Assembly (NCBI GenBank): GCA_029561455.1
Contig: JAKQIY010000008.1
Coordinates: forward strand, 1 to 61,078
DNA: 61,078 nucleotides
Reading direction: 5' to 3'
DNA from: a bacterium
GTDB taxonomy: Bacteria; Zhuqueibacterota; Zhuqueibacteria; Residuimicrobiales; Krinioviventaceae
Part shown: positions 1 to 61,078 of the stretch, one piece after another
Layout: every line of letters starts with the position of its first letter
Position numbering within the stretch: position 1 is the first letter of the stretch
Notes under the pieces: generated by a model
Seen by the model: the letters and a program-made list of their open reading frames with translations, nothing else
What the model was told of the DNA's origin: nothing
The model's database searches: none
Position numbers and translations under genes: made by a program

Positions 1-120
1 CGCAGGCGGCCTCGAAACGATTATTGTTTGAATAAAAATATATAGTTACCTAACATTAATTATATCTGTAATAATCAGTAAGGTTTTCAAAATTCAGATA
101 ATATTTGGACCTTCGGCCCA

Positions 121-149
121 ACGCATCGCATAAAGGCGATGTACCCCAC
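121..149. repeat. Solitary REP-like hairpin of the 8.3-9.3 kb family
   Basis: The stem CATCGC/GCGATG (124-129 and 136-141) encloses the loop ATAAAG (130-135), the same loop found in the reverse-oriented units flanking the RAYT gene at 8550-9071. Stem bases differ but pair perfectly. The adjacent ACCCC only loosely resembles the ACTCC head of the family, so membership is probable, not certain. Confidence 0.4.
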
Positions 150-287
150 TTTTATAGTAATTTTTTTTGTTTTCACACAGTCTCGCAACCCCGGCGTGGT
201 CATCACGGTGGGATCAAGACCCTAACGAGTTACTATTTTAGATTGGCTACTTTAAAGATGGTATAAAGAGTTATTTCCCGGCTATCA

Positions 288-321
288 ATAAAAAAGGCTC
301 CGCGAACTGGTCGCGGAGCCT
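288..321 (-). terminator. Rho-independent terminator of the large surface-protein gene
   Basis: A perfect 9-bp stem GGCTCCGCG (296-304) and CGCGGAGCC (312-320) encloses a 7-nt loop. It is followed on the minus strand by a run of T residues (A-tract at 291-295 on the plus strand). It lies 25 bases past the stop codon of the gene ending at 346. Confidence 0.85.
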
Positions 322-345
322 TGAGGAATCTTGTGAACAGGGTAA

Positions 346-3300
346 TTACTTGAGCAACAACATTTTTTGAGTGCTTATCTGTTTGTTGTCTACTTCCAGT
401 CTGTAGAAATACATACCGGAACTGACGCGTTTACCTAATTCGTCGCAGCTATCCCAAACCGATTTGTAATAACCGGCATTCATCTTGGTGGAAACCAGGG
501 TGCGTACCTGCTGACCCAGGGTGTTAAAGATGACCAGTTTTACATCGCCATTGTGAGGCAGAGCAAATTCTATAGTCGTAGTCGGGTTGAAGGGGTTCGG
601 ATAGTTTTTGCTCAGGTTGAATTCCGTCGGCAGTACATTTTCATCAGCAACAGCGCTGGAGACAACCGGGGTATTCACTCTATGGAAGGTATCAACCAAC
701 ATAGCTTCACGCAAGGTCGGTTCTTCCGCATTCTTGGCAATCGCCCGCAGGGTAAAGGTTACCAGCATCGGGTTCATGTCTTTGGAACCGGCATTACCGA
801 TAGCAGCGCACACAAAGCTGTGGAAATAACCGGATTGTTTTTCAAATTCAACTTTTCTGCCTTTGTGCAGCTGATCTTCATAGGAAACCAGTTCCCACTG
901 TTTATCGCTAAAGAACACTTTGGCGGAATAAGCCATCATCAACGGGAAGTTTTCCGCAACGATGCCATAGGTTTTGTATTTGTCGTCTTGTTTCAGAACT
1001 ACCAATTTGGCTAAGGTTTTGGCGGATACGGCAGGTGCCGCGCCTTTGTACAGCAGGCCTTCGCCATTTTCACCGGCATTTTCAGCCGAGTAAGCTATAT
1101 CGCTGACGGTAACAGCATTGTCGCCGTCGACATCACAATAGGCATTCCAGTTAGTATCGGCCGAAGTGGCTTCAAACGCAGCTTCAAATACCTGGTGGTC
1201 GGTAGCGTTGATCTGGTTATCCGGCAAGGATACGGTGGCGGTGTTGCCATCGTGATCGTAACCGGCGGCATCGCCGGCCAGCAGTTTGTCGGCATTGTAG
1301 AAATTTACAGCAGTAGTCGAATAAGCCTGAACGATTTGGTTTGTAGCACGTTCGGTGGCCCAGCCGGCTTTTTCACAAATAACATCATATTTACCAACCG
1401 GTACTGCATCCAGAGTATACTGACCGTTGGGGCCCAGTGTAACCTGAATACCGTTGGTAACATTCGCATCGCCATTAGCGGCTATAAATGTTGCATCGGT
1501 GATGTTTTCATAAGAACCGGTCGGGCAAACCCAGATAGTTACAACCTGGCTGGAATCGGTTCTGCCTTGTACGTCAACCATACCGGCAATCTTGCCGCGC
1601 GGGGCTACGCTGATAACTGCAGCCGTCGGTGGTACAGTGCTGCCGAATTGAACAAAGTTTACATCCAGCATGTGCGATACTCTGCTGCCGGTATTGCTGA
1701 TAGAGAGATTGGAATTTTCAATTACTTCACCGGAAGCATCAGTTTTAGCAATGATCTGGAAAGTTAACACAGCCGTATTTGCCAGATTCTTGGTGGTGGT
1801 AAAGTCTGTATAGTGGCTGGCAAAATCCAGTTGATATTCATTACCAACCAGTGTGGCAACGTTTTTCGTTGCGGCGCCGTCAAAAGTAGTGGTTACTTCG
1901 GTAAACGCCTGCACGCCGGCAGTATTTGCATCCTGGTCAATGATATTAAAGAATTCGGATGGTACGTTAATATAGGCTTCAATCCACATCGGGTTCGTGG
2001 CTGAATTGTCGGTTGCGTAAACAGTAACCGTCAGGGTGTCGCCCTTTTCCATCAAAGCACGGGTCGGTTCCAGACGGAAGTTATACTGAGCCGTATTGTT
2101 AGCCGCACCGGAGAAGAACAACTGGCCGTCGGCTTTGACTATCAATTGGTTAGCCATATCGGTCCAGTCATTATCGCTATCATAATCGCTGATAAAGTAT
2201 ACATCATATGTTCCACTGGGAACCGGACCGCCGCCGCCAATATCATCGGTAATTGCGCTGGCAGTTACTTTATATTTGCCGTCGCCATAAAGCGGAGCGC
2301 TTGCGTAAGCAATCGGGTTGGAGCCATCATCGGAGGTGGTCAGCCAGTAGCAGGCAGCGCTGATTTCGTCATATTCTACCACACCGGACTCATCTGTATC
2401 GATATCCGTACCGGCGGCTACCATAAAGGCGCCTACGGTTAAACTGGCAGCAGTGCCGTTAATCGCAAATGCATCCCAGGTCAGTAAATAGGTGTCGCCT
2501 AAACCAACACTGGCGACTTCGCCTTCAACCGGGCTTGTCGGCAGGAAATAGGAGCCATGTGTAAGAATAACATCCCGTTGTGTGCCCTGAACCATTGTTT
2601 CTTCATCGTTCAGGTTAACAACCGCGGCATCACCGTCGCTGGTGATGATGGCATAGATATGATAGGTGCCGGCAGCCAAACCGGAATTGCGGATATCCCA
2701 CATATAACGGTTATCTTCCTTGGCGTCCGAGTCATCTACGATGGTAGCAATATGTACGGTATGGGTCGGGTCGGCAATTGCATCGGCCGGTAACAAGGTT
2801 GTGTCAACAGAGGCAGGAGTTGTGCTGCCGCCTGCTGCTGCATATCCCAAATCACTGGCATACAATTTAATGATCATGTTGCCGTCCAGGTCTTTATCCA
2901 TGCCAACTGTTCTACCCCAGTTAATAACTACATACTGGGTAGCGGCGGAATTAATGGTTATGTTGCCATTATAATACTCATCATCGAAAACAAAGTAGGG
3001 GAATGTTTTAATATCAAGCTGCAGGTTAGCGGCGCCAGCCTGATTCTTGACACGTTGAATGGACTGATGTTTACCGTCATTGGCAACAACCCAAAGCTGG
3101 TAAGAGCCAACCGCATCATAATCCGATTCGCTTCTGGCCGCCAGGTAATTGACGATTGAATATGGTAATTCAGCATCGACCGGGCCGGTAGTGATCGCTG
3201 TTGCGCCGCCAAGACCGGTAACAAGCATGTTTGGCGCTGAGCCGCTGGTTTTAATACTATCGGCATTAATTGTAACTGTTGACGGAGCGCGGAAAATCTT

Positions 3301-4518
3301 GAAAGTGGCTTCATCATCATAATCGCGTACGGAAACATAAAAATCTATATCATCGGCGCTGGTTCCACCGATTGAACCATCAGTTCCCAAGCCACCGCTG
3401 ACATCCAGGGTTAATGAGGATACGTTGTCATTTCCGGCAGGTTCAAAAAGACCATCGGCATCGAAATCAATACCAATAGCGTCATTGTCCGTATCGGTAA
3501 AATGCGGGTAATGATAAACATGAACCATGCCGCTCATACCAAGTACCCAGTCGGCAGTCAGGGATGAAGTAACATAGAAATACCAGTCGCCTTCTTCAAG
3601 CAAACTGGTGTTTACCGCTATGTTCATTGTTCCATCTTCATTGTCAGTAACTTGCAGATCGGTAGCAACATTGATGGCCAGTTGCACATCGGCAGTCGCT
3701 ACATTGATCTTTTTAATTGTATCGAGTTTAGACGCCCAAAGAGAAAAAGTGATTTCATCAGAGGTGTCATCGCTATCTAAAGAAATGCCATCCCAGTTAT
3801 CAGTACCGTTGATAACGGCATCGGTGGCATTAGCACTTTGATCTGTCACCCAATCCGGTAATGCTGCTGTAACAGCGGCTGTACCGGCATCCGGCCATTG
3901 TGAACCATCGGTGTCGGTGGTGTCGTTGCTGCCGAGATAGTTAGCGGCAAATGTGACCAGGTTAATATCTGATTTAAAAGTAACCTGGGAATAGACTGTG
4001 TTGGTTGTTTCATGGCTCTGGGCCTGGGTTACTACAAATGAAGTAGTATCGCCATCGGCCAGAGACGGAGAAGTAATAATTGGGAAGAAAACTGTAAGAA
4101 CATCACCGGCAACAACAGCGTCGCCATTTGAAAAATCTAAAGTAATTACTGACGCAGTAGCAGAAGCGACAGAAACGCCGATTGCTGCTGTTGCACTAAC
4201 TGATACTGATACACCATCATCATAAGAGCCATCGCCATCAGTACTGGCAATGGTCACTCCGGTCGGCATGGTAATGGTAATGTCATCACCATCAGCCCAT
4301 GCGCCGCCGGCATCCAGAGTAATGGAAAGGGCTTGAACAAAGTTATGATCGCCGTCGAAATCATTTACTGACGCGCCAATCGGCAGTTGGTTGACGTTAG
4401 AGTTTACTGCAACACCGAAACCGGTATTCGTAAACGCAAACACAAGCGCCAGAGCAAGAAACAAAGTACCAAAGTATTTTGATACCCGTTTCGGTTGATT
4501 AATAGATAAACATTTCAT
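346..4518 (-). CDS. Very large secreted surface protein with dockerin-like and T9SS sorting domains
   Basis: The product is about 1390 aa. The start at 4518 is preferred over an in-frame start 28 codons upstream because an ideal GGAGG ribosome site lies at 4526-4530 and the protein then opens with a signal peptide (basic residues, then a LALALVFAF core). The body is acidic, Asp/Gly/Thr-rich and beta-sandwich-like. Approximate segments are a cohesin-like region at 820-960, a carboxypeptidase-regulatory-like beta domain at 965-1070, a dockerin-like calcium segment near 1075-1142 (motif DVDGDNAVTVSD), and a C-terminal FlgD-like/T9SS sorting domain over the last ~88 residues (NYPNPFNPTT start, GMYFYRLE near the end, basic tail). 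Known family behaviour predicts export by T9SS and surface attachment. A role as S-layer or adhesion/scaffold protein is inference. It is monocistronic, with its own terminator. Confidence 0.8.
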   Translation of the reverse strand: MKCLSINQPKRVSKYFGTLFLALALVFAFTNTGFGVAVNSNVNQLPIGASVNDFDGDHNFVQALSITLDAGGAWADGDDITITMPTGVTIASTDGDGSYDDGVSVSVSATAAIGVSVASATASVITLDFSNGDAVVAGDVLTVFFPIITSPSLADGDTTSFVVTQAQSHETTNTVYSQVTFKSDINLVTFAANYLGSNDTTDTDGSQWPDAGTAAVTAALPDWVTDQSANATDAVINGTDNWDGISLDSDDTSDEITFSLWASKLDTIKKINVATADVQLAINVATDLQVTDNEDGTMNIAVNTSLLEEGDWYFYVTSSLTADWVLGMSGMVHVYHYPHFTDTDNDAIGIDFDADGLFEPAGNDNVSSLTLDVSGGLGTDGSIGGTSADDIDFYVSVRDYDDEATFKIFRAPSTVTINADSIKTSGSAPNMLVTGLGGATAITTGPVDAELPYSIVNYLAARSESDYDAVGSYQLWVVANDGKHQSIQRVKNQAGAANLQLDIKTFPYFVFDDEYYNGNITINSAATQYVVINWGRTVGMDKDLDGNMIIKLYASDLGYAAAGGSTTPASVDTTLLPADAIADPTHTVHIATIVDDSDAKEDNRYMWDIRNSGLAAGTYHIYAIITSDGDAAVVNLNDEETMVQGTQRDVILTHGSYFLPTSPVEGEVASVGLGDTYLLTWDAFAINGTAASLTVGAFMVAAGTDIDTDESGVVEYDEISAACYWLTTSDDGSNPIAYASAPLYGDGKYKVTASAITDDIGGGGPVPSGTYDVYFISDYDSDNDWTDMANQLIVKADGQLFFSGAANNTAQYNFRLEPTRALMEKGDTLTVTVYATDNSATNPMWIEAYINVPSEFFNIIDQDANTAGVQAFTEVTTTFDGAATKNVATLVGNEYQLDFASHYTDFTTTKNLANTAVLTFQIIAKTDASGEVIENSNLSISNTGSRVSHMLDVNFVQFGSTVPPTAAVISVAPRGKIAGMVDVQGRTDSSQVVTIWVCPTGSYENITDATFIAANGDANVTNGIQVTLGPNGQYTLDAVPVGKYDVICEKAGWATERATNQIVQAYSTTAVNFYNADKLLAGDAAGYDHDGNTATVSLPDNQINATDHQVFEAAFEATSADTNWNAYCDVDGDNAVTVSDIAYSAENAGENGEGLLYKGAAPAVSAKTLAKLVVLKQDDKYKTYGIVAENFPLMMAYSAKVFFSDKQWELVSYEDQLHKGRKVEFEKQSGYFHSFVCAAIGNAGSKDMNPMLVTFTLRAIAKNAEEPTLREAMLVDTFHRVNTPVVSSAVADENVLPTEFNLSKNYPNPFNPTTTIEFALPHNGDVKLVIFNTLGQQVRTLVSTKMNAGYYKSVWDSCDELGKRVSSGMYFYRLEVDNKQISTQKMLLLK

Positions 4519-5072
4519 GCTAACACCTCCATGTGCAATAATTTGATAATTGTTGATAAATATCTTTGCGGCAATTCCGTTTGACGCAATTCTTTTACTC
4601 ACAATTCAGTTAATTATAAAGACACCCCTATAAAACATTAATAAGGATATTTTAGATTTTTACTCATAGGCATCCTCTCCTCTTCCAAATTTTATTTTGT
4701 TCTTTCTATTACTTTTATCATTATCGACATTTTCAAATAAAACTTGAATTTTATTTACCATCTGCTCACCGGTATACAAACAGGTATACCACTGATTAAC
4801 AGCCGCAAACAGGCAAAGTCTATGCCAATTGCAACCTGTGAATTTTCACCTGGTTAACGAAGAGTAATAGGATTCCCCGTGCAAAACCTACAAAATGATG
4901 ACGTGTCTTTAATATAATGTTCTATATATAGATAGAATAAAAAATATTAATTTTTCTGTTAAAGAAATTTATTGTTATGCCGATATTAAATAATTTTGGC
5001 AGGTGGTAATTTTGTCGGTAGCAGGTATATTTTTCCCCCGGTCAATGAATTTTCACGATTCTTTAATTTAAA
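4519..5072. other. Long 5' region of the surface-protein gene with a 20-bp palindrome
   Basis: These 554 bases contain no convincing gene. The only ordered element seen is a perfect inverted repeat at 4771-4790. The rest is AT-rich and probably carries the promoter and leader of the minus-strand surface-protein gene. No clean -35/-10 pair could be chosen. Confidence 0.4.
4771..4790. promoter_or_regulatory. Operator-like palindrome upstream of the surface-protein gene
   Basis: GGTATAC and GTATACC form a perfect 7-bp inverted repeat separated by 6 nt, about 250 bases upstream of the surface-protein start codon. Dyads of this size are typical of dimeric regulator sites. No regulator is encoded nearby, so function is a guess. 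Confidence 0.3.
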
Positions 5073-6065
5073 TTAAAAATGCGCGCTGCTAAAAAATTTT
5101 TTAATACTGTTATAATCCTGCAGCAAGTTTTGTATAGGAACAGCCGAGGCATCACCGCGGTGAACGACCAGTCTGTAACGTAGCGCCAGGGGCTTTCCCA
5201 TTTGCAGGGGGACAGGTTCTCGACCGGGGTAAACCGCGTTCTGCATACTTTTTGTCTGTCGTAATATCCACGGCTGTGGATAGCCGGGATTGGACGCATG
5301 GCATAGCATCGTGATCCCGGACATCCGGTCATTGCCATACGAGCCGGAGACATCCACCCAGGGCCCTGCATGCATCGCAGTATTCTGCGGCACGAGGGCG
5401 CCGTTCTCGCTCCAAAACCGGGCATCTGCCGGCAATATAAAACGCGGGGAAAAACCGCCATAACCCTTTTCATCATTCGACCCGCCAATGCGCATGTCCG
5501 GCACCAATGCATACAAGTTGATTTCGAAATCGATCATCCGGTAATTTTCGCGGGCGGAATGTACGGTAATAAAAGTTACTTCTTTTGCAAAAGGTTTTTC
5601 TTTACCCAGGGAATCCGTCCACAAGGGGGAAAACCACAACGTTTCTGTTTTCAGGGTACGCGAATTTTTACCGGATTTTAATAATTCGCTGTTGTGCATT
5701 TCCCAGCGAAAATCCTTAATCAGCCAGGCATCACCGATTGCCTTGTCGCCGATCCATACCTGGTGCCAGGCCCAGAAAATACCATGATGATGCAAGTGGT
5801 CCGATGGGAAATCTTCCGTCAAAATTTCCCCATCGAGTCCGTATAAAGGATGAACATAATTACAGCGGGCGTAATTGCCGTTCAAAGATTTAACGGCGGT
5901 TTGAAAGAATAAAATACTTGCGCCTTTTTCACTGAACAGATACCCCTGTTCAGTGGCGGTAACCTGCAACCCTGCCGATGCTCCCGGTTGATTGTGACAG
6001 GAACTGCCCGCTAAAAGTAAGCAGCAAAATACTATTGCAATCCGGACGCCGTATTTGTTAATCAT
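5073..6065 (-). CDS. DUF6807/PmoA-like family exported protein
   Basis: The 330-aa protein starts with a signal peptide running into a Cys (LLLAGSSC, residues ~16-23), suggesting a lipoprotein, although the lipobox is imperfect. The mature part carries the family signature with a histidine cluster (SDHLHHHGIFWAW, ~88-100) and a later conserved GGFSPR segment. Proteins of this family were once labelled methane oxygenase PmoA. They are found widely in glycan-degrading FCB and Planctomycetes-type genomes and have no settled activity. The gene lies 12 bp downstream of the lytic transglycosylase gene on the same strand, so the two probably form an operon. A role in carbohydrate turnover at the cell envelope is inference. 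Confidence 0.75.
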   Translation of the reverse strand: MINKYGVRIAIVFCCLLLAGSSCHNQPGASAGLQVTATEQGYLFSEKGASILFFQTAVKSLNGNYARCNYVHPLYGLDGEILTEDFPSDHLHHHGIFWAWHQVWIGDKAIGDAWLIKDFRWEMHNSELLKSGKNSRTLKTETLWFSPLWTDSLGKEKPFAKEVTFITVHSARENYRMIDFEINLYALVPDMRIGGSNDEKGYGGFSPRFILPADARFWSENGALVPQNTAMHAGPWVDVSGSYGNDRMSGITMLCHASNPGYPQPWILRQTKSMQNAVYPGREPVPLQMGKPLALRYRLVVHRGDASAVPIQNLLQDYNSIKKFFSSAHF

Positions 6066-6077
6066 CAGACTTTCCTT

Positions 6078-6779
6078 TTATTGTACTTTTTGCTGGTATT
6101 CTTCATAAAGCTGTTGAATGGCCGGCACGATCTCTCTGGCTTCGTCGGAGAGCACGCCATAAGACCGGCCTTTACCTACCCAAAGCGCCGCCCGCCGCTG
6201 GCCGTCGATAAATGCCGCCAGACCGCCGTCCACATCATATAATTCTATCAATGCCGATAAATACCGGCAGCCAATGCGGATGTTATAGATGGGATTAAAC
6301 AATACCTCTTTAGCGGAACTCCAGTTTATATCTTCATACCCGGCGACAAACATGCCGGTTACCGGCATGATCTGCATCAAACCCAGCGCCCCGGAGGGAG
6401 AGACCGTCTCTGCGTTCCAGGTACCGCCGGTTTCCCAGGTAATAGTGGCGCAGATTAAATCGACATTTAAATTACTGTAGGTATTGGCCATGTTAAATAT
6501 CTCTTCGGCAATTTCATATTTTTGGTACCTGGGCATCTTGATATTGTATTGATCAATTATTGAAATGACCTTTTTAATATTATATTGCCGCACACTATCA
6601 ATATTTAAAGCGGTGCGCAGTTCATTAATTATGCTTTGCATTTCCAGTATTTTCTTTTCATTTTTCCTGTCGAGGGTAATTTTTAATCCCACGGTGCAGA
6701 TCACAATGAGCATAATGACCAACAAGGCTTTTAACGATAGATTTAAGATATAGTTGAATCTTTTGATCTGCTTTTCCAT
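6078..6779 (-). CDS. Membrane-anchored lytic transglycosylase (SLT family)
   Basis: This 233-aa protein has one N-terminal transmembrane segment (~15-33), a short coiled linker, and a soluble lytic transglycosylase domain. The catalytic Glu is E116 in the WETGGTWN stretch, followed by the SPSGALGLMQIMP motif that defines the fold. It should cleave peptidoglycan glycan strands to 1,6-anhydromuramic ends in the periplasm. The usual AYNxG motif after the catalytic core is replaced by AAFIDGQRRA, so the canonical Tyr is missing. The product is the likely upstream gene of an operon with the DUF6807 lipoprotein. Assignment to the fold is firm; activity with the altered motif is less certain. Confidence 0.85.
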   Translation of the reverse strand: MEKQIKRFNYILNLSLKALLVIMLIVICTVGLKITLDRKNEKKILEMQSIINELRTALNIDSVRQYNIKKVISIIDQYNIKMPRYQKYEIAEEIFNMANTYSNLNVDLICATITWETGGTWNAETVSPSGALGLMQIMPVTGMFVAGYEDINWSSAKEVLFNPIYNIRIGCRYLSALIELYDVDGGLAAFIDGQRRAALWVGKGRSYGVLSDEAREIVPAIQQLYEEYQQKVQ

Positions 6780-7565
6780 GCCGGATCGCCTTTATTTTAA
6801 ATTTAACGTGAGATAATGCTAAAACACAATCGGATCAATTTCAATAAAGAATGCTTTATGGCAGTCAATTTTAAAAATGTACAAAAAATATCAGGTTATG
6901 TCAACTTGTTTTAAACCCAGGAGATCGGAATAATGTGAATTATCAGGAAAATTTTGGCTCTATATTGTTTTGTGTGGGTAAATTACAATACTATAAAATG
7001 ATAAATTTCAAATTTATATATGATCTATCAAGTATGAAAATTATATAGCCCTGAAAGTAAATAAAATTGATTCAACTTTTAATATTTAGAATGTAAAAGT
7101 TTTGAATTATTTTTCTCTGCGTCCACAGCGATCTCGGCGGTTTCTATCATTTTAACCGCAGAGGACGCGAAGAACGCAGAGGAAAAACATTAATTAGTTG
7201 ATATTATAGTACTTATTGATCCATCTTCATCCTTGTTATATATGATATATATGTTTGTTTAAATTTTAAATAATCAAAATTTTTATTCGATAGCAAGTCA
7301 TGATGCAATTAACCCGAATCAATGAAAATTTGTATTGAACGTGGTTTTAAAAAAGATTCAAATAATAACCGTACTATAGAATTAAATTTGAGAACTACCC
7401 ACTGCAAACAATATAGAACCAAAATTTTTTTATCAGACGGGTAAATCAATTTATGGAACAAGGGGTTTTGATTCAGGTGCGCAGATAGCAGCAAGAAGCT
7501 GATAACCGTAAACCTGACAAGGGATCGTAATAATATAAAGTATATAGCCAGTCAACCCGAAACCT
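6780..7565. other. 786-bp intergenic stretch with one imperfect inverted repeat
   Basis: This AT-rich stretch has no credible coding region. A 61-codon open frame at 7309-7494 (minus) lacks a ribosome site and any recognisable composition, and was not called. The only structured element is the 7110-7188 inverted repeat. Confidence 0.5.
7110..7188. repeat. Imperfect ~32-bp inverted repeat (CGCAGAGGACGCGAAGAACGC type)
   Basis: The left arm (TTTTCTCTGCGT, ending CGGCGGTT, about 7111-7143) and the right arm (AACCGCAGAGGACGCG, ending GCAGAGGAAAA, about 7154-7186) are imperfect reverse complements around a ~10-nt spacer. The arms resemble a repeat type common between genes in environmental FCB-like genomes (established impression, not searched here). 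Confidence 0.6.
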
Positions 7566-8306
7566 TTAGCCTTTAACAGCCTTGATCACCAGATCGGTGG
7601 AACTCGCTGCTGCAAACGGCTGCATATTCATACCTCCCCACAGTTCTATTGAAGAAAAAGTGTGTTGTTCCAGCAATGGTAAAAAATCAAGCGCCTGCCA
7701 GGGCTTCAGCATAACGCTGTCTAACCGGTGTGCGGTTTTACCCTCTTTGCGGAAAATGTTTAAAATGTTGAATTGCAGGGTTGATTCCAAAAAATCATAA
7801 AAGCGTATGTATTCGTTTTCTCCCTGCTGACTGATATTTACAATCCGGTTCTTGTCCAGCAAAATACGATGATAATTGAGCAGTTGGATAATGAGCAGGC
7901 CGTTTGGATTTAACAGCGCGGAAAAATTGGCAATGGTCTTTTGCAGATCAGTATTGTCCAGAACATGGGGAATAGAGTTGCCCAGGCAAAGGACTGCGTC
8001 AAATGTGCCGATGCCGGGGAGCGGCTCCTGCATAACGCCGGCGAGGTAGGGAATATTATAATTTAATGAGCGCGCATGGTCTGCAGCAAGGCGCAGCATT
8101 TCTGCAGAAGGATCCATGCCGGTAACGCGTGCGCCAAGTTCGTGAAGGATGACGGTGTGCAGGCCGGAGCCGCAGGCCATATCCAGAGCGCTTTTGAACG
8201 GGTACAAGGCAAGGATTTTTTGCCACACTGTTTTTTCCCTGTCGAACCGCTCAGAGTAGCGGGTCATGTCGTCATAAAAACCGGCGATGTTGTCGTAAAA
8301 GTCCAT
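7566..8306 (-). CDS. Class I SAM-dependent methyltransferase
   Basis: The 246-aa protein shows the Rossmann-like methyltransferase core. Motif I is LDMACGSGLH (~41-50), the acidic end of strand 2 is VTGMDPS, motif IV-like is FDAVLCLGNS, and a later LLNPNGLLIIQLLN segment follows. The YDNIAGFYDDM N-terminus is typical of small-molecule/ubiquinone-like methyltransferases. The substrate cannot be read from the sequence. It stands alone between a long AT-rich gap and the REP array, so the neighbours give no pathway clue. Confidence 0.85.
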   Translation of the reverse strand: MDFYDNIAGFYDDMTRYSERFDREKTVWQKILALYPFKSALDMACGSGLHTVILHELGARVTGMDPSAEMLRLAADHARSLNYNIPYLAGVMQEPLPGIGTFDAVLCLGNSIPHVLDNTDLQKTIANFSALLNPNGLLIIQLLNYHRILLDKNRIVNISQQGENEYIRFYDFLESTLQFNILNIFRKEGKTAHRLDSVMLKPWQALDFLPLLEQHTFSSIELWGGMNMQPFAAASSTDLVIKAVKG

Positions 8307-8344
8307 GGGCGGAATTCCCTTGTTACGTACTTTGAATAAAGAAC

Positions 8345-8545
8345 CCGGAGTGCATTCCCTTTATGGAATGCGTTTAAAAAGTTTGTTTGTTTTATGCAGC
8401 GTATAAAGGTGCAGCACTCCTGTAAAACGCACAACCGGTGATTGTTTCTTTTATGGAATGCAGTCAAGACCTGTTTGTTATAGCGCATAATGGCGCGGCG
8501 CTCTGTTAAAGCGCACAATCGGAGTGCATTCCCTTTATGGAATGC
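8345..8545. repeat. REP array, left side of RAYT (five alternating units)
   Basis: Five palindromic units alternate in orientation. Forward units at 8345-8371, ~8433-8461 and 8520-8545 have a CCGGAGT head, a GCATTCC/GGAATGC stem and a CTTTAT loop; the middle one is degenerate. Reverse units at about 8396-8420 and 8480-8503 carry the ATAAAG-type loop. The forward-to-reverse spacer at 8372-8395 is copied exactly on the right side of the transposase gene (about 9299-9322). The array directly abuts the transposase stop codon. Confidence 0.85.
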
Positions 8546-8549
8546 ATTA

Positions 8550-9071
8550 TTAAAAATCATCAATTTCATTGTAGTAATTAATTGTTTGTGGTTTATAAGT
8601 TATAAACGTTTTTCTTAGAGCTTCTTCATCCTCATTTTTATTTGAATGAAAACTTGAAAATTCATAATCATTTAAATTTGTTACATAATTATGTTTTACA
8701 GGATTATACATGATGTAGGTTGCCGTTTCATAATAGTGCTTTTCATCTCTAATACATTTATCCCAATATTGATACCAAAAGGGTTTAATCTCAATATTAA
8801 GTGTTTTTTTAATGTGAAAAGCTGTAGTTTTGTGTAATGTGTTAAAAAAGCGAGATATGTCCTGAGCCTTACTTACTTTGGCTAAAAAGTGATAATGATT
8901 TTCCAATACAACCCATTCACATAATTCCCAATTGAATTTCTTTATAAGAAGCATTAAAGTATCAATAAAAACACTCTTTGTTTTATGATTGGTTAAAAGA
9001 TGTTTTTTTTGGTAAACAGCGCCTGTGAAAAAATAAAAAAGAATCATCAAGAAACCAATGTTCTGGTGCAT
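8550..9071 (-). CDS. REP-associated tyrosine transposase (RAYT, Y1 HUH family)
   Basis: The 173-aa Y1-type transposase has the HUH metal motif H59-Y60-H61 in the stretch ENHYHFL and a candidate catalytic Tyr119 (or Tyr122) just before NPVKHNY, matching the family's YxxxNPVK signature. Such enzymes nick single-stranded REP hairpins through a 5'-phosphotyrosine intermediate. REP arrays border both sides of the gene (8345-8545 and 9148-9348), the hallmark of RAYTs. The gene is markedly AT-richer than its neighbours. It has a complete HUH core and no frameshift, so it is potentially active. The N-terminus is a little short compared with typical RAYTs. Confidence 0.85.
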   Translation of the reverse strand: MHQNIGFLMILFYFFTGAVYQKKHLLTNHKTKSVFIDTLMLLIKKFNWELCEWVVLENHYHFLAKVSKAQDISRFFNTLHKTTAFHIKKTLNIEIKPFWYQYWDKCIRDEKHYYETATYIMYNPVKHNYVTNLNDYEFSSFHSNKNEDEEALRKTFITYKPQTINYYNEIDDF

Positions 9072-9147
9072 GTTTATAATTTTTTATTATTAAAAATGAC
9101 ATTTTTCCCCTCCAAATTTAATAATAATAGAATAATTCAGTACTTAT

Positions 9148-9348
9148 GCAGCGCATAAAGGCGCTGCACTCCGGTGTAACGTACAACCGGAGTGCCTTCC
9201 CGTTATAGAATACAGTCAAGACCTGATTATGCGCAGCGTATAAAGGCGCGGCGCTCCGGTTAAGCACGCAACCGGAGTGCATTCCCTTTATGGAATGCGT
9301 TTAAAAAGTTTGTTTGTTTTATGCCGCGCATAAAGGCGTTGCACTCCG
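9148..9348. repeat. REP array, right side of RAYT (five alternating units)
   Basis: Units alternate reverse (9148-9174), forward (9187-9213), reverse (~9231-9259), forward (9272-9298), reverse (~9321-9348). The unit at 9148-9174 has a perfect GCAGCGC/GCGCTGC stem around ATAAAG, while 9272-9298 has a GCATTCC/GGAATGC stem around CTTTAT. Read in the same orientation they share the head (CCGGAGT) and loop but differ in stem bases with pairing kept. Spacers match those of the left array. Confidence 0.85.
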
Positions 9349-9355
9349 AAACGAC

Positions 9356-9745
9356 TCACGCCAGCTTTAATTCCTGTTCGCTCGCCCACAGCCCGTGAAT
9401 GTTGCAATACGATGACGCATACAGCACGCCGGATTTGTCCGTTTTAAATAATAAAGTTACATTCGGTTCGGAATAGATAGTGCTGGAATTGGCGCCGGTG
9501 ATGGACGCACCGTGCGCGGTAAACTCGAACTTGCCTAACTGCACGGCGAATTTTTCTCCGGACGGCTGAAAGTATACGTCGATCCAGTTAATGTGATGCT
9601 CGGTGGTGTTGGGGTGCGGTATTTCTTTGCCAATACTGACCTGGATCGTTACCGGTTGTCCCTTTTTTGCTGCAATAATCTCAATGACCGGGCTGTGCTT
9701 TTCTTTCTTCCAGTCGGCGGACTGGAACAGTTCCTGAAAACTCAT
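9356..9745 (-). CDS. Superoxide reductase (neelaredoxin type)
   Basis: The 129-aa protein fits the one-domain, class II superoxide reductase in length and ligands. E15-K16-H17, H44 and H50 (in HPNTTEHHINW), C114 and H117 (in YCNIHGLW) match the square-pyramidal Fe(His)4Cys site and the catalytic Glu/Lys of neelaredoxin. It reduces superoxide to peroxide without releasing oxygen, typical of anaerobes and microaerophiles. A strong AAGGAGG ribosome site lies just upstream of the ATG at 9745. It follows the ECF sigma gene on the same strand after a 91-bp gap that holds a hairpin, so co-regulation is possible but not shown. Confidence 0.9.
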   Translation of the reverse strand: MSFQELFQSADWKKEKHSPVIEIIAAKKGQPVTIQVSIGKEIPHPNTTEHHINWIDVYFQPSGEKFAVQLGKFEFTAHGASITGANSSTIYSEPNVTLLFKTDKSGVLYASSYCNIHGLWASEQELKLA

Positions 9746-9769
9746 AATATCCTCCTTTATTAAAAAATA

Positions 9770-9808
9770 TCAAAAAAAAAGCGATACATATTATAACACG
9801 CATCGCTA
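9770..9808 (-). terminator. Possible terminator after the ECF sigma gene
   Basis: AGCGAT (9780-9785) and ATCGCT (9802-9807) form a short stem with a long loop. It is followed on the minus strand by a run of nine or more T residues (A-tract at 9772-9780). The stem is weak, so partial read-through into the superoxide reductase gene is plausible. Confidence 0.45.
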
Positions 9809-9836
9809 AATTCCATATTTCTATTATTCTGCCGGA

Positions 9837-10424
9837 TCATACGGAAGTGCTGCGGACATAGCCCTCTTTTTTGGCGTATTTTTCCAGTATTTTTTGCAAC
9901 ATCCGCCGGCCGCGGAACAAGCGGGACATGACGGTGCCGCTGGGGCGGTCGATGATTTCCGCAATTTCTTTATAGGTAAAATCCTCCACATCGGACAGCA
10001 TGACGACGATGCGGAATTCTTCGGGTAACTGGGCCAGCGCACTTTTTATATCGTCATCAAACAATTCGGCATATTTTTCTTCATCATAGCCGGTCCATTC
10101 AACCTTGAGATCGGACTCTTCTTCATTTTCCAACCCATAAGTCACTTTTTCCAGGTCAATCTGTTGCGGGGTGCGGACTTTTTTACGGTAGCGGTTGATA
10201 AATGTGTTGGTGAGAATTTTGAAAATCCAGGCTTTAAAATTTGTACCCGGTTCGAATTTGTCGAAAAAGCGAAATGCGCGCAAATAGGTATCCTGCACCA
10301 GGTCTTCCGCTTCCTGGGTGTTCCGGGTCATGCGCAGCGCCGTGCTGTACAACGAATCCATGTACTCGAACGCTATATCCTCGAACCTGGTTTTGGTAGT
10401 ATCTTTTTCAAGAGTAACTGTCAT
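9837..10424 (-). CDS. ECF-type RNA polymerase sigma factor
   Basis: The 195-aa protein has sigma region 2 at the N-terminus ([47 protein letters not shown]) and region 4 at the C-terminus ([37 protein letters not shown]). These directly identify a group 4 sigma factor of the RpoE/SigH-like kind. No anti-sigma gene sits next to it, which is unusual because most ECF genes are paired with one. The downstream gene on the same strand encodes superoxide reductase, suggesting but not proving an oxidative-stress role. Confidence 0.92.
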
Positions 10425-10652
10425 AAATTTCGCGTTTACCTGTTTTGAAAAAAGCTAGTCCAAATGTATAAAGGTTAAAGCATACAAGCAAGTAAATTGT
10501 TTCGCGGATATATAAATTTTAAAAAAAAACCGAAAATCAAACAATTTGTAATAATCAAACTTGCATTTAAGATTAAAATTATTCATATTCTTGTACCTTT
10601 GTAGAAATATATGGCTTTTACTAATAACCTGGAAATGTGTGAAAGGAAAAGT

Positions 10653-11633
10653 ATGCCTGATCTATCTACCCGATATATGAATTTAACCCTGAAAAACCCG
10701 GTGATCATCGCCAGCAGCGGCCTGACTAAAACTTTGGACAAGATCAGGGCCGGAGAAAATGCCGGCGCCGGCGCTGTGGTGTTGAAAAGCATGTTTGAAG
10801 AAGTGCTGGCCGGTAAAGATTTCAATCTGGCCGACGATACCCACTATCACAGCGAGGTGTATGATTATCTGCGCTCCGAACTGGAATTGCAATATGGCCC
10901 GCGCGATTATTGCGACCTGATTCAAGAAACTAAAAAAGCGGTACAAATACCGGTCATTGCCAGCATCAATTGTGTGTCCGCTAAATGGTGGCCGAACTTT
11001 GCCGTGCAAATTGAAAAATCCGGCGCCGATGCCCTGGAACTGAACGTGTTCACAACCGCCACAGATACGGCTGTAAACAGCGCCGCCCTGGAAAAACTTT
11101 ATTTTGATATTCTGGCGGAAGTTAAGGCCAAAGTGAAAATACCGGTTGCATTAAAAATAGGCAGTTATTTTACCGCCCTGCCCAACTTTGCCGCGGCGCT
11201 GGACAAACAGGGCGTGAATGCGTTGGTGCTGTTCAACCGCTTTACCGAGCCGGATATCGACATCGACAAGCTGGAATTAAAAACCACGTTTGAATACAGC
11301 GCGCCCTGGGAAATGTACCGCACCCTGCGCTGGACGGCGCTGCTTTCCGGCAAGTTAAAATGCGATATTGCGGCAACCACCGGCATCCGCAGCGGCGCCG
11401 ATGTGATCAAAATGTTGCTGGCCGGAGCTGCGACGGTGCAACTATGTTCGATTTTGTACCAAAAAGGTTTTGATGTGATACCGCAGATAATAAAAGACCT
11501 GTCCGCCTGGATGGAAAAGCACAAATTCAGCAAGATCGATGATTTTCGCGGTAAACTGAGTTTTGCGCGCACCCAGAATCCGGAGGGCTATCTCCGCGCC
11601 CAGTTCATGGAAAAGATCCGCGGCGTGGAGTGA
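10653..11633 (+). CDS. Dihydroorotate dehydrogenase-like FMN enzyme
   Basis: The ATG at 10653 gives 326 aa and is preceded by an AAGGA site; an in-frame ATG 14 codons upstream has none. The TIM-barrel sequence follows the class 1 dihydroorotate dehydrogenase/PreA pattern: LKNPVIIASSGLTK near the N-terminus, IASINC, ALELNVF, VPVALKIG with the FMN-contacting Lys, and a C-terminal TTGIRSGADVIKMLLAGA phosphate-binding loop. It could be PyrD of pyrimidine synthesis. The family also includes a distinct DHOD-like group of unknown substrate, and here it is not in an operon with the pyrF/pyrE genes 32 kb away. I therefore keep the general name. Confidence 0.8.
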   Translation: MPDLSTRYMNLTLKNPVIIASSGLTKTLDKIRAGENAGAGAVVLKSMFEEVLAGKDFNLADDTHYHSEVYDYLRSELELQYGPRDYCDLIQETKKAVQIPVIASINCVSAKWWPNFAVQIEKSGADALELNVFTTATDTAVNSAALEKLYFDILAEVKAKVKIPVALKIGSYFTALPNFAAALDKQGVNALVLFNRFTEPDIDIDKLELKTTFEYSAPWEMYRTLRWTALLSGKLKCDIAATTGIRSGADVIKMLLAGAATVQLCSILYQKGFDVIPQIIKDLSAWMEKHKFSKIDDFRGKLSFARTQNPEGYLRAQFMEKIRGVE

Positions 11634-11687
11634 GAAGTTTTACAGGTGAGATTCTATCCTACCGGTTTTCATACAAAACCGGCATAA

Positions 11688-11782
11688 ACGGGACAAGATA
11701 TCCCGCCTTGATATCCGCCCTGGATTTCATAATCCAGGGCGATCAAGTCGTCAGAACGCAGGGTGGGATTCTATCCCACTTG
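11688..11782. repeat. Three-hairpin repeat module, copy 1
   Basis: Three consecutive hairpins occur: GGGACAAGATATCCCGC (~11690), GCCCTGGATT/AATCCAGGGC with a 4-nt loop (11717-11740), and GGTGGGATTCTATCCCAC (~11762-11779). The same three in the same order occur at 14752-14852. An additional AAAACCGG hairpin precedes them at about 11661-11682. The module sits in the leader between the DHOD-like and alcohol dehydrogenase genes. Confidence 0.75.
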
Positions 11783-11806
11783 AATAAATACCCCAAAGGC
11801 AACCAA

Positions 11807-12874
11807 ATGACCATTCCCACCCATATACAAGCGGCGGTATTGACCGCCTATAACCAATTCACATGGCAAACCGCGCCGGTCCCCCGCTATGGCGACACTG
11901 AAGTATTGATTAAAGTGGAATACGCCGGTATATGCGGCAGCGATATGCACATATTCAGCGGCGATTTTCATCCACGCACGCGCACGCCCATGATTCCCGG
12001 GCACGAGTTTGCCGGAATTATTGTAGCCACCGGCAAGAACGTCAGGAATTTCCAAACCGGCGAGCGGGTGGCGGTCGATCCTATCATCCCCTGCGGCAAA
12101 TGCGCAGCTTGCGCTATAAAGCATTATCCTGCCTGCACCTCGCTCAAACTGCTGGGTATCGATATGAACGGCGGTTTTGCCGAGTATGTTGCCGCGGATG
12201 AAAACATGCTCTACAGAGTCGGCCCCGAACTCTCGGCGCGCCATGCCGCCCTGGTGGAAATACTGTCCATTGGTTTTCACGCTATCAATCGCGCCGGGGT
12301 TAAGGCGGACGATAGCATCGCTATTTACGGCAGCGGTCGCGTGGGGCACGCCATTGCCCAGGCGGCCCGCACCCGCACGAACCAGCCCATTTATATGGTC
12401 GATATTCTGGACAAGCGATTGGCGCTGGCGAAAAACAATTATAAAAATATTATTACCATCAACTCCCGCGAGACCGACCCCGTGCAGGCTATAAATGAAT
12501 ACACCAACGGCCGGGGTGTGGATATTGCGTTTGAGTGTGTGGGCCATGCCCATCCGGTTGCGAACCGCCTGAACCCGGTGCGCAGTTGTATTAAAAGTAT
12601 TCGCGGCGCCGGCGCGGTATGCGTGCTGGGTCTTGGGGATGACCCCGTGCCGCTGATCATGAAAGAGCTGATCTGGAAGGAAGCAAAGATCATTGCCTCG
12701 CGGGTCAGTCACGGCGAGTTTGCCGAGACCATACAACACCTGTCACAGGGTCATTTACAGCCGGACGCCCTGGTGTCCGCCGAGTTTCCGCTCAGCGAAG
12801 CGCAGCGCGCCTTTACGCTGCTGCAAGAACAACCGCAGGATTATGTCAAGGTGCTGTTAAAGATTGGGGAGTGA
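11807..12874 (+). CDS. Zinc-dependent alcohol/polyol dehydrogenase (MDR family)
   Basis: Starting at the ATG at 11807 the protein has 355 aa, normal for the family; the longer open frame upstream only reads through the hairpin repeats. Catalytic zinc ligands are C43 in GICGSD and H66-E67 in GHEF. Structural zinc is held by C96, C99, C102 and C110. The NAD-binding fold shows YGSGRVGHAIAQAA. It oxidises a secondary alcohol or sugar alcohol with NAD(P); sorbitol/threonine dehydrogenase-like enzymes are the closest pattern. The exact substrate cannot be told. An AAAGG ribosome site lies 7 nt upstream. Confidence 0.88.
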   Translation: MTIPTHIQAAVLTAYNQFTWQTAPVPRYGDTEVLIKVEYAGICGSDMHIFSGDFHPRTRTPMIPGHEFAGIIVATGKNVRNFQTGERVAVDPIIPCGKCAACAIKHYPACTSLKLLGIDMNGGFAEYVAADENMLYRVGPELSARHAALVEILSIGFHAINRAGVKADDSIAIYGSGRVGHAIAQAARTRTNQPIYMVDILDKRLALAKNNYKNIITINSRETDPVQAINEYTNGRGVDIAFECVGHAHPVANRLNPVRSCIKSIRGAGAVCVLGLGDDPVPLIMKELIWKEAKIIASRVSHGEFAETIQHLSQGHLQPDALVSAEFPLSEAQRAFTLLQEQPQDYVKVLLKIGE

Positions 12875-12953
12875 GGAAGTTAGCTAAAAGGGGGTTACCT
12901 GGGATTTGAAAACTTGATAATATAAATTTAATATCGGGTATATCAAACAATTC

Positions 12954-13571
12954 TTATTTTTGAATAAAAAACCTCACCCCATCCCGCACAAACAACGCCG
13001 CCAGAATAAACAACAATATCCCCATGATCCGATTGATAACAAGAAACGCCCGCCCGGTGATAAAGGCTTTGGATTTGCCGGTGAGGTACGCCATCAGCAG
13101 CTTGCAGCTAATCAGGCACATGTAGAATCCCGCTAAAAAGGCCGGCAGGTTCCAGGCGTTGCTTTGCAGGGCGGTGATCATCAGCGGCGAGCCCACCGTC
13201 AGCCAGAACAAATACGGATTGGGACTGAGGAAATTCGCCAGCACGCCCCGCAGTAACGAGTTGGCGCGGGTTTTTCCGGTCTCGACAACCAGGGGTTTAA
13301 TGGTGATGCTCTCGTAACCGAGATAGCCCAGGAACAACGCGCCCACAAAGGCAATGCCGCCCAGCAGCCAGGAAATGCCGGTTAAATGCGCCAGCACAAA
13401 ATAACTCAATAACACGATCGGCGCGTCGGTAACCAGCGGCGCCAGGCCCACCAGCATTCCGGCGCGGGTATTGTGTTGCAGGGTCTCTTTGATGACCAGC
13501 GCGGAAAGCGGGCCGGGACTGAATCCCGCAGAGATGCCCAATACGATCCCTTTGAGTATATAGGCCAGCAT
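12954..13571 (-). CDS. LysE/RhtB family amino-acid exporter
   Basis: The 205-aa protein has about six hydrophobic segments. Its N-terminus, GIVLGISAGFSPGPLSALVI, is the classical SPGP signature of LysE-type translocators, and NFLSPNPYLFWL is the second family motif. It should export an amino acid or related metabolite across the inner membrane. Its start codon directly abuts the stop codon of the Nudix gene (13571/13572), so the two are translated from one message. Confidence 0.88.
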   Translation of the reverse strand: MLAYILKGIVLGISAGFSPGPLSALVIKETLQHNTRAGMLVGLAPLVTDAPIVLLSYFVLAHLTGISWLLGGIAFVGALFLGYLGYESITIKPLVVETGKTRANSLLRGVLANFLSPNPYLFWLTVGSPLMITALQSNAWNLPAFLAGFYMCLISCKLLMAYLTGKSKAFITGRAFLVINRIMGILLFILAALFVRDGVRFFIQK

Positions 13572-14171
13572 TTACTGCGCCCCGATTTGGCTCTTAAACC
13601 AGGCCAGACTGATGAGGGTTTTGGCGTCGCAAATCTCCAGGGAATCGACCTTGGCAAACGTCTCCGCATAGCCGTATTCTTCCACGCGGATGTCTTCGGC
13701 GTTGTCGTGGGCGCTGCCGCCGCCATCGCTTTGGCGCCGGCAATCCGCCACATCGGCGGCGAACAGGTAGATGCGCTCCGAAGTGCCGCCGGGACTGGGA
13801 TAGCATTTGCCGATATACTGCAACTGCGCAGCCTCCAGGTGGTAGCCGGTCTCTTCCAACGCCTCGTGAACGGCGGTGTCCCTGTCCGACAGCCCGTTTT
13901 CAATCGCCCCGGCTACGCACTCGATGGTCCAGGCATTATCCGGCTCGACAGTGTACACCGGGTAGCGGAACTGGCGGACAAACACCAGGGTTTGCTTGAG
14001 CGAGTTGTACAGCAATACCGAAACAGCATCGCCGCGATAGACGTTCAACCGGCCAACGGCAGGACTCATCATTTTATTGAACAATTCAAAGCGCACAGTG
14101 GCTTTTTCCAGGGTGAAAAAGCCTTTAAAGATGTTTTCGCGGGAAATGATCTCTACTTTCATAAGCTGCAA
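13572..14171 (-). CDS. Nudix hydrolase (ADP-ribose pyrophosphatase-like)
   Basis: The 199-aa protein carries a Nudix box reading GAIENGLSDRDTAVHEALEE and ending TGY. The metal-binding E...EE residues of the helix are present, but the first Glu of the consensus is Leu and the usual Arg before the Glu is His. The rest, including VLLYNSLKQTLVFVRQFRYPVY, matches ADP-ribose/GDP-mannose pyrophosphatases, which clear nucleoside diphosphate sugars. It is the first gene of a two-gene unit with the LysE exporter. Confidence 0.85.
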   Translation of the reverse strand: MQLMKVEIISRENIFKGFFTLEKATVRFELFNKMMSPAVGRLNVYRGDAVSVLLYNSLKQTLVFVRQFRYPVYTVEPDNAWTIECVAGAIENGLSDRDTAVHEALEETGYHLEAAQLQYIGKCYPSPGGTSERIYLFAADVADCRRQSDGGGSAHDNAEDIRVEEYGYAETFAKVDSLEICDAKTLISLAWFKSQIGAQ

Positions 14172-14899
14172 TTTGTTCCTCTATTGTCTTGCGATTGAAT
14201 AATATAATCATAAATAGCAAAAATTAACAGGTTTTTCTAATTTCTGCCGGCTCTGCGGGAAAAGGTTGTACCACAAAGGACACCAAAAACACAAACGAAA
14301 AGACTTTTTTTGCCACAGATTGACACGGATCGGACACGGATATTATCTGCGCTAATCTGCGCCATCTGCGGATGTATTAAATTTGTGTTGTGCTCTATTA
14401 ATACTGTTTCGCCACTAGCGTGGCTTGTTGTGTGAGTATGGATTTACTAGAGATATTTCACCCCTGACGGGGTTTTGGTTTTTACACATTTCTATTTTTT
14501 TAGTAAGAGTTAAGAGCAGTGAAAGCAGGATCAGCGCTCTTATTTCATCATGTTGGGTTTAATTCCCAGCAACTTGCTTTGGCTAAAAAATTGAATTACC
14601 AATAGTCCTCGCAGCTTGCAGTGAGGATGTTCATATCATGCCCTGTGAAGGGCGGCATGTTTATAGAAAACATCAAAAGGAGACCCGAACCCCGTTAGGG
14701 GTGGAACATTTTTTGTTGTCCTGAAAGCGCATTTCTGAAAAATATTCAGAGGGACAAGATGTCCCGCATTGCAAAGCGCCCTGGATTATGAAATCCAGGG
14801 CTATCAGATTGAACCACAAACTTTTGCAGGGTGGGTTTCTATCCCACCACTTTTTCTAATCGCAATTTAAATATGTTCCAATCCTAATTGTCCCGGAAA
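14172..14899. repeat. Hairpin-rich intergenic region with several repeat families
   Basis: No gene is seen in these ~730 bases. In order they hold a degenerate inverted repeat with CCACAGATT and ATCTGCG arms (14312-14375), a GCCAC/GTGGC hairpin (~14412-14426), an ACCCC/GGGGT hairpin (14460-14473), further hairpins near 14606-14660, an inverted copy of the ACCCC/GGGGT unit (14689-14702), and the second copy of the three-hairpin module (14752-14852). It behaves like an accumulation site for small palindromic elements. Confidence 0.6.
14752..14852. repeat. Three-hairpin repeat module, copy 2
   Basis: The module contains GGGACAAGATGTCCCGC, then GCCCTGGATT/AATCCAGGGC, then GGTGGGTTTCTATCCCACC, in the same order, orientation and near-identical spacing as 11688-11782. 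Hairpin stems are conserved while the spacers between them have diverged. Confidence 0.75.
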
Positions 14900-14937
14900 T
14901 AAAAAACCCCGCTGAAATATAGATCATTCAGCGGGGT
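14900..14937 (-). terminator. Rho-independent terminator of the acetylesterase gene
   Basis: CCCCGCTGAA (14907-14916) pairs perfectly with TTCAGCGGGG (14927-14936) around a 10-nt loop. It is followed on the minus strand by a T-run (plus-strand A-tract 14901-14906). It lies 24 bases past the stop codon of the gene ending at 14961. Confidence 0.88.
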
Positions 14938-14960
14938 AGAAACCCAAGCAGTTATTGATA

Positions 14961-16961
14961 TTATTTAGCAGTTACCGTTATCCCCGGCCAGTCATCGGTG
15001 CGGAACGGTGTGGCGGGTAAATCGGCCTGGTTATAGAAATTGCATATCGGGTTGCTCGCCCAGGCATAGCGCACAGCCACCGGGGTGGCAACATAAGGAC
15101 TGCTGACAACCACGGTTTCGCCGTCGATAACCGCATCGCCCCACACGAATTTTTTATCCTCACCGGCTATGGCAAAACCCAACAGTTTATCGCCTTTGGC
15201 TACCAGGCCGCCGCCGACATAATCAAAGGTCAGGCGGATTTTATTTTCTTCAATTGCCATAGATTTATAGATCGGCCCGCAGGGTACAACCTCGGTTTTG
15301 CCATAAACTTTGTTGAGCGCATTCAACGCCAGGCGTTTGCCGACATCCTGTTTATTCTTGGGATGAATGTCGATCGCATCGCCAATGTCGATAGTTACGG
15401 CCATACCGGTATTGGGCAGCGCCAGGGCCATTAGCTGCGCTTCGCGTAACTCCGCCCAGTCGCTTTCTTCCGGCTGCGGATTAACGGCCGTATAATTGGC
15501 AAGCTGGGTAAAGATGAACGGAAAATCGCCTTGTCCCCAGTTGGCGCGCCAGTCGGTTATCATGGCCTTGAACAGGGAACGATACTGATAAGCGCGTCCG
15601 GCGTTATTTTCGCCCTGGTACCAAATGGCGCCGCGTATAGCATAGGGAATGAGCGGGTTGATCATGGCATTGAACAAACTGGCCGGCAGATACGGGGTAT
15701 CCGGTGAAATGGGTCTGGGCGGCATGGTTTGCAATTCTACCGCTTCTTTATATTGCCAGGCGCCACTGAGCGAAATATCTTTGCTGCCCGGCGCAGTGAT
15801 CTTGACTTCATTGGGCGCGCCCCAAATACCGCCGCCGCCGCCGGTGTCCAAAATCTGTACGGCGATAACATTAACGCCGGGTTTTACCAGCGCCGCAGGA
15901 ATTTGATAATCGCGCGGTTTATTGTAACCAACCACACTGCCGACTTTGACGCCATTGAACCAGGTTGCGTCGTCGTCATCGATCGGGCCAAGGTGCAGGG
16001 TCAGGTCTTTGCCGAGATATTCTTTGGGAATAGTGACTTGCTTCCGGAACCAGACAATGCCGTCATAAGCCGGCAAGCCCGCTTTTTCCCATAACACCGG
16101 CAGGTTCATATATTTCCAGGTTTTGGCGTCCAGGTCGGGCAATTCCCAACTGGGGCTGTCGCCACGAGCTTTTTCGATTTTGGCTTGCAATAATCCCTGC
16201 CAGGCCGCCAGTTTTTGTTCATAGTCCTTGCGTTGTTCTTCGAGGCTGGTAGCGTCGCTTTGCATGGAATCGACAATTGCTTTAAAGTCTTCCAGGGTGG
16301 CAAGGCCCGCTTTGCTGGTCCACGATTCCGCCGGGGTGCCGCCCCATGAAGTATGGATCAGGCCGATCGGCACATTCAGGTTTTGATTTAAATGTCTGCC
16401 AAAGAAATAGGCCGAGGCTGAAAACTGCGGAACCGTTTGCGGACTGCAAACCTGCCATGCCGTGGCGGTAACTGAATCCAGAGGTATGGGACTAATGGCC
16501 TTTTCAACCGTGAATAAACGAATATTCGGGTAATCGGCCTGGGCAATTTCCTGCTCGTAATCTTTGACCATGCCCCAACCGGCAACTGGCATTTCCATGT
16601 TGGATTGGCCGGAACCAACCCATACTTCGCCGATCATAACGTTTTCAAACGTCAGTGTATCCTGCCCGATGATCTGCACGGTAATCGGACCGCCGGCAGT
16701 CATAGCCGGGAAATCGATCCGCCAGGCGCCTTCTTTGGACGCGACAGCCGATTTTACAGCCTTGTCTACAACCACTGTTACTTTACCGCCCGGGGTGGCT
16801 TTGCCCCAAAACGGCACGGCCATTCCCTGCTGCAACACCATATTGCTGCTGAACAGGTACGGCATTTTAATTTCAGCCGCCGGTTTGGCAAAAAATGCAC
16901 ATCCTGCCACTGCTATTAGGGCAACACATACCAACAACACAACACCATTTTTTAAAGACAT
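14961..16961 (-). CDS. Sialate O-acetylesterase family lipoprotein
   Basis: The start at 16961 is set by an AAGGAGG site 4 nt upstream and by the lipoprotein signal that follows (lipobox AVAGC, Cys21). The 666-aa protein has the SGNH-type sialic acid acetylesterase signature GSGQSNME with nucleophile Ser120. A jelly-roll carbohydrate-binding-like insert with WFRKQVTIP and DDDDATWFNG follows. The second block is AIWYQGENNAGRA, and the DIGDAIDIHPKNK block holds the catalytic Asp/His. It should remove O-acetyl groups from sialic acids or from acetylated plant glycans outside the cytoplasm. It is monocistronic with its own terminator. Family identity is firm; the substrate is open. Confidence 0.9.
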   Translation of the reverse strand: MSLKNGVVLLVCVALIAVAGCAFFAKPAAEIKMPYLFSSNMVLQQGMAVPFWGKATPGGKVTVVVDKAVKSAVASKEGAWRIDFPAMTAGGPITVQIIGQDTLTFENVMIGEVWVGSGQSNMEMPVAGWGMVKDYEQEIAQADYPNIRLFTVEKAISPIPLDSVTATAWQVCSPQTVPQFSASAYFFGRHLNQNLNVPIGLIHTSWGGTPAESWTSKAGLATLEDFKAIVDSMQSDATSLEEQRKDYEQKLAAWQGLLQAKIEKARGDSPSWELPDLDAKTWKYMNLPVLWEKAGLPAYDGIVWFRKQVTIPKEYLGKDLTLHLGPIDDDDATWFNGVKVGSVVGYNKPRDYQIPAALVKPGVNVIAVQILDTGGGGGIWGAPNEVKITAPGSKDISLSGAWQYKEAVELQTMPPRPISPDTPYLPASLFNAMINPLIPYAIRGAIWYQGENNAGRAYQYRSLFKAMITDWRANWGQGDFPFIFTQLANYTAVNPQPEESDWAELREAQLMALALPNTGMAVTIDIGDAIDIHPKNKQDVGKRLALNALNKVYGKTEVVPCGPIYKSMAIEENKIRLTFDYVGGGLVAKGDKLLGFAIAGEDKKFVWGDAVIDGETVVVSSPYVATPVAVRYAWASNPICNFYNQADLPATPFRTDDWPGITVTAK

Positions 16962-17284
16962 CGAACCTCCTTCTTCCATAGACTGGAAATTGGGTTTAGT
17001 CGTGAAATTAATGTTAAAAAGTTGATTCATTATTTACGCAAACGATTACCTTGCGTGATATTTAAGAAAAGCAGACTGCATGACCGAATACTTGTATATT
17101 ATTTCAAAAATTAAATGCTTAATAAACAAACGGATATGGTAAAAATAAAAAAAACTGTTTCACAGGTATGTAACTATAGTATAATAAATTCCTGTATAAA
17201 AAGAAATATATTTTGTAAATTGACAGTTGATTAAATTTTGTCGGAGTAACACTTTTTTAATAATAACGCCAGAAAAGGATCATC
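16962..17284. other. Divergent intergenic region
   Basis: This AT-rich 323-bp gap lies between the divergently transcribed acetylesterase and HAD genes and presumably holds both promoters. No repeat, RNA or clear promoter pair was recognised. Confidence 0.4.
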
Positions 17285-17863
17285 ATGTTGGAAGTTTCCC
17301 CCAAAGTAGCCGGATTAATATTTGATTGTGACGGAACCCTGGCCGACACCATGCCCATCCACTGGCAGGCGTGGCGAACTGCATTTACAATGTTTAGCTC
17401 CGATTGCCCCCTGGAGTTCTTACGAGAGCTCAGCGGCATCCCCTCCGAAACCATTGTGCAAATTTTCAATGAACGGTTTAACCGCAGTCTTGACCCCCAG
17501 GTCGTTGCCAAAGCCAAGAATGATATTGTTAAAGAAAAATTACACAATGCCCAGCCGGTGATTCCCATTGTTAATATTGTCAAAGCTTATTATGGTAAAA
17601 TCCCTATGGCGGTTGCTTCCGGAGGTACCAGAACAAACGTCATAAATACTCTAAAGGCAATTGGCCTGGAAAGTTTTTTCCAGGTGATCATCACCGCAGA
17701 TGATAAAATTAAACCGAAACCGGATCCGGAAATATTTTTAGAAATAGCGCGGCGCATAAATGTCAAACCGGAGTTGTGCCAGGTTTTTGAGGATGGCGAC
17801 GCCGGCATTCGTGCGGTGCAACTGGCCGGAATGATCGTTACCGATGTCAGGCCCTTTATTTAG
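17285..17863 (+). CDS. HAD-superfamily phosphatase/phosphoglucomutase-like
   Basis: The 192-aa protein is a HAD subfamily IA hydrolase. Motif I is FDCDGTLADT with nucleophile D14 and general acid D16, motif II is AVASGGTRTN, motif III is KPKPDPE, and motif IV is VFEDGDAGIRAV. The pattern resembles beta-phosphoglucomutase/YqaB-type fructose-1-phosphatases acting on sugar phosphates. An AAAGGA site precedes the ATG. The gene uses TAG as its stop, useful when judging the amber codon at 48650. Confidence 0.88.
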   Translation: MLEVSPKVAGLIFDCDGTLADTMPIHWQAWRTAFTMFSSDCPLEFLRELSGIPSETIVQIFNERFNRSLDPQVVAKAKNDIVKEKLHNAQPVIPIVNIVKAYYGKIPMAVASGGTRTNVINTLKAIGLESFFQVIITADDKIKPKPDPEIFLEIARRINVKPELCQVFEDGDAGIRAVQLAGMIVTDVRPFI

Positions 17864-17931
17864 CAAGGGTGTTCCGGGGGAATGATTTACGGTTATTTAT
17901 GGATAATCCTTTTTTCCTGGAGAATAGAGAC

Positions 17932-18390
17932 ATGATTAAAGCCATCGATCATATCAATATTGTTGTTGCAGATTTACAACGTTCCGTAGATTTTTATACC
18001 GGGTTACTCAATTTCAAAGAAATAAGGCGCGCCCATTTACAGGGTGAATGGATTGAGGCGGTGGTCGGTTTGAAAAATGTTAGCGCCGATGTTGTCTATA
18101 TAGTCGCTCCTGCCGGAGAACCCCGTATCGAGCTATTGTGTTACCGGTCGCCACAAGGGGATTTTGTTCCGCAAAACGCTAACGCCAATACCATTGGATT
18201 GCGACATATTGCCTTGCGGGTTGATGGTCTTACCGCTATTGCAGAAAATTTACAGAACGCCGGTGTGAAAATAATTGGCAAACCGGTAACAGTACCAGGG
18301 CAGGTTGTAAAACATGACGCCGGTGAAAAAACCTTGTTGTATTTTTATGATCCCGATGGGGTAATTCTGGAACTGGCTGAATATAGCTGA
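17932..18390 (+). CDS. VOC-family (glyoxalase/dioxygenase-like) protein
   Basis: The ATG at 17932 is chosen because of the GGAG site at 17919-17922 and because IDHINIVVADLQRSVDFY is the standard family N-terminus. Two beta-alpha-beta-beta-beta modules are visible: DHINIVV...FYTGLLNF and LRHIALRV...YFYDPDGVILELAEY. Metal ligands are probably the His of DHINI, Glu of RIELL, His of LRHIA and the C-terminal Glu. Members isomerise or cleave small carbonyl/aromatic metabolites; the substrate is unknown. It may be co-transcribed with the HAD gene 68 bp upstream. Confidence 0.85.
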   Translation: MIKAIDHINIVVADLQRSVDFYTGLLNFKEIRRAHLQGEWIEAVVGLKNVSADVVYIVAPAGEPRIELLCYRSPQGDFVPQNANANTIGLRHIALRVDGLTAIAENLQNAGVKIIGKPVTVPGQVVKHDAGEKTLLYFYDPDGVILELAEYS

Positions 18391-18671
18391 GAATGAACTG
18401 GAAAAGAGTTCAGCGCTAGCGTAATTTACAACAGCCGTCTGTAATCAAGGGGTCGGTACCGGAACATATTCCATATTTTACATGTTAAATGTTACAATGA
18501 AGGAAATCGTTTTGGAATTTGTGATTATTTGCTTAATTTATTTCTTTCATATTCAGAGGGTTATTGCCATCCTTACCTGTGTTAAAAGGGCGGCTTTAAG
18601 CAACAATCCTCTGTTGTCAGCTAATGGTAAGCATGCAGTGTAAAGACGAGAAGAGTTGATTCAGGTATAGT

Positions 18672-19082
18672 ATGACTGAACAGGGTATTGTCATAGCAAT
18701 AAATAAAGAGGTGGCTACCATACAAATGGTCAGGGGAGAAAAATGCCACAACTGTACCATCTGCGATGCCATTGGTCCAAATTACCGCACCCTTGAAGCG
18801 GTGAACAAGCCTGGCGCAAACATTGGCGATCATGTAGAGGTAGAGATCAAGCCTGCCCATGTTCTGTTGAATTCATTTATAATTTTTATATTTCCTGTTT
18901 TGTTGATGATCATTGGTTATTTTACCGGCAACACGTTATTTGGTAACAATGGAACCAGTCAGGAAGCCGGTATCGCCGGGGCGCTGTTGGGAGTAATAGC
19001 CGCTTTCGTTCTGGTAAAAATTATTGCTCAGACACGGGGCGATAAAATTATAGCATATATAAGTCATATCATAACAACGTAA
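18672..19082 (+). CDS. RseC/MucC-like membrane redox protein
   Basis: The 136-aa protein follows the RseC (SoxR-reducing system) pattern. A small N-terminal beta domain begins TEQGIVIAI and contains a cysteine cluster CHNCTIC, followed by two transmembrane helices (about 58-80 and 93-113). In known genomes it is commonly encoded with Rnf electron-transport genes; here no Rnf gene is present, so it is an orphan. Role in electron transfer or redox signalling at the membrane is inferred from the family. Confidence 0.75.
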   Translation: MTEQGIVIAINKEVATIQMVRGEKCHNCTICDAIGPNYRTLEAVNKPGANIGDHVEVEIKPAHVLLNSFIIFIFPVLLMIIGYFTGNTLFGNNGTSQEAGIAGALLGVIAAFVLVKIIAQTRGDKIIAYISHIITT

Positions 19083-19120
19083 AAAATTTTTCTGTTCATA
19101 AATACAATGTGGTGAATCGT

Positions 19121-22100
19121 ATGAGCAATTATTCAAGCAGACGTTTATTGGTTTTACTAATACCGGGTTTGGTTTTCATCCTGAACACTGTCCTTTGGGC
19201 TGTATATGAAGATGTAAAAATAATCTCGGCCGGGGAGCGGAGTTTGTTATTTGAATTTTCCCCGGCGAACTGGTCAAGTACCGAAGAAATAGTTGAACAA
19301 GTAAGTTACAATTTATATCAATTCGACAACTGTTTTTATCCTGGCGTTTCAGGGGAACCGTCGGTTCCGGCCCGGAATATTATAATCGGCATCCCATTAC
19401 AGGGTGACGTTACCGTAACTGTTCTGGACGCCGAGTTTACGCTCTTGTCCAATTCCCGGGTGTTGCCTGTTGCCGAAATAACCCCGGAAGAAGGAGGTTA
19501 TCAGAAGCGTTATTCAGTTAATGATGGTTTGATGAATACCGGAACCTTTTTCCCGCAAGAACTTTATCGGCAGGTGGAAAACGGATTTTTTCGCTCCCAG
19601 CGCATTTTAACGTTGACTATGCTGCCTTTGCAGGTTAACTCTTTAACCCGCCAGGTTAAAAAGTATAGCAGGATCGTGGTCAAGGTCGATTTTCCCGTCG
19701 GAACAGAAACACGCACTATAATGCAAACCGCCAGCCGCGATGAGGATTTATATCAAAAACTGGTATTAAATTATAACCAGGCCCGCGCGTGGCGGGAACT
19801 GCTCAAACCGCAATTACGAAAAACCGGCAAAAACGATTTTACCGGCAATAACTGGTACAAGATCACCATCAAGGGCGATGGCAAAACCGCCTTCCGTGAC
19901 GCCAATGGCAATGAAGAAGGTATGTACAAACTGGATGGCGCTACACTGCAGGCGGCCGGGGTTTCCCTGGCTGCTATTGATCCTGCCACTATACAAATTT
20001 TTAATAACGGCGGACGTGAGTTACCGGAAAATCTATCTGTTGTGAGGCCCGATTCATTGATCGAGAACGCTATACAGGTATATGGGGGAGATGACGGGGT
20101 GTTCGGTAGCACTGATTATATTTTGTTTTATGGACGAGCGCTGGAAGGATTTGAATACAATGAGGAGAAGCAGCGGTTAAAACATTATTTACACCATTAT
20201 TCCGAAGAAAACGTTTATTGGTTTACGTTCGGTAAAAAAACAGGGAAGCGTATATGGGCAAGAGAAAATCTGTCAGGCGACGGTGTGGCAATGGAGAATG
20301 GTTATTATGATTTAGCCTATTTTGAACGTGAATTATATAATCCCTTAAATTCCGGTCCACAGTGGCTGGATTTGTCTCTTACAACCATGGAGAAATCACG
20401 CTCCTATACTTTTAATTTACAAAATGTGTTGACAGCTGAACAGGCCCGGTTTTATGTGTCTCTGGGCGCAATTTCCGCTATTTACCACAAGTTTACGGTC
20501 AGAGCCAATGGCAATCAATTGGGCAAACCGGAATTTTTCAATTCTTCGGTTTTTCACTTGAATGAAACACCGTTGTTAAATTACAGCGTGCTGATGAACG
20601 GTAATAATACAATAAGCATTGAATACAATAATACTTCGGATGAAGATATTGCTTATGTGGACTGGATCGAGATTGAATATAAACGCGAATTCAAAGCATT
20701 AAATAACCAGTTATTATTTTATGGCGTGACCGGTAAAGACAAAACCGGCTATCAAATCAGTAATTTTAACGATAATAATATACAGGCATTTGACATCACA
20801 GATTTTGCCAACATCACCCGGATCAACGCCCCGGCATCAAATAAAAGTATTACAATTATTGATGAAGCTTTGGGAACAGTACCCAAAAAGTACCTGGTAT
20901 TAACGGCAGATGCATATAAAAAGATCGGCTCTTCAGCTATCAAAGCGGTAACATTTGAGAATTTACGTAGCGCTCACAACGCAGAATATATTATTATTAC
21001 ACCTGATGATTTTGAGCAACAAGCAAAAATTCTTGAAAGTATCCGCGAAGATTTACGACCGGATGACCGGCTCGAAACTGAAGTAGTGAAAATGTCCGAT
21101 GTGATAAATGAGTTCGGCTGGGGCATTTCCGACCCGGTAGCCATCAGGGATTTTCTGGCCTTTGCCTATAACAACTGGGGCAGTCCCCGGTATGTTTTAT
21201 TGTTTGGCGACGGGCATTTCGATTATAAGGATATAAATGGCTTTGGCGCTCCTAATCGAATTATTCCCTGGGAAACTTTTGAAACAACAGATGATTATAG
21301 CCGGGCAACCGACGATATTTATGTCTATACCTCTAAACAAAATCCCGGCATGCAAATGGGTATCGGTAGAATAAATGTGCAAACCGTAGCGGATGCCCAA
21401 AATGTTGTAGAAAAAATACGACAATACGAATCCGAGCCGGAATATGGCGAATGGCGCAATACCTTTGCCGTGGTGGGCGATGACGAACTAACCGAGGGTG
21501 GTACGGGGAATGAAACCGAACATACCGAACAGGCTGAAGGCTTGTCCAGAATACCTGAATTAAGTCATTTCCTGTTCAAAAAGATTTATTTAATCGACTA
21601 TCCGGCGGTTAAAACTGCCAGTATTTCCGGCATCACCAAACCTCTGGCCCGCGAAGCTTTGCTGGAGCAAATAAACCGCGGCGCACTGATCCTGAATTAT
21701 GTCGGTCATGGCAACGATCAGCGCCTTGCGCATGAAAAAGTATTGTATGGGCCAACGGATTTTCATCTTATCCAAAACGACAAACGCCAGGCGTTGTGGA
21801 TCGCCGCCACCTGTGAATTTGCCCGCTGGGATCAACCCCAGGAACAAAGTTTGGCCGAACAGCTTGTTGAAACGCCTGGCCGCGGCGCTATAGCCATGGT
21901 CGCTTCTTCGCGCCTGGTTTATTCTCACAATAACATCGCATTTAACAAGTCCTTTTTAACTCGTATGTTTGACGATTACGACAAGACCGGCTTGCCGGAA
22001 CGTCTTGGCGATGCAATGATGATGTCAAAGCTGGAAATGTTCTCCGGTTCCCGCGTCAATAGCGAAAAATATCTGTTGATCGGCGATCCGGCAATGAGAA

Positions 22101-23164
22101 TTGCCGTTCCCCGTTTTAAAGCGGTAATCGATACTGTTGATCCGGATACCATACAGGCTTTATGTAAAATGAGTATCTCCGGACACATTGAAAACAATAG
22201 TGGGCAATTGACCGATTATAACGGTAAAATACTCATCCGGGTTTTGGATTCGCCCAAGAAAAAAGAATACTATACTGTTCAGCAGGGCACCAGGATTATT
22301 TATGATGCAACTGGAAATACTATCTTTCGCGGCAATGCCGAAATCAGGAATGGACTCTTTACCGTTCAGTTTATTGTTCCCAAAGATATATCTTATGACG
22401 GGGTCAAGGGACGGATAAGCGGCTATTTTTGGAATGACAGCTATGAGGGACTTGGTGATAAAGATAACCTGGTTGTCGGCGGCACAGCTACCAACCTGGT
22501 AGATCATGAAGGCCCGGACATGTCGCTTCATTTCGGCGAACCGGATTTTGCCCCTGGCGATTATGTGCCAACCGATGCCGTATTACATGTTAATATTACC
22601 GATTCGTTAAGCGGTGTTAATACCGCCGGTGATATCGGCCACCAGATCATAATGACCCTCGATGATGACGGTAACAATACCAAAGATATTACCGACTTTT
22701 TTGAGTATAATGAGGGCAGCTTTGTGACCGGAGTTGTCAAATATCCCCTTGCCGGGTTGAAAGCAGGACAACATACAATTAAAATTAAAGGGTGGGATAA
22801 TTCCAACAATTCTTCGGTAATTGAAAGTAACTTTGTGGTTATAAACAATCAGGAATTGGAAATAAGAAATGTTCTCAATTATCCGAATCCTTTAAAAACC
22901 AACACCCAATTCACCTTTGAACTAAGCCAGAACGCCGAGGTAGAGATTAAGTTATATTCCGTTGCCGGGCGATTATTGCGCGAGTTTACCCCCTGGCAGG
23001 GACAGGTAGGGTTTAATATTTACCCGGAAATTTGGGATGGAACCGACCAGGATGGCGATGAATTGGCCAATGGTTTATACTTGTATAAAATCAAGGCTGC
23101 TACTGTAAACAATGGCAAGTCAGTCAGCGCTGAGGAAATCGGCAAATTGTTGATTGCTCGTTAA
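19121..23164 (+). CDS. porU: Type IX secretion sortase PorU (C25 peptidase)
   Basis: The product is about 1347 aa from the ATG at 19121 (a GTG at 19109 is an alternative). It has a signal peptide/anchor (VLLIPGLVFILNTVLWA), beta-rich N-terminal domains, a gingipain-type C25 domain and a C-terminal FlgD/T9SS-like domain (NYPNPLKTNTQF, GLYLYKIKA). The catalytic dyad is visible as H863 in NYVGHGND and C898 in IAATCEFARW. DDYSRATDDIYVY is a strongly conserved PorU/C25 stretch. PorU removes the sorting domain of T9SS cargo at the outer membrane and links cargo to the surface, so it would process proteins like the one at 346-4518. Other T9SS genes are outside the window. A strong terminator follows. 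Confidence 0.85.
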   Translation: MSNYSSRRLLVLLIPGLVFILNTVLWAVYEDVKIISAGERSLLFEFSPANWSSTEEIVEQVSYNLYQFDNCFYPGVSGEPSVPARNIIIGIPLQGDVTVTVLDAEFTLLSNSRVLPVAEITPEEGGYQKRYSVNDGLMNTGTFFPQELYRQVENGFFRSQRILTLTMLPLQVNSLTRQVKKYSRIVVKVDFPVGTETRTIMQTASRDEDLYQKLVLNYNQARAWRELLKPQLRKTGKNDFTGNNWYKITIKGDGKTAFRDANGNEEGMYKLDGATLQAAGVSLAAIDPATIQIFNNGGRELPENLSVVRPDSLIENAIQVYGGDDGVFGSTDYILFYGRALEGFEYNEEKQRLKHYLHHYSEENVYWFTFGKKTGKRIWARENLSGDGVAMENGYYDLAYFERELYNPLNSGPQWLDLSLTTMEKSRSYTFNLQNVLTAEQARFYVSLGAISAIYHKFTVRANGNQLGKPEFFNSSVFHLNETPLLNYSVLMNGNNTISIEYNNTSDEDIAYVDWIEIEYKREFKALNNQLLFYGVTGKDKTGYQISNFNDNNIQAFDITDFANITRINAPASNKSITIIDEALGTVPKKYLVLTADAYKKIGSSAIKAVTFENLRSAHNAEYIIITPDDFEQQAKILESIREDLRPDDRLETEVVKMSDVINEFGWGISDPVAIRDFLAFAYNNWGSPRYVLLFGDGHFDYKDINGFGAPNRIIPWETFETTDDYSRATDDIYVYTSKQNPGMQMGIGRINVQTVADAQNVVEKIRQYESEPEYGEWRNTFAVVGDDELTEGGTGNETEHTEQAEGLSRIPELSHFLFKKIYLIDYPAVKTASISGITKPLAREALLEQINRGALILNYVGHGNDQRLAHEKVLYGPTDFHLIQNDKRQALWIAATCEFARWDQPQEQSLAEQLVETPGRGAIAMVASSRLVYSHNNIAFNKSFLTRMFDDYDKTGLPERLGDAMMMSKLEMFSGSRVNSEKYLLIGDPAMRIAVPRFKAVIDTVDPDTIQALCKMSISGHIENNSGQLTDYNGKILIRVLDSPKKKEYYTVQQGTRIIYDATGNTIFRGNAEIRNGLFTVQFIVPKDISYDGVKGRISGYFWNDSYEGLGDKDNLVVGGTATNLVDHEGPDMSLHFGEPDFAPGDYVPTDAVLHVNITDSLSGVNTAGDIGHQIIMTLDDDGNNTKDITDFFEYNEGSFVTGVVKYPLAGLKAGQHTIKIKGWDNSNNSSVIESNFVVINNQELEIRNVLNYPNPLKTNTQFTFELSQNAEVEIKLYSVAGRLLREFTPWQGQVGFNIYPEIWDGTDQDGDELANGLYLYKIKAATVNNGKSVSAEEIGKLLIAR

Positions 23165-23202
23165 TAGAGCAATAATAAATTTATATCCGGGAACAAGTTG
23201 GG

Positions 23203-23231
23203 AATGGGGCTGTATCAAAGGCCCCATTTTA
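23203..23231 (+). terminator. Rho-independent terminator of porU
   Basis: AATGGGGC (23203-23210) and GCCCCATT (23221-23228) form a perfect 8-bp stem with a 10-nt loop, followed by TTTTAAG. It lies 38 bases past the stop codon at 23164. Confidence 0.85.
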
Positions 23232-23270
23232 AGAAAAATCATTTAAACATCAAGCACACAAAACAAACTT

Positions 23271-23356
23271 GTCATTTCGAGCGAAGCGAGAAATCTTATT
23301 TTTCAATATGTTAGCGATAAAAGATACCTCGTCGCTTCGCTCCTCGGAAAGACATG
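23271..23356. repeat. Inverted pair of GTCATTTCGAG-type repeats
   Basis: A unit reading GTCATTTCGAGCGAAGCGAG begins at 23271. An inverted, longer variant (CTCGTCGCTTCGCTCCTCG core) lies at about 23322-23356. A third member, reading GTCATTTCGAGGAGCC, starts at 57575. This repeat type is recurrent between genes in environmental FCB-like genomes (established impression, not searched). Confidence 0.65.
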
Positions 23357-23448
23357 AATGTTTTTTTCTCAAATTTGTAATATACGCTATTTTTGGGGAG
23401 CTTGTGATCCAGCCCCGTTCTTTAAAAACAAGGGGTACGGTCTCGATA

Positions 23449-23988
23449 TTATAAAGCGGCGCTTTCTGCCGCTCCTTCATTTTCTTTATCAAAAGCAATA
23501 AAAATTAAAAGTAAAATCATTCCTGTTGTAATGGCAATATCCGCTATATTAAAGACCGGCCAGCGGGTCATACTATACCCCGGAAAATGGATAAAGAGCA
23601 GATCAAAAGCCGGTATATTGATATTGATAAATTCAAAATCAAGAAAATCGACTACACTGCCCCGGAAAATGCGATCCACAAGGTTACCAAGCGCGCCGCC
23701 GAAAATGATTGCCATAGCGGTTCTGGCAAACAGGTATTTTCCCTTGATGGTAAAAAAGTAGACCAGTATGGCAACACTGGCAATTGCTGCAAAAATTGTA
23801 AAGAAAATATTTTTTCCAAAACTGATACCAAAAGCCATACCCGTATTTTCAACAAAGGTAATACGAAAAAAATCACCCAGCACCGGGATGGATTCATGCA
23901 GCAGCATGGAGGTTTTGATCATATATTTGGTGATTTGATCCAACACAAACACAACCAGAGAAATAAAAAGCACGGATTTATATTTCAT
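23449..23988 (-). CDS. lspA: Lipoprotein signal peptidase (signal peptidase II)
   Basis: The 179-aa protein has four hydrophobic helices and the two catalytic aspartates of the family: D114 in RGSVVDFLDF and D150 in FNIADIAI. VENTGMAFG is the conserved N-terminal box. It cleaves the signal peptide of prolipoproteins after diacylglyceryl transfer in the inner membrane, and several probable lipoproteins occur in this window. It is the last gene of the minus-strand run that begins with yggS at 31410, and lies 60 bp after ileS, the classic neighbour. Confidence 0.95.
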   Translation of the reverse strand: MKYKSVLFISLVVFVLDQITKYMIKTSMLLHESIPVLGDFFRITFVENTGMAFGISFGKNIFFTIFAAIASVAILVYFFTIKGKYLFARTAMAIIFGGALGNLVDRIFRGSVVDFLDFEFININIPAFDLLFIHFPGYSMTRWPVFNIADIAITTGMILLLIFIAFDKENEGAAESAAL

Positions 23989-24011
23989 AACAACCTTTAT
24001 ATAATTAGTAT

Positions 24012-24044
24012 TAAACCGCGCCGGAGCAATTGACCGGCGCGGAT
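24012..24044 (-). terminator. Strong hairpin between ileS and lspA
   Basis: CCGCGCCGG (24016-24024) and CCGGCGCGG (24034-24042) give a perfect 9-bp GC stem around 9 nt, just past the ileS stop. The following minus-strand sequence TTTAATAC is a poor U-tract, so it may attenuate transcription or stabilise message, not fully terminate before lspA. Confidence 0.55.
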
Positions 24045-24048
24045 CTTG

Positions 24049-27000
24049 TTAGATTCTTTTGATACCGATTGTTAAAATTTCATCCCCGATTTTCCAGTCC
24101 TTTTTAAAAGAACCGTCCAGTTTACCCAACAGAATATCTTCACACAGGGTTTCCATCTTTATATAGGGAGTTAATTTTTCAATAGCGGCCGACATCTTTG
24201 GCGACGCCTGGGCATAAATAATAATTCGATCCGTCACTTCAAAATCGGCTTCTTTACGCATGTTTTGGACGCGGTTGACAAATTCCCGCGCCAGGCCTTC
24301 GTACAACAATTCTTCGGTAATGGTCGTATCCAGGGCAATGGTCAAATCGCCTTCGGTAGCCGCTACATAACCGGGTTTGTTAACGGTTGAAACGGTTATA
24401 TCGGCCGGAACAATGATCGCTTCATGACCTTCAACAACCAGCCGTTCACCGCCGTTTTTCAAAATGCGTTCTATCTGTTCATCGTTAAAAGCGCGAATGA
24501 TCTCGGCGGCGTTATTCACCGCTTTGCCGAATTTGGGGCCAAGATTTTTAAATACCGGATCCGCTTTTTTCGAAAGCAGTTCTTTTTCATCGGTTACATA
24601 ATGAATCTCTTTGACGTTCAATTCATCGAGGATCAGGTTTTTCATGCTGTCGATAACCTGGCGGCGTTTGTCGTTAGTGGCCACACACACCAGGGTCGAT
24701 AAAGGCTGTCTTACTTTGAGAGCGGTTTCGTTACGTAATGACCGGCCGATATTAACGACCCGTCGGACCAAATCCATGCTCGATTCCAGCGCATCATCGC
24801 TAAATTCTACCGGCGCCGTTCCGGCCTGGGGATAAAGGTTTAAATGAACACTTTCCGGTTGATCATTCTTTTCTCCGGCAACCAGGTTACGGTAAATTTC
24901 TTCGGCAATGAATGGAGTGAAAGGCGCAACCAGTTTACTCAAAGTGAGCAGGCATTCATACAGGGTTTGAAAAGCGGATAGCTTGTCATGTCCCATGTCC
25001 GATTTCCAGAAGCGCCGGCGGGAACGCCGTACATACCAGTTGGACAGATCGTCAATGACATAGTCGGAAATAGCGCGGGTTGCCCTGGTAAGGTCAAATT
25101 TTTCCAGGGAAGCATTAACCTTTTTAACTAATGATGTCAGAGAGGAACAAATCCATCGGTCGATCTCCGGGCGCTTTTCAACCGGGATTCTGGCATTATC
25201 TGAATAGCTGAAATTATCAATATTGGCATACATGACAAGGAAAGAATAGGTATTGATCAAGGTGCCAAGGAATTTTCTGTTGATCTCATCGACTCCATCG
25301 CTGTCGAACCGGGTAGGCAGCCAGGGCGGGCTGACGGTAAGCAGGTACCAGCGTAAAGCATCGGCTCCATACTGATCCAAAATTTCAAACGGATTGACGG
25401 CATTACCGCGCGATTTGGACATTTTCTGTCCTTCTTTGTCCAGGATCAATTCAATGGAAACGCATGATTTATACGCCGGTTCGTCAAACAGGAACGTGCT
25501 GATGGCCAGCAGGGAATAGAACCAGCCGCGGGTTTGATCCACACCTTCGGAGATGAAATCGGCAGGGAATTTATGTTTAAAGGCTTCCTTGTTCTCGAAA
25601 GGATAATGCCATTGTGCATAAGGCATACTGCCGGAATCAAACCAGCAGTCGATCACTTCCGGCACTCGCACCATTTTGTCGCCGCATTTGGGGCATTTGA
25701 ATACAATATTGTCTATGTGCGGTTTATGTAAATCCAGGTTTTCCGGCACTTGGTCGGCTTTTTCTTTCAGGTCTTGTACACTGCCAGCGCAATCCTGTTG
25801 ACCGCAGCCCTGGCAGATCCACACCGGCAGGGGAGTGCCCCAGAACCGGTCGCGGGACAGCGACCAGTCGATATTGTTTTCCAGCCATTCGCCAAACCGC
25901 CCGGAACCGACTTCTGCCGGGAACCATTTGATCTTTTTATTATTGGCAATTAGTTTATCTTTAAAAGCTGTGGTTTTAATATACCATGATTTACGCGCAT
26001 AATAAAGCAACGGCGAATCGCAGCGCCAGCAATGCGGATAGCTGTGCAAAATCTGTTCGGTGCGCAGCAGGATATTGCGTTCCTTGAGGTTTCTGATAAT
26101 GTCCCGATCCGCATTTTTAACAAATTGCCCGGCCCAGTTGGTCACTTCGGGAATGAATTTTCCGCTTTTATCGACCGGATGGATGATGGGCAGGTTATAT
26201 TTCAGGCCAAGCTGGTAATCGTCTTCGCCAAAAGCCGGGGCAATATGCACAATACCGGAGCCATCGGAGGTGGTAACAAAATCGGCCAAGGTGGTAAACC
26301 AGGCTCTTTTTTCCGGGGTTATAAAGGTAAAGAACGGTTCATAGTCGATATTTTGCAGGTCGCTTCCTTTGAATTCCTGCATGATCGTATACTCGCCTTC
26401 CAGAACGCTCAACCGTTCGCGGGCGAGGATGAGGTTCTCGTCTTTATATAACACTTTGACATAATCCACATCTGCGTGCAGCGCCAGCGCCACGTTGGAA
26501 ATCAGCGTCCACGGAGTAGTCGTCCATACCAGGAAAAAAGTGTTATCCTGGTTTTTGATCCTGGCTTTGACATAGACGGACGGATCTTTGACGTCCTTGT
26601 ACCCCTGCGATACTTCGTGACTGGACAACGGGGTTTCACAATGCGGGCAATAGGGTAATATTTTATAGCCCTGGTATAACAGTTGTTTGTTCCAGAACTG
26701 TTTTAAAATCCACCACACCGATTCGATATAATCGTTGGTATAGGTGATATATGGATTTTCGAGATCAACCCAATAGGCTATACGCCGGGTCAGTTCATCC
26801 CAGTCCTTTTTATAGTTCCATACGCTTTGTTTACATTGGGCGTTAAATTCGGCAATACCATATTCCAATACCTGGTCTTTACGTTCAAAGCCCAGTTTTT
26901 TTTCAACTTCAATTTCCACCGGCAGACCATGAGTATCCCAACCGGCTTTGCGTTCCACACGAAAGCCCTGCATGGTCTTGATACGACAAACGCAATCCTT

Positions 27001-27192
27001 TACTGTACGTGAAATAACATGGTGTATACCGGGCCGTCCATTGGCAGTGGGCGGGCCTTCAAAAAATACAAAGGATTTGCCGGGGTCGCGTTCAGTGATA
27101 CTTTTTTCAAATATTTTTTCTTTATCCCAGTATTCCAGGATAGATTTTTCCAGTTCAGGTAAGCTTAATTTCGCAGATAATTCTTTATACAT
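24049..27192 (-). CDS. ileS: Isoleucyl-tRNA synthetase, long (type 2-like) form
   Basis: The 1047-aa class I synthetase has GRPGIHHV at the HIGH position, as usual in the Bacteroidetes/eukaryote-like IleS branch, and KMSKSRGN as the second signature. The editing domain includes VWTTTPWTLISN and the catalytic core GWDTHGLPVE. It charges tRNA-Ile in the cytoplasm. The ATG at 27192 has a GAGAAAG site; another ATG at 27207 overlaps the mtnP stop. It is part of the yggS-to-lspA run; the ileS-lspA order is widely conserved. The long branch includes mupirocin-insensitive enzymes (family knowledge). Confidence 0.95.
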   Translation of the reverse strand: MYKELSAKLSLPELEKSILEYWDKEKIFEKSITERDPGKSFVFFEGPPTANGRPGIHHVISRTVKDCVCRIKTMQGFRVERKAGWDTHGLPVEIEVEKKLGFERKDQVLEYGIAEFNAQCKQSVWNYKKDWDELTRRIAYWVDLENPYITYTNDYIESVWWILKQFWNKQLLYQGYKILPYCPHCETPLSSHEVSQGYKDVKDPSVYVKARIKNQDNTFFLVWTTTPWTLISNVALALHADVDYVKVLYKDENLILARERLSVLEGEYTIMQEFKGSDLQNIDYEPFFTFITPEKRAWFTTLADFVTTSDGSGIVHIAPAFGEDDYQLGLKYNLPIIHPVDKSGKFIPEVTNWAGQFVKNADRDIIRNLKERNILLRTEQILHSYPHCWRCDSPLLYYARKSWYIKTTAFKDKLIANNKKIKWFPAEVGSGRFGEWLENNIDWSLSRDRFWGTPLPVWICQGCGQQDCAGSVQDLKEKADQVPENLDLHKPHIDNIVFKCPKCGDKMVRVPEVIDCWFDSGSMPYAQWHYPFENKEAFKHKFPADFISEGVDQTRGWFYSLLAISTFLFDEPAYKSCVSIELILDKEGQKMSKSRGNAVNPFEILDQYGADALRWYLLTVSPPWLPTRFDSDGVDEINRKFLGTLINTYSFLVMYANIDNFSYSDNARIPVEKRPEIDRWICSSLTSLVKKVNASLEKFDLTRATRAISDYVIDDLSNWYVRRSRRRFWKSDMGHDKLSAFQTLYECLLTLSKLVAPFTPFIAEEIYRNLVAGEKNDQPESVHLNLYPQAGTAPVEFSDDALESSMDLVRRVVNIGRSLRNETALKVRQPLSTLVCVATNDKRRQVIDSMKNLILDELNVKEIHYVTDEKELLSKKADPVFKNLGPKFGKAVNNAAEIIRAFNDEQIERILKNGGERLVVEGHEAIIVPADITVSTVNKPGYVAATEGDLTIALDTTITEELLYEGLAREFVNRVQNMRKEADFEVTDRIIIYAQASPKMSAAIEKLTPYIKMETLCEDILLGKLDGSFKKDWKIGDEILTIGIKRI

Positions 27193-27199
27193 TTCTTTC

Positions 27200-28072
27200 T
27201 CATACATGCTGGTAATATTTATTGATAATTGGGCCAAGTTTCTTTACAGTTTCTTTTGGCCATAGTGATTTATCGGTAATAAAGGAATTGGCGAGCGCAT
27301 TAACGCAGGCGCACTCTTGTTTTTCCGGCAACAGGCGCACAGTGTTTTTGATTATCGACCGGGCTGTTGCCGTATTTTTTTGCAAATTTTCTATGATCAT
27401 GTCAACGGATACGGTTGAACCGGTTTCTTCTTCATACCAGCAATCATAATCCGTTATCATGGCCACGGTGGCATAACAAATTTCCGCTTCGCGCGCTAAC
27501 CGGGCTTCGTTCATTTGGGTCATGCCGACAACATCCATTCCCCACTGGCGATAGGTTTGCGATTCTGCCAGCGTAGAAAACGCCGGGCCTTCCATATTCA
27601 CATAAATTCCGCCGGAATGGATATTGGCGCCGCTGCCGGTACCGGCTTGAACCAGGGTTTTGGCAAGGCATGGGCATATAGGTTTGGCAAACTGAATATG
27701 GGCAACAATACCTTCGCCAAAGAAAGTGTTTTTGCGGGCCTGGTTGGTGCGGTCAAAAAATTGATCGATTATCACCACGTCCTGCGGTTTAAATTCCGGA
27801 CGCAAGGAACCGACGGCGGAAACGGAAATGATCCGGGTTACGCCCAGTTCTTTTATGCCCCAGATATTGGCGCGGTTATTGATTTCTGTGGGCAATATGC
27901 GGTGTCCTTTCCCATGGCGGGGTAAAAACACTACCTCATGGCCCTCCAGAATTCCGGTAATGAAAGCATCGGAAGGGGCGCCATAAGGGGTGTCCAGTTT
28001 TTGTTCCTGAATATGTGTCAGGCCTTCCATTTGATACAGGCCGCTGCCCCCGATGATGCCGATTTTTGACAT
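27200..28072 (-). CDS. mtnP: S-methyl-5'-thioadenosine phosphorylase
   Basis: The 290-aa protein opens with IGIIGGSGLYQM and has LPRHGKGHRILP, the phosphate-binding and sugar-site motifs of MTA phosphorylase. YVNMEGPAFSTLAES and MTQMNEARLAREAEICY complete the class I nucleoside phosphorylase fold. It splits methylthioadenosine from polyamine and homoserine-lactone chemistry into adenine and methylthioribose-1-phosphate. It lies 15 bp after punA, so two purine salvage enzymes are consecutive in the operon, and its end overlaps the region before ileS. Confidence 0.95.
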   Translation of the reverse strand: MSKIGIIGGSGLYQMEGLTHIQEQKLDTPYGAPSDAFITGILEGHEVVFLPRHGKGHRILPTEINNRANIWGIKELGVTRIISVSAVGSLRPEFKPQDVVIIDQFFDRTNQARKNTFFGEGIVAHIQFAKPICPCLAKTLVQAGTGSGANIHSGGIYVNMEGPAFSTLAESQTYRQWGMDVVGMTQMNEARLAREAEICYATVAMITDYDCWYEEETGSTVSVDMIIENLQKNTATARSIIKNTVRLLPEKQECACVNALANSFITDKSLWPKETVKKLGPIINKYYQHV

Positions 28073-28087
28073 GCAATTATCCTTGAT

Positions 28088-28915
28088 TTATGACTCGTTT
28101 ATTTCACTAATTAAATGTGCTAAAAGTGTACTCATTTCTAACCGGCAGAGCTGTGCTGTTGACGCCACCTGTTTTTTATTGATCGGGCTGCCTGCTTCCG
28201 GCAAGCTGGAATCGGTAATTGCCGAAACCGCAAATACATGCATTCCCAGTTGCCGGGCTACAATCACTTCCGGTACGGTGGACATGCCTACCGTATCTGC
28301 GCCCAGATAACGCAACATGTTAACCTCCGCTGGGGTAAGCAGAGAAGGCCCGCTGATTGCGGCATAGACGCTTGCCTGTAGAGACAGGTGCAGTTTTTTA
28401 CCGATGGTTAGCGCTTTATCAAGCCACTGCCGGCGGTAAGGTTCACTCATATCTACAAACCGTTCCGAGCATATATCGGCGCCGATGCCGCGTAACGGAT
28501 TATCGCCCATCAGGTTAATATGATCCTGTATCACTGCCAGGGACCCGGGCGTTAACTCTTTTTTCAAGCTGCTTGCCGCATTCGTTACAATAAGTGACCG
28601 AATCCCCAATTGGTGCAAAACCCGAACCGGCAAGGTAATTGTCGACATGGGCAGGCCTTCATAAAAGTGATACCGGCCATCCATTACCAAAACAGCAACA
28701 CCGTATAATTCGCCAATTATCAATCGGGCAGCATGAAAATGGACACTGGAAGCAGGAAAGTTGGGAACAGCTTTATAGGGGATTATCGTTTGATGAGTAA
28801 CATCTTTGCTTAATCCGCCCAGGCCGGTGCCAATCACAAGCGCTGTTTTTATATTTTGTTGATAATGACAGGAAATGAAACCGGCAGATTCCATTACCTG
28901 GTCTTGTGTTATCAT
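28088..28915 (-). CDS. punA: Purine nucleoside phosphorylase (class I trimeric)
   Basis: The 275-aa protein shows VIGTGLGGLS for phosphate binding, the GRYHFYEG motif, TNAASSLKKELTPGSLAVIQDHINLMG, and TVGMSTVPEVIVARQLGM, the textbook class I (inosine/guanosine) series. It phosphorolyses purine nucleosides to base and ribose-1-phosphate. It is followed closely by mtnP, a paralogue acting on methylthioadenosine. Confidence 0.93.
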   Translation of the reverse strand: MITQDQVMESAGFISCHYQQNIKTALVIGTGLGGLSKDVTHQTIIPYKAVPNFPASSVHFHAARLIIGELYGVAVLVMDGRYHFYEGLPMSTITLPVRVLHQLGIRSLIVTNAASSLKKELTPGSLAVIQDHINLMGDNPLRGIGADICSERFVDMSEPYRRQWLDKALTIGKKLHLSLQASVYAAISGPSLLTPAEVNMLRYLGADTVGMSTVPEVIVARQLGMHVFAVSAITDSSLPEAGSPINKKQVASTAQLCRLEMSTLLAHLISEINES

Positions 28916-28939
28916 AACAATTCAAAATAACAGGACAGA

Positions 28940-29617
28940 TTACTTTTTTTCCAGTTCTTTACGTAATTTTTCCAGTTCAGAGTCTTGCGCTTCCCGTTCG
29001 TTCTTTAACCGGTCGATTTCCTGTTGAATTTTTTCCTGTTTGGCTTTTTCGTTATCCAGTTTATTTAAATTATCGCTGCTTCTGACCAGGCGAATACTTT
29101 CGATTGCATCTTCGCGATCTTTACTTATACCCAGCCGGGAAAACAAAAATCCGCCGACAACTGTGCCGGCCACAGTTCCGGTAGTGACCAGGGGTGCGTT
29201 GCTTTCATCATCTGAAGCCCTGGCTATCATACTGCTGGTAAAAAAACTGGCTCCGGCAGAAAGCGCCGCGCCGCTGATTGTATATAACCAAAAATTTTTA
29301 TTGGTTTTGGCTTTGGCGATTTCCTTTTCGCTGATCAATGATCCATTGGCATCATACCAGGGTTGAGGACCGGTGATCCGGGCAATGTTTCTTTTTTCTA
29401 TTTCGTGACGGGCACTGGTTTTATCAACTACTGTGATAGTTTTTTCCGCAGCCGAATCGACCAGGCCGGTTATTTTTTGGCCGGTTTTCAATTGAATGGT
29501 AACAGTTTGATTGCTTTGTAATTTGTCATCTTTTAATAACACCTGTTTGCTGCATGCGCTGGTTAGAAAAATGAAAATTACCACAACTAATATTGAAATG
29601 TTACTCTTTATCATCAT
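28940..29617 (-). CDS. Probable lipoprotein with coiled-coil tail, unknown function
   Basis: I do not recognise this 225-aa protein. It starts with a signal peptide ending TSAC (Cys22), suggesting a lipoprotein. A beta-rich part with KTGQKITGLVDSAAEKTITVVD resembles small RNA-binding-like or stress-lipoprotein beta barrels but is not diagnostic. Two hydrophobic Gly/Ala-rich segments (about 117-135 and 148-165) follow. The last ~50 residues are charged and heptad-like, typical of a coiled coil. It lies between divIVA and punA on the same strand, with gaps of 78 and 24 bp. Confidence 0.6.
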   Translation of the reverse strand: MMIKSNISILVVVIFIFLTSACSKQVLLKDDKLQSNQTVTIQLKTGQKITGLVDSAAEKTITVVDKTSARHEIEKRNIARITGPQPWYDANGSLISEKEIAKAKTNKNFWLYTISGAALSAGASFFTSSMIARASDDESNAPLVTTGTVAGTVVGGFLFSRLGISKDREDAIESIRLVRSSDNLNKLDNEKAKQEKIQQEIDRLKNEREAQDSELEKLRKELEKK

Positions 29618-29695
29618 TCACCATCTCCTTAACCTGACTAGTGTGAAAGTTTTTTACCGGTTTGTTAACAGGATCCTGTGGCTAAAAGTCCGGTT

Positions 29696-30394
29696 TTATA
29701 GTACAAATTCATCTTCATCCTTGCCCTTTTCCGGGGCTTCGGAATACTTTTTTTCAGATGAGAAAAAATCCTGATTAGTTTGCGGTCTGCTTTTTAGTTT
29801 CTCTTCATTGTTGTTGTCGTTGATAATAATTGGCGGCCGGGAATAACTTTGCTGGGGCGCCGCCGGTTTTTCCTGTAACGGTTGTGGTTTTCTGGGGCGA
29901 TTAAAGAACCGGCTATCTTTTTGCGCCTGTATAGCAGGTTCCTCATCTTCCATTTCCAGGACATTCAGTAATTCTATTTGCGATTCCAGTAAATGTTTTA
30001 GTCTTTTGGCAAAAGATTCTTTTTGCGCTTTAACAAAGCTGATTTCATTGCGCAAGCGGAACAAGTCTTCTTTGGCTTCCTTGATTATATTATCGGCCTG
30101 CAATTCAGCTTCGTGGATGATGATCTCGGCTTCACGGCGTGAGTTGGCGCGGGTATCTTCAACTGTATTATGTGCTTTTACCAGGGTATCACGCAGTGTT
30201 TGTTCTACCCTTTGATAATCTTTGAGCTGGGTGCGTAATTTTATGAGTTCATCGTTCGCCTGGTTTTTTTCCCGGATCAGCAGTTCCAGTTCATCCGCCA
30301 CCATTCCCAGAAAAGCTTCCACTTCGTCGCTATCAAAGCCTCTCATACTCCGTTTAAATTCCTGTTTTCGGATATCTAATGGTGTTAATTTCAC
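29696..30394 (-). CDS. divIVA: DivIVA-domain cell-division/polarity protein
   Basis: The 232-aa protein begins LTPLDIRKQEFKRSMRGFD, the DivIVA/Wag31 N-terminal membrane-curvature motif, followed by a long coiled coil (to ~155) and a proline/glutamine-rich disordered tail. DivIVA proteins recruit division or elongation factors to curved membranes. The gene lies 14 bp after yggT and upstream of ileS-lspA, the order also seen in Gram-positive ylm-divIVA clusters, which supports the call. A diderm carrying this arrangement is noteworthy but similar proteins occur in several diderm phyla. Confidence 0.85.
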   Translation of the reverse strand: MKLTPLDIRKQEFKRSMRGFDSDEVEAFLGMVADELELLIREKNQANDELIKLRTQLKDYQRVEQTLRDTLVKAHNTVEDTRANSRREAEIIIHEAELQADNIIKEAKEDLFRLRNEISFVKAQKESFAKRLKHLLESQIELLNVLEMEDEEPAIQAQKDSRFFNRPRKPQPLQEKPAAPQQSYSRPPIIINDNNNEEKLKSRPQTNQDFFSSEKKYSEAPEKGKDEDEFVL

Positions 30395-30408
30395 AAGCTT
30401 TCTCCCAG

Positions 30409-30708
30409 TTAAGGTTGTAAAACGGCGATTTGCCGTAATGTTTCGACAATAAAGTGATCCAGAAATAAAATTGCAAAAATCAACAATACCGGTGAAAGAT
30501 CGAGTCCGCTGATGACGACCGGTATGGCTTTACGAATCCAGGCCAGCGGCTGTTCGGTAACACGATGGATAAACTGCACGACCTGGTGATCGGAATTGAT
30601 GTTAAACCAGGAAATGACCGCTCTGGCTATAACAATATACATATATACAGAAAGAAAAATATGCAGAACATCTGCCAAGGCTATTATTAAATTTCTAAAT
30701 AAAAACAT
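30409..30708 (-). CDS. yggT: YggT family integral membrane protein
   Basis: The 99-aa protein has two hydrophobic segments (about 8-32 and 68-93) and the conserved RAVISWFNIN motif and EQPLAWIRKAIP box with Pro residues that define YggT/YlmG. The family is linked to envelope biogenesis, division and osmotic tolerance; biochemical function is unsettled. It sits between yggS and divIVA with short gaps (18 and 14 bp), as in the ylm cluster. Confidence 0.88.
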   Translation of the reverse strand: MFLFRNLIIALADVLHIFLSVYMYIVIARAVISWFNINSDHQVVQFIHRVTEQPLAWIRKAIPVVISGLDLSPVLLIFAILFLDHFIVETLRQIAVLQP

Positions 30709-30726
30709 AGTCTGTTTAACACCGGT

Positions 30727-31410
30727 TTAGCTGCGTTCTCCAAACAGGGCCCGGCCTATCCTTACACAGGTAGCGCCCTCTTCAATGGCAATATGATAAT
30801 CGTTGGTCATTCCCATCGACAGATGCTGCAACGTGTCGATATGATATTTTTCATTGAGCAGGGCGCGTAAATTGCGCAAATAGCAAAATTCCGGCCTGGC
30901 CAGTTCCGGGTCGTCTACCAGCGCGCCAATGGTCATCAATCCAGTGATGCGTACATGAGTGAGTTCAGCCAGTTTTGGTATTACCGCCTCCACCTGCTCG
31001 GGTGGGAAACCGGTTTTCCCGGCCTCGCCGGATGTGTTGACCTGTACGAATATATCAATAATTTTATTTAATTCCTGCGCCCGCCGGTCAATTTCTTCAG
31101 CCAGGTGCAGCGAATCTACCGATTCTATAACATTAAAAATTTGCAGGGCTTTTTTTACTTTATTGGTCTGCAAGTGGCCAATCAAATGCCATGCAACTGT
31201 ATTGCCGATTTCCTGGTGTTTCAACAAGGCGTCCGGCACCCGGTTCTCACCAATTGTATCTATTCCTGCGGCTATCGCTTCCCGGATTTGCGGAACCGCT
31301 ACTGTTTTCGATACTGCAACAATTTTTACATCATTTACATTCCGTCCACTGCGGACACATGCCTGTTCAATATTATGCCGGATAGTCTGGAGATTTGTTT
31401 TTATACTCAT
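30727..31410 (-). CDS. yggS: YggS/PLPBP pyridoxal-phosphate homeostasis protein
   Basis: The 227-aa alanine-racemase-fold protein shows KIVAVSKTV with the PLP lysine K35, GENRVPDAL, WHLIGHLQTNK and LSMGMTNDYHIAIEEG, all signature blocks. It binds PLP and balances vitamin B6 and amino-acid pools, and has no known catalysis. It is the first gene of the long minus-strand run ending at lspA. Confidence 0.93.
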   Translation of the reverse strand: MSIKTNLQTIRHNIEQACVRSGRNVNDVKIVAVSKTVAVPQIREAIAAGIDTIGENRVPDALLKHQEIGNTVAWHLIGHLQTNKVKKALQIFNVIESVDSLHLAEEIDRRAQELNKIIDIFVQVNTSGEAGKTGFPPEQVEAVIPKLAELTHVRITGLMTIGALVDDPELARPEFCYLRNLRALLNEKYHIDTLQHLSMGMTNDYHIAIEEGATCVRIGRALFGERS

Positions 31411-31572
31411 AATAAATACTTGGTTAAGTTAACAATATAACTTTTCAGGTCAAAAAAAGCAATTAAAATCTTGATTCATTTTTAACTTGCCGGGATTAAA
31501 AGTAGCTTGATTAATCAATTTATTTTTCATAATTTAATTGGTTTTACACCGCATTATTACGATTGAGAATGA

Positions 31573-31601
31573 TTGCAATGCGCGGTTATTTAAAATAAAA
31601 T
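31573..31601 (+). promoter_or_regulatory. Candidate sigma-70-like promoter of the OPT gene
   Basis: TTGCAA at 31573-31578 and TAAAAT at 31596-31601 are separated by 17 bp, about 70 bp upstream of the transporter ATG. The match is 4/6 and 5/6 to the consensus; AT-rich surroundings make chance matches likely. Confidence 0.3.
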
Positions 31602-31679
31602 CATGATGTTACGTGCCTGTTTACGTATAATGAAAAATGTAATTTATTGTTTTTAATTTAATAGCGAACAGGATAAAAT

Positions 31680-33587
31680 ATGGCAGATCATCAACCCTAT
31701 ATTTCTGCGGATGCGAATCCCAGGGATTTTACATTAAAAGCTATAATTTCAGGTATGATATTTGGCATAATTTTCGGATCGGCAAACGCTTACCTGGGCT
31801 TGCGGGTGGGTCTGACGATCAGCACGGCAATTCCCCTGGCGGTGGTTTCTGTTGCCCTGTTTCGTATCTTGCAGCCATTGTTTGGTCCTTCAAATGTGTT
31901 GGAACAAAACATTACTCAAACCGTCGGGTCTTCGAGTTCATCGCTGGCTTCGGGGGTCATTTTTACCATTCCGGCCCTGTTTTTGTGGGGCTTTGATCCT
32001 TCTTTATTGCAAATTGGTACGCTGGCAATTTTAGGCGGACTTTTAGGGGTTTTGTTCATGATCCCGTTACGGCGGTTTTTAATTGTTAAAGAACATGAAA
32101 CCTTACCCTATCCCGAAGGCACTGCTGCCGCCCAGGTGTTGATCGCCGCTGATGCCGGCGGCGCCAAAGCCAAGAATGTGTTCTGGGGGTTGGGAATCGG
32201 CGCTCTCTATAAAGGAATGACCGGCTTTTTGCGCCTGTGGCCGGAGACGATACATTTAAAACTACCTGTTTTGCGCAAAGCGGAGATCGGTCTTGAAGCG
32301 GGACCGGCGCTGCTTGGCGTAGGTTATATTCTGGGTTACCGGGTTGCGGCGATCATGGTGGCCGGTGGGTTATTATCGTGGGTGGGTCTAATTCCGTTGA
32401 TCGACCTGTTTGGCAAAAATTTAACCTCGCCGTTGTTTCCTGAAACTGAATTATTAATTAACGATATGTCCGCCAGTCAAATATGGACCCGGTATATCCG
32501 TTATATCGGCGCCGGGGCGGTGGCTTGCGCGGGCATTATTACGGTGTGCAAGTCCATTCCCACCATGTTCCGCTCGCTCAAGATCGGGTTGCAGGAATTC
32601 CGGCTGCGCAGCGGCGGTACGATGGTGGAAAAGATCCGCACCGATCGTGATTTGCCGATAACCGTGGTGCTGGGCGGCGTTGCTTTAGTTGTGTTGGTCA
32701 TTATCAGCACCCCGCATGTGTTGGGTATTTCAGCGCCGTTCATCATCCGTTTGTTAGGGGCGCTGTGTATTGCCCTGTTTGCTTTTATGTTTGTAACGGT
32801 TTCGTCGCGCATTGTCGGTTTGGTGGGTGTTTCTTCTAATCCCACTTCGGGTATGACCATTGTTACCCTGCTGGGAACCAGCCTGCTTTTTTATGCCCTG
32901 GGATGGACAGATAATATGAGCAAGGCTGCGGTTTTGACCATTGGCACTGTGGTTTGTGTGGCAGCCTCGATTGCGGGCGATATTTCACAGGATTTAAAAT
33001 GTGGCTACATAATCGGCGCTACACCGCGTAAACAGCAAACTGCAGAAATTATCGGCGCGGCGACTTCAGCGTTTTTTATTGCCGGATCGGTATGGCTGCT
33101 GGGACGCGCTTATACGTTCGGTTCGGTCGATTTGCCGGCGCCGCAGGCCACCTTGATGAAAACAGTTATTGAAGGCGTATTACAGGCGGACCTGCCCTGG
33201 GGCCTGGTATTGACCGGTGCGGCGATTGCCGGTGTTGCCGAGTTGTTGGGAACGCCGTCGCTGCCCTTTGCGGTGGGTATTTACCTGCCGTTATCAGCCA
33301 TGACGCCGGTATTTGTCGGCGGCTGTATCCGCTATTTTATTGAAAAAAGCGCCGGTAGCGATGACGCTAAAAAGGCTTCGCGGAAGGAGCAGGGTATTTT
33401 GTTGGGATCGGGACTTATTGCCGGTGAAGGGATTATGGGAGTGTGCATTGCCGCGTTTGCATTTTTTGCCGGCAAGCCCAGAGGCATTGGTCTGGAATGG
33501 GCTGAACCGTGGGGACAGGTGGTGTCGTTGGGAGTTTTTATTTTATTAGGCGCTTGGTTAGTGAACAGGGCGACAAGGAAGAATTAA
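31680..33587 (+). CDS. OPT family oligopeptide transporter
   Basis: The 635-aa polytopic membrane protein, with about 14-16 hydrophobic helices, has the OPT hallmarks FGSANAYLGLRVGLTISTAIP near the N-terminus and YPEGTAAAQVLIA in the first third, plus AASIAGDISQDLKCGYIIGATP in the second half. It is a proton-coupled importer of oligopeptides or metal-chelate complexes in the inner membrane. It is preceded by an AGGA ribosome site. It lies upstream of, but is separated by 50 bp from, the polysaccharide cluster and probably is an independent unit. Confidence 0.88.
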   Translation: MADHQPYISADANPRDFTLKAIISGMIFGIIFGSANAYLGLRVGLTISTAIPLAVVSVALFRILQPLFGPSNVLEQNITQTVGSSSSSLASGVIFTIPALFLWGFDPSLLQIGTLAILGGLLGVLFMIPLRRFLIVKEHETLPYPEGTAAAQVLIAADAGGAKAKNVFWGLGIGALYKGMTGFLRLWPETIHLKLPVLRKAEIGLEAGPALLGVGYILGYRVAAIMVAGGLLSWVGLIPLIDLFGKNLTSPLFPETELLINDMSASQIWTRYIRYIGAGAVACAGIITVCKSIPTMFRSLKIGLQEFRLRSGGTMVEKIRTDRDLPITVVLGGVALVVLVIISTPHVLGISAPFIIRLLGALCIALFAFMFVTVSSRIVGLVGVSSNPTSGMTIVTLLGTSLLFYALGWTDNMSKAAVLTIGTVVCVAASIAGDISQDLKCGYIIGATPRKQQTAEIIGAATSAFFIAGSVWLLGRAYTFGSVDLPAPQATLMKTVIEGVLQADLPWGLVLTGAAIAGVAELLGTPSLPFAVGIYLPLSAMTPVFVGGCIRYFIEKSAGSDDAKKASRKEQGILLGSGLIAGEGIMGVCIAAFAFFAGKPRGIGLEWAEPWGQVVSLGVFILLGAWLVNRATRKN

Positions 33588-33637
33588 CATATTAAAAAAT
33601 CATTAGTTAATGTAAAGATAATAGAGAGCTGACATCT

Positions 33638-34888
33638 ATGGAAAAAAAAGAATTTAATTTATATGATTATGTTTACATTCTAGTCAAGTGGAAAAAATTA
33701 ATTATTTTAAATAGTGTTATTATATGTACATTAGCTGTGCTAGTCAGCTTAATTATCCCACGATGGTATATTTCTTCAACAACAATACTTTCTGCAACCG
33801 ACCAGGGGGGGGCTCTTAGCTTATCTTCACTTGTAGGTAATTTACCTGCGAGTGGATTTCTTTCCAAAAATTTATCTGACGAAACCAATCTCTTTTTAGC
33901 GATACTAAACAGCCGGACAGTAATGGAATCGCTAGTTGAGAAATTTAATTTAAAAAAGCGGTATAAATCTAAAACAATGGAAGCCGCAATTAAAAGTTTA
34001 CGTAAATGTATTTCAACCGATGTGAATGAAGATGGTACACTTACAATTTCAATACAAACAACAACGCCATATTTTCCAAATAAAAAAGAAGATCTGGAAG
34101 CCAAAGAGTTAGCCCAAAAGATGGTGGATTTTACCATTAATGAGTTGGATCGGATTAATAGACGGATAAAATTGGAAAACGCCACTAATTACAGAGTTTC
34201 TATTGAAAATCGATATATTCAGAATCAACAGGATTTGAAAAAGGCAGAGGAAGAATTCAGAGCCTTTCAGGAAAAGTATGGCACAATATCGTTAGAGGAT
34301 CAAACTGAAGCTACCCTAAAGGTGGCTGCCGAATTGAATTCAAAACTTGTAACCAAAGAAATGGAATTGGGTATATTAAGTCAGTATGTAGATGATAAAC
34401 ATAACAGTAAAATTGAATTACAGCGAGAAATAAAAGAGATCAAATCCAAACTTGAAGAGTTTAAATATGGATTTAAAGAATCTGATAAAGCACAAAATGG
34501 CGGTAAAAGCGAATTGTTTGTAAACCTTTCAAGCGTACCGGAGATGGGTGTTCAATATGTTCGTTTATATCGTGAAATTAAAATGCAGGAATTACTTACA
34601 GAATTTTTATTGCCGCAATACGAACAAGCTAAAATTGAGGAAGCTAAAAATACTCCAACAGTTCAGGTGCTGGATGAACCAAAAGTACCTGAAAAAAAGT
34701 TCAAACCCCGTCGTATGTTATTTGTTCTGTTTTGGGGTATTTTTAGTTTATTTTTAGGAATTGTTCTGGTGTTTTTTATAGAATATGTTAACCGTTTGAA
34801 AAATGAGGGGAAAGAAGATTATTTCAAATTACTAAATATAATGTCTGAATTGAGATTAAACAGGTTATCAAGAGGGAAAAGACATTAA
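33638..34888 (+). CDS. Wzz-like polysaccharide chain-length/export protein
   Basis: The 416-aa protein starts with a Wzz domain (NLYDYVYILVKWKKLIIL, first membrane helix ~20-42) and ends with a second helix (~355-377) preceded by the PKVPEKKFKPRR motif typical of chain-length determinants. Between them is a long periplasmic coiled coil (about 180-310). It lacks a C-terminal tyrosine-kinase domain. It should control length of the exopolysaccharide polymer with the Wzy-like protein encoded 48 bp downstream. The gene is strikingly AT-rich compared with the OPT gene before it, which suggests horizontal acquisition of the locus. Confidence 0.85.
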   Translation: MEKKEFNLYDYVYILVKWKKLIILNSVIICTLAVLVSLIIPRWYISSTTILSATDQGGALSLSSLVGNLPASGFLSKNLSDETNLFLAILNSRTVMESLVEKFNLKKRYKSKTMEAAIKSLRKCISTDVNEDGTLTISIQTTTPYFPNKKEDLEAKELAQKMVDFTINELDRINRRIKLENATNYRVSIENRYIQNQQDLKKAEEEFRAFQEKYGTISLEDQTEATLKVAAELNSKLVTKEMELGILSQYVDDKHNSKIELQREIKEIKSKLEEFKYGFKESDKAQNGGKSELFVNLSSVPEMGVQYVRLYREIKMQELLTEFLLPQYEQAKIEEAKNTPTVQVLDEPKVPEKKFKPRRMLFVLFWGIFSLFLGIVLVFFIEYVNRLKNEGKEDYFKLLNIMSELRLNRLSRGKRH

Positions 34889-34936
34889 GTTCGTTTTTAT
34901 ATGATATTAATGCTTTTTTGAGAAATTGATTAATAT

Positions 34937-36337
34937 ATGTTGCATGAATCATCACAAGTACTAGTTCATCCATACAAGCAAAAGCTATTGGTGTTACTTT
35001 TCATAGAACTTTTATTGTTCATTTTAGCATTATGGAATGCAAAAATGACAGGTTTGATCGTTGGGGGCATGACCGTCTTGATTCTGTTATATTATTATTT
35101 TGACAAGTATCCATTTTATATTATCCCTTTTATTTTATTTTCAATTCTAGCAGGAAACATTTCTGCAATACCCTTAGGGAGAAAACTGCCTAATATATAT
35201 TTTATTGATATTGAGATTGTTTTAATTTTTATGTTTTTTTTCTTTAAATTACTTATGCAGTCAAATAATCTTACATTTTCTTTAACAAAATTTGAAAAAT
35301 TTTTTTTACTTTATCTTATCAGTTGTATTCTGGCAAATTTCGGTTCAGTAGATGTATTGCGTGGATTTGCCTATTTTCGGGGGTATTTATTTTGTTTTTT
35401 ACTATTCGTTTTTAGTTTAAAGTATATTGACACTTTTGAAAAAATAGAAAAATTGTTTTGGATGTTTATGATATGGGGGATATTTTTATCTTTAATAATA
35501 ATTCATCATGTATTTAGCCAGGGAAATCTTTTAATTACTATAGCAACTAAAAATATTCATTTAAATTGGGGAAGTTCAAACTACCTGGCAGCTTTTTATG
35601 TATTAATTATACCAATGGGAATTTCTGTATTATTTACAAAAACACTGCCGGTAGTGCAAAAAACAATATTGATTACAAGTATAATCATTATGATCAGCGC
35701 TTTATTTTTGACTGCTTCGCGAGGCGGGGTAGTGGCTTTGGCTGCAGGAATTTTCTTTTTACTGTTTCGGTATCGAAATTGGAAAGCATTTACTGCTTTT
35801 TTATTTTTTATAATTATTGTTGGTATAGTTATATATTTAAATCCATCCGCCAAGTTTATATGGGAAGGGTTGGCCGGCTTTCAATCCAGTTCATCGGTTT
35901 TTTCGCGAATAGGTACCTGGTATGAAGCAATACGGATTATTAAAGAACATCCGGTTTTTGGTGTCGGTTTGGGAAACATGCATTATTTTGTACAAAATTA
36001 TTATATAAAACTGACAGGTAATTTTGAACTGCTTAAAGCGCATAATTTATTTCTTGAATTACTGGTGGAAACCGGCTTTTTAGGTTTTGTTTTTTATAAC
36101 ATATTATTATATAATGTTTACAAGATCATTCTTAAAAACAACAACAGATTTAATAATCCATTTCATCATTCCCTGGCATGGGGAATTTTTGCAGGTATTT
36201 CCGCAACATTGGTGCATTCTTTGGTTGAGCCCACTATACTCAGTTATTCTTTTGGTTTGTTTTTTTGGACTGTTGTTGTGATAGCCTTGAAACAAGCTGA
36301 ATTTACGACCGATATTGAACAAACAAATCGAAATTAA
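34937..36337 (+). CDS. O-antigen ligase/polymerase family protein (Wzy-like)
   Basis: The 466-aa membrane protein has about 11-12 hydrophobic helices and the two family landmarks: TASRGGVVALAAG in the middle and a large loop with GVGLGNMHYFVQNY and KAHNLFLELLVETGFLG near the C-terminus. It polymerises or ligates lipid-linked oligosaccharides on the periplasmic side. Which of the two cannot be decided from sequence; its place next to the Wzz-like gene favours polymerase. Low GC as in the neighbours. Confidence 0.85.
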   Translation: MLHESSQVLVHPYKQKLLVLLFIELLLFILALWNAKMTGLIVGGMTVLILLYYYFDKYPFYIIPFILFSILAGNISAIPLGRKLPNIYFIDIEIVLIFMFFFFKLLMQSNNLTFSLTKFEKFFLLYLISCILANFGSVDVLRGFAYFRGYLFCFLLFVFSLKYIDTFEKIEKLFWMFMIWGIFLSLIIIHHVFSQGNLLITIATKNIHLNWGSSNYLAAFYVLIIPMGISVLFTKTLPVVQKTILITSIIIMISALFLTASRGGVVALAAGIFFLLFRYRNWKAFTAFLFFIIIVGIVIYLNPSAKFIWEGLAGFQSSSSVFSRIGTWYEAIRIIKEHPVFGVGLGNMHYFVQNYYIKLTGNFELLKAHNLFLELLVETGFLGFVFYNILLYNVYKIILKNNNRFNNPFHHSLAWGIFAGISATLVHSLVEPTILSYSFGLFFWTVVVIALKQAEFTTDIEQTNRN

Positions 36338-36362
36338 GATAAAATATTTTGGAAAATTAACA

Positions 36363-37289
36363 GTGATTGACCTTTCAATAATAATTGTAAATTTTAATAC
36401 CTGTGAGTTATTAAAAAATTGTCTGGATTCTGTTTATCTGCATACAAAAGATTTAAATTTTGAAATCATTGTTGTAGATAATGCCTCTTCGGACAATAGT
36501 TTATTAACAGTAAAAGAAAAATTTCCTCATGTCAAATTGATAGAAAATAGTAAAAATGTTGGATTTGCAAGAGCGAACAACCAGGGAATAGAAATTTCTA
36601 CAGGAAAATATATTTTATTATTAAACAGCGATACTCTGTTAATTAATAATGTGTTGCCAAACCTGGTGGCTTTACTTGAAAAAAAACAGAATTTTGGCAT
36701 TGTTGGCCCTCAAGTTCTCAATGAAGATAAAAGCTTGCAATTTTCTTTTGGAAATTTTCCTGGTATACAAGCTGAATTGGAACGCACATTCCTTTTGGAA
36801 AATCGTTTGACCCGCAAGCGGATGTTGAATGATAAAAGAATATTTGCTCAAGATGCTTTTCCTGTAAACTGGGTATCCGGTTGTTGTTTAATGATACGCA
36901 GGAATGTTTATGAAAAAATTGGTGGACTCGATGAACAGTTTTTTCTATTTAATGAAGAAGCCGATTGGTGTCTGCGGGCTTTAAAAGCAGGCTGGCCGAC
37001 TTGTTATGATCCGGGCAGCCAAATAATTCATTATGGGGGTAAAAGTACCCAGAAAAACTATTATACTTTTGTGCTGAGCCGTTATCACAGTCGTCTATTG
37101 TTTATAAAAAAGCATTATTCCCCTCTTGTCCAGTTTTTATTTCGATGTATAGTTGTTTTTGCATTATATATTCGGATTATATTAACTCTGTTTACTTTTT
37201 TCAACGCTAAAGAAAGAAAACAAAGAAATTCTGCCTATAAATACGCATTACTTTTACACCTTGGGTTAAAACAAAAGGTGGCTTTTTGA
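36363..37289 (+). CDS. Glycosyltransferase family 2 (rhamnosyltransferase-like)
   Basis: A GTG at 36363 gives 308 aa and the usual N-terminus IDLSIIIVNFN; the longer frame from a TTG within the preceding gene is less likely. The GT-A fold shows VVDNASSDNS for the nucleotide sugar, ILLLNSDT as the DXD-type metal site, and VSGCCLMIRR and LFNEEADWCLRA for acceptor and catalytic residues. It adds a sugar, often rhamnose, to the lipid-linked repeat unit at the cytoplasmic membrane face. The gene ends in a 4-bp overlap with the next, implying coupled translation. Confidence 0.87.
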   Translation: MIDLSIIIVNFNTCELLKNCLDSVYLHTKDLNFEIIVVDNASSDNSLLTVKEKFPHVKLIENSKNVGFARANNQGIEISTGKYILLLNSDTLLINNVLPNLVALLEKKQNFGIVGPQVLNEDKSLQFSFGNFPGIQAELERTFLLENRLTRKRMLNDKRIFAQDAFPVNWVSGCCLMIRRNVYEKIGGLDEQFFLFNEEADWCLRALKAGWPTCYDPGSQIIHYGGKSTQKNYYTFVLSRYHSRLLFIKKHYSPLVQFLFRCIVVFALYIRIILTLFTFFNAKERKQRNSAYKYALLLHLGLKQKVAF

Positions 37290-38407
37290 AAATCGTATTC
37301 CTGGCCGACGCTCAAAGCAGTCATACTCAAAAATGGGCTTTATATTTTGCATCGCAAAAGCATGACGTGCATATCATATCATTCCAATATCAAACCATTC
37401 CGGGAGTAACCGTGCATGATATTGGTTTTAAATGGAGCCGGGTGATCAATCATTCGGATTCGACGCTTGCAATTTTGAGAAAAACTGCTTACTTGCTCTA
37501 TATTTTCAAAATAAAAAAGCTGATTCATAAACTCAAGCCGGATATATTACATGCGCATTATGCAACTTCGTATGGCTTTTGCGGAGTTGTGGCTAATTAT
37601 CATCCCTTGATCATCTCTGTCTGGGGCAGCGATGTTATCGATTTTCCAACCAAATCCTGGTTTCGTAAAATAGCTTTGTCATTTGTCCTGAAAAAAGCGG
37701 ATTATATTACCGCTACCAGTCAAATGTTAACCCAGGCTGTAAAGCAATTTACCGGACAAAGTAAAACGATTAATACAATACCTTTTGGCGTAAATATTGA
37801 AAAGTTCAAACCGTTTGGTACAAAGTCTGATGGTATTATTACATTTGGTATTGTAAAAGGGCTGGAAGAAAAATATGGTCACCTGTTATTGATTAAGGCT
37901 TTTAAGCGGTGTGCAGATAAATATAAAAACATTCGTCTTTTGGTGATCGGTTCAGGCATACTTGAAGCCAATTTGAAAAAATTACGTGATGAATTACAGT
38001 TAACTGAAAAAGTAGAGTTAACCGGCTATATTGAGAATGATACTATTCCACACTATCTTAATCAAATGGACGTATTTGTTATGCCTTCGATAATGGAATC
38101 GGAGACATTTGGGGTTGCCGCGGTTGAAGCCTCTGCTTGTGGAATTCCGGTTATCGCATCCAATATTGGTGGTTTACCGGAAGTTGTTCACCACGGCGAA
38201 ACAGGATACTTGTTTCCGCCCGGAGATGTTAATCAATTAAGCGAATACATGGAAAAGTTGATCCGTGAACAAGAGTTGCGAAGCCGCATGGGTATGGCCG
38301 GCCGAGAGTATGTTTTGCAAAATTATGACTGGCAAAAAAATGCCCTGCAAATGTACCATCTGTATGAAGAGATAATAATAAAGAAAGAAAGTAAAGAGAC
38401 GCGTTGA
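37286..38407 (+). CDS. Glycosyltransferase family 4
   Basis: The start is a TTG whose last two bases overlap the stop codon of the previous gene (TTGA). The 373-aa GT-B protein has an N-terminal acceptor domain (MKIVFLADAQSSHT) and the C-terminal donor domain signature: PFGVNIEKFKP, PSIMESETFGVAAVEASACGIPVIA, and GLPEVVHHGETGYLF with the E-x7-E motif. It transfers a sugar with retention onto the growing repeat unit. The sugar is not identifiable. Confidence 0.9.
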   Translation: MKIVFLADAQSSHTQKWALYFASQKHDVHIISFQYQTIPGVTVHDIGFKWSRVINHSDSTLAILRKTAYLLYIFKIKKLIHKLKPDILHAHYATSYGFCGVVANYHPLIISVWGSDVIDFPTKSWFRKIALSFVLKKADYITATSQMLTQAVKQFTGQSKTINTIPFGVNIEKFKPFGTKSDGIITFGIVKGLEEKYGHLLLIKAFKRCADKYKNIRLLVIGSGILEANLKKLRDELQLTEKVELTGYIENDTIPHYLNQMDVFVMPSIMESETFGVAAVEASACGIPVIASNIGGLPEVVHHGETGYLFPPGDVNQLSEYMEKLIREQELRSRMGMAGREYVLQNYDWQKNALQMYHLYEEIIIKKESKETR

Positions 38408-39648
38408 AAATATTAATTATATCACAATATTATCCTCCTGAAACAGGCGCTTTGGCAACCCGTATGAGTAACCTGGCCAAACAATTACAAACAAAGGGGC
38501 ATGATGTTATTGTATTAACAGAAATTCCCAATTATCCGAGCGGGGTTGTAACCCCGAAATATAGATTTAAACTGTTTGTTAAAGAAAAATATAACGGTAT
38601 TAAGGTTTTCCGTACTTTTGTGTGCGCCAACCCCCGCAAGACCAATTTTCAGCGTATGAGTTTTTATTTGTCTTTTATGTTTTCTGCAACAATAGCCGGT
38701 TTGTTTTTACCTAAAGTTGATATGGTTATTGCTACATCGCCGCCTTTGTTTGTCGGTGTTTCCGGTTTTGTTACCAGCCGGTTAAAAGGGGCGAAATTTA
38801 TTCTTGATATTCGGGATCTGTGGCCGGAATCGGCTGTTTATTTGGGTGAGTTAAAAGCGGGCAAAATAGCTAACCTGGCCGGGAGACTGGAGCAGTACCT
38901 GTATAAAAAGGCCGAAAAAATTACCATTGCCGTTCCGGGGTTCCGTGGTCGTTTGGTAGATAAAGGCGTTCCTGATTCAAAAATAATCAATTTCCAGAAT
39001 GGAGTGGATACCAGGCATTTTCAGCCGTGTGCTAGTCATGATGAATTAAAAAACAGTTTTAACATGGGAAACAAATTCGTTGTATTGTTTTCCGGGAATC
39101 ACGGGCTTGCCCAGGGATTATTTACTGTTCTGGAAGCGGCTCAACTTTTAAAAGAATATAAAGACATTGTTTTTTTATTTGTCGGCTCCGGTGTAGATAA
39201 AGATCGGTTAATGTCAACTGCCGGGAATATGCAGTTGGGGAATGTGATTTTTTCTCCTGAAAAACCGCATCAGCAAATGCCGGAGATCATCTCCATGTCG
39301 GATGTCTGCCTGGTGCCCTTAAAAAATTTGCAACTATTTGATAATGCGTTGCCTTCAAAAATGTTTGAGTACATGGCTTGCGGCAAGCCGATCCTTTCCA
39401 CCCTTACAGGCGAGGGGCGCGATTTAATTATGCGCTCGAATTCCGGGCTGTCCGTTCCTCCGGAAGATGCCCCGCAAATGGCCAAAGCAGTTATAAAACT
39501 ATATAATGACAGGGCGCTGAAAGCAAGTCTCGGGTATAATGGTTTGTTATATGTGCGTGAACATTTTAGCCGTGAGAAAATGATCTCTTTATTGGAAAGT
39601 GAACTGTTAAATTTTAGTTATTCATTCAAGCAAAATTCTAATAAATAG
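38404..39648 (+). CDS. Glycosyltransferase family 4 (WcaI/WbuB-like)
   Basis: Again a TTG start overlaps the preceding stop in TTGA. The 414-aa GT-B enzyme opens with ILIISQYYPPETGALATRM, the N-terminal box of WbuB/WcaI-type transferases, has DIRDLWPES in the linker, and FQNGVDTRHF and ALPSKMFEYMACGKPILS in the donor domain. Relatives transfer FucNAc or similar deoxy-sugars. The stop is TAG. It precedes the priming transferase by about 230 bp. Confidence 0.88.
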   Translation: MKILIISQYYPPETGALATRMSNLAKQLQTKGHDVIVLTEIPNYPSGVVTPKYRFKLFVKEKYNGIKVFRTFVCANPRKTNFQRMSFYLSFMFSATIAGLFLPKVDMVIATSPPLFVGVSGFVTSRLKGAKFILDIRDLWPESAVYLGELKAGKIANLAGRLEQYLYKKAEKITIAVPGFRGRLVDKGVPDSKIINFQNGVDTRHFQPCASHDELKNSFNMGNKFVVLFSGNHGLAQGLFTVLEAAQLLKEYKDIVFLFVGSGVDKDRLMSTAGNMQLGNVIFSPEKPHQQMPEIISMSDVCLVPLKNLQLFDNALPSKMFEYMACGKPILSTLTGEGRDLIMRSNSGLSVPPEDAPQMAKAVIKLYNDRALKASLGYNGLLYVREHFSREKMISLLESELLNFSYSFKQNSNK

Positions 39649-39876
39649 AGTTTTTATAAATTTTTGTTATCATTTAATACATATTGATCAACTTGATGTA
39701 CTAGACAAGATTACCGGAGAAGAATGTTTTCGTCTGGCGGAAGAAAATTTTTATAATGATTATCATTAATTCTTTATGATCTTTTCTGTAATTTATAACC
39801 CATAAAATCGTTGTTTATTTACAGGAACCTTTTTATATTAAAGCCGAAAAAATTATACTTTAATAAAGATCCTGTA
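39649..39876. other. Short gap with a possible decayed coding tail
   Basis: No complete gene is seen. A plus-strand open frame without a start codon ends at a stop near 39770, and reads approximately IDQLDVLDKITGEECFRL and on to a terminal NDYH. It resembles a C-terminal fragment of some polysaccharide-locus protein, but I cannot identify it. It could also be chance. Confidence 0.25.
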
Positions 39877-41277
39877 ATGCCCAAAACCCTTGAAAAAATA
39901 TTTTTAATCACCATAGATTTTATAACCGTCAACATTGCCTTCTTTTGTTTGTTACGGCTGCGCAGCGTGGTAAACCTGTTTGTGGAACAGGGTTTTGCCT
40001 TTCGGTTACAGATTTCCGCAATCATCTTTTTGTACTGGTTTTTAATTTTTATATTTTTCGGTATGTACCAGTCATGGTACACCCGTTCCCGGTTCGATGA
40101 ATTCCTGGCGGTTTTTAAAGCCATCAGCGTTGGCATATTTTTGATCTTTTTATTCACCCTGGAACCGGAAAGCGATTTTCGCAATCCCTTTACGCTGGGA
40201 CGCATTCTGGTATTAAGCTACTGGTTGATTTTAATCGTTTGCGTTGGCGGCGGGCGAATTTTACTGCATACCCTGCACCGCAAGCTGCTGGAAAAGGGGA
40301 TATGGCAAAAGAATACCCTTATTATCGGCTGGAATGAAAAAGCCTTGATCCTGGCGGAAAAAATTAAAAAATATCCTGCGCTGGGTTACAAAGTCATCGG
40401 CTTTGTCAGTTTGAACAAAAAGGATGTTGGCGAGACCTGGCAGGATCTGCAGGTTATGGGCGCTATGTCCCGGTTAAAGGAACTGGTTGCGGAAAAGAAT
40501 GTCGAAGAAATCATCATTTCCCTGGGCAATACGGCGCATAAAAATGTTCTGAACGTCATTACCCAGTGTGAAGACTTGCCGGTGCATATAAAAATCGAAC
40601 CCGATCTGTATAATATCATTTTAGGGCAGGCGCGTACCCAACAGATCTACGGGTTTCCACTGATCGAGATCTATCCCGAAATCATGAAACCCTGGGAGAG
40701 GCAGATCAAGCGCCTGATGGACCTTTTCATATCCCTGACGGCTTTGATTATATTAGCGCCGGTTTTCCTGATCGTTGCGCTCATCATCAAAATAGAATCA
40801 CCCGGCCCGGTCTTCTTTAAGCAAAAACGGGTTGGCAAAGGCGGCAGGATCTTTACAGTTTATAAATTCCGCTCCATGGTCAAGGATGCGGAAAAGATGA
40901 CCGGCCCGGTATGGGCCGGAGAAAAAGACCCGCGCGTAACCCGGTTTGGAAGGATCATGCGTAAACTGCGCATCGACGAATTTCCGCAATTGTTAAATGT
41001 GCTATACAGCCACATGAGCATCGTCGGGCCGCGTCCGGAACGGCCCTATTTTGTGGACCGGCTGAAACGGGAATATCCATTTTATACACGGCGTCTACGG
41101 GTAAAGCCCGGCATAACAGGCTGGGCACAGGTTAAAGGCGAATACGACACTACTATTGAACAGGTGAAGGAAAAACTGGCTTATGATCTTTATTATATAG
41201 ATAATTTATCGCTGAGCCTCGATATTCGGATTCTTTTTTTCACCATTCTTGTTATGATCAAAGGCAAAGGACAATAA
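39877..41277 (+). CDS. Exopolysaccharide priming polyprenyl glycosylphosphotransferase
   Basis: The ATG at 39877 gives 466 aa. Four N-terminal membrane helices, a CoA-binding-like Rossmann segment (NTLIIGWNEKALIL), a further hydrophobic helix (LFISLTALIILAPVFLIVALI) and the bacterial sugar transferase domain follow: ESPGPVFFKQKRVGKGG, TVYKFRSM, RKLRIDEFPQLLNVL, SIVGPRPERP and VKPGITGWAQV. It transfers a hexose-1-phosphate to undecaprenyl phosphate, starting repeat-unit assembly. Its location at the end of the Wzz-Wzy-GT cluster completes a Wzx/Wzy-type pathway except for a flippase, which is not in this window. Confidence 0.9.
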   Translation: MPKTLEKIFLITIDFITVNIAFFCLLRLRSVVNLFVEQGFAFRLQISAIIFLYWFLIFIFFGMYQSWYTRSRFDEFLAVFKAISVGIFLIFLFTLEPESDFRNPFTLGRILVLSYWLILIVCVGGGRILLHTLHRKLLEKGIWQKNTLIIGWNEKALILAEKIKKYPALGYKVIGFVSLNKKDVGETWQDLQVMGAMSRLKELVAEKNVEEIIISLGNTAHKNVLNVITQCEDLPVHIKIEPDLYNIILGQARTQQIYGFPLIEIYPEIMKPWERQIKRLMDLFISLTALIILAPVFLIVALIIKIESPGPVFFKQKRVGKGGRIFTVYKFRSMVKDAEKMTGPVWAGEKDPRVTRFGRIMRKLRIDEFPQLLNVLYSHMSIVGPRPERPYFVDRLKREYPFYTRRLRVKPGITGWAQVKGEYDTTIEQVKEKLAYDLYYIDNLSLSLDIRILFFTILVMIKGKGQ

Positions 41278-41295
41278 AACTGATTTGAGGAAGTT

Positions 41296-42561
41296 ATGCT
41301 GGATTTAAAATTTATACGCGAAAATATCGATCTGGTTCGCAATGCAATACAAAACAAGCACGAAAAAGCAAATATCGACGAGCTGCTGGCGCTGGATGTA
41401 CAACGCCGCGAATTGATTGCTGAAACGGAAGCGGCCCGCGCCAATCAGAATAAAGTGACCATGCGCATTGCCGAACTGAAAAAAGCCGGACAGGATGCAA
41501 CCGCTGTCATTAAAGAAATGCGCGATCTTGGCGACAGCATTAAAAAGCAAAGCGATGCCCTGCGTGAGGTGGAAAACAAAATATACGAAATTCAGATCCG
41601 CATCCCCAATATACCCCACCATTCCGTCCCGGTTGGCTCGGAAAAAGACAATTTGCAGGTCAAAAAGTGGGGCGAGATTTTGGCAAAGGATTTCAAGCCC
41701 CTGCCGCATCATGAAATTGCGGAAAAGTATAATATCATTGATTTTAACCGCGCCTCCCGCATGTCCGGCTCCTTTTTTGTCGGTTACCGCGGCCTGGGCG
41801 CCAGACTGGAACGGGCGCTGATCAATTTCATGCTCGATCTGCATATTCAGAGACATGGCTATACAGAAATCTTTCCGCCTTTTTTGGTGCGACGCGATAC
41901 CATGTTCGGCACCGGGCAGCTTCCTAAACTGGAAGAGGATATGTACCACACCATGCCGGACGATTTGTTTTTGATCCCCACGGCGGAAGTGCCGGTCACC
42001 AACCTGCACCGCGATGAAATTTTAAATGGTGAAGAACTGCCCATTAAATATACAGCTTACACGCCCTGTTTCCGTCGCGAAGCCGGCGCTTATGGTAAAG
42101 ATACCCGCGGCCTGATGCGCATCCACCAGTTCGACAAGGTGGAAATGGTTAAATTTGTGCTGCCGGAAAATTCTTATGAGGAATTGGAAAGTTTACTGCT
42201 CAACGCCGAAGAAGTGCTGCAATTGTTAAATCTGCCCTACCGGGTGCTGGCCCTTGCCACTGGCGACCTCAGCTTTGCCGCCGCTAAATGTTACGATATC
42301 GAGGTGTGGGCGGAAGGCCTGGGAAAATGGCTGGAAGTATCCTCGTGCAGTAATTTTGAAGATTTCCAGGCGCGACGGGCCAATATCCGCATGCGCCGCA
42401 AAAAAGGCGATAAACTGGAATACCCGCATACCCTGAACGGTTCGGGCTTAGCGCTGCCGCGTACTATGATCGCCATTCTGGAAAATTACCAGCAAAAGGA
42501 CGGCAGTATTATTATCCCGGACGTGTTGCGGCCATTTATGGGTGTGGATCGTATCGGTTGA
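41296..42561 (+). CDS. serS: Seryl-tRNA synthetase
   Basis: The 421-aa class II synthetase starts with the tRNA-binding coiled-coil arm (MLDLKFIRENIDLVRNAIQN to ~110). The catalytic domain has motif 2 FRREAGAYGKDTRGLMRIHQF, the TAEVPVTNLHRDEI box and motif 3 GSGLALPRTMIAILENYQ. It charges tRNA-Ser. It starts 18 bp after the priming transferase with a GAGGAAG site. Its end is close to the phosphoesterase gene. Confidence 0.96.
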   Translation: MLDLKFIRENIDLVRNAIQNKHEKANIDELLALDVQRRELIAETEAARANQNKVTMRIAELKKAGQDATAVIKEMRDLGDSIKKQSDALREVENKIYEIQIRIPNIPHHSVPVGSEKDNLQVKKWGEILAKDFKPLPHHEIAEKYNIIDFNRASRMSGSFFVGYRGLGARLERALINFMLDLHIQRHGYTEIFPPFLVRRDTMFGTGQLPKLEEDMYHTMPDDLFLIPTAEVPVTNLHRDEILNGEELPIKYTAYTPCFRREAGAYGKDTRGLMRIHQFDKVEMVKFVLPENSYEELESLLLNAEEVLQLLNLPYRVLALATGDLSFAAAKCYDIEVWAEGLGKWLEVSSCSNFEDFQARRANIRMRRKKGDKLEYPHTLNGSGLALPRTMIAILENYQQKDGSIIIPDVLRPFMGVDRIG

Positions 42562-42589
42562 TGCTCTGATGGGTGAGAACGGCGCGGCT

Positions 42590-43057
42590 GTGAAAAAGAT
42601 CGGCATTATTTCGGATACGCATGGACTGTTGAGCAACAAGGTTTTTGATATATTTACGGATGTCGAGTTTATCATTCATGCCGGGGATATCGGCAGCCTG
42701 GATGTGCTTGCCGCCCTGCTAACCATTGCCCCGGTTCATGCTGTTTATGGTAATACGGATAATTTTGACATCAGACGCTATACGAAATTTCTGTTAAATA
42801 TTGAATATTGTGGCGCTTCAATCATGGTTAAACACATTCCCACTGAATTGGAACATGCGGGCAAGAATATGTTGATCAGAGTTTTCGGACATACTCATTA
42901 CCCTGAAATAAAAACCGACAGCAACGGCCTGTTAATCAATCCCGGAACAGCAAGCAAACCGCGAGATGGTAATACGGCCAGTGTTGCAATGCTGCATTTT
43001 ACAGAAGAACTGCCGCCGCGAGCGGAGATCATTTATTACAAGGTGGATGGCTTATGA
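42590..43057 (+). CDS. YfcE/MJ0936-type metallophosphoesterase
   Basis: A GTG start at 42590 gives the family N-terminus KKIGIISDTHG; ATG at 42569 is an alternative. The 155-aa calcineurin-like protein shows the metal ligands in order: SDTHG, HAGDIG, VYGNTD, the FGHTHYPE box and NPGTASKPRDG. Such enzymes hydrolyse phosphodiesters in vitro and their cellular substrate is generally unknown. The stop overlaps the pyrF start (ATGA). Confidence 0.85.
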   Translation: MKKIGIISDTHGLLSNKVFDIFTDVEFIIHAGDIGSLDVLAALLTIAPVHAVYGNTDNFDIRRYTKFLLNIEYCGASIMVKHIPTELEHAGKNMLIRVFGHTHYPEIKTDSNGLLINPGTASKPRDGNTASVAMLHFTEELPPRAEIIYYKVDGL

Positions 43058-43875
43058 CTTTTCAGGAAAAGCTTTTACAAACCATAGCGGACAAGAATTC
43101 CTTGTTATGTGTAGGATTGGATACCGATCCGCAGAAAATACCTGCAATTTTGAAAAACGAGGCCGACCCGATATTTGCTTTCAACAAGCAGATCATCGAC
43201 GCCACTGCCGATTTTGCAGCCGCATTCAAAGTTAACATCGCTTTTTATGAAGCGCTGGGGATTAGCGGTTGGCAATCCCTGCAAAAAACCATGAATTATC
43301 TGCCGGGCAAGGTTATCAAAATTCTGGACGCCAAGCGCGGCGACATTGGCAATACCGCACAAATGTATGCCCGCGCTGCGTTTGAGGAATTAAAAGCGGA
43401 TGCGGTGACGGTGAATGCCTATATGGGCAAGGATTCTGCCGAGCCTTTTTTGCAAAATCCTGAAAAAGGAGTATTCTTTTTGTGTCTTACTTCCAATCCC
43501 GGCGCACAAGATTTTCAATATTTTAGTAATGGTAAAATGAAATTATATGAATACATCGCCAAAACCATAAATGACTGGAATACCCGCGGCAATTGTGCAT
43601 TGGTTGTCGGCGCTACGCATCCCGAAGAACTGCGCGATTTGCGCGCGCTGGTTCCGGACCTGCCATTTTTAATCCCCGGCATCGGAGCGCAGGGCGGCGA
43701 CCTGGATCTGGCAGTGCAATACGGCACCAATAAAGCCGGCGCCAACGCATTATATAATTCCAGCCGGGCGATCATATATGCTGCGGCTGATGAACAGTTT
43801 GCCGTTAAAGCGGCAATTGCGGCGCAAACCACCCGCGATGCCCTTAACCGGGCGCGTAAAGGTAAATTACTTTAA
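43054..43875 (+). CDS. pyrF: Orotidine 5'-phosphate decarboxylase
   Basis: The 273-aa protein is the longer PyrF subfamily. LLCVGLDTDP starts the barrel, FKVNIAFYEALG follows, and the catalytic motif ILDAKRGDIGNTAQMYA holds the Asp-Lys-x-x-Asp tetrad. Near the end, IPGIGAQGGD binds phosphate. It converts OMP to UMP, the last step of pyrimidine synthesis. It overlaps the phosphoesterase stop by 4 bases and is followed by pyrE. Confidence 0.95.
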   Translation: MTFQEKLLQTIADKNSLLCVGLDTDPQKIPAILKNEADPIFAFNKQIIDATADFAAAFKVNIAFYEALGISGWQSLQKTMNYLPGKVIKILDAKRGDIGNTAQMYARAAFEELKADAVTVNAYMGKDSAEPFLQNPEKGVFFLCLTSNPGAQDFQYFSNGKMKLYEYIAKTINDWNTRGNCALVVGATHPEELRDLRALVPDLPFLIPGIGAQGGDLDLAVQYGTNKAGANALYNSSRAIIYAAADEQFAVKAAIAAQTTRDALNRARKGKLL

Positions 43876-43891
43876 ATACAGGAAAAAGCTT

Positions 43892-44470
43892 ATGACTAAC
43901 GATCAAGCCTATAAAATATTTCTGGATACCAAAGCTTTACTGCAGGGCCATTTTTTGCTGACATCGGGACTACACAGCCCCAATTATTTTCAATGCGCGC
44001 GGGTATTGCAATACCCGAATCATGCGGAAGCTTTTTGCGCCGAGATCGCCAATCATTTCCGGGCGGAAAAGATCGACTATGTGATCTCGCCGGCGATCGG
44101 CGGTATTGTGGCAGGACAAGAAGTTGCCCGGCTGTTGGGCTGCAAAGCTATTTTTGCCGAACGGGAAAATAATGTCATGACCCTGCGGCGCGGTTTTGAA
44201 ATTTTACCGGGTGAGAAAGCTTTGGCTATCGAGGATGTGGTGACCACCGGCGGCTCTATAAAGGAAGTGATAGAACTGGTACGTCAGCAGGGCGGAGTGG
44301 TAGCCGGAGCCGGGTTCCTGGTCGACCGCAGCGCCGGTAAAGTGACTTTTGATGTTCCCAAATACACAGTGCTGCAAATGGAAGTTGTTACCTATACCGC
44401 CGACAATTGCCCGCTATGCAAACAAGGGAGTCCGGTCGTAAAACCGGGCAGTCGTAAGGCAATTAGTTAA
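43892..44470 (+). CDS. pyrE: Orotate phosphoribosyltransferase
   Basis: The ATG at 43892 has an AGGA site 9 nt upstream and gives 192 aa, the normal size; the longer open frame reaching into pyrF is rejected. The PRPP-binding motif is LAIEDVVTTGGSIKEV and the flexible loop GFEILPGEKA. FLLTSGLHSPNYFQCARVL is the N-terminal OPRT signature. It makes OMP from orotate and PRPP. It lies 16 bp after pyrF, forming a compact UMP-forming pair. Confidence 0.95.
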   Translation: MTNDQAYKIFLDTKALLQGHFLLTSGLHSPNYFQCARVLQYPNHAEAFCAEIANHFRAEKIDYVISPAIGGIVAGQEVARLLGCKAIFAERENNVMTLRRGFEILPGEKALAIEDVVTTGGSIKEVIELVRQQGGVVAGAGFLVDRSAGKVTFDVPKYTVLQMEVVTYTADNCPLCKQGSPVVKPGSRKAIS

Positions 44471-44515
44471 ACAGCCATTTATAAACAGTAATACAGTTTT
44501 AACTGGTAATCGAGT

Positions 44516-45466
44516 ATGACGACAACAATTGTACTGTTTTTTTTAGGTTTAGGGTTGCTATCCGGGGGCGCGGATTTTTTGGTAAAAAGTTCTTCGAGTT
44601 TGGCTTTGCGTTTGGGTATTCGACCCTTAATAATTGGTTTTACTATTGTGGCAATGGGGACGTCTTTTCCGGAATTATCGGTCAGTTTTCTTTCGGCGGT
44701 CAGGGGCACCAAGAGTATTGCCCTGGGGAATGTAATTGGCAGCAATATTGCCAACATTGGGTTAATTATCGGCCTGGCGGCGTTGATAAAGCCCTTAAAG
44801 ATTCATGTTAATACCATCCGTAAGGAAATGCCATATTTGATTGTAACCACAGTGATTTTTTATTTTCTTAGCCTGGATGGAAAAATCGGTCGACTTGACG
44901 GCATTGCCCTTTTATCTGCTTTTTTTGTGTTTATGGGATATATGCTTCGCATGGCCAGGCAGGATAGGAAAAGCGAGCAAAAGTTTTTTAATGATGTAGC
45001 GGGTCAAAAACGAACCCGGTCTTTATCGGTGGAAATACTTTTAATGATTGCCGGTTTGGCAGCGCTGCTGGCCGGTTCTACCATGCTGGTCAATTCAGCC
45101 CAGGTCATTGCGTTACGGCTGGGGATAAGCGAAATTGTCATAGGGGTAACCCTGGTGGCGGTGGGAACATCGTTACCGGAACTGGCAGTTTCGTGTTTGG
45201 GAGCCTGGAAAGGTGAAGTAGATTTGGCAGTCGGCAATGTCGTGGGCAGCAATTTATTCAACATATTGTTTATAATCGGTTTTGTTGCCCTGTTTTTCCC
45301 GATTCCCGTGCAGACCGGACTTTTAAAATTTGATTACCCGGTCATGTTGCTTTTTGCGGTGATTTTTCTGCCGATGATGATCTCCGGCAAGTCCATTTCC
45401 CGGCTGGAGGGTTGTATTTTACTGGTTATATATACAATTTATATCTGGCTAATATTCAATAAATAA
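44516..45466 (+). CDS. Calcium/sodium antiporter (CaCA family, YrbG-like)
   Basis: The 316-aa protein has two homologous halves of five hydrophobic helices. Each half carries an alpha-repeat: GFTIVAMGTSFPELSVSF with ALGNVIGSNIANIG, and GVTLVAVGTSLPELAVSC with AVGNVVGSNLFNI. These sites bind Ca and Na. It exchanges cations across the inner membrane. It probably belongs to the serS-pyrE transcription unit or has its own promoter in the 45-bp gap. Confidence 0.93.
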   Translation: MTTTIVLFFLGLGLLSGGADFLVKSSSSLALRLGIRPLIIGFTIVAMGTSFPELSVSFLSAVRGTKSIALGNVIGSNIANIGLIIGLAALIKPLKIHVNTIRKEMPYLIVTTVIFYFLSLDGKIGRLDGIALLSAFFVFMGYMLRMARQDRKSEQKFFNDVAGQKRTRSLSVEILLMIAGLAALLAGSTMLVNSAQVIALRLGISEIVIGVTLVAVGTSLPELAVSCLGAWKGEVDLAVGNVVGSNLFNILFIIGFVALFFPIPVQTGLLKFDYPVMLLFAVIFLPMMISGKSISRLEGCILLVIYTIYIWLIFNK

Positions 45467-45496
45467 AAAAAAGCCTTCCCGGTTGGGGGAAGGCTG
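45461..45496 (-). terminator. Rho-independent terminator of the primary sigma gene
   Basis: AGCCTTCCC (45472-45480) pairs with GGGAAGGCT (45487-45495). On the minus strand it is followed by a run of T residues (plus-strand A-tract from 45464). It lies between the convergent antiporter and sigma genes and may serve both in part. Confidence 0.85.
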
Positions 45497-45500
45497 ATAA

Positions 45501-46379
45501 TTAACCTAAATATTTACGCAGCGGATCGAGCCGGGAACGATGCCTCAGCCGCCTCAGCGCTTTTTCTTTAATTTGTCGTACCCTTTCACGGGTCAGTTCA
45601 AAGTATTCGCCAATTTCTTCCAGGGTAAGCGGGCGGTCGCCGTCCAGTCCGAAATAGAGTTTAACGATTTCCGCTTCACGTGATTTCAAAGTTGATAACA
45701 CTTTTTCAATCTCTTCGCGCAGGGAATCACGCATCAACTGGCCATCCGGTGGTTCGTAACGGTCGCTTTCCAGCACATCCAGCAGACTGTTGCCTTCATC
45801 TTCTTTAAAGGGTTCATCGAGGGATAGATGCCGGGCCGACGTTTTTAAAACATCGGCTACTTCAAAGGAAGACATATCCATTTTATCGGCAATTTCACCC
45901 ATGCTGGGTTCGCGTCCGTATTCTTTTTCCAAATGTTCCAGGGCGCGGCCAACTTTATTGATGGCGCCTACACGGTTTAACGGCAGACGAACGACGCGGG
46001 ATTGCTCCGCTAATGCCTGTAAAATAGACTGGCGAATCCACCAAACCGCATAAGAAATAAATTTAAAGCCCCTGGTTTCATCAAACCGTTGTGCCGCTTT
46101 GATAAGCCCCAGGTTGCCTTCGCTGATCAAATCCTGCAGCGGCAAACCCTGGCCCTGATATTCTTTGGCAACACTGATGACGAAACGAAGATTGGCTTTA
46201 ACCAGATCTTCAAGAGCCATTTCATCGCCCTTGCGGATTCTGCCGGCCAGAGCTATTTCCTGCTCCGGGGGTAACGGACAAAAACCGCCGATCTCTTCAA
46301 GATATTTTTCAATGGACTCTTTGGTCCGAACTTCTTTGGGTGGTTTCGATTTTACTTTTGTCTTGGCAATTTCTTGCAC
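45501..46379 (-). CDS. rpoD: Primary RNA polymerase sigma factor (short RpoD/SigA)
   Basis: The 292-aa protein has regions 1.2-4.2 without the acidic region 1.1 and the long non-conserved insert, as in Bacteroidetes-type sigma [36 protein letters not shown] is split by region 2.1-2.2, [14 protein letters not shown] covers 2.3-2.4, and [28 protein letters not shown] is region 4.2. It directs RNA polymerase to housekeeping promoters. The gene is monocistronic with its own terminator. Its presence means promoters here may follow FCB-type rules instead of the E. coli consensus. Confidence 0.92.
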
Positions 46380-47049
46380 TTACAGTTCCTCTCGCAATTG
46401 ATTAGATCCATAACTACATTCACAGGTACATAATCAAGCTATATTTTGCGGAAAAATTCTTTCATTCACTCGGTTCATTGTAATATAATTATTATCAATA
46501 AATTCACTTACTGAAGATTTTATTTTTTTAATACGAGGAATATACCAAGTAGTTACGTTTGATAAAAAGATACATCATTTAATTTACGTTTTTTTTTAAT
46601 TAAAGTCAAGTTAATTAATATCACACTCTATTCTATTTCATGCCTTAAAACCTTAATTGTTCCTGATTTTATTACAGAATAACCTATCAGCTTTACTATA
46701 ATACTCCTTTTTTTTATTTATAACAATGTCGGTCAAAAACTCATTCCCAATGGTACTTGCACGATTTCAACATTATAAAATATTATTTATTACCTGTTTA
46801 TTCCAGGTTTTTATATTTCATTACATATTATTCTGAACATCGTAAGAAATCTGGTTTGCCGTTTAATAGTTTAAACTTGTTCATATAATTATAACACTGC
46901 TTGATAAAATCGTTTGTTTTTCTACAGACTTTACATATATTTAAAAAATATTTAAAAATCCGTGTGCCAGTGTATTGAATTTTTTGCAAAAAGAATACCC
47001 GGATTTAAGTTAATTCAGGTTTTCAATATTTCAGGAAATGGAGACGGCA
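46380..47049. other. 670-bp AT-rich divergent intergenic region
   Basis: No gene, RNA or repeat is seen. It lies between the divergently oriented primary sigma and outer-membrane protein genes and presumably holds their promoters. Its base composition is very low in GC. Confidence 0.5.
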
Positions 47050-47736
47050 ATGAAACGATTATTATTTTTTATCATCATTCTGTTTGCTGTGTTTTACAAA
47101 CCGGGTCTTTTATCAGCTCAACTTATAACCGCAAAAGGGGTAATGGGCGGAGTAAATTTTGCTAATGTTTATAATAATAATGCTGAAGATACCGATACCA
47201 GAATTGGTTACACCCTTGGTGGTTTTATTACAATCAGGGCATATAAGCAATTTTTAATTCAACCTGAAATTCTTTTTTCTTCCAAGGGTTTCATTTCCCA
47301 AGCCGGGAATCATCAGTCAACTGATAGCGCCAGTTATTCTTATAAAACTGAAAATACCTTTATCCTGAACTATATTGAAGTTCCAGTACTTGGAGTTGTA
47401 GAGATCAGCAAACATTTTCGTTTATATGGAGGTCCATATTTTGACTTTTTTATCAGCGGCAAGAAAAAAATGGAGTTTAACGGTACATTTACATATTACG
47501 ACCCCGAAACGCAGCAGTGGATCAGAGTTAGTGATAACGATAGCGATTCTGAAAAAATTAAATCGGGTGATATGAACACACCCGGTTTTGGCATATTAAC
47601 AGGAACGGATTTGATCTTTGGAAAATTCAGCATTGGAGCGCGATATTCTATGGGGTTATCCAATGCGCCGGACAGTAAAACAGTTGATTTCCGGCATAAA
47701 TTATTCCAGGTACTGATAGGCTATAGCTTGCCATAA
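47050..47736 (+). CDS. Outer-membrane beta-barrel protein (PorT-like fold)
   Basis: ATG at 47050 gives 228 aa with a clear signal peptide (LLFFIIILFAVFYK). The mature part alternates hydrophobic residues as in small OmpA/PorT barrels (GVNFANVY, GYTLGGFITIRAYK, LIQPEILFSSKGF), with a periplasmic-turn/acidic loop near 155-175 and a C-terminal strand ending in a hydrophobic residue pair. I assign it to the 'outer membrane beta-barrel/PorT' type; function is unknown. Confidence 0.7.
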   Translation: MKRLLFFIIILFAVFYKPGLLSAQLITAKGVMGGVNFANVYNNNAEDTDTRIGYTLGGFITIRAYKQFLIQPEILFSSKGFISQAGNHQSTDSASYSYKTENTFILNYIEVPVLGVVEISKHFRLYGGPYFDFFISGKKKMEFNGTFTYYDPETQQWIRVSDNDSDSEKIKSGDMNTPGFGILTGTDLIFGKFSIGARYSMGLSNAPDSKTVDFRHKLFQVLIGYSLP

Positions 47737-47932
47737 CGGAATGAGGAAGCAGTTGATATCTTGACGCTAAATCGTCGGATATTCTGTATATTAGAAGTGA
47801 ATTTTATTAACAGGCAAAAAAGTGTAAAGTATTACAACGTTACCTATCATGTTACTTGAATATTGGGAAGAAAAATTACCCAATTTTTCTTCCCTGGAAA
47901 AAGTATTATAAAAGAAGTTCCCTGGTGGTTAT

Positions 47933-49429
47933 TTATTGTAGTGGTTTCAGGTTCGCCGCAACACTATCCAGAACCAACAGCCAGTCGTTACCAATCCCGG
48001 CTGAAGGAGGCGAGAACCGGGCGGTTGCAGAATTTTCCATAATCCCGATTTGTATAGTCTCTCCGCTGCCGGGATTATACCACCAGGCGTTTATTTGCTC
48101 TCCTGTAAACTGTTCAAGATTTATTATAACCGGCTGGCCAACTGACAGGTAAACCAGTGTAAAAGAATTATCTGCAGCGCAGGCGGCGCGAATATGTGTG
48201 CTGTCCGGTGGATTATCGCCAACAATAATGGCCTGGCAGGGAACGAGTTTCCAAAAAGGTCGCGCTTCCAGCAGTTTGCGAATATGCTGAATATCATCTG
48301 CGCCGGGCCGTGTGAGGGCATCGCGCCAATCGGTCAGGCAGGGGATTGCAATTGATCCACCTTTTTTGAACATTTGCCAAACCGCGTTGTTGCCATAAGT
48401 ATAGCCGCAGGCTCCGGAAAGCAAATCCCACCAGGCATGAACGCGAATATCATAATCCGTAAAAAAGCCTTCCCTAAAGTGGGAGCGGTCTTTGATCAAC
48501 CCCGCTTCATCCAGTACATCGTCAGGCACTCGTTTGGGATTCGACCAGTCACAATAATCCCAAAATTTTACGGCAATGTCTTCATAGGGCGGCTCGCCAT
48601 CCACAAAAGGTTTAACCGGTTGCCGAGCATATTCCTTTTCGGCATACGTCTAGGTCGGGGTAAAATGCTGCGCATGGCTGCTTTGATACATATTTATATC
48701 CAGCCATTCTTCATTGTGGAACCAGGTGGAAGAAACACTGGCGCCGCGGGGGTGGTAACTACATAAATGAGTTCCCTGATCGCCATCATTCAGCCCTTTG
48801 GCCATCGCCCACCAGATAGTTATTACCTCATCATTGGCCGGATCCCGGTCGCCTCCCAATATCCAGATAATTTGACAATCCTTGTAACGCTGCCCTAAAA
48901 AGTAACCATACTGTTCGGCGTTTGTACTGTTAAAAATGACCGGCCCGGCGCAGGGGTGTTCGGAATAAACTTTATCGCCCCAGGTGGGCAACATGCCGAT
49001 GACCAGTCCCAGCTTGTTGGCCTTTTTAACAATATAGTCAACATGGGCAAAATATTTTTCATTGGGTTTACCGGGGTCGAGATCGATGAAAGGCGTTTCG
49101 CCATAGGCATTTGGAGTGCGCAGGCCATCGTTCTCTGCCAGAACTACCGCCTGAATGATCGTGAATCCCTGGCGGGCACGGGCGGTTAAATACTCTTCCG
49201 CTTCCTCGCGATTGAGCCGATGAAATAACTCCCAGGCAGTATCGCCCAACCACAGAAAAGGGGTACCGTCTTCATGAACAAGGTACCGGTTGTTATCTGC
49301 GACTTTAATTTTGCCGTGGTTAAAATCCACAGATTTGCTGGTTTCATTGCGGGTACAGGAATAAAAGCATGTCGCTATAGTGATATACAATACAATTAAA
49401 TAGCCTGATAATTTTTTCATCATTTTCAA
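47933..49429 (-). pseudogene. DUF4038 glycosidase-like lipoprotein interrupted by an in-frame amber
   Basis: Two open stretches, 48650-49429 (259 aa) and the following 47933-48649, lie in the same frame and are separated only by a TAG at 48652-48650. The upstream part has a lipoprotein signal (Cys25) and the apiosidase-like barrel start: DGTPFLWLGDTAWELFHRL, GFTIIQAVVLAENDG. The downstream part continues with VKPFVDGEPPYED, FFTDYDIRVHAWWDLL and GACGYTYGNNAVWQM, and ends in a beta domain. Joined they make ~497 residues, the normal family length. The nonsense change is between conserved blocks. A sequencing/assembly error or recent mutation are both possible; TAG is used as an ordinary stop elsewhere in the window (17861, 39646). 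Confidence 0.75.
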
Positions 49430-49680
49430 CCTCGTATGAAATTGATACGGTTAATGTTAACATTTTTAATATATAAAAATCTATGGTTGTATACAAACAT
49501 TAACATGCCTGTTGATCTTGCAGTTGGGAAATTTTTTCCAGACAATTTTGAATAGTGCATATTCCGAATTACAAAAGTGAATAGATTGCCGGAAAATCTT
49601 GTTATTTTAAAGCAAACAAGTTATATTTCATTTGTTCATAAAAAACTATATATCCTGTAACTCCGGTTCGAGGGCTGCCC

Positions 49681-52344
49681 ATGAGTCACTCCCCTGAAAT
49701 TCTGATAGTAGAAGATGAAAGAATAATAGCTGAGGATATTAAAAAAACCCTGCAGGAGATGGACTATACTGTCTCCGCTATCGTCAATTCGGGCGTTGAT
49801 GCTTTGAGACAGATTGAGCAGAAAAAGCCGGACCTCATATTGATGGATATTATAATAAAGGGAGAGATCGACGGTATAGAAACCGCCAGCCTGATTCGTA
49901 AAACGTACGACATCCCCGTAGTTTTTCTCACTGCCCATGCCGATCGCCTGACCCTGGAAAAAGTAAAACAAACCGAACCGTTTGGTTATTTAATAAAGCC
50001 CTATGGGATCAAAGAACTCCAGGTCGTTATCGAAACCGCCCTATACAAACACAGCATGGAAAAGCAGCTCAAGGAGAGCAGAACCTGGTTCCTGACCACC
50101 CTCACTAGCATCGGCGATGGGGTGATTGCTACAGATCAGTATGGAAAAATTACATTTATGAACACTGTCGCCGAAAAACTGACCGGTTGGCGGCAAACCG
50201 ATGCCATCGGCAAGCAGATCACCCAGATTTTTCATATCAAGAGCGAGGTTACAGGACAAACGGCCGCCAATCCTGTTGATACGGTTTTAAAAACCGCCGC
50301 AATTGCAGAACTGGAAACCCAGGTTGTGCTGGTAGCAAAATCCGGGCTGCTGATACCTATCGATGATAGCGCCGCCCCAATACAGGACAGCCAGGGTAAT
50401 ATTATTGGTGTTGTGCTGGTATTTCATGATATTACCGAGCGTAAAAAAGCCGAATATGCCCTGCGACTGGCGGAAAAGGAAAAAACCCTGATCCTTGACA
50501 GCCTGGCGGAACTGGTTATCTATCTGGACCCGCAATTAAATATTTTATGGGCTAACAAGCCGGCGGCAAACATTTTAAAATTGTCCGGTCCAGAGACAAA
50601 AAAACACTTTTGTTATATGCACTGGCATGAAAGCGCTGAACCCTGTATGCAATGCCCTGTTGTGCACGCTCTGCAAACCAACCAGATTCACCAGCAGGAA
50701 ATTAAGTCCCCGGATGGCAGAATTTGGCTGGTGAAAGCGTATCCTGTGCGTGATGACTATAATTTTATTACCGGTGTGGTCGAAGTGACCCTGGAAATAA
50801 CCGAGCAAAAAAAAGCCGAAGAGCGCCTTAACCTGGCCCTGGAAGTGACTAGCGACGCGATATGGGACTGGAATTATATTACCGGCGACGCTTATTTCAG
50901 CCCGCGTTATTACACCATGCTTGGGTATGACCCTAATGAATTCCCGGCACGTTTTCAATGTTGGCTCGATTTATTACATCCGGATGACAAGGAAGAGAGT
51001 ATCAGGAAAGTTAATGAGCATATCGAGGGTAAACGCTCGCAGTTTGAATTTGAATTTCGTATGAAAACTAAATCCGGAGACTGGAAGTGGGTGCTGGCGC
51101 GCGGTAAAGTTGTTGAACGGGATGAAAACGGCAAAGTGCTGCGGCTTCTCGGCACGCATGTTGACATTAGCGAACGCCGGGCGTTGGAAAATAAACTGAT
51201 CCAGGCGCAAAAAATGGATTCGATCGGTAACCTGGCCGGCGGCGTGGCGCATGATTTTAATAATATGCTCGGCGGCATTATGGGTTACGCCAGCCTGCTT
51301 TTATATAATATAACCGATGAAAAAAACCGCACTTATGTTGAAAATATTATCAGTTCGGCAGAACGGGCGGCAGATTTAACCCGGCAGCTGCTGGCCTTTG
51401 GCCGAAGAGGCAAGAACCTGATTGAAAATATTAATATTAATGATATCGTGCAGCAGGTTTTAAAAATAATCAAACATACTATCGACAAGTCGATTAAAAT
51501 TTCAATTACTCTTAATCCCAAAACCGCTCTTATCGACGGCGACCCGACCCAGATTGAGCAAACGGTGATGAATCTGTTGATCAATGCAGTTGAATCGATG
51601 CCCACCGGCGGATTGCTGAACATAAAAACCGATAATACTTTTCTGGATTCGCGCTATTGCGAGAACCATCCCAATGTAAATCCCGGCGTATTTTTAAAGC
51701 TCTCCATCAGTGATACCGGCTATGGTATGACTGAGGAGGTACAAAAACATATTTTTGAGCCTTTTTTCACCACCAAAAAGGATGGGCATGTTAAAGGAAC
51801 CGGCCTGGGACTGGCAACGGTTTATGGTATTATCAGAAACCATAACGGTATTATTGAAGTTGAATCTCAGGTCAACAAAGGTTCTACATTTACGGTTTAT
51901 TTCCCGGAAAGCAAGCATGAACGGGAAAAACCGACAAAAAAAATCAAATCTGAAATACGCACCGGCAAGGGCACAATACTGGTGGTAGACGATGAAGATA
52001 TTGTCCGCGATATGGTTCACGAAATGATCGCCAGTTTTGGTTACAATGTAGTAACCGCGGTTAATGGCCTGGAAGCGGTAAAAATATATAAAGAAAAATA
52101 CCGGGAGTTTGATTGTGTAATTATTGATATGATCATGCCGGATATGGGTGGAAAAGAGACATTCATAGAAATGAAAAAGATCAATCCGGATGTGAAAGCA
52201 TTGTTGGCGACCGGCTTTGCCCAGGACGGCCGCGCCCAGGAAATAATTGATTTGGGCGTGCAGAGCTTTTTGCAAAAGCCATTTAACCTGGCGGAGCTAT
52301 CGCAAAAAATTGCCTTGCTCTGCAAACCGCCCGCCTTAGAGTAA
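49681..52344 (+). CDS. Hybrid sensor histidine kinase with two receiver and three PAS domains
   Basis: The 887-aa protein has no transmembrane segment. In order it holds a receiver domain (phosphoacceptor D56), a PAS (~130-250), a second PAS-like domain with a cysteine-rich stretch C311-x10-C322-x2-C325, a third PAS (~385-510), HisKA with H524 in VAHDFNNML, an HATPase (ISDTGYGM, KGTGLGLATVYGI), and a C-terminal receiver with D816 in IIDMIMPDMGG. It is thus a cytoplasmic redox- or metabolite-sensing phosphorelay protein; no output domain or partner is visible. It converges on the hydrogenase operon, overlapping it tail-to-tail by 9 bp. A link to H2 or redox sensing is inference. Confidence 0.9.
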   Translation: MSHSPEILIVEDERIIAEDIKKTLQEMDYTVSAIVNSGVDALRQIEQKKPDLILMDIIIKGEIDGIETASLIRKTYDIPVVFLTAHADRLTLEKVKQTEPFGYLIKPYGIKELQVVIETALYKHSMEKQLKESRTWFLTTLTSIGDGVIATDQYGKITFMNTVAEKLTGWRQTDAIGKQITQIFHIKSEVTGQTAANPVDTVLKTAAIAELETQVVLVAKSGLLIPIDDSAAPIQDSQGNIIGVVLVFHDITERKKAEYALRLAEKEKTLILDSLAELVIYLDPQLNILWANKPAANILKLSGPETKKHFCYMHWHESAEPCMQCPVVHALQTNQIHQQEIKSPDGRIWLVKAYPVRDDYNFITGVVEVTLEITEQKKAEERLNLALEVTSDAIWDWNYITGDAYFSPRYYTMLGYDPNEFPARFQCWLDLLHPDDKEESIRKVNEHIEGKRSQFEFEFRMKTKSGDWKWVLARGKVVERDENGKVLRLLGTHVDISERRALENKLIQAQKMDSIGNLAGGVAHDFNNMLGGIMGYASLLLYNITDEKNRTYVENIISSAERAADLTRQLLAFGRRGKNLIENININDIVQQVLKIIKHTIDKSIKISITLNPKTALIDGDPTQIEQTVMNLLINAVESMPTGGLLNIKTDNTFLDSRYCENHPNVNPGVFLKLSISDTGYGMTEEVQKHIFEPFFTTKKDGHVKGTGLGLATVYGIIRNHNGIIEVESQVNKGSTFTVYFPESKHEREKPTKKIKSEIRTGKGTILVVDDEDIVRDMVHEMIASFGYNVVTAVNGLEAVKIYKEKYREFDCVIIDMIMPDMGGKETFIEMKKINPDVKALLATGFAQDGRAQEIIDLGVQSFLQKPFNLAELSQKIALLCKPPALE

Positions 52345-52830
52345 ACCTAGCTTTACTTTGTTTATTAAATCCGGAACCTGTTGGGGCTGCACCCGGCTGT
52401 ACACTTTATCGTTGATCGTCACCACCGGGGCCAGGGCGCAAACGCCCAGGCAGCGGCTATTTTCCAGGGAAAACAGGCCGTCCGAGGTGGTTTCGCCCAT
52501 ACCAATACCCAGTTCGGTTTGAAATGCTTCCAGCACCTGGTCGGCGCCTTTGACAAAACAGGCGGTGCCCAGGCACACGGAAATGGCGTATTTGCCGCGC
52601 GGCTGCAAGCGAAAAAAGTGATAAAAGGTGGCCACGCCGCTCACCGTCGAGGTCGGCACCTGCAGTAATTGCGCCGCCATATCCATATTCTCCTGCGATA
52701 AATAACCATAAGTTTTCTGGATACGATGCAGCACCGCGATCAGGTAGCTTTCCGGGTGTTCTTTTTGCGCTGCTTCTTTGATGAATTCAACAATATCCGG
52801 ATCGAGCGCCTTTTTGGTCATTTCAGCCAT
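52336..52830 (-). CDS. hydC: NAD-linked [FeFe]-hydrogenase gamma subunit (NuoE-like)
   Basis: The 164-aa protein has the NuoE/HydC thioredoxin-like fold with [2Fe-2S] ligands in CLGTAC (first pair) and CLGVC (second pair). The N-terminal helical region LIAVLHRIQKTYGYLSQENM is typical. Its start overlaps the hydA stop (TAATG), so translation is coupled. It passes electrons between the flavin subunit and the hydrogenase. It is the last gene of the three-gene unit and meets the sensor-kinase gene end to end. Confidence 0.9.
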   Translation of the reverse strand: MAEMTKKALDPDIVEFIKEAAQKEHPESYLIAVLHRIQKTYGYLSQENMDMAAQLLQVPTSTVSGVATFYHFFRLQPRGKYAISVCLGTACFVKGADQVLEAFQTELGIGMGETTSDGLFSLENSRCLGVCALAPVVTINDKVYSRVQPQQVPDLINKVKLGLL

Positions 52831-54584
52831 TATTTAATCCCTCTCGGTTCGCGTTCAATATAGGTTGTATGTAACAGATCATGAGCCTTTTTGCTGCCCG
52901 GCTCGCCAAGATATTCTTTATATAATCTTTGAATGTACGGATTATCATGCGATTTACGGATGGTTTTGCGTTCGTCAATACTGTAAATTGCCGAGGCGCG
53001 TAATTTGATAATGCGTTCATCCAGCACATGGTAGCCTTTGGGCGGGTACGGCTGGCCGCCGCCGCCGATACAGCCGCCGGGACAGGCCATTAACTCGATC
53101 AAATGATATTGCTTTTCCCCGGCCTTCACTTTTTCCAGAATGGTTTTGGCATTCGTCAAGCCATTGGCAACCGCAACATTAAGGGTTATCCCGCCAATTT
53201 CTAGCGAAGCCTCTTTCAGGCCGGTGGTTTCGCGCACCTGGGTAAAATTCAGATCGATCAGCGTTTCGCCGGTCAGTTTTTCCGCCGCGGTACGTAACGC
53301 CGCCTCCATAACTCCACCGGTGGTGCCGAACAGGTCCGCCGCGCCGGTGGAAAAACCCAGCGGATTGTCGAACTCACCCTCCGGCAAGTTGGCAAAATCG
53401 ATCCCGTAAGCCTTGATCATCCAGATCAGTTCACGGGTGGTCAGTACGGCATCTGTATATGGCGTTCCGTCCGGCATACCCAGTTCCGGACGTTCCAGCT
53501 CGAATTTTTTAGCCACACAGGGCATAATTCCCACCACATAGATCTTTTTCGGATCGAGATTGTTTTTTTCGGCATAATAAGTCTTGAGCAGCGTCGAAAG
53601 CATGGACATGGGCGATTTGCATGACGATGCCAACGGGATCATTTCGGGATAAAAATGCTCCATAAATTTAACCCAGCCGGAAGAACAGGATGTAAGCAGC
53701 GGCAGTTTTTTATTTTCCTGCAGGCGGTGCACCAGTTCGTTGGCTTCTTCGATAATCGTCAGGTCGGCGCCGAAATTGGTGTCGAACACCGCATCGAAAC
53801 CGAGGCGGCGCAGGGCGGTTATAGTTTGTCCGGTCATGGGCGTACCCGGCGCTAATTGAAAGCCTTCGCCAATGGCGGCGCGGATGGACGGCGCTATATG
53901 GGCAATGACGAGCTTTTCCGGGTCGGCTAACGCATCCCATACCTGGTCGGTAGAACGTTTTTCCAGAAAAGCGGCAACTGGACAAACATTGATACACTGT
54001 CCGCAGTTTATGCACACCGAATCGCGCATCGGCGCTTCATGCGCCGGGGCGACCACTGTATTAAAGCCGCGATGCAATTGGCTGAGGTTATCAATGCCCT
54101 GTATTTGTGAGCACACCCGCACGCAGCGCTGGCATAATATACACCTCTCCGCATCGCGAATGACGGAAACGCTGGAGGTCTCCAGTTCATGCCGTTTGCG
54201 TTTACCCTCGAACAACCGTTCCCGCACGCCCATGCTGTATGCCAGGTTTTGCAATTCACAGTTGCCATCGCGCTCGCAGATCTGACATTCGCGCGGATGG
54301 TTATCCAGGATCAGTTCAACCAGATCGCGCCGCGCCTGGCGTATAGCCGGCGAATTGGTTTTCACCTGCATACCGGGCTGTACCTTGGTGGCGCAGGAGG
54401 GCAGGTAATTGCGACTGCCGTTCACTTCTACAATACACACGCGGCACGCGCCCTCGATGGACAGATCGGGGTGGAAACACAGGCGCGGAATCTGGATGCC
54501 GAGACCTTCCGCGGCGGTCATTATCGTTGTATCTTCCGGCACGCTCACCGGCATATCATCTATAAGTAAATCAATCATTTTCAT
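52830..54584 (-). CDS. hydA: [FeFe]-hydrogenase catalytic subunit (NAD-linked, trimeric type)
   Basis: The 584-aa protein contains a plant-type [2Fe-2S] domain (C36, C47, C50, C64), a His/Cys-ligated [4Fe-4S] (H96, C100, C103, C109), two [4Fe-4S] sites (C148, C151, C154, C158, C191, C194, C197, C201), and the H-cluster domain. L1 reads TSCSSGW (C300), L2 MPCVAKKFE (C356), and L3 MACPGGCIGGGGQP (C501, C505). It interconverts H2 and protons. With HydB and HydC it resembles HndABCD/HydABC enzymes that couple H2 to NAD(P) and often ferredoxin. L1 has one Cys where TSCCPxW has two. Most NAD-linked relatives have TSCSP there (from memory), so this may be normal. Confidence 0.92.
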   Translation of the reverse strand: MKMIDLLIDDMPVSVPEDTTIMTAAEGLGIQIPRLCFHPDLSIEGACRVCIVEVNGSRNYLPSCATKVQPGMQVKTNSPAIRQARRDLVELILDNHPRECQICERDGNCELQNLAYSMGVRERLFEGKRKRHELETSSVSVIRDAERCILCQRCVRVCSQIQGIDNLSQLHRGFNTVVAPAHEAPMRDSVCINCGQCINVCPVAAFLEKRSTDQVWDALADPEKLVIAHIAPSIRAAIGEGFQLAPGTPMTGQTITALRRLGFDAVFDTNFGADLTIIEEANELVHRLQENKKLPLLTSCSSGWVKFMEHFYPEMIPLASSCKSPMSMLSTLLKTYYAEKNNLDPKKIYVVGIMPCVAKKFELERPELGMPDGTPYTDAVLTTRELIWMIKAYGIDFANLPEGEFDNPLGFSTGAADLFGTTGGVMEAALRTAAEKLTGETLIDLNFTQVRETTGLKEASLEIGGITLNVAVANGLTNAKTILEKVKAGEKQYHLIELMACPGGCIGGGGQPYPPKGYHVLDERIIKLRASAIYSIDERKTIRKSHDNPYIQRLYKEYLGEPGSKKAHDLLHTTYIEREPRGIK

Positions 54585-54627
54585 TCTGCATTCCTGTTAT
54601 ATAACTGGTTAGCTGGCATTATTCAAT

Positions 54628-56811
54628 TTATCGCTTGAGCACCGCGTCAAATTTACACACATTATAACATTCGCCGCATTTAATACAGCGGTCTTGATCT
54701 ATTACATGCACGTTGCGGGGACTACCCTGGATGCACGGCACCGGGCAGCGCCGCGCGCACAAGGTACAACCGGTACACTTGGCCGGCAGGATCTCGTAAC
54801 GGATCAGTTTGGCGCATTTCTGGGTGGGACAGCGTTTTTCGACGATATGGGTAATGAACTCACTGCGGAAATTTTCCAAAGCGCTTAGCACCGGGTTGGG
54901 GGCGGTCTGTCCCAGTCCACACAGCGAGGTCTTTTTGATCAGGTTGCCCAGCCGTTCCAGTTTGTCCAGGTCTTCGGGAACGCCCTTGCCTTCGGTAATG
55001 CGTTCGAGGATTTCCAGCATCCGCAGGGTGCCTTCGCGGCAGGGCACGCATTTACCGCACGATTCGCTCTGGGTAAATTCCAGGAAAAATTTGGAGGTTG
55101 CTACCATGCAATCGCTGTCATCGAGAATGATCATACCGCCGGAACCCATGATCGAGCCGATTTCGGCCAGGGATTCGTAATCGACCGAAGTATCGATTTT
55201 GGCAGCGGGGATACAACCGCCGGAGGGCCCGCCGGTTTGAATAGCTTTGAGCGTGCGGCCCTCGGCCAGACCACCGCCAATATCAAAGATCACCTCGCGC
55301 AGGGTAGTGCCCATCGGCACTTCCACCAGGCCGGTATTGTTCACTTTACCGGCCAGGGCAAATACTTTGGTGCCGCGGCTCTTTTTAGTGCCGATTCGTA
55401 AAAACCAGTCCGCACCATACAGCATTATAGTCGGCACGTTGGCCCAGGTTTCAACATTGTTGATGACTGTAGGATGTCCCCACAGACCCGCTTCGGAAGG
55501 ATACGGTGGGCGGATACGCGGCTGGCCGCGCCGTCCTTCGATGGAATGAATGAGCGCGGTTTCTTCGCCGCACACAAAAGCCCCGGCGCCGAGACGGATT
55601 TCGATGTCGAAATCAAATGCGCTGCCCATAATATTTTTGCCCAGCAGGTTATTGGAGCGGGCTTTGGCAATGGCTTTTTCCAGTCTTTCGATGGCCAGGG
55701 GATATTCGGCGCGCACATAAATATACCCGCGCTGCGCCTGAATGGCAAAGGCGCCTATGGTCATGCCTTCGATGATGATGAACGGGTCGCCTTCCAGGGC
55801 GCTGCGATCCATAAACGCGCCGGGGTCGCCTTCATCAGCGTTGCAGATAACAAAACGAACCGGGTCGTCGGACAAGGTGGTGGTGTTTTTCCATTTCAGT
55901 CCGGTCGGGTAGCCGCCGCCGCCGCGGCCGCGCAACCCGGATTTGGTGATCTCGGCGATCACCGAGTCCGGTTGATTGGCATCGAGTATTTTTGATAGCG
56001 CTTCATAGCCTTTGTTGCGAACATAATCGCCCAGGCTTTCCGGGTCGATCAGGCCGCTGTTGCGCAATGTGAGACGGGTTTGTTTGTTAAAGAACGAGAC
56101 ATCGCCGTACAACGAAAAAAATTGTTCAGTGATAAAATCCGTATGGGTTTGAAAAGTGGTCAATATTTTTTTTTGAACGAAATGGGATTCGACAATTTCA
56201 GCCAGTTGCGCATCATTTTCAAAATAATAAAGGACCTTTTCCGGGAACACGATCATGACGTTTTGTTTGCCGACCCGGCCGGAAGCGCACAGGCCGAAAC
56301 AGCCGCCGTCAAAAATTCGCACCAAATCCGGGTCTATGCCTTTATCGCGCAGGGCTTTCTGGATACGCGGAATGACCTGGTCGGAATCCTCGTGGCGGCA
56401 GTGCTGCGAGGTACACGCGGTGATGACCCAGGAATAACGCTTTTCGGTTTTTTTATCCAGCACCATGCTGGTAACGCTTTTGCCGCCGATGATGTGCTCC
56501 TGAAAGATGGTTTGCACCTTGTCGACGGTAACTTTTTCATACTTGATCGGTATTTGTCCGGGTAAAAACACGCCGACGATGGGCTCGCGCGCGCATCTGC
56601 CGGTACAGCCGGTGGGTTTGAGGATAATATCCGCGCGCCCGGACGCCTGGATGAGTTTGGCAAATTCAGCCCATACCAGGTCGGCGCCCGCCGCCTTTTC
56701 ACAGGTTGCCGACCCGACCTGAACGATTATTTTATCGGCAATTCCCGCTTCCCGGTATTCCTGCAGCATTTTTTGGTAGAGCTGGTTATAAAACAGAGTG
56801 GCTTGTCCCAT
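54628..56811 (-). CDS. hydB: NAD-linked [FeFe]-hydrogenase flavin subunit with doubled N-terminal Fe-S module
   Basis: The ATG at 56811 (AAGGA site 10 nt upstream) gives 727 aa; a TTG 16 codons earlier is possible. In order: a thioredoxin-like domain with C37, C69, C73; a second one with C133-x4-C138 and C171-x3-C175, the NuoE pattern; the NuoF core with GRGGGGYPTGLKW (FMN/NADH site); the SLBB-like part; the [4Fe-4S] motif ESCGKCVPCREGT; and a C-terminal two-[4Fe-4S] ferredoxin (CTGCTLCARRCP, CIKCGECYNVC). It takes NADH electrons and distributes them to HydA. Typical HydB/HndC has about 600-630 aa and one N-terminal domain; the second is extra. It leads the operon; an AT-rich TATAAT is near 56834-56839. 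Confidence 0.9.
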   Translation of the reverse strand: MGQATLFYNQLYQKMLQEYREAGIADKIIVQVGSATCEKAAGADLVWAEFAKLIQASGRADIILKPTGCTGRCAREPIVGVFLPGQIPIKYEKVTVDKVQTIFQEHIIGGKSVTSMVLDKKTEKRYSWVITACTSQHCRHEDSDQVIPRIQKALRDKGIDPDLVRIFDGGCFGLCASGRVGKQNVMIVFPEKVLYYFENDAQLAEIVESHFVQKKILTTFQTHTDFITEQFFSLYGDVSFFNKQTRLTLRNSGLIDPESLGDYVRNKGYEALSKILDANQPDSVIAEITKSGLRGRGGGGYPTGLKWKNTTTLSDDPVRFVICNADEGDPGAFMDRSALEGDPFIIIEGMTIGAFAIQAQRGYIYVRAEYPLAIERLEKAIAKARSNNLLGKNIMGSAFDFDIEIRLGAGAFVCGEETALIHSIEGRRGQPRIRPPYPSEAGLWGHPTVINNVETWANVPTIMLYGADWFLRIGTKKSRGTKVFALAGKVNNTGLVEVPMGTTLREVIFDIGGGLAEGRTLKAIQTGGPSGGCIPAAKIDTSVDYESLAEIGSIMGSGGMIILDDSDCMVATSKFFLEFTQSESCGKCVPCREGTLRMLEILERITEGKGVPEDLDKLERLGNLIKKTSLCGLGQTAPNPVLSALENFRSEFITHIVEKRCPTQKCAKLIRYEILPAKCTGCTLCARRCPVPCIQGSPRNVHVIDQDRCIKCGECYNVCKFDAVLKR

Positions 56812-57181
56812 TCCCGGTTTTTCCTTTATAGGTATTATAATAGTTTCATCCTGTAACAAAAATTTATCGCCTAGTATTTAAAAAAAATCCGGCAAACAAG
56901 CAAGCAGTTTTGTGGTTTCTTTACAGGGGTACAGCTAAAAGCAATGGTATGCAATTATCGACCGGGGAAAGATCATTCCAGGGTTGTACCCAGAAACGTA
57001 AAAGGGACCGGGACTATGCCCCGGTTTATACCTTGTAGAACATATCCTATGTTTTAAAGTGTATTTGGAAAACAAAAAATATATTGCTTTTATAATGAAA
57101 TTTCAATATATATAAGATCATATTCGGGACGATAGAAACTGGGCGATTTTTAAATAATTATATAAATTGATCGAACCAGCC

Positions 57182-57350
57182 TGTAGGTCGGGCCTGTGGC
57201 CCGGCAACACTAAAGACGGATATCCGTCCATCTGTTATAGATTTAGAAAAGGCCGGTCGTCGAGTAGGGCCGCAAAAGGTTTTGGGAAGCGAGATATTCC
57301 GGTTACATAACAACATTTTGATAAATGCAGATTAGGCCCATATCGAGACG
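57182..57350. repeat. 169-bp repeat unit, copy 1
   Basis: The unit starts with the REP hairpin GTCGGGCC/GGCCCGGC (57183-57210), continues with the perfect palindrome GACGGATATCCGTC (57215-57228), and ends ATCGAGACG. A near-identical copy follows 199 bp downstream; I count about 4 differences in 169. Confidence 0.85.
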
Positions 57351-57380
57351 ACATTACCTGGTCGGTGCACTATTCAAGTT

Positions 57381-57549
57381 TGTAGGTCGGGCCTGTGGCC
57401 CGGCAACACTAAAGACGGATATCCGTCCATCTGATATAGATTTAGAAAAGGCCGGTCGTCGAGTAGGGCCGCAAAAGGTCTTGGGAAGCGAGATATTCCG
57501 GTTACATAACAACATTTTGATAAATGCAGATTCGGCCCGTATCGAGACG
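57381..57549. repeat. 169-bp repeat unit, copy 2
   Basis: It is a direct copy of 57182-57350, with 30 unrelated bases between the copies. The 14-bp palindrome GACGGATATCCGTC and the REP hairpin are kept. Confidence 0.85.
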
Positions 57550-57720
57550 TTCTCTCAATAAACACCCACAGTCAGTCATTTCGAGGAGCCTACGACGAGA
57601 AATCTTTTTCGTCGTAAATCAAATAATTCTTGCTTTTTTCTGTTATTTTAAGTATATACCTGCATGTAATCGGGACGATGATACTTGGGCGGATTTTTTC
57701 AGTTGTATTTTTCTTGTTTT

Positions 57721-57749
57721 TGTAGGTCGGGCCTGTGGTCCGGCAACAC
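57721..57749 (+). repeat. REP unit, forward, just upstream of the second RAYT
   Basis: The unit reads TGTAGGTCGGGCCTGTGG and on to CCGGCAACAC, with a GTCGGGCC/GGTCCGGC stem. It matches the REP head of the 169-bp repeats with one change, and stands in inverted orientation to the unit at 58338-58361. Confidence 0.8.
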
Positions 57750-57775
57750 AGAATTTATAAAAAATTAAGATAATC

Positions 57776-58330
57776 ATGTCAGATTATATCCGTTCTAAAA
57801 TTTCCGGCGGCATTTATTTTTTCACAGTTGTTACATTTGAGCGAATGCCGATTTTTAATAATCCCATAGCACGTAAAATATTAAGAAATGCTTTCCAAAA
57901 GATACAACAAAAATACCCATTCAAAATAATTGCAATATGTCTTATGCCAGAACATTTGCATTGTATTTGGCAATTACCTCAAAATGATTATGATTATCCC
58001 ACCCGATGGAAAGGCATAAAAGGTTTATTTACAAAACATTATTTGTTAAACAACGGGAAGCAAGGATATAGAAGCGAAAACAGGATCAAAAAACGTGAAG
58101 CTGCTGTATGGCAACACCGATATTGGGAGCATACAATTACAGATAAAGATGATTTAATAAATCATATTGATTATATCCATTTTAATCCGGTAAAACATGG
58201 ATATACCAATCAGCCGGGTGAATGGCAATGGACAAGTTTTCATAAATACGTACGGATGGGTTATTATGAAGATTTTTGGGGGAAAGAGGAACCTGTTAAT
58301 ATTGTAAAAATGAATACCATTGTGGAATAA
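57776..58330 (+). CDS. Second REP-associated tyrosine transposase (Y1 HUH)
   Basis: The 184-aa protein has the HUH motif H60-L61-H62 in MPEHLHCIW and catalytic Tyr133 in DYIHFNPVKHGY. A conserved WQHRYWEHTI block precedes the Tyr. It is a complete RAYT. The repeats around it (57183, 57382, 57721 forward; 58338, 58396 reverse) differ from those around the first RAYT at 8550-9071, so each enzyme travels with its own REP family. The two proteins share only the general fold. Confidence 0.87.
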   Translation: MSDYIRSKISGGIYFFTVVTFERMPIFNNPIARKILRNAFQKIQQKYPFKIIAICLMPEHLHCIWQLPQNDYDYPTRWKGIKGLFTKHYLLNNGKQGYRSENRIKKREAAVWQHRYWEHTITDKDDLINHIDYIHFNPVKHGYTNQPGEWQWTSFHKYVRMGYYEDFWGKEEPVNIVKMNTIVE

Positions 58331-58337
58331 TATGAAT

Positions 58338-58415
58338 GCCGGGCCGCAGGCCCGACCTACAATCTATTCTGATTGGGAAGGAATAATTTGAATAACGGGC
58401 CGCAAACCCGACTAC
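58338..58415. repeat. Reverse REP units downstream of the second RAYT
   Basis: GCCGGGCCGCAGGCCCGACC begins the unit 58338-58361, the reverse complement of the upstream family; a degenerate second copy (CGGGCCGCAAACCCGACTAC) lies at 58396-58415. Together with the forward copies they bracket the transposase gene with opposite orientation. Confidence 0.78.
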
Positions 58416-58444
58416 TGTTTTGTGTAAAATTTAAGGAACAATAA

Positions 58445-59692
58445 ATGAGTTTTATTCAAAAATTAAAAGAGTATTTGATCAAAGATAAAGAAGGATATTT
58501 ATTAAATAGTAATAATAATGGTAAAGTGATAATGATTTCGGGTGTTTGGGGTTCTGGGAAGACTTTTTTTTGGAAGAATGAAATTGAAAAAAATTTAAAA
58601 GAATCAAACATATACATCAGCTTGTATGGAAAAGATTCAATTGATACAATTCAACAAGAATTATTTCTTAAGGTTTACAATTTTAGTAAAAAAAAGCCTG
58701 GTGTGGATGAGATAGTTTCAAAAACTTATTCAGTATTTTCTTTTTTGGGTAAAAGTATTTCTGCTTTCGGTGTTAATGGTGAACAATTATTTAAATCAAT
58801 TGACACCTTTAAAGAAAGTTATAAAAAAAATAAAGCATTAGAAGCACTATCTACAAAAAAATTGATAATTTGTTTTGATGATTTTGAGAGAAAATCAACA
58901 AAAATAGACCTTAATGATTTATTTGGTTTTATAACACAATTAGCTAGTGAATTTGAATGCAAAGTAGTGGTTATACTAAATGAAGATTTATTTAAAGATA
59001 AAGATGCGGAAGTTTTTTCGCGTGTTAAAGAAAAAACGGTTAACAAGTTTATAGAATTTAAACCAACAATTGAGGATTTGTTTACTACAATATACAAGTC
59101 AAACAAAAAATACAAAAAAATTGACAAATTCAAGGATACAATTTTATTCACTATAAAGGAAATAAACGAATTAAATGCGAGAACATATTTTCAAATTTTG
59201 GATAACAGTTTAGAATATTATAATCAAAACAACGATATCGAAAACAAACATATAAGAACATTAAGTATTGCAACAGCGCTATTTACAAATCACAATATTG
59301 TGTTTTATCCCACTCCCATAATTAATATTAATGTAGAGATGTTAAGATTTGAATTGTTTACAAGCTTTCCTAGAAATATAAAAGAAATAGTATTCCAACA
59401 ATTTATAAATTCGACAGGTAATATGTATGAAAATAAAGATCAATTGTTAGAAGCAATAATACAGGAATACACTAATAGAAAAGCAAAGCAAGGGCATGGA
59501 ACTGAAGCGGTTAGCACACCTGATGGTCTAATTCAATCTGATATAAATTTTATTTTAGTAAATAAAAATTTACTTTGGTTAATCTATTTTTATGGTTTTA
59601 AAATAAATTTCAGAAAAGATATTAAAGATGAAGAATTAATCCAAATTAATAAATTTATTGAGCACGTATTGTTTCCGTATAATGTTTATTAA
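58445..59692 (+). CDS. KAP-family P-loop NTPase
   Basis: The 415-aa protein has Walker A GVWGSGKTFF (33-42) and Walker B LIICFDDFER (140-149), and lacks obvious membrane helices. The arrangement of an early P-loop and an Asp-Asp Walker B with ILNEDLF is typical of the KAP NTPase family. Members function in membrane-associated signalling and, in several bacterial islands, in anti-phage defence. No partner gene is beside it, so function is not assigned. A clear AAGGA site precedes the ATG. The gene is very AT-rich, and lies between a RAYT and an IS element, which suggests horizontal arrival. Confidence 0.75.
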   Translation: MSFIQKLKEYLIKDKEGYLLNSNNNGKVIMISGVWGSGKTFFWKNEIEKNLKESNIYISLYGKDSIDTIQQELFLKVYNFSKKKPGVDEIVSKTYSVFSFLGKSISAFGVNGEQLFKSIDTFKESYKKNKALEALSTKKLIICFDDFERKSTKIDLNDLFGFITQLASEFECKVVVILNEDLFKDKDAEVFSRVKEKTVNKFIEFKPTIEDLFTTIYKSNKKYKKIDKFKDTILFTIKEINELNARTYFQILDNSLEYYNQNNDIENKHIRTLSIATALFTNHNIVFYPTPIININVEMLRFELFTSFPRNIKEIVFQQFINSTGNMYENKDQLLEAIIQEYTNRKAKQGHGTEAVSTPDGLIQSDINFILVNKNLLWLIYFYGFKINFRKDIKDEELIQINKFIEHVLFPYNVY

Positions 59693-59752
59693 GAAAATAT
59701 TTTTAGTTTAGGGCATGAATGCTTAACTTAGAGTAATAAGAGGAGAAAGATC

Positions 59753-60040
59753 ATGCCCAAGAACAAGTATTCGTCAAGTTTTAAAGTACACACCGTCATA
59801 GAAGGTCTCAAATCACCGGATGGCATAGCCGCATACTGTCGGCGTTCCGGGATAAGTGAGGTACAATTTTATCAATGGCAAAAAAGGATAATCAGCAATG
59901 CTGATGCATTCTTTGAAAAAATGCCCAAGTCTGCTGAGAAAAAAATTAACCAACTCGAAGATGAACTCAAGCGTAAAGACCAGATAATAGCTGTTGTAAC
60001 TGAAGAGGCCCTGGAGCTTAAAAAAAAACTTACGAGATAA
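59753..60040 (+). CDS. IS OrfA, helix-turn-helix DNA-binding protein
   Basis: The 95-aa protein has an N-terminal helix-turn-helix (FKVHTVIEGLKSPDGIAAYC, SGISEVQFYQWQKRI) that recognises IS ends, and a C-terminal leucine/charged helix (INQLEDELKRKDQIIAVV). A GAGGAG site precedes it. A run of nine A residues (60020-60028) near its end permits -1 slippage into OrfB. Confidence 0.8.
   Translation: MPKNKYSSSFKVHTVIEGLKSPDGIAAYCRRSGISEVQFYQWQKRIISNADAFFEKMPKSAEKKINQLEDELKRKDQIIAVVTEEALELKKKLTR
60020..60028 (+). promoter_or_regulatory. A9 slippery site for -1 frameshift between OrfA and OrfB
   Basis: Nine consecutive A residues lie just before the OrfA stop. The -1 frame from this point is open without interruption into OrfB and reads sensibly (TYEIKRYKHLSLEARYDLL), so a fused OrfAB transposase is expected, as in IS3-family elements. 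Confidence 0.65.
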
Positions 60041-60081
60041 AGCGTTACAAGCATTTAAGCCTGGAAGCCAGGTACGATCTT

Positions 60082-61026
60082 TTGGACATGCTTGAGCGAT
60101 ATGTAGAATATGGCTGGACAAAATCAAGCATTTGCCGAAAATGGGAAACCAGTCTTCAGGCTTTTCGTTCATTGAAAAGATGCCCCCAAAAAACCGATAG
60201 ACCTCGAAGGACTCAAATGACTAGGATTACCCAGGAGGAAGAGCAAGAGGTTATCATCTATGCTTTAGACCATCCGGGACTCAAACATCGGGAAATAACC
60301 TACAGAATGATTGATGAGGATATAGCCTATATGAGTTCTTCGAGTGTCTACCGTATATTTAAGAAAAACAATCTATTGGAGCGAAGAGAGCCTGAAAAGA
60401 AACATATAAAATGGAATGCTCATACTCCCGTGTCCGAACCGGATGACAAGTGGCAAACAGACTTGATGGTTGTTCCCTATAGAAGTCGTGATTATTACCT
60501 GTTAAGCTATTTAGATGTAGGTACCCGTTTTATCGTTTATAATGAATTGTGTCTATCAATGACCGGTGACAGTATTGAGCAAGCATCAGAAAGGGCTATT
60601 AAGGCTACAGGGAAAAAACCAAAGATTATCCAGTCAGATAATGGCAGTTGTTACATCAGTTCAGAATATCGTTTTTTTATAGCCAGGAATGAAATAGATC
60701 ATCACCGAATTCATGCTCATTGTCCGAATGAAAATGCTGAGATAGAGAGATACCATCGCACGTTATGGGAAATGCTTGATCCATCAGAAGCAGAAAATTT
60801 TGCATCTTTGATAGAAATTGTCAAAGAACGGATACGATATTATAATTATGAACGTTATCATTCTGCCATTGGTTTTGTGACTCCATATGCAATGTATTCC
60901 GGCCAGGCAGAAGCAATATTTGAATCCAGAAAGATAAAACTGCAAAATGCAAAAGAACAAAGGATAAAAATTAATATTGAACGCTTTAAGAACACAAACC
61001 AACATCAAAAATCAAACGCAGCATGA
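60082..61026 (+). CDS. IS OrfB, DDE integrase-type transposase
   Basis: The 314-aa protein has the rve catalytic triad D127 (WQTDLM), D186 (IQSDNG) and E222 (NAEIERYH), with 35 residues between the last two. A helix-turn-helix precedes the core. It is probably made as a fusion with OrfA via the A9 site; the listed TTG start is only the first codon of the open frame, and the coding signal extends further upstream in that frame to about 60028. Confidence 0.88.
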   Translation: MDMLERYVEYGWTKSSICRKWETSLQAFRSLKRCPQKTDRPRRTQMTRITQEEEQEVIIYALDHPGLKHREITYRMIDEDIAYMSSSSVYRIFKKNNLLERREPEKKHIKWNAHTPVSEPDDKWQTDLMVVPYRSRDYYLLSYLDVGTRFIVYNELCLSMTGDSIEQASERAIKATGKKPKIIQSDNGSCYISSEYRFFIARNEIDHHRIHAHCPNENAEIERYHRTLWEMLDPSEAENFASLIEIVKERIRYYNYERYHSAIGFVTPYAMYSGQAEAIFESRKIKLQNAKEQRIKINIERFKNTNQHQKSNAA

Positions 61027-61078
61027 AACCCTAAACTATAATTTTTTCAAATGAAAACTTTTTGTCTGAAACAATTAG

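Follow-up and report, generated by a model that had tools for sequence, protein, structure and literature searches.

A RAYT gene within an alternating array of GGAG-headed REP hairpins in a bacterium of the KSB1/Calditrichota group

A 61,078-nucleotide stretch of bacterial DNA (the window) carries at 8345–9348 a RAYT gene lying inside an array of palindromic units. We interpret this locus as a REPtron, in which a single-copy RAYT, a single-strand-specific Y1/HUH transposase, sits within a BIME of its own REPs and would read their head and loop; we put the probability of this interpretation at about 0.85. REPtrons and BIMEs are already known as a kind. What is new here is a GGAG head instead of GT[AG]G, a fixed loop together with a free stem, the phylum (KSB1/Calditrichota) and a rule that the two arms of a REP pair differ in their stems.

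The gene (8550–9071, minus strand) encodes a protein of 173 aa. Its identification as a RAYT (TnpA-REP) in the preliminary description was borne out by a score of 91.4 bits against NCBIfam NF047646 (REP_Tyr_transpos; cut-off 80) and by a profile match to the structure of E. coli TnpAREP (4er8; E 1.1e-11), and the Pfam Y1_Tnp family was also matched over its cut-off (31 bits). The HUH motif is H59-Y60-H61 and alignment with 4er8 places the catalytic tyrosine at Y119; all four residues are invariant in the five orthologs compared, which are 63–69% identical and come from Calditrichota and KSB1 genomes. Other motifs in the protein are NHYH, WY and YI[ML]YNP. The predicted structure was poor (pLDDT 54) and was set aside. 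The gene is present once in the genome, where its next-best relative is 29% identical, and an IS200/IS605 insertion sequence, with many near-identical transposase copies, was rejected on this count. The genome contains six or more additional Y1/RAYT genes (L012–L018: C78, C36, C46:57815, C61, C28 and C68), each with a distinct flanking palindrome family. One of these lies inside the window (57815–58180) with GTAGGTCGGGCC repeats, and yet another RAYT-like gene is found at C50:161734.

Ten palindromic units in alternating orientation had been described around the transposase, and all ten were located, between 8346 and 9348, with strict alternation. Read along the window, they lie at 8346–8371 (+), 8396–8421 (−), 8436–8461 (+), 8480–8505 (−) and 8520–8545 (+), the last adjoining the 3′ end of the RAYT gene, and then, starting next to its 5′ side, at 9148–9173 (−), 9188–9213 (+), 9233–9258 (−), 9273–9298 (+) and 9323–9348 (−). 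Four of the ten stems are perfectly paired over 7 bp and represent two sequences, GCATTCC/GGAATGC in the first, fifth and ninth units and GCAGCGC/GCGCTGC in the sixth; the other six are decayed, retaining four of seven pairs in the second, fourth and seventh units, five in the eighth and tenth and, with the strongest decay, three in the third. With up to three mismatches allowed, the pattern GGAGTGCN5CTTTATN5GC has 9 matches in the window compared with 1.45 expected, a number reached in none of 100 shuffles, which excludes chance. The array has a period of about 84–90 nt, an 85-nt unit is present in four copies spaced 84 or 85 nt apart, and 8345–8420 matches 9272–9347 at 93%, in agreement with the earlier statement that spacers recur between the two sides. 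The RAYT gene occupies the place of a spacer of about 24 nt in one of the array units. Regular spacing and strictly alternating orientation over ten units are the layout of a BIME. The loop given in the preliminary description (CTTTAT) stood, whereas the head, written there as CCGGAGT, is better written as GGAG-T beside the stem, with the array spanning 8345–9348.

The REP combines the GGAG-T head with a CTTTAT loop that is fixed and a 7-bp stem whose sequence is nearly free; the canonical GT[AG]G tetranucleotide was not found at the foot of the hairpin, where the head is GGAG. A genome search that fixed the head, the loop and the two outermost stem pairs, with five stem pairs left free, gave 87 matches, compared with 2 for a reversed control, so that copies do exist outside the locus; in 62 of the 87 all five free pairs are complementary. 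Pairing among distinct stems reaches 76% (45% when shuffled), and the covariation score on 39 distinct hairpins is 0.594 (0.222 when shuffled, at most 0.169 when slid). When 226 distinct hairpins from 13 genomes were analysed in an R-scape-like test, with sequence weights and without a tree, the inner stem pairs 10-23, 12-21, 9-24 and 11-22 ranked 1 to 4 among 325 column pairs and scored above the largest shuffled value; since copies inside one genome share descent, permutation values should not be read strictly as probabilities. The hairpin set was gathered by a head and loop pattern, and conservation of these parts within it is partly ascertainment. Scans of the ortholog loci in which the loop was left free recovered CTTTAT in nearly all GGAG-headed hairpins, and those in which the head was left free recovered GGAGT in most, so the head and the loop are truly conserved and not merely selected by the pattern. 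The earlier claim that the stems co-vary therefore holds strongly genome-wide, where stem changes are correlated, whereas inside the window it would have only two stem sequences to rest on and several units carry uncorrelated stem changes; it leans on the wider genomes because so few of the window stems are perfectly paired.

Preserved stem pairing would also be expected if the hairpins were chiefly host RNA or DNA structures whose stems are selected for that role, and terminator, mRNA-stabiliser or protein-binding-site roles have been reported for other REPs (PMC8266576, PMC2817692). The hairpins may moreover be mostly intergenic: among copies outside the TIR element described below, 14 of 19 scanned lie outside ORFs of at least 120 aa, a small sample in which ORFs, taken without annotation, cover 47% of the loci. 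However, a terminator needs no conserved unpaired GGAG head, no fixed loop and no inverted pairing. Terminator-like sites nearby numbered two, compared with 1.4 expected, and the terminator reading was dropped on this result. With no match in an Rfam search either, we consider a host structure to be a very improbable explanation.

The link between the REP and this RAYT extends to other genomes. The same REP flanks all six RAYT orthologs examined (61–100% identity), and no synteny with the window was found at any of these loci. Genomes having a RAYT ortholog contain 20–79 REPs, whereas at least 20 are found in only 3 of 54 genomes without one (Fisher p 1.7e-6). None of the other Y1 loci tested in this genome has this REP; each comes with its own kind of palindrome. 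Thus a RAYT flanked by its REPs is kept in orthologs, the REP is dispersed and there is one RAYT per REP type, which supports the proposal that the BIME is tied to its mobiliser; mobilisation of the REPs by this RAYT is suggested by the association. In 24 more distant RAYT loci this REP was absent, save for a head-sharing variant in genome G040 (L099). There the RAYT is 33% identical, and the REPs have the same GGAGTGC head, the loop TCTATGT and 6-bp stems, which read GCATTC and GCAGCG and face opposite ways; here loop and enzyme may have changed in step. The three REP-rich genomes with no detectable RAYT ortholog (G025, G038 and G052) have 27–51 REPs each, and this REP is missing from every RAYT locus found in them; their REPs may be orphans, or may be served by another enzyme. 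A variant seen in G052 has CG at the stem end on both sides of the CTTTAT loop and occurs in same-strand series.

The fixed pair AGTCC/ATCGC makes up about half of the REP matches in this genome and lies within a 285-bp element bounded by terminal inverted repeats (TIRs) of 15 bp. Because these copies ride in the TIR element, the genome copy number overstates mobilisation by the RAYT; they are no evidence of RAYT-driven spread and need not stem from the RAYT. The TIRs of the element (L052–L071; window 123–183) are AGACTGTGTGAAAAC; it is present in about 25–30 copies, carries the REPs as an inverted pair and is inserted centrally in other palindromes (TTCCCAATCTCC/GGAGATTGGGAA), with apparent 4-bp target duplications at some copies. 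The left end of the window falls within one copy, as do many contig ends. No autonomous partner was seen among the TIR matches, a search limited by contig breaks. The share of REPs held in this element, together with the three REP-rich relatives that have no ortholog, is what might be expected if the hairpins were passengers, spread by the element or by another transposase, and the RAYT had landed in an old array. However, in five genomes (G002, G025, G038, G043 and G056) most REP pairs are compact, 24–34 nt apart, unlike the 153–156 nt of the TIR element. It also does not account for the joint presence of REP and RAYT ortholog at six of six non-syntenic loci, or for the lack of this REP at the other Y1 genes tested, and we regard the passenger explanation as improbable.

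The orientation of neighbouring REPs pointed to the inverted doublet, as in a REPIN, as the repeated unit: counts of neighbours within 200 nt were dominated by outward-headed inverted pairs (120, compared with 16 inward and 8 same-strand). None of the 120 outward pairs has identical stems, whereas in 5,000 permutations the mean number of such pairs was 18.7 and the minimum 8. In 94 of the 120, one stem ends in CC and the other in GC. Over 12 genomes there are 69 distinct stem combinations and no identical-stem combination among them, and the same rule holds in the other-loop variant of G040 (GCATTC versus GCAGCG). The stems had been thought to change under selection acting on the hairpin; pairing is indeed kept, but the changes are not a simple free drift, as two alternating arm types stay different within a pair.

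Folding predictions, computed with the spacers replaced by A, gave a fold-back energy of −15.8 kcal/mol for the observed pairs, compared with −33.9 for identical arms and −20.7 for random re-pairing; two separate hairpins gave −12.8. Different arms are thus predicted to weaken fold-back between the arms, although a fold-back with different arms keeps a stability advantage of about 3 kcal/mol over two hairpins, and we infer that the difference keeps single hairpins available. Descent contributes to the arm difference, and pairs within a genome are often near-identical copies (G025, G038 and G043). That plain descent of one copied two-stem pair, without selection, should be the whole reason for the different-arm rule is nevertheless doubtful, as it sits poorly with so many stem combinations lacking a single identical one and with the rule being found again in a variant with another loop.

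In the REPtron interpretation, the RAYT would act on single-stranded DNA, reading the GGAG foot and the loop, with the stem giving geometry only, which would be why stems drift by paired changes. The enzyme would cut beside the hairpin and so may aid the spread or amplification of pairs. The arms would stay different because identical arms would zip into a long fold-back that hides the single hairpins. Whether there is a GGAG-headed RAYT/REP clade whose enzyme reads head and loop only, with the arms of the mobile pair selected to differ and so kept from zipping together, seems to us evenly balanced.

A genome of the same genus (G001) shares with the window the gene order sigma factor, desulfoferrodoxin, methyltransferase. 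In G001 the gap between the last two is about 81 bp and has no REP, compared with 1,049 bp in the window, and the entire REPtron (8345–9348) is missing from it; this genome carries its RAYT at another place. The empty site fits either a gain in the window or a loss in G001.

Several features of the locus are known from elsewhere, namely the placing of a RAYT among alternating REPs, recognition that depends on the loop, and paired stem variants. In E. coli, alternating REPs of two kinds lie on both sides of a Y1 RAYT (PMC2817692, PMC8266576), and this REPtron (TnpAREP/yafM, BIME-2, Y and Z2 REPs) resembles the window in having the RAYT between alternating REPs and in its homologous enzyme (4er8). 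The hairpins themselves differ: in E. coli the head is GTAG, the stem is bulged and the loop shows no sequence preference, whereas in the window family the head is GGAG, the stem perfect and the loop fixed. Closer in form are the short perfect palindromes of the group 3 (subclass 2.5) REPtrons Sm and Mb of Stenotrophomonas and Marinomonas, in which loop bases are critical for cleavage and the Mb loop is TTTA (PMC8266576), a sequence contained in the window loop CTTTAT. The head of Sm and Mb is GTAG and their protein motifs are DH[LF]H and WQ (PMC6006769), in contrast to NHYH and WY in the window RAYT. The protein motifs of TnpAREP subclass 2.8 (NHYH, W[YH] and YIHYNP; PMC6006769) resemble those of the window RAYT, but its REPs are long and of the canonical GT[AG]G type and its N terminus is proline-rich; neither feature is seen here. 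Motifs close to those of subclass 2.8 joined to a short REP thus set the window family apart. The REPINs of Pseudomonas fluorescens likewise have an inverted REP doublet as the unit (PMC3116915), but their arms share a conserved 16-mer and fold into one long hairpin, whereas the arms of the window family never share a stem. Mixed REP pairs are already known, from Y/Z in E. coli (PMC2817692) and from the heterodimeric families Enterobacteriaceae GTAG-3 and P. aeruginosa GTAG-24, which have pairs with different stems or loops, as here (PMC3733652); in these families the head is GTAG, and the loops and stems are different ones.

A literature search for RAYTs in KSB1 or Calditrichota found no paper linking them. 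The GGAG-headed family extends REPtrons to this little-studied group, and it would escape a search by the GT[AG]G motif such as that of PMC6006769. Its more than 200 natural hairpin variants from 13 genomes are a ready-made mutagenesis set, separating the parts probably read by the enzyme, head and loop, from a stem in which only pairing matters. The different-arm rule suggests why there are mixed pairs like Y/Z in E. coli, an explanation open to testing.
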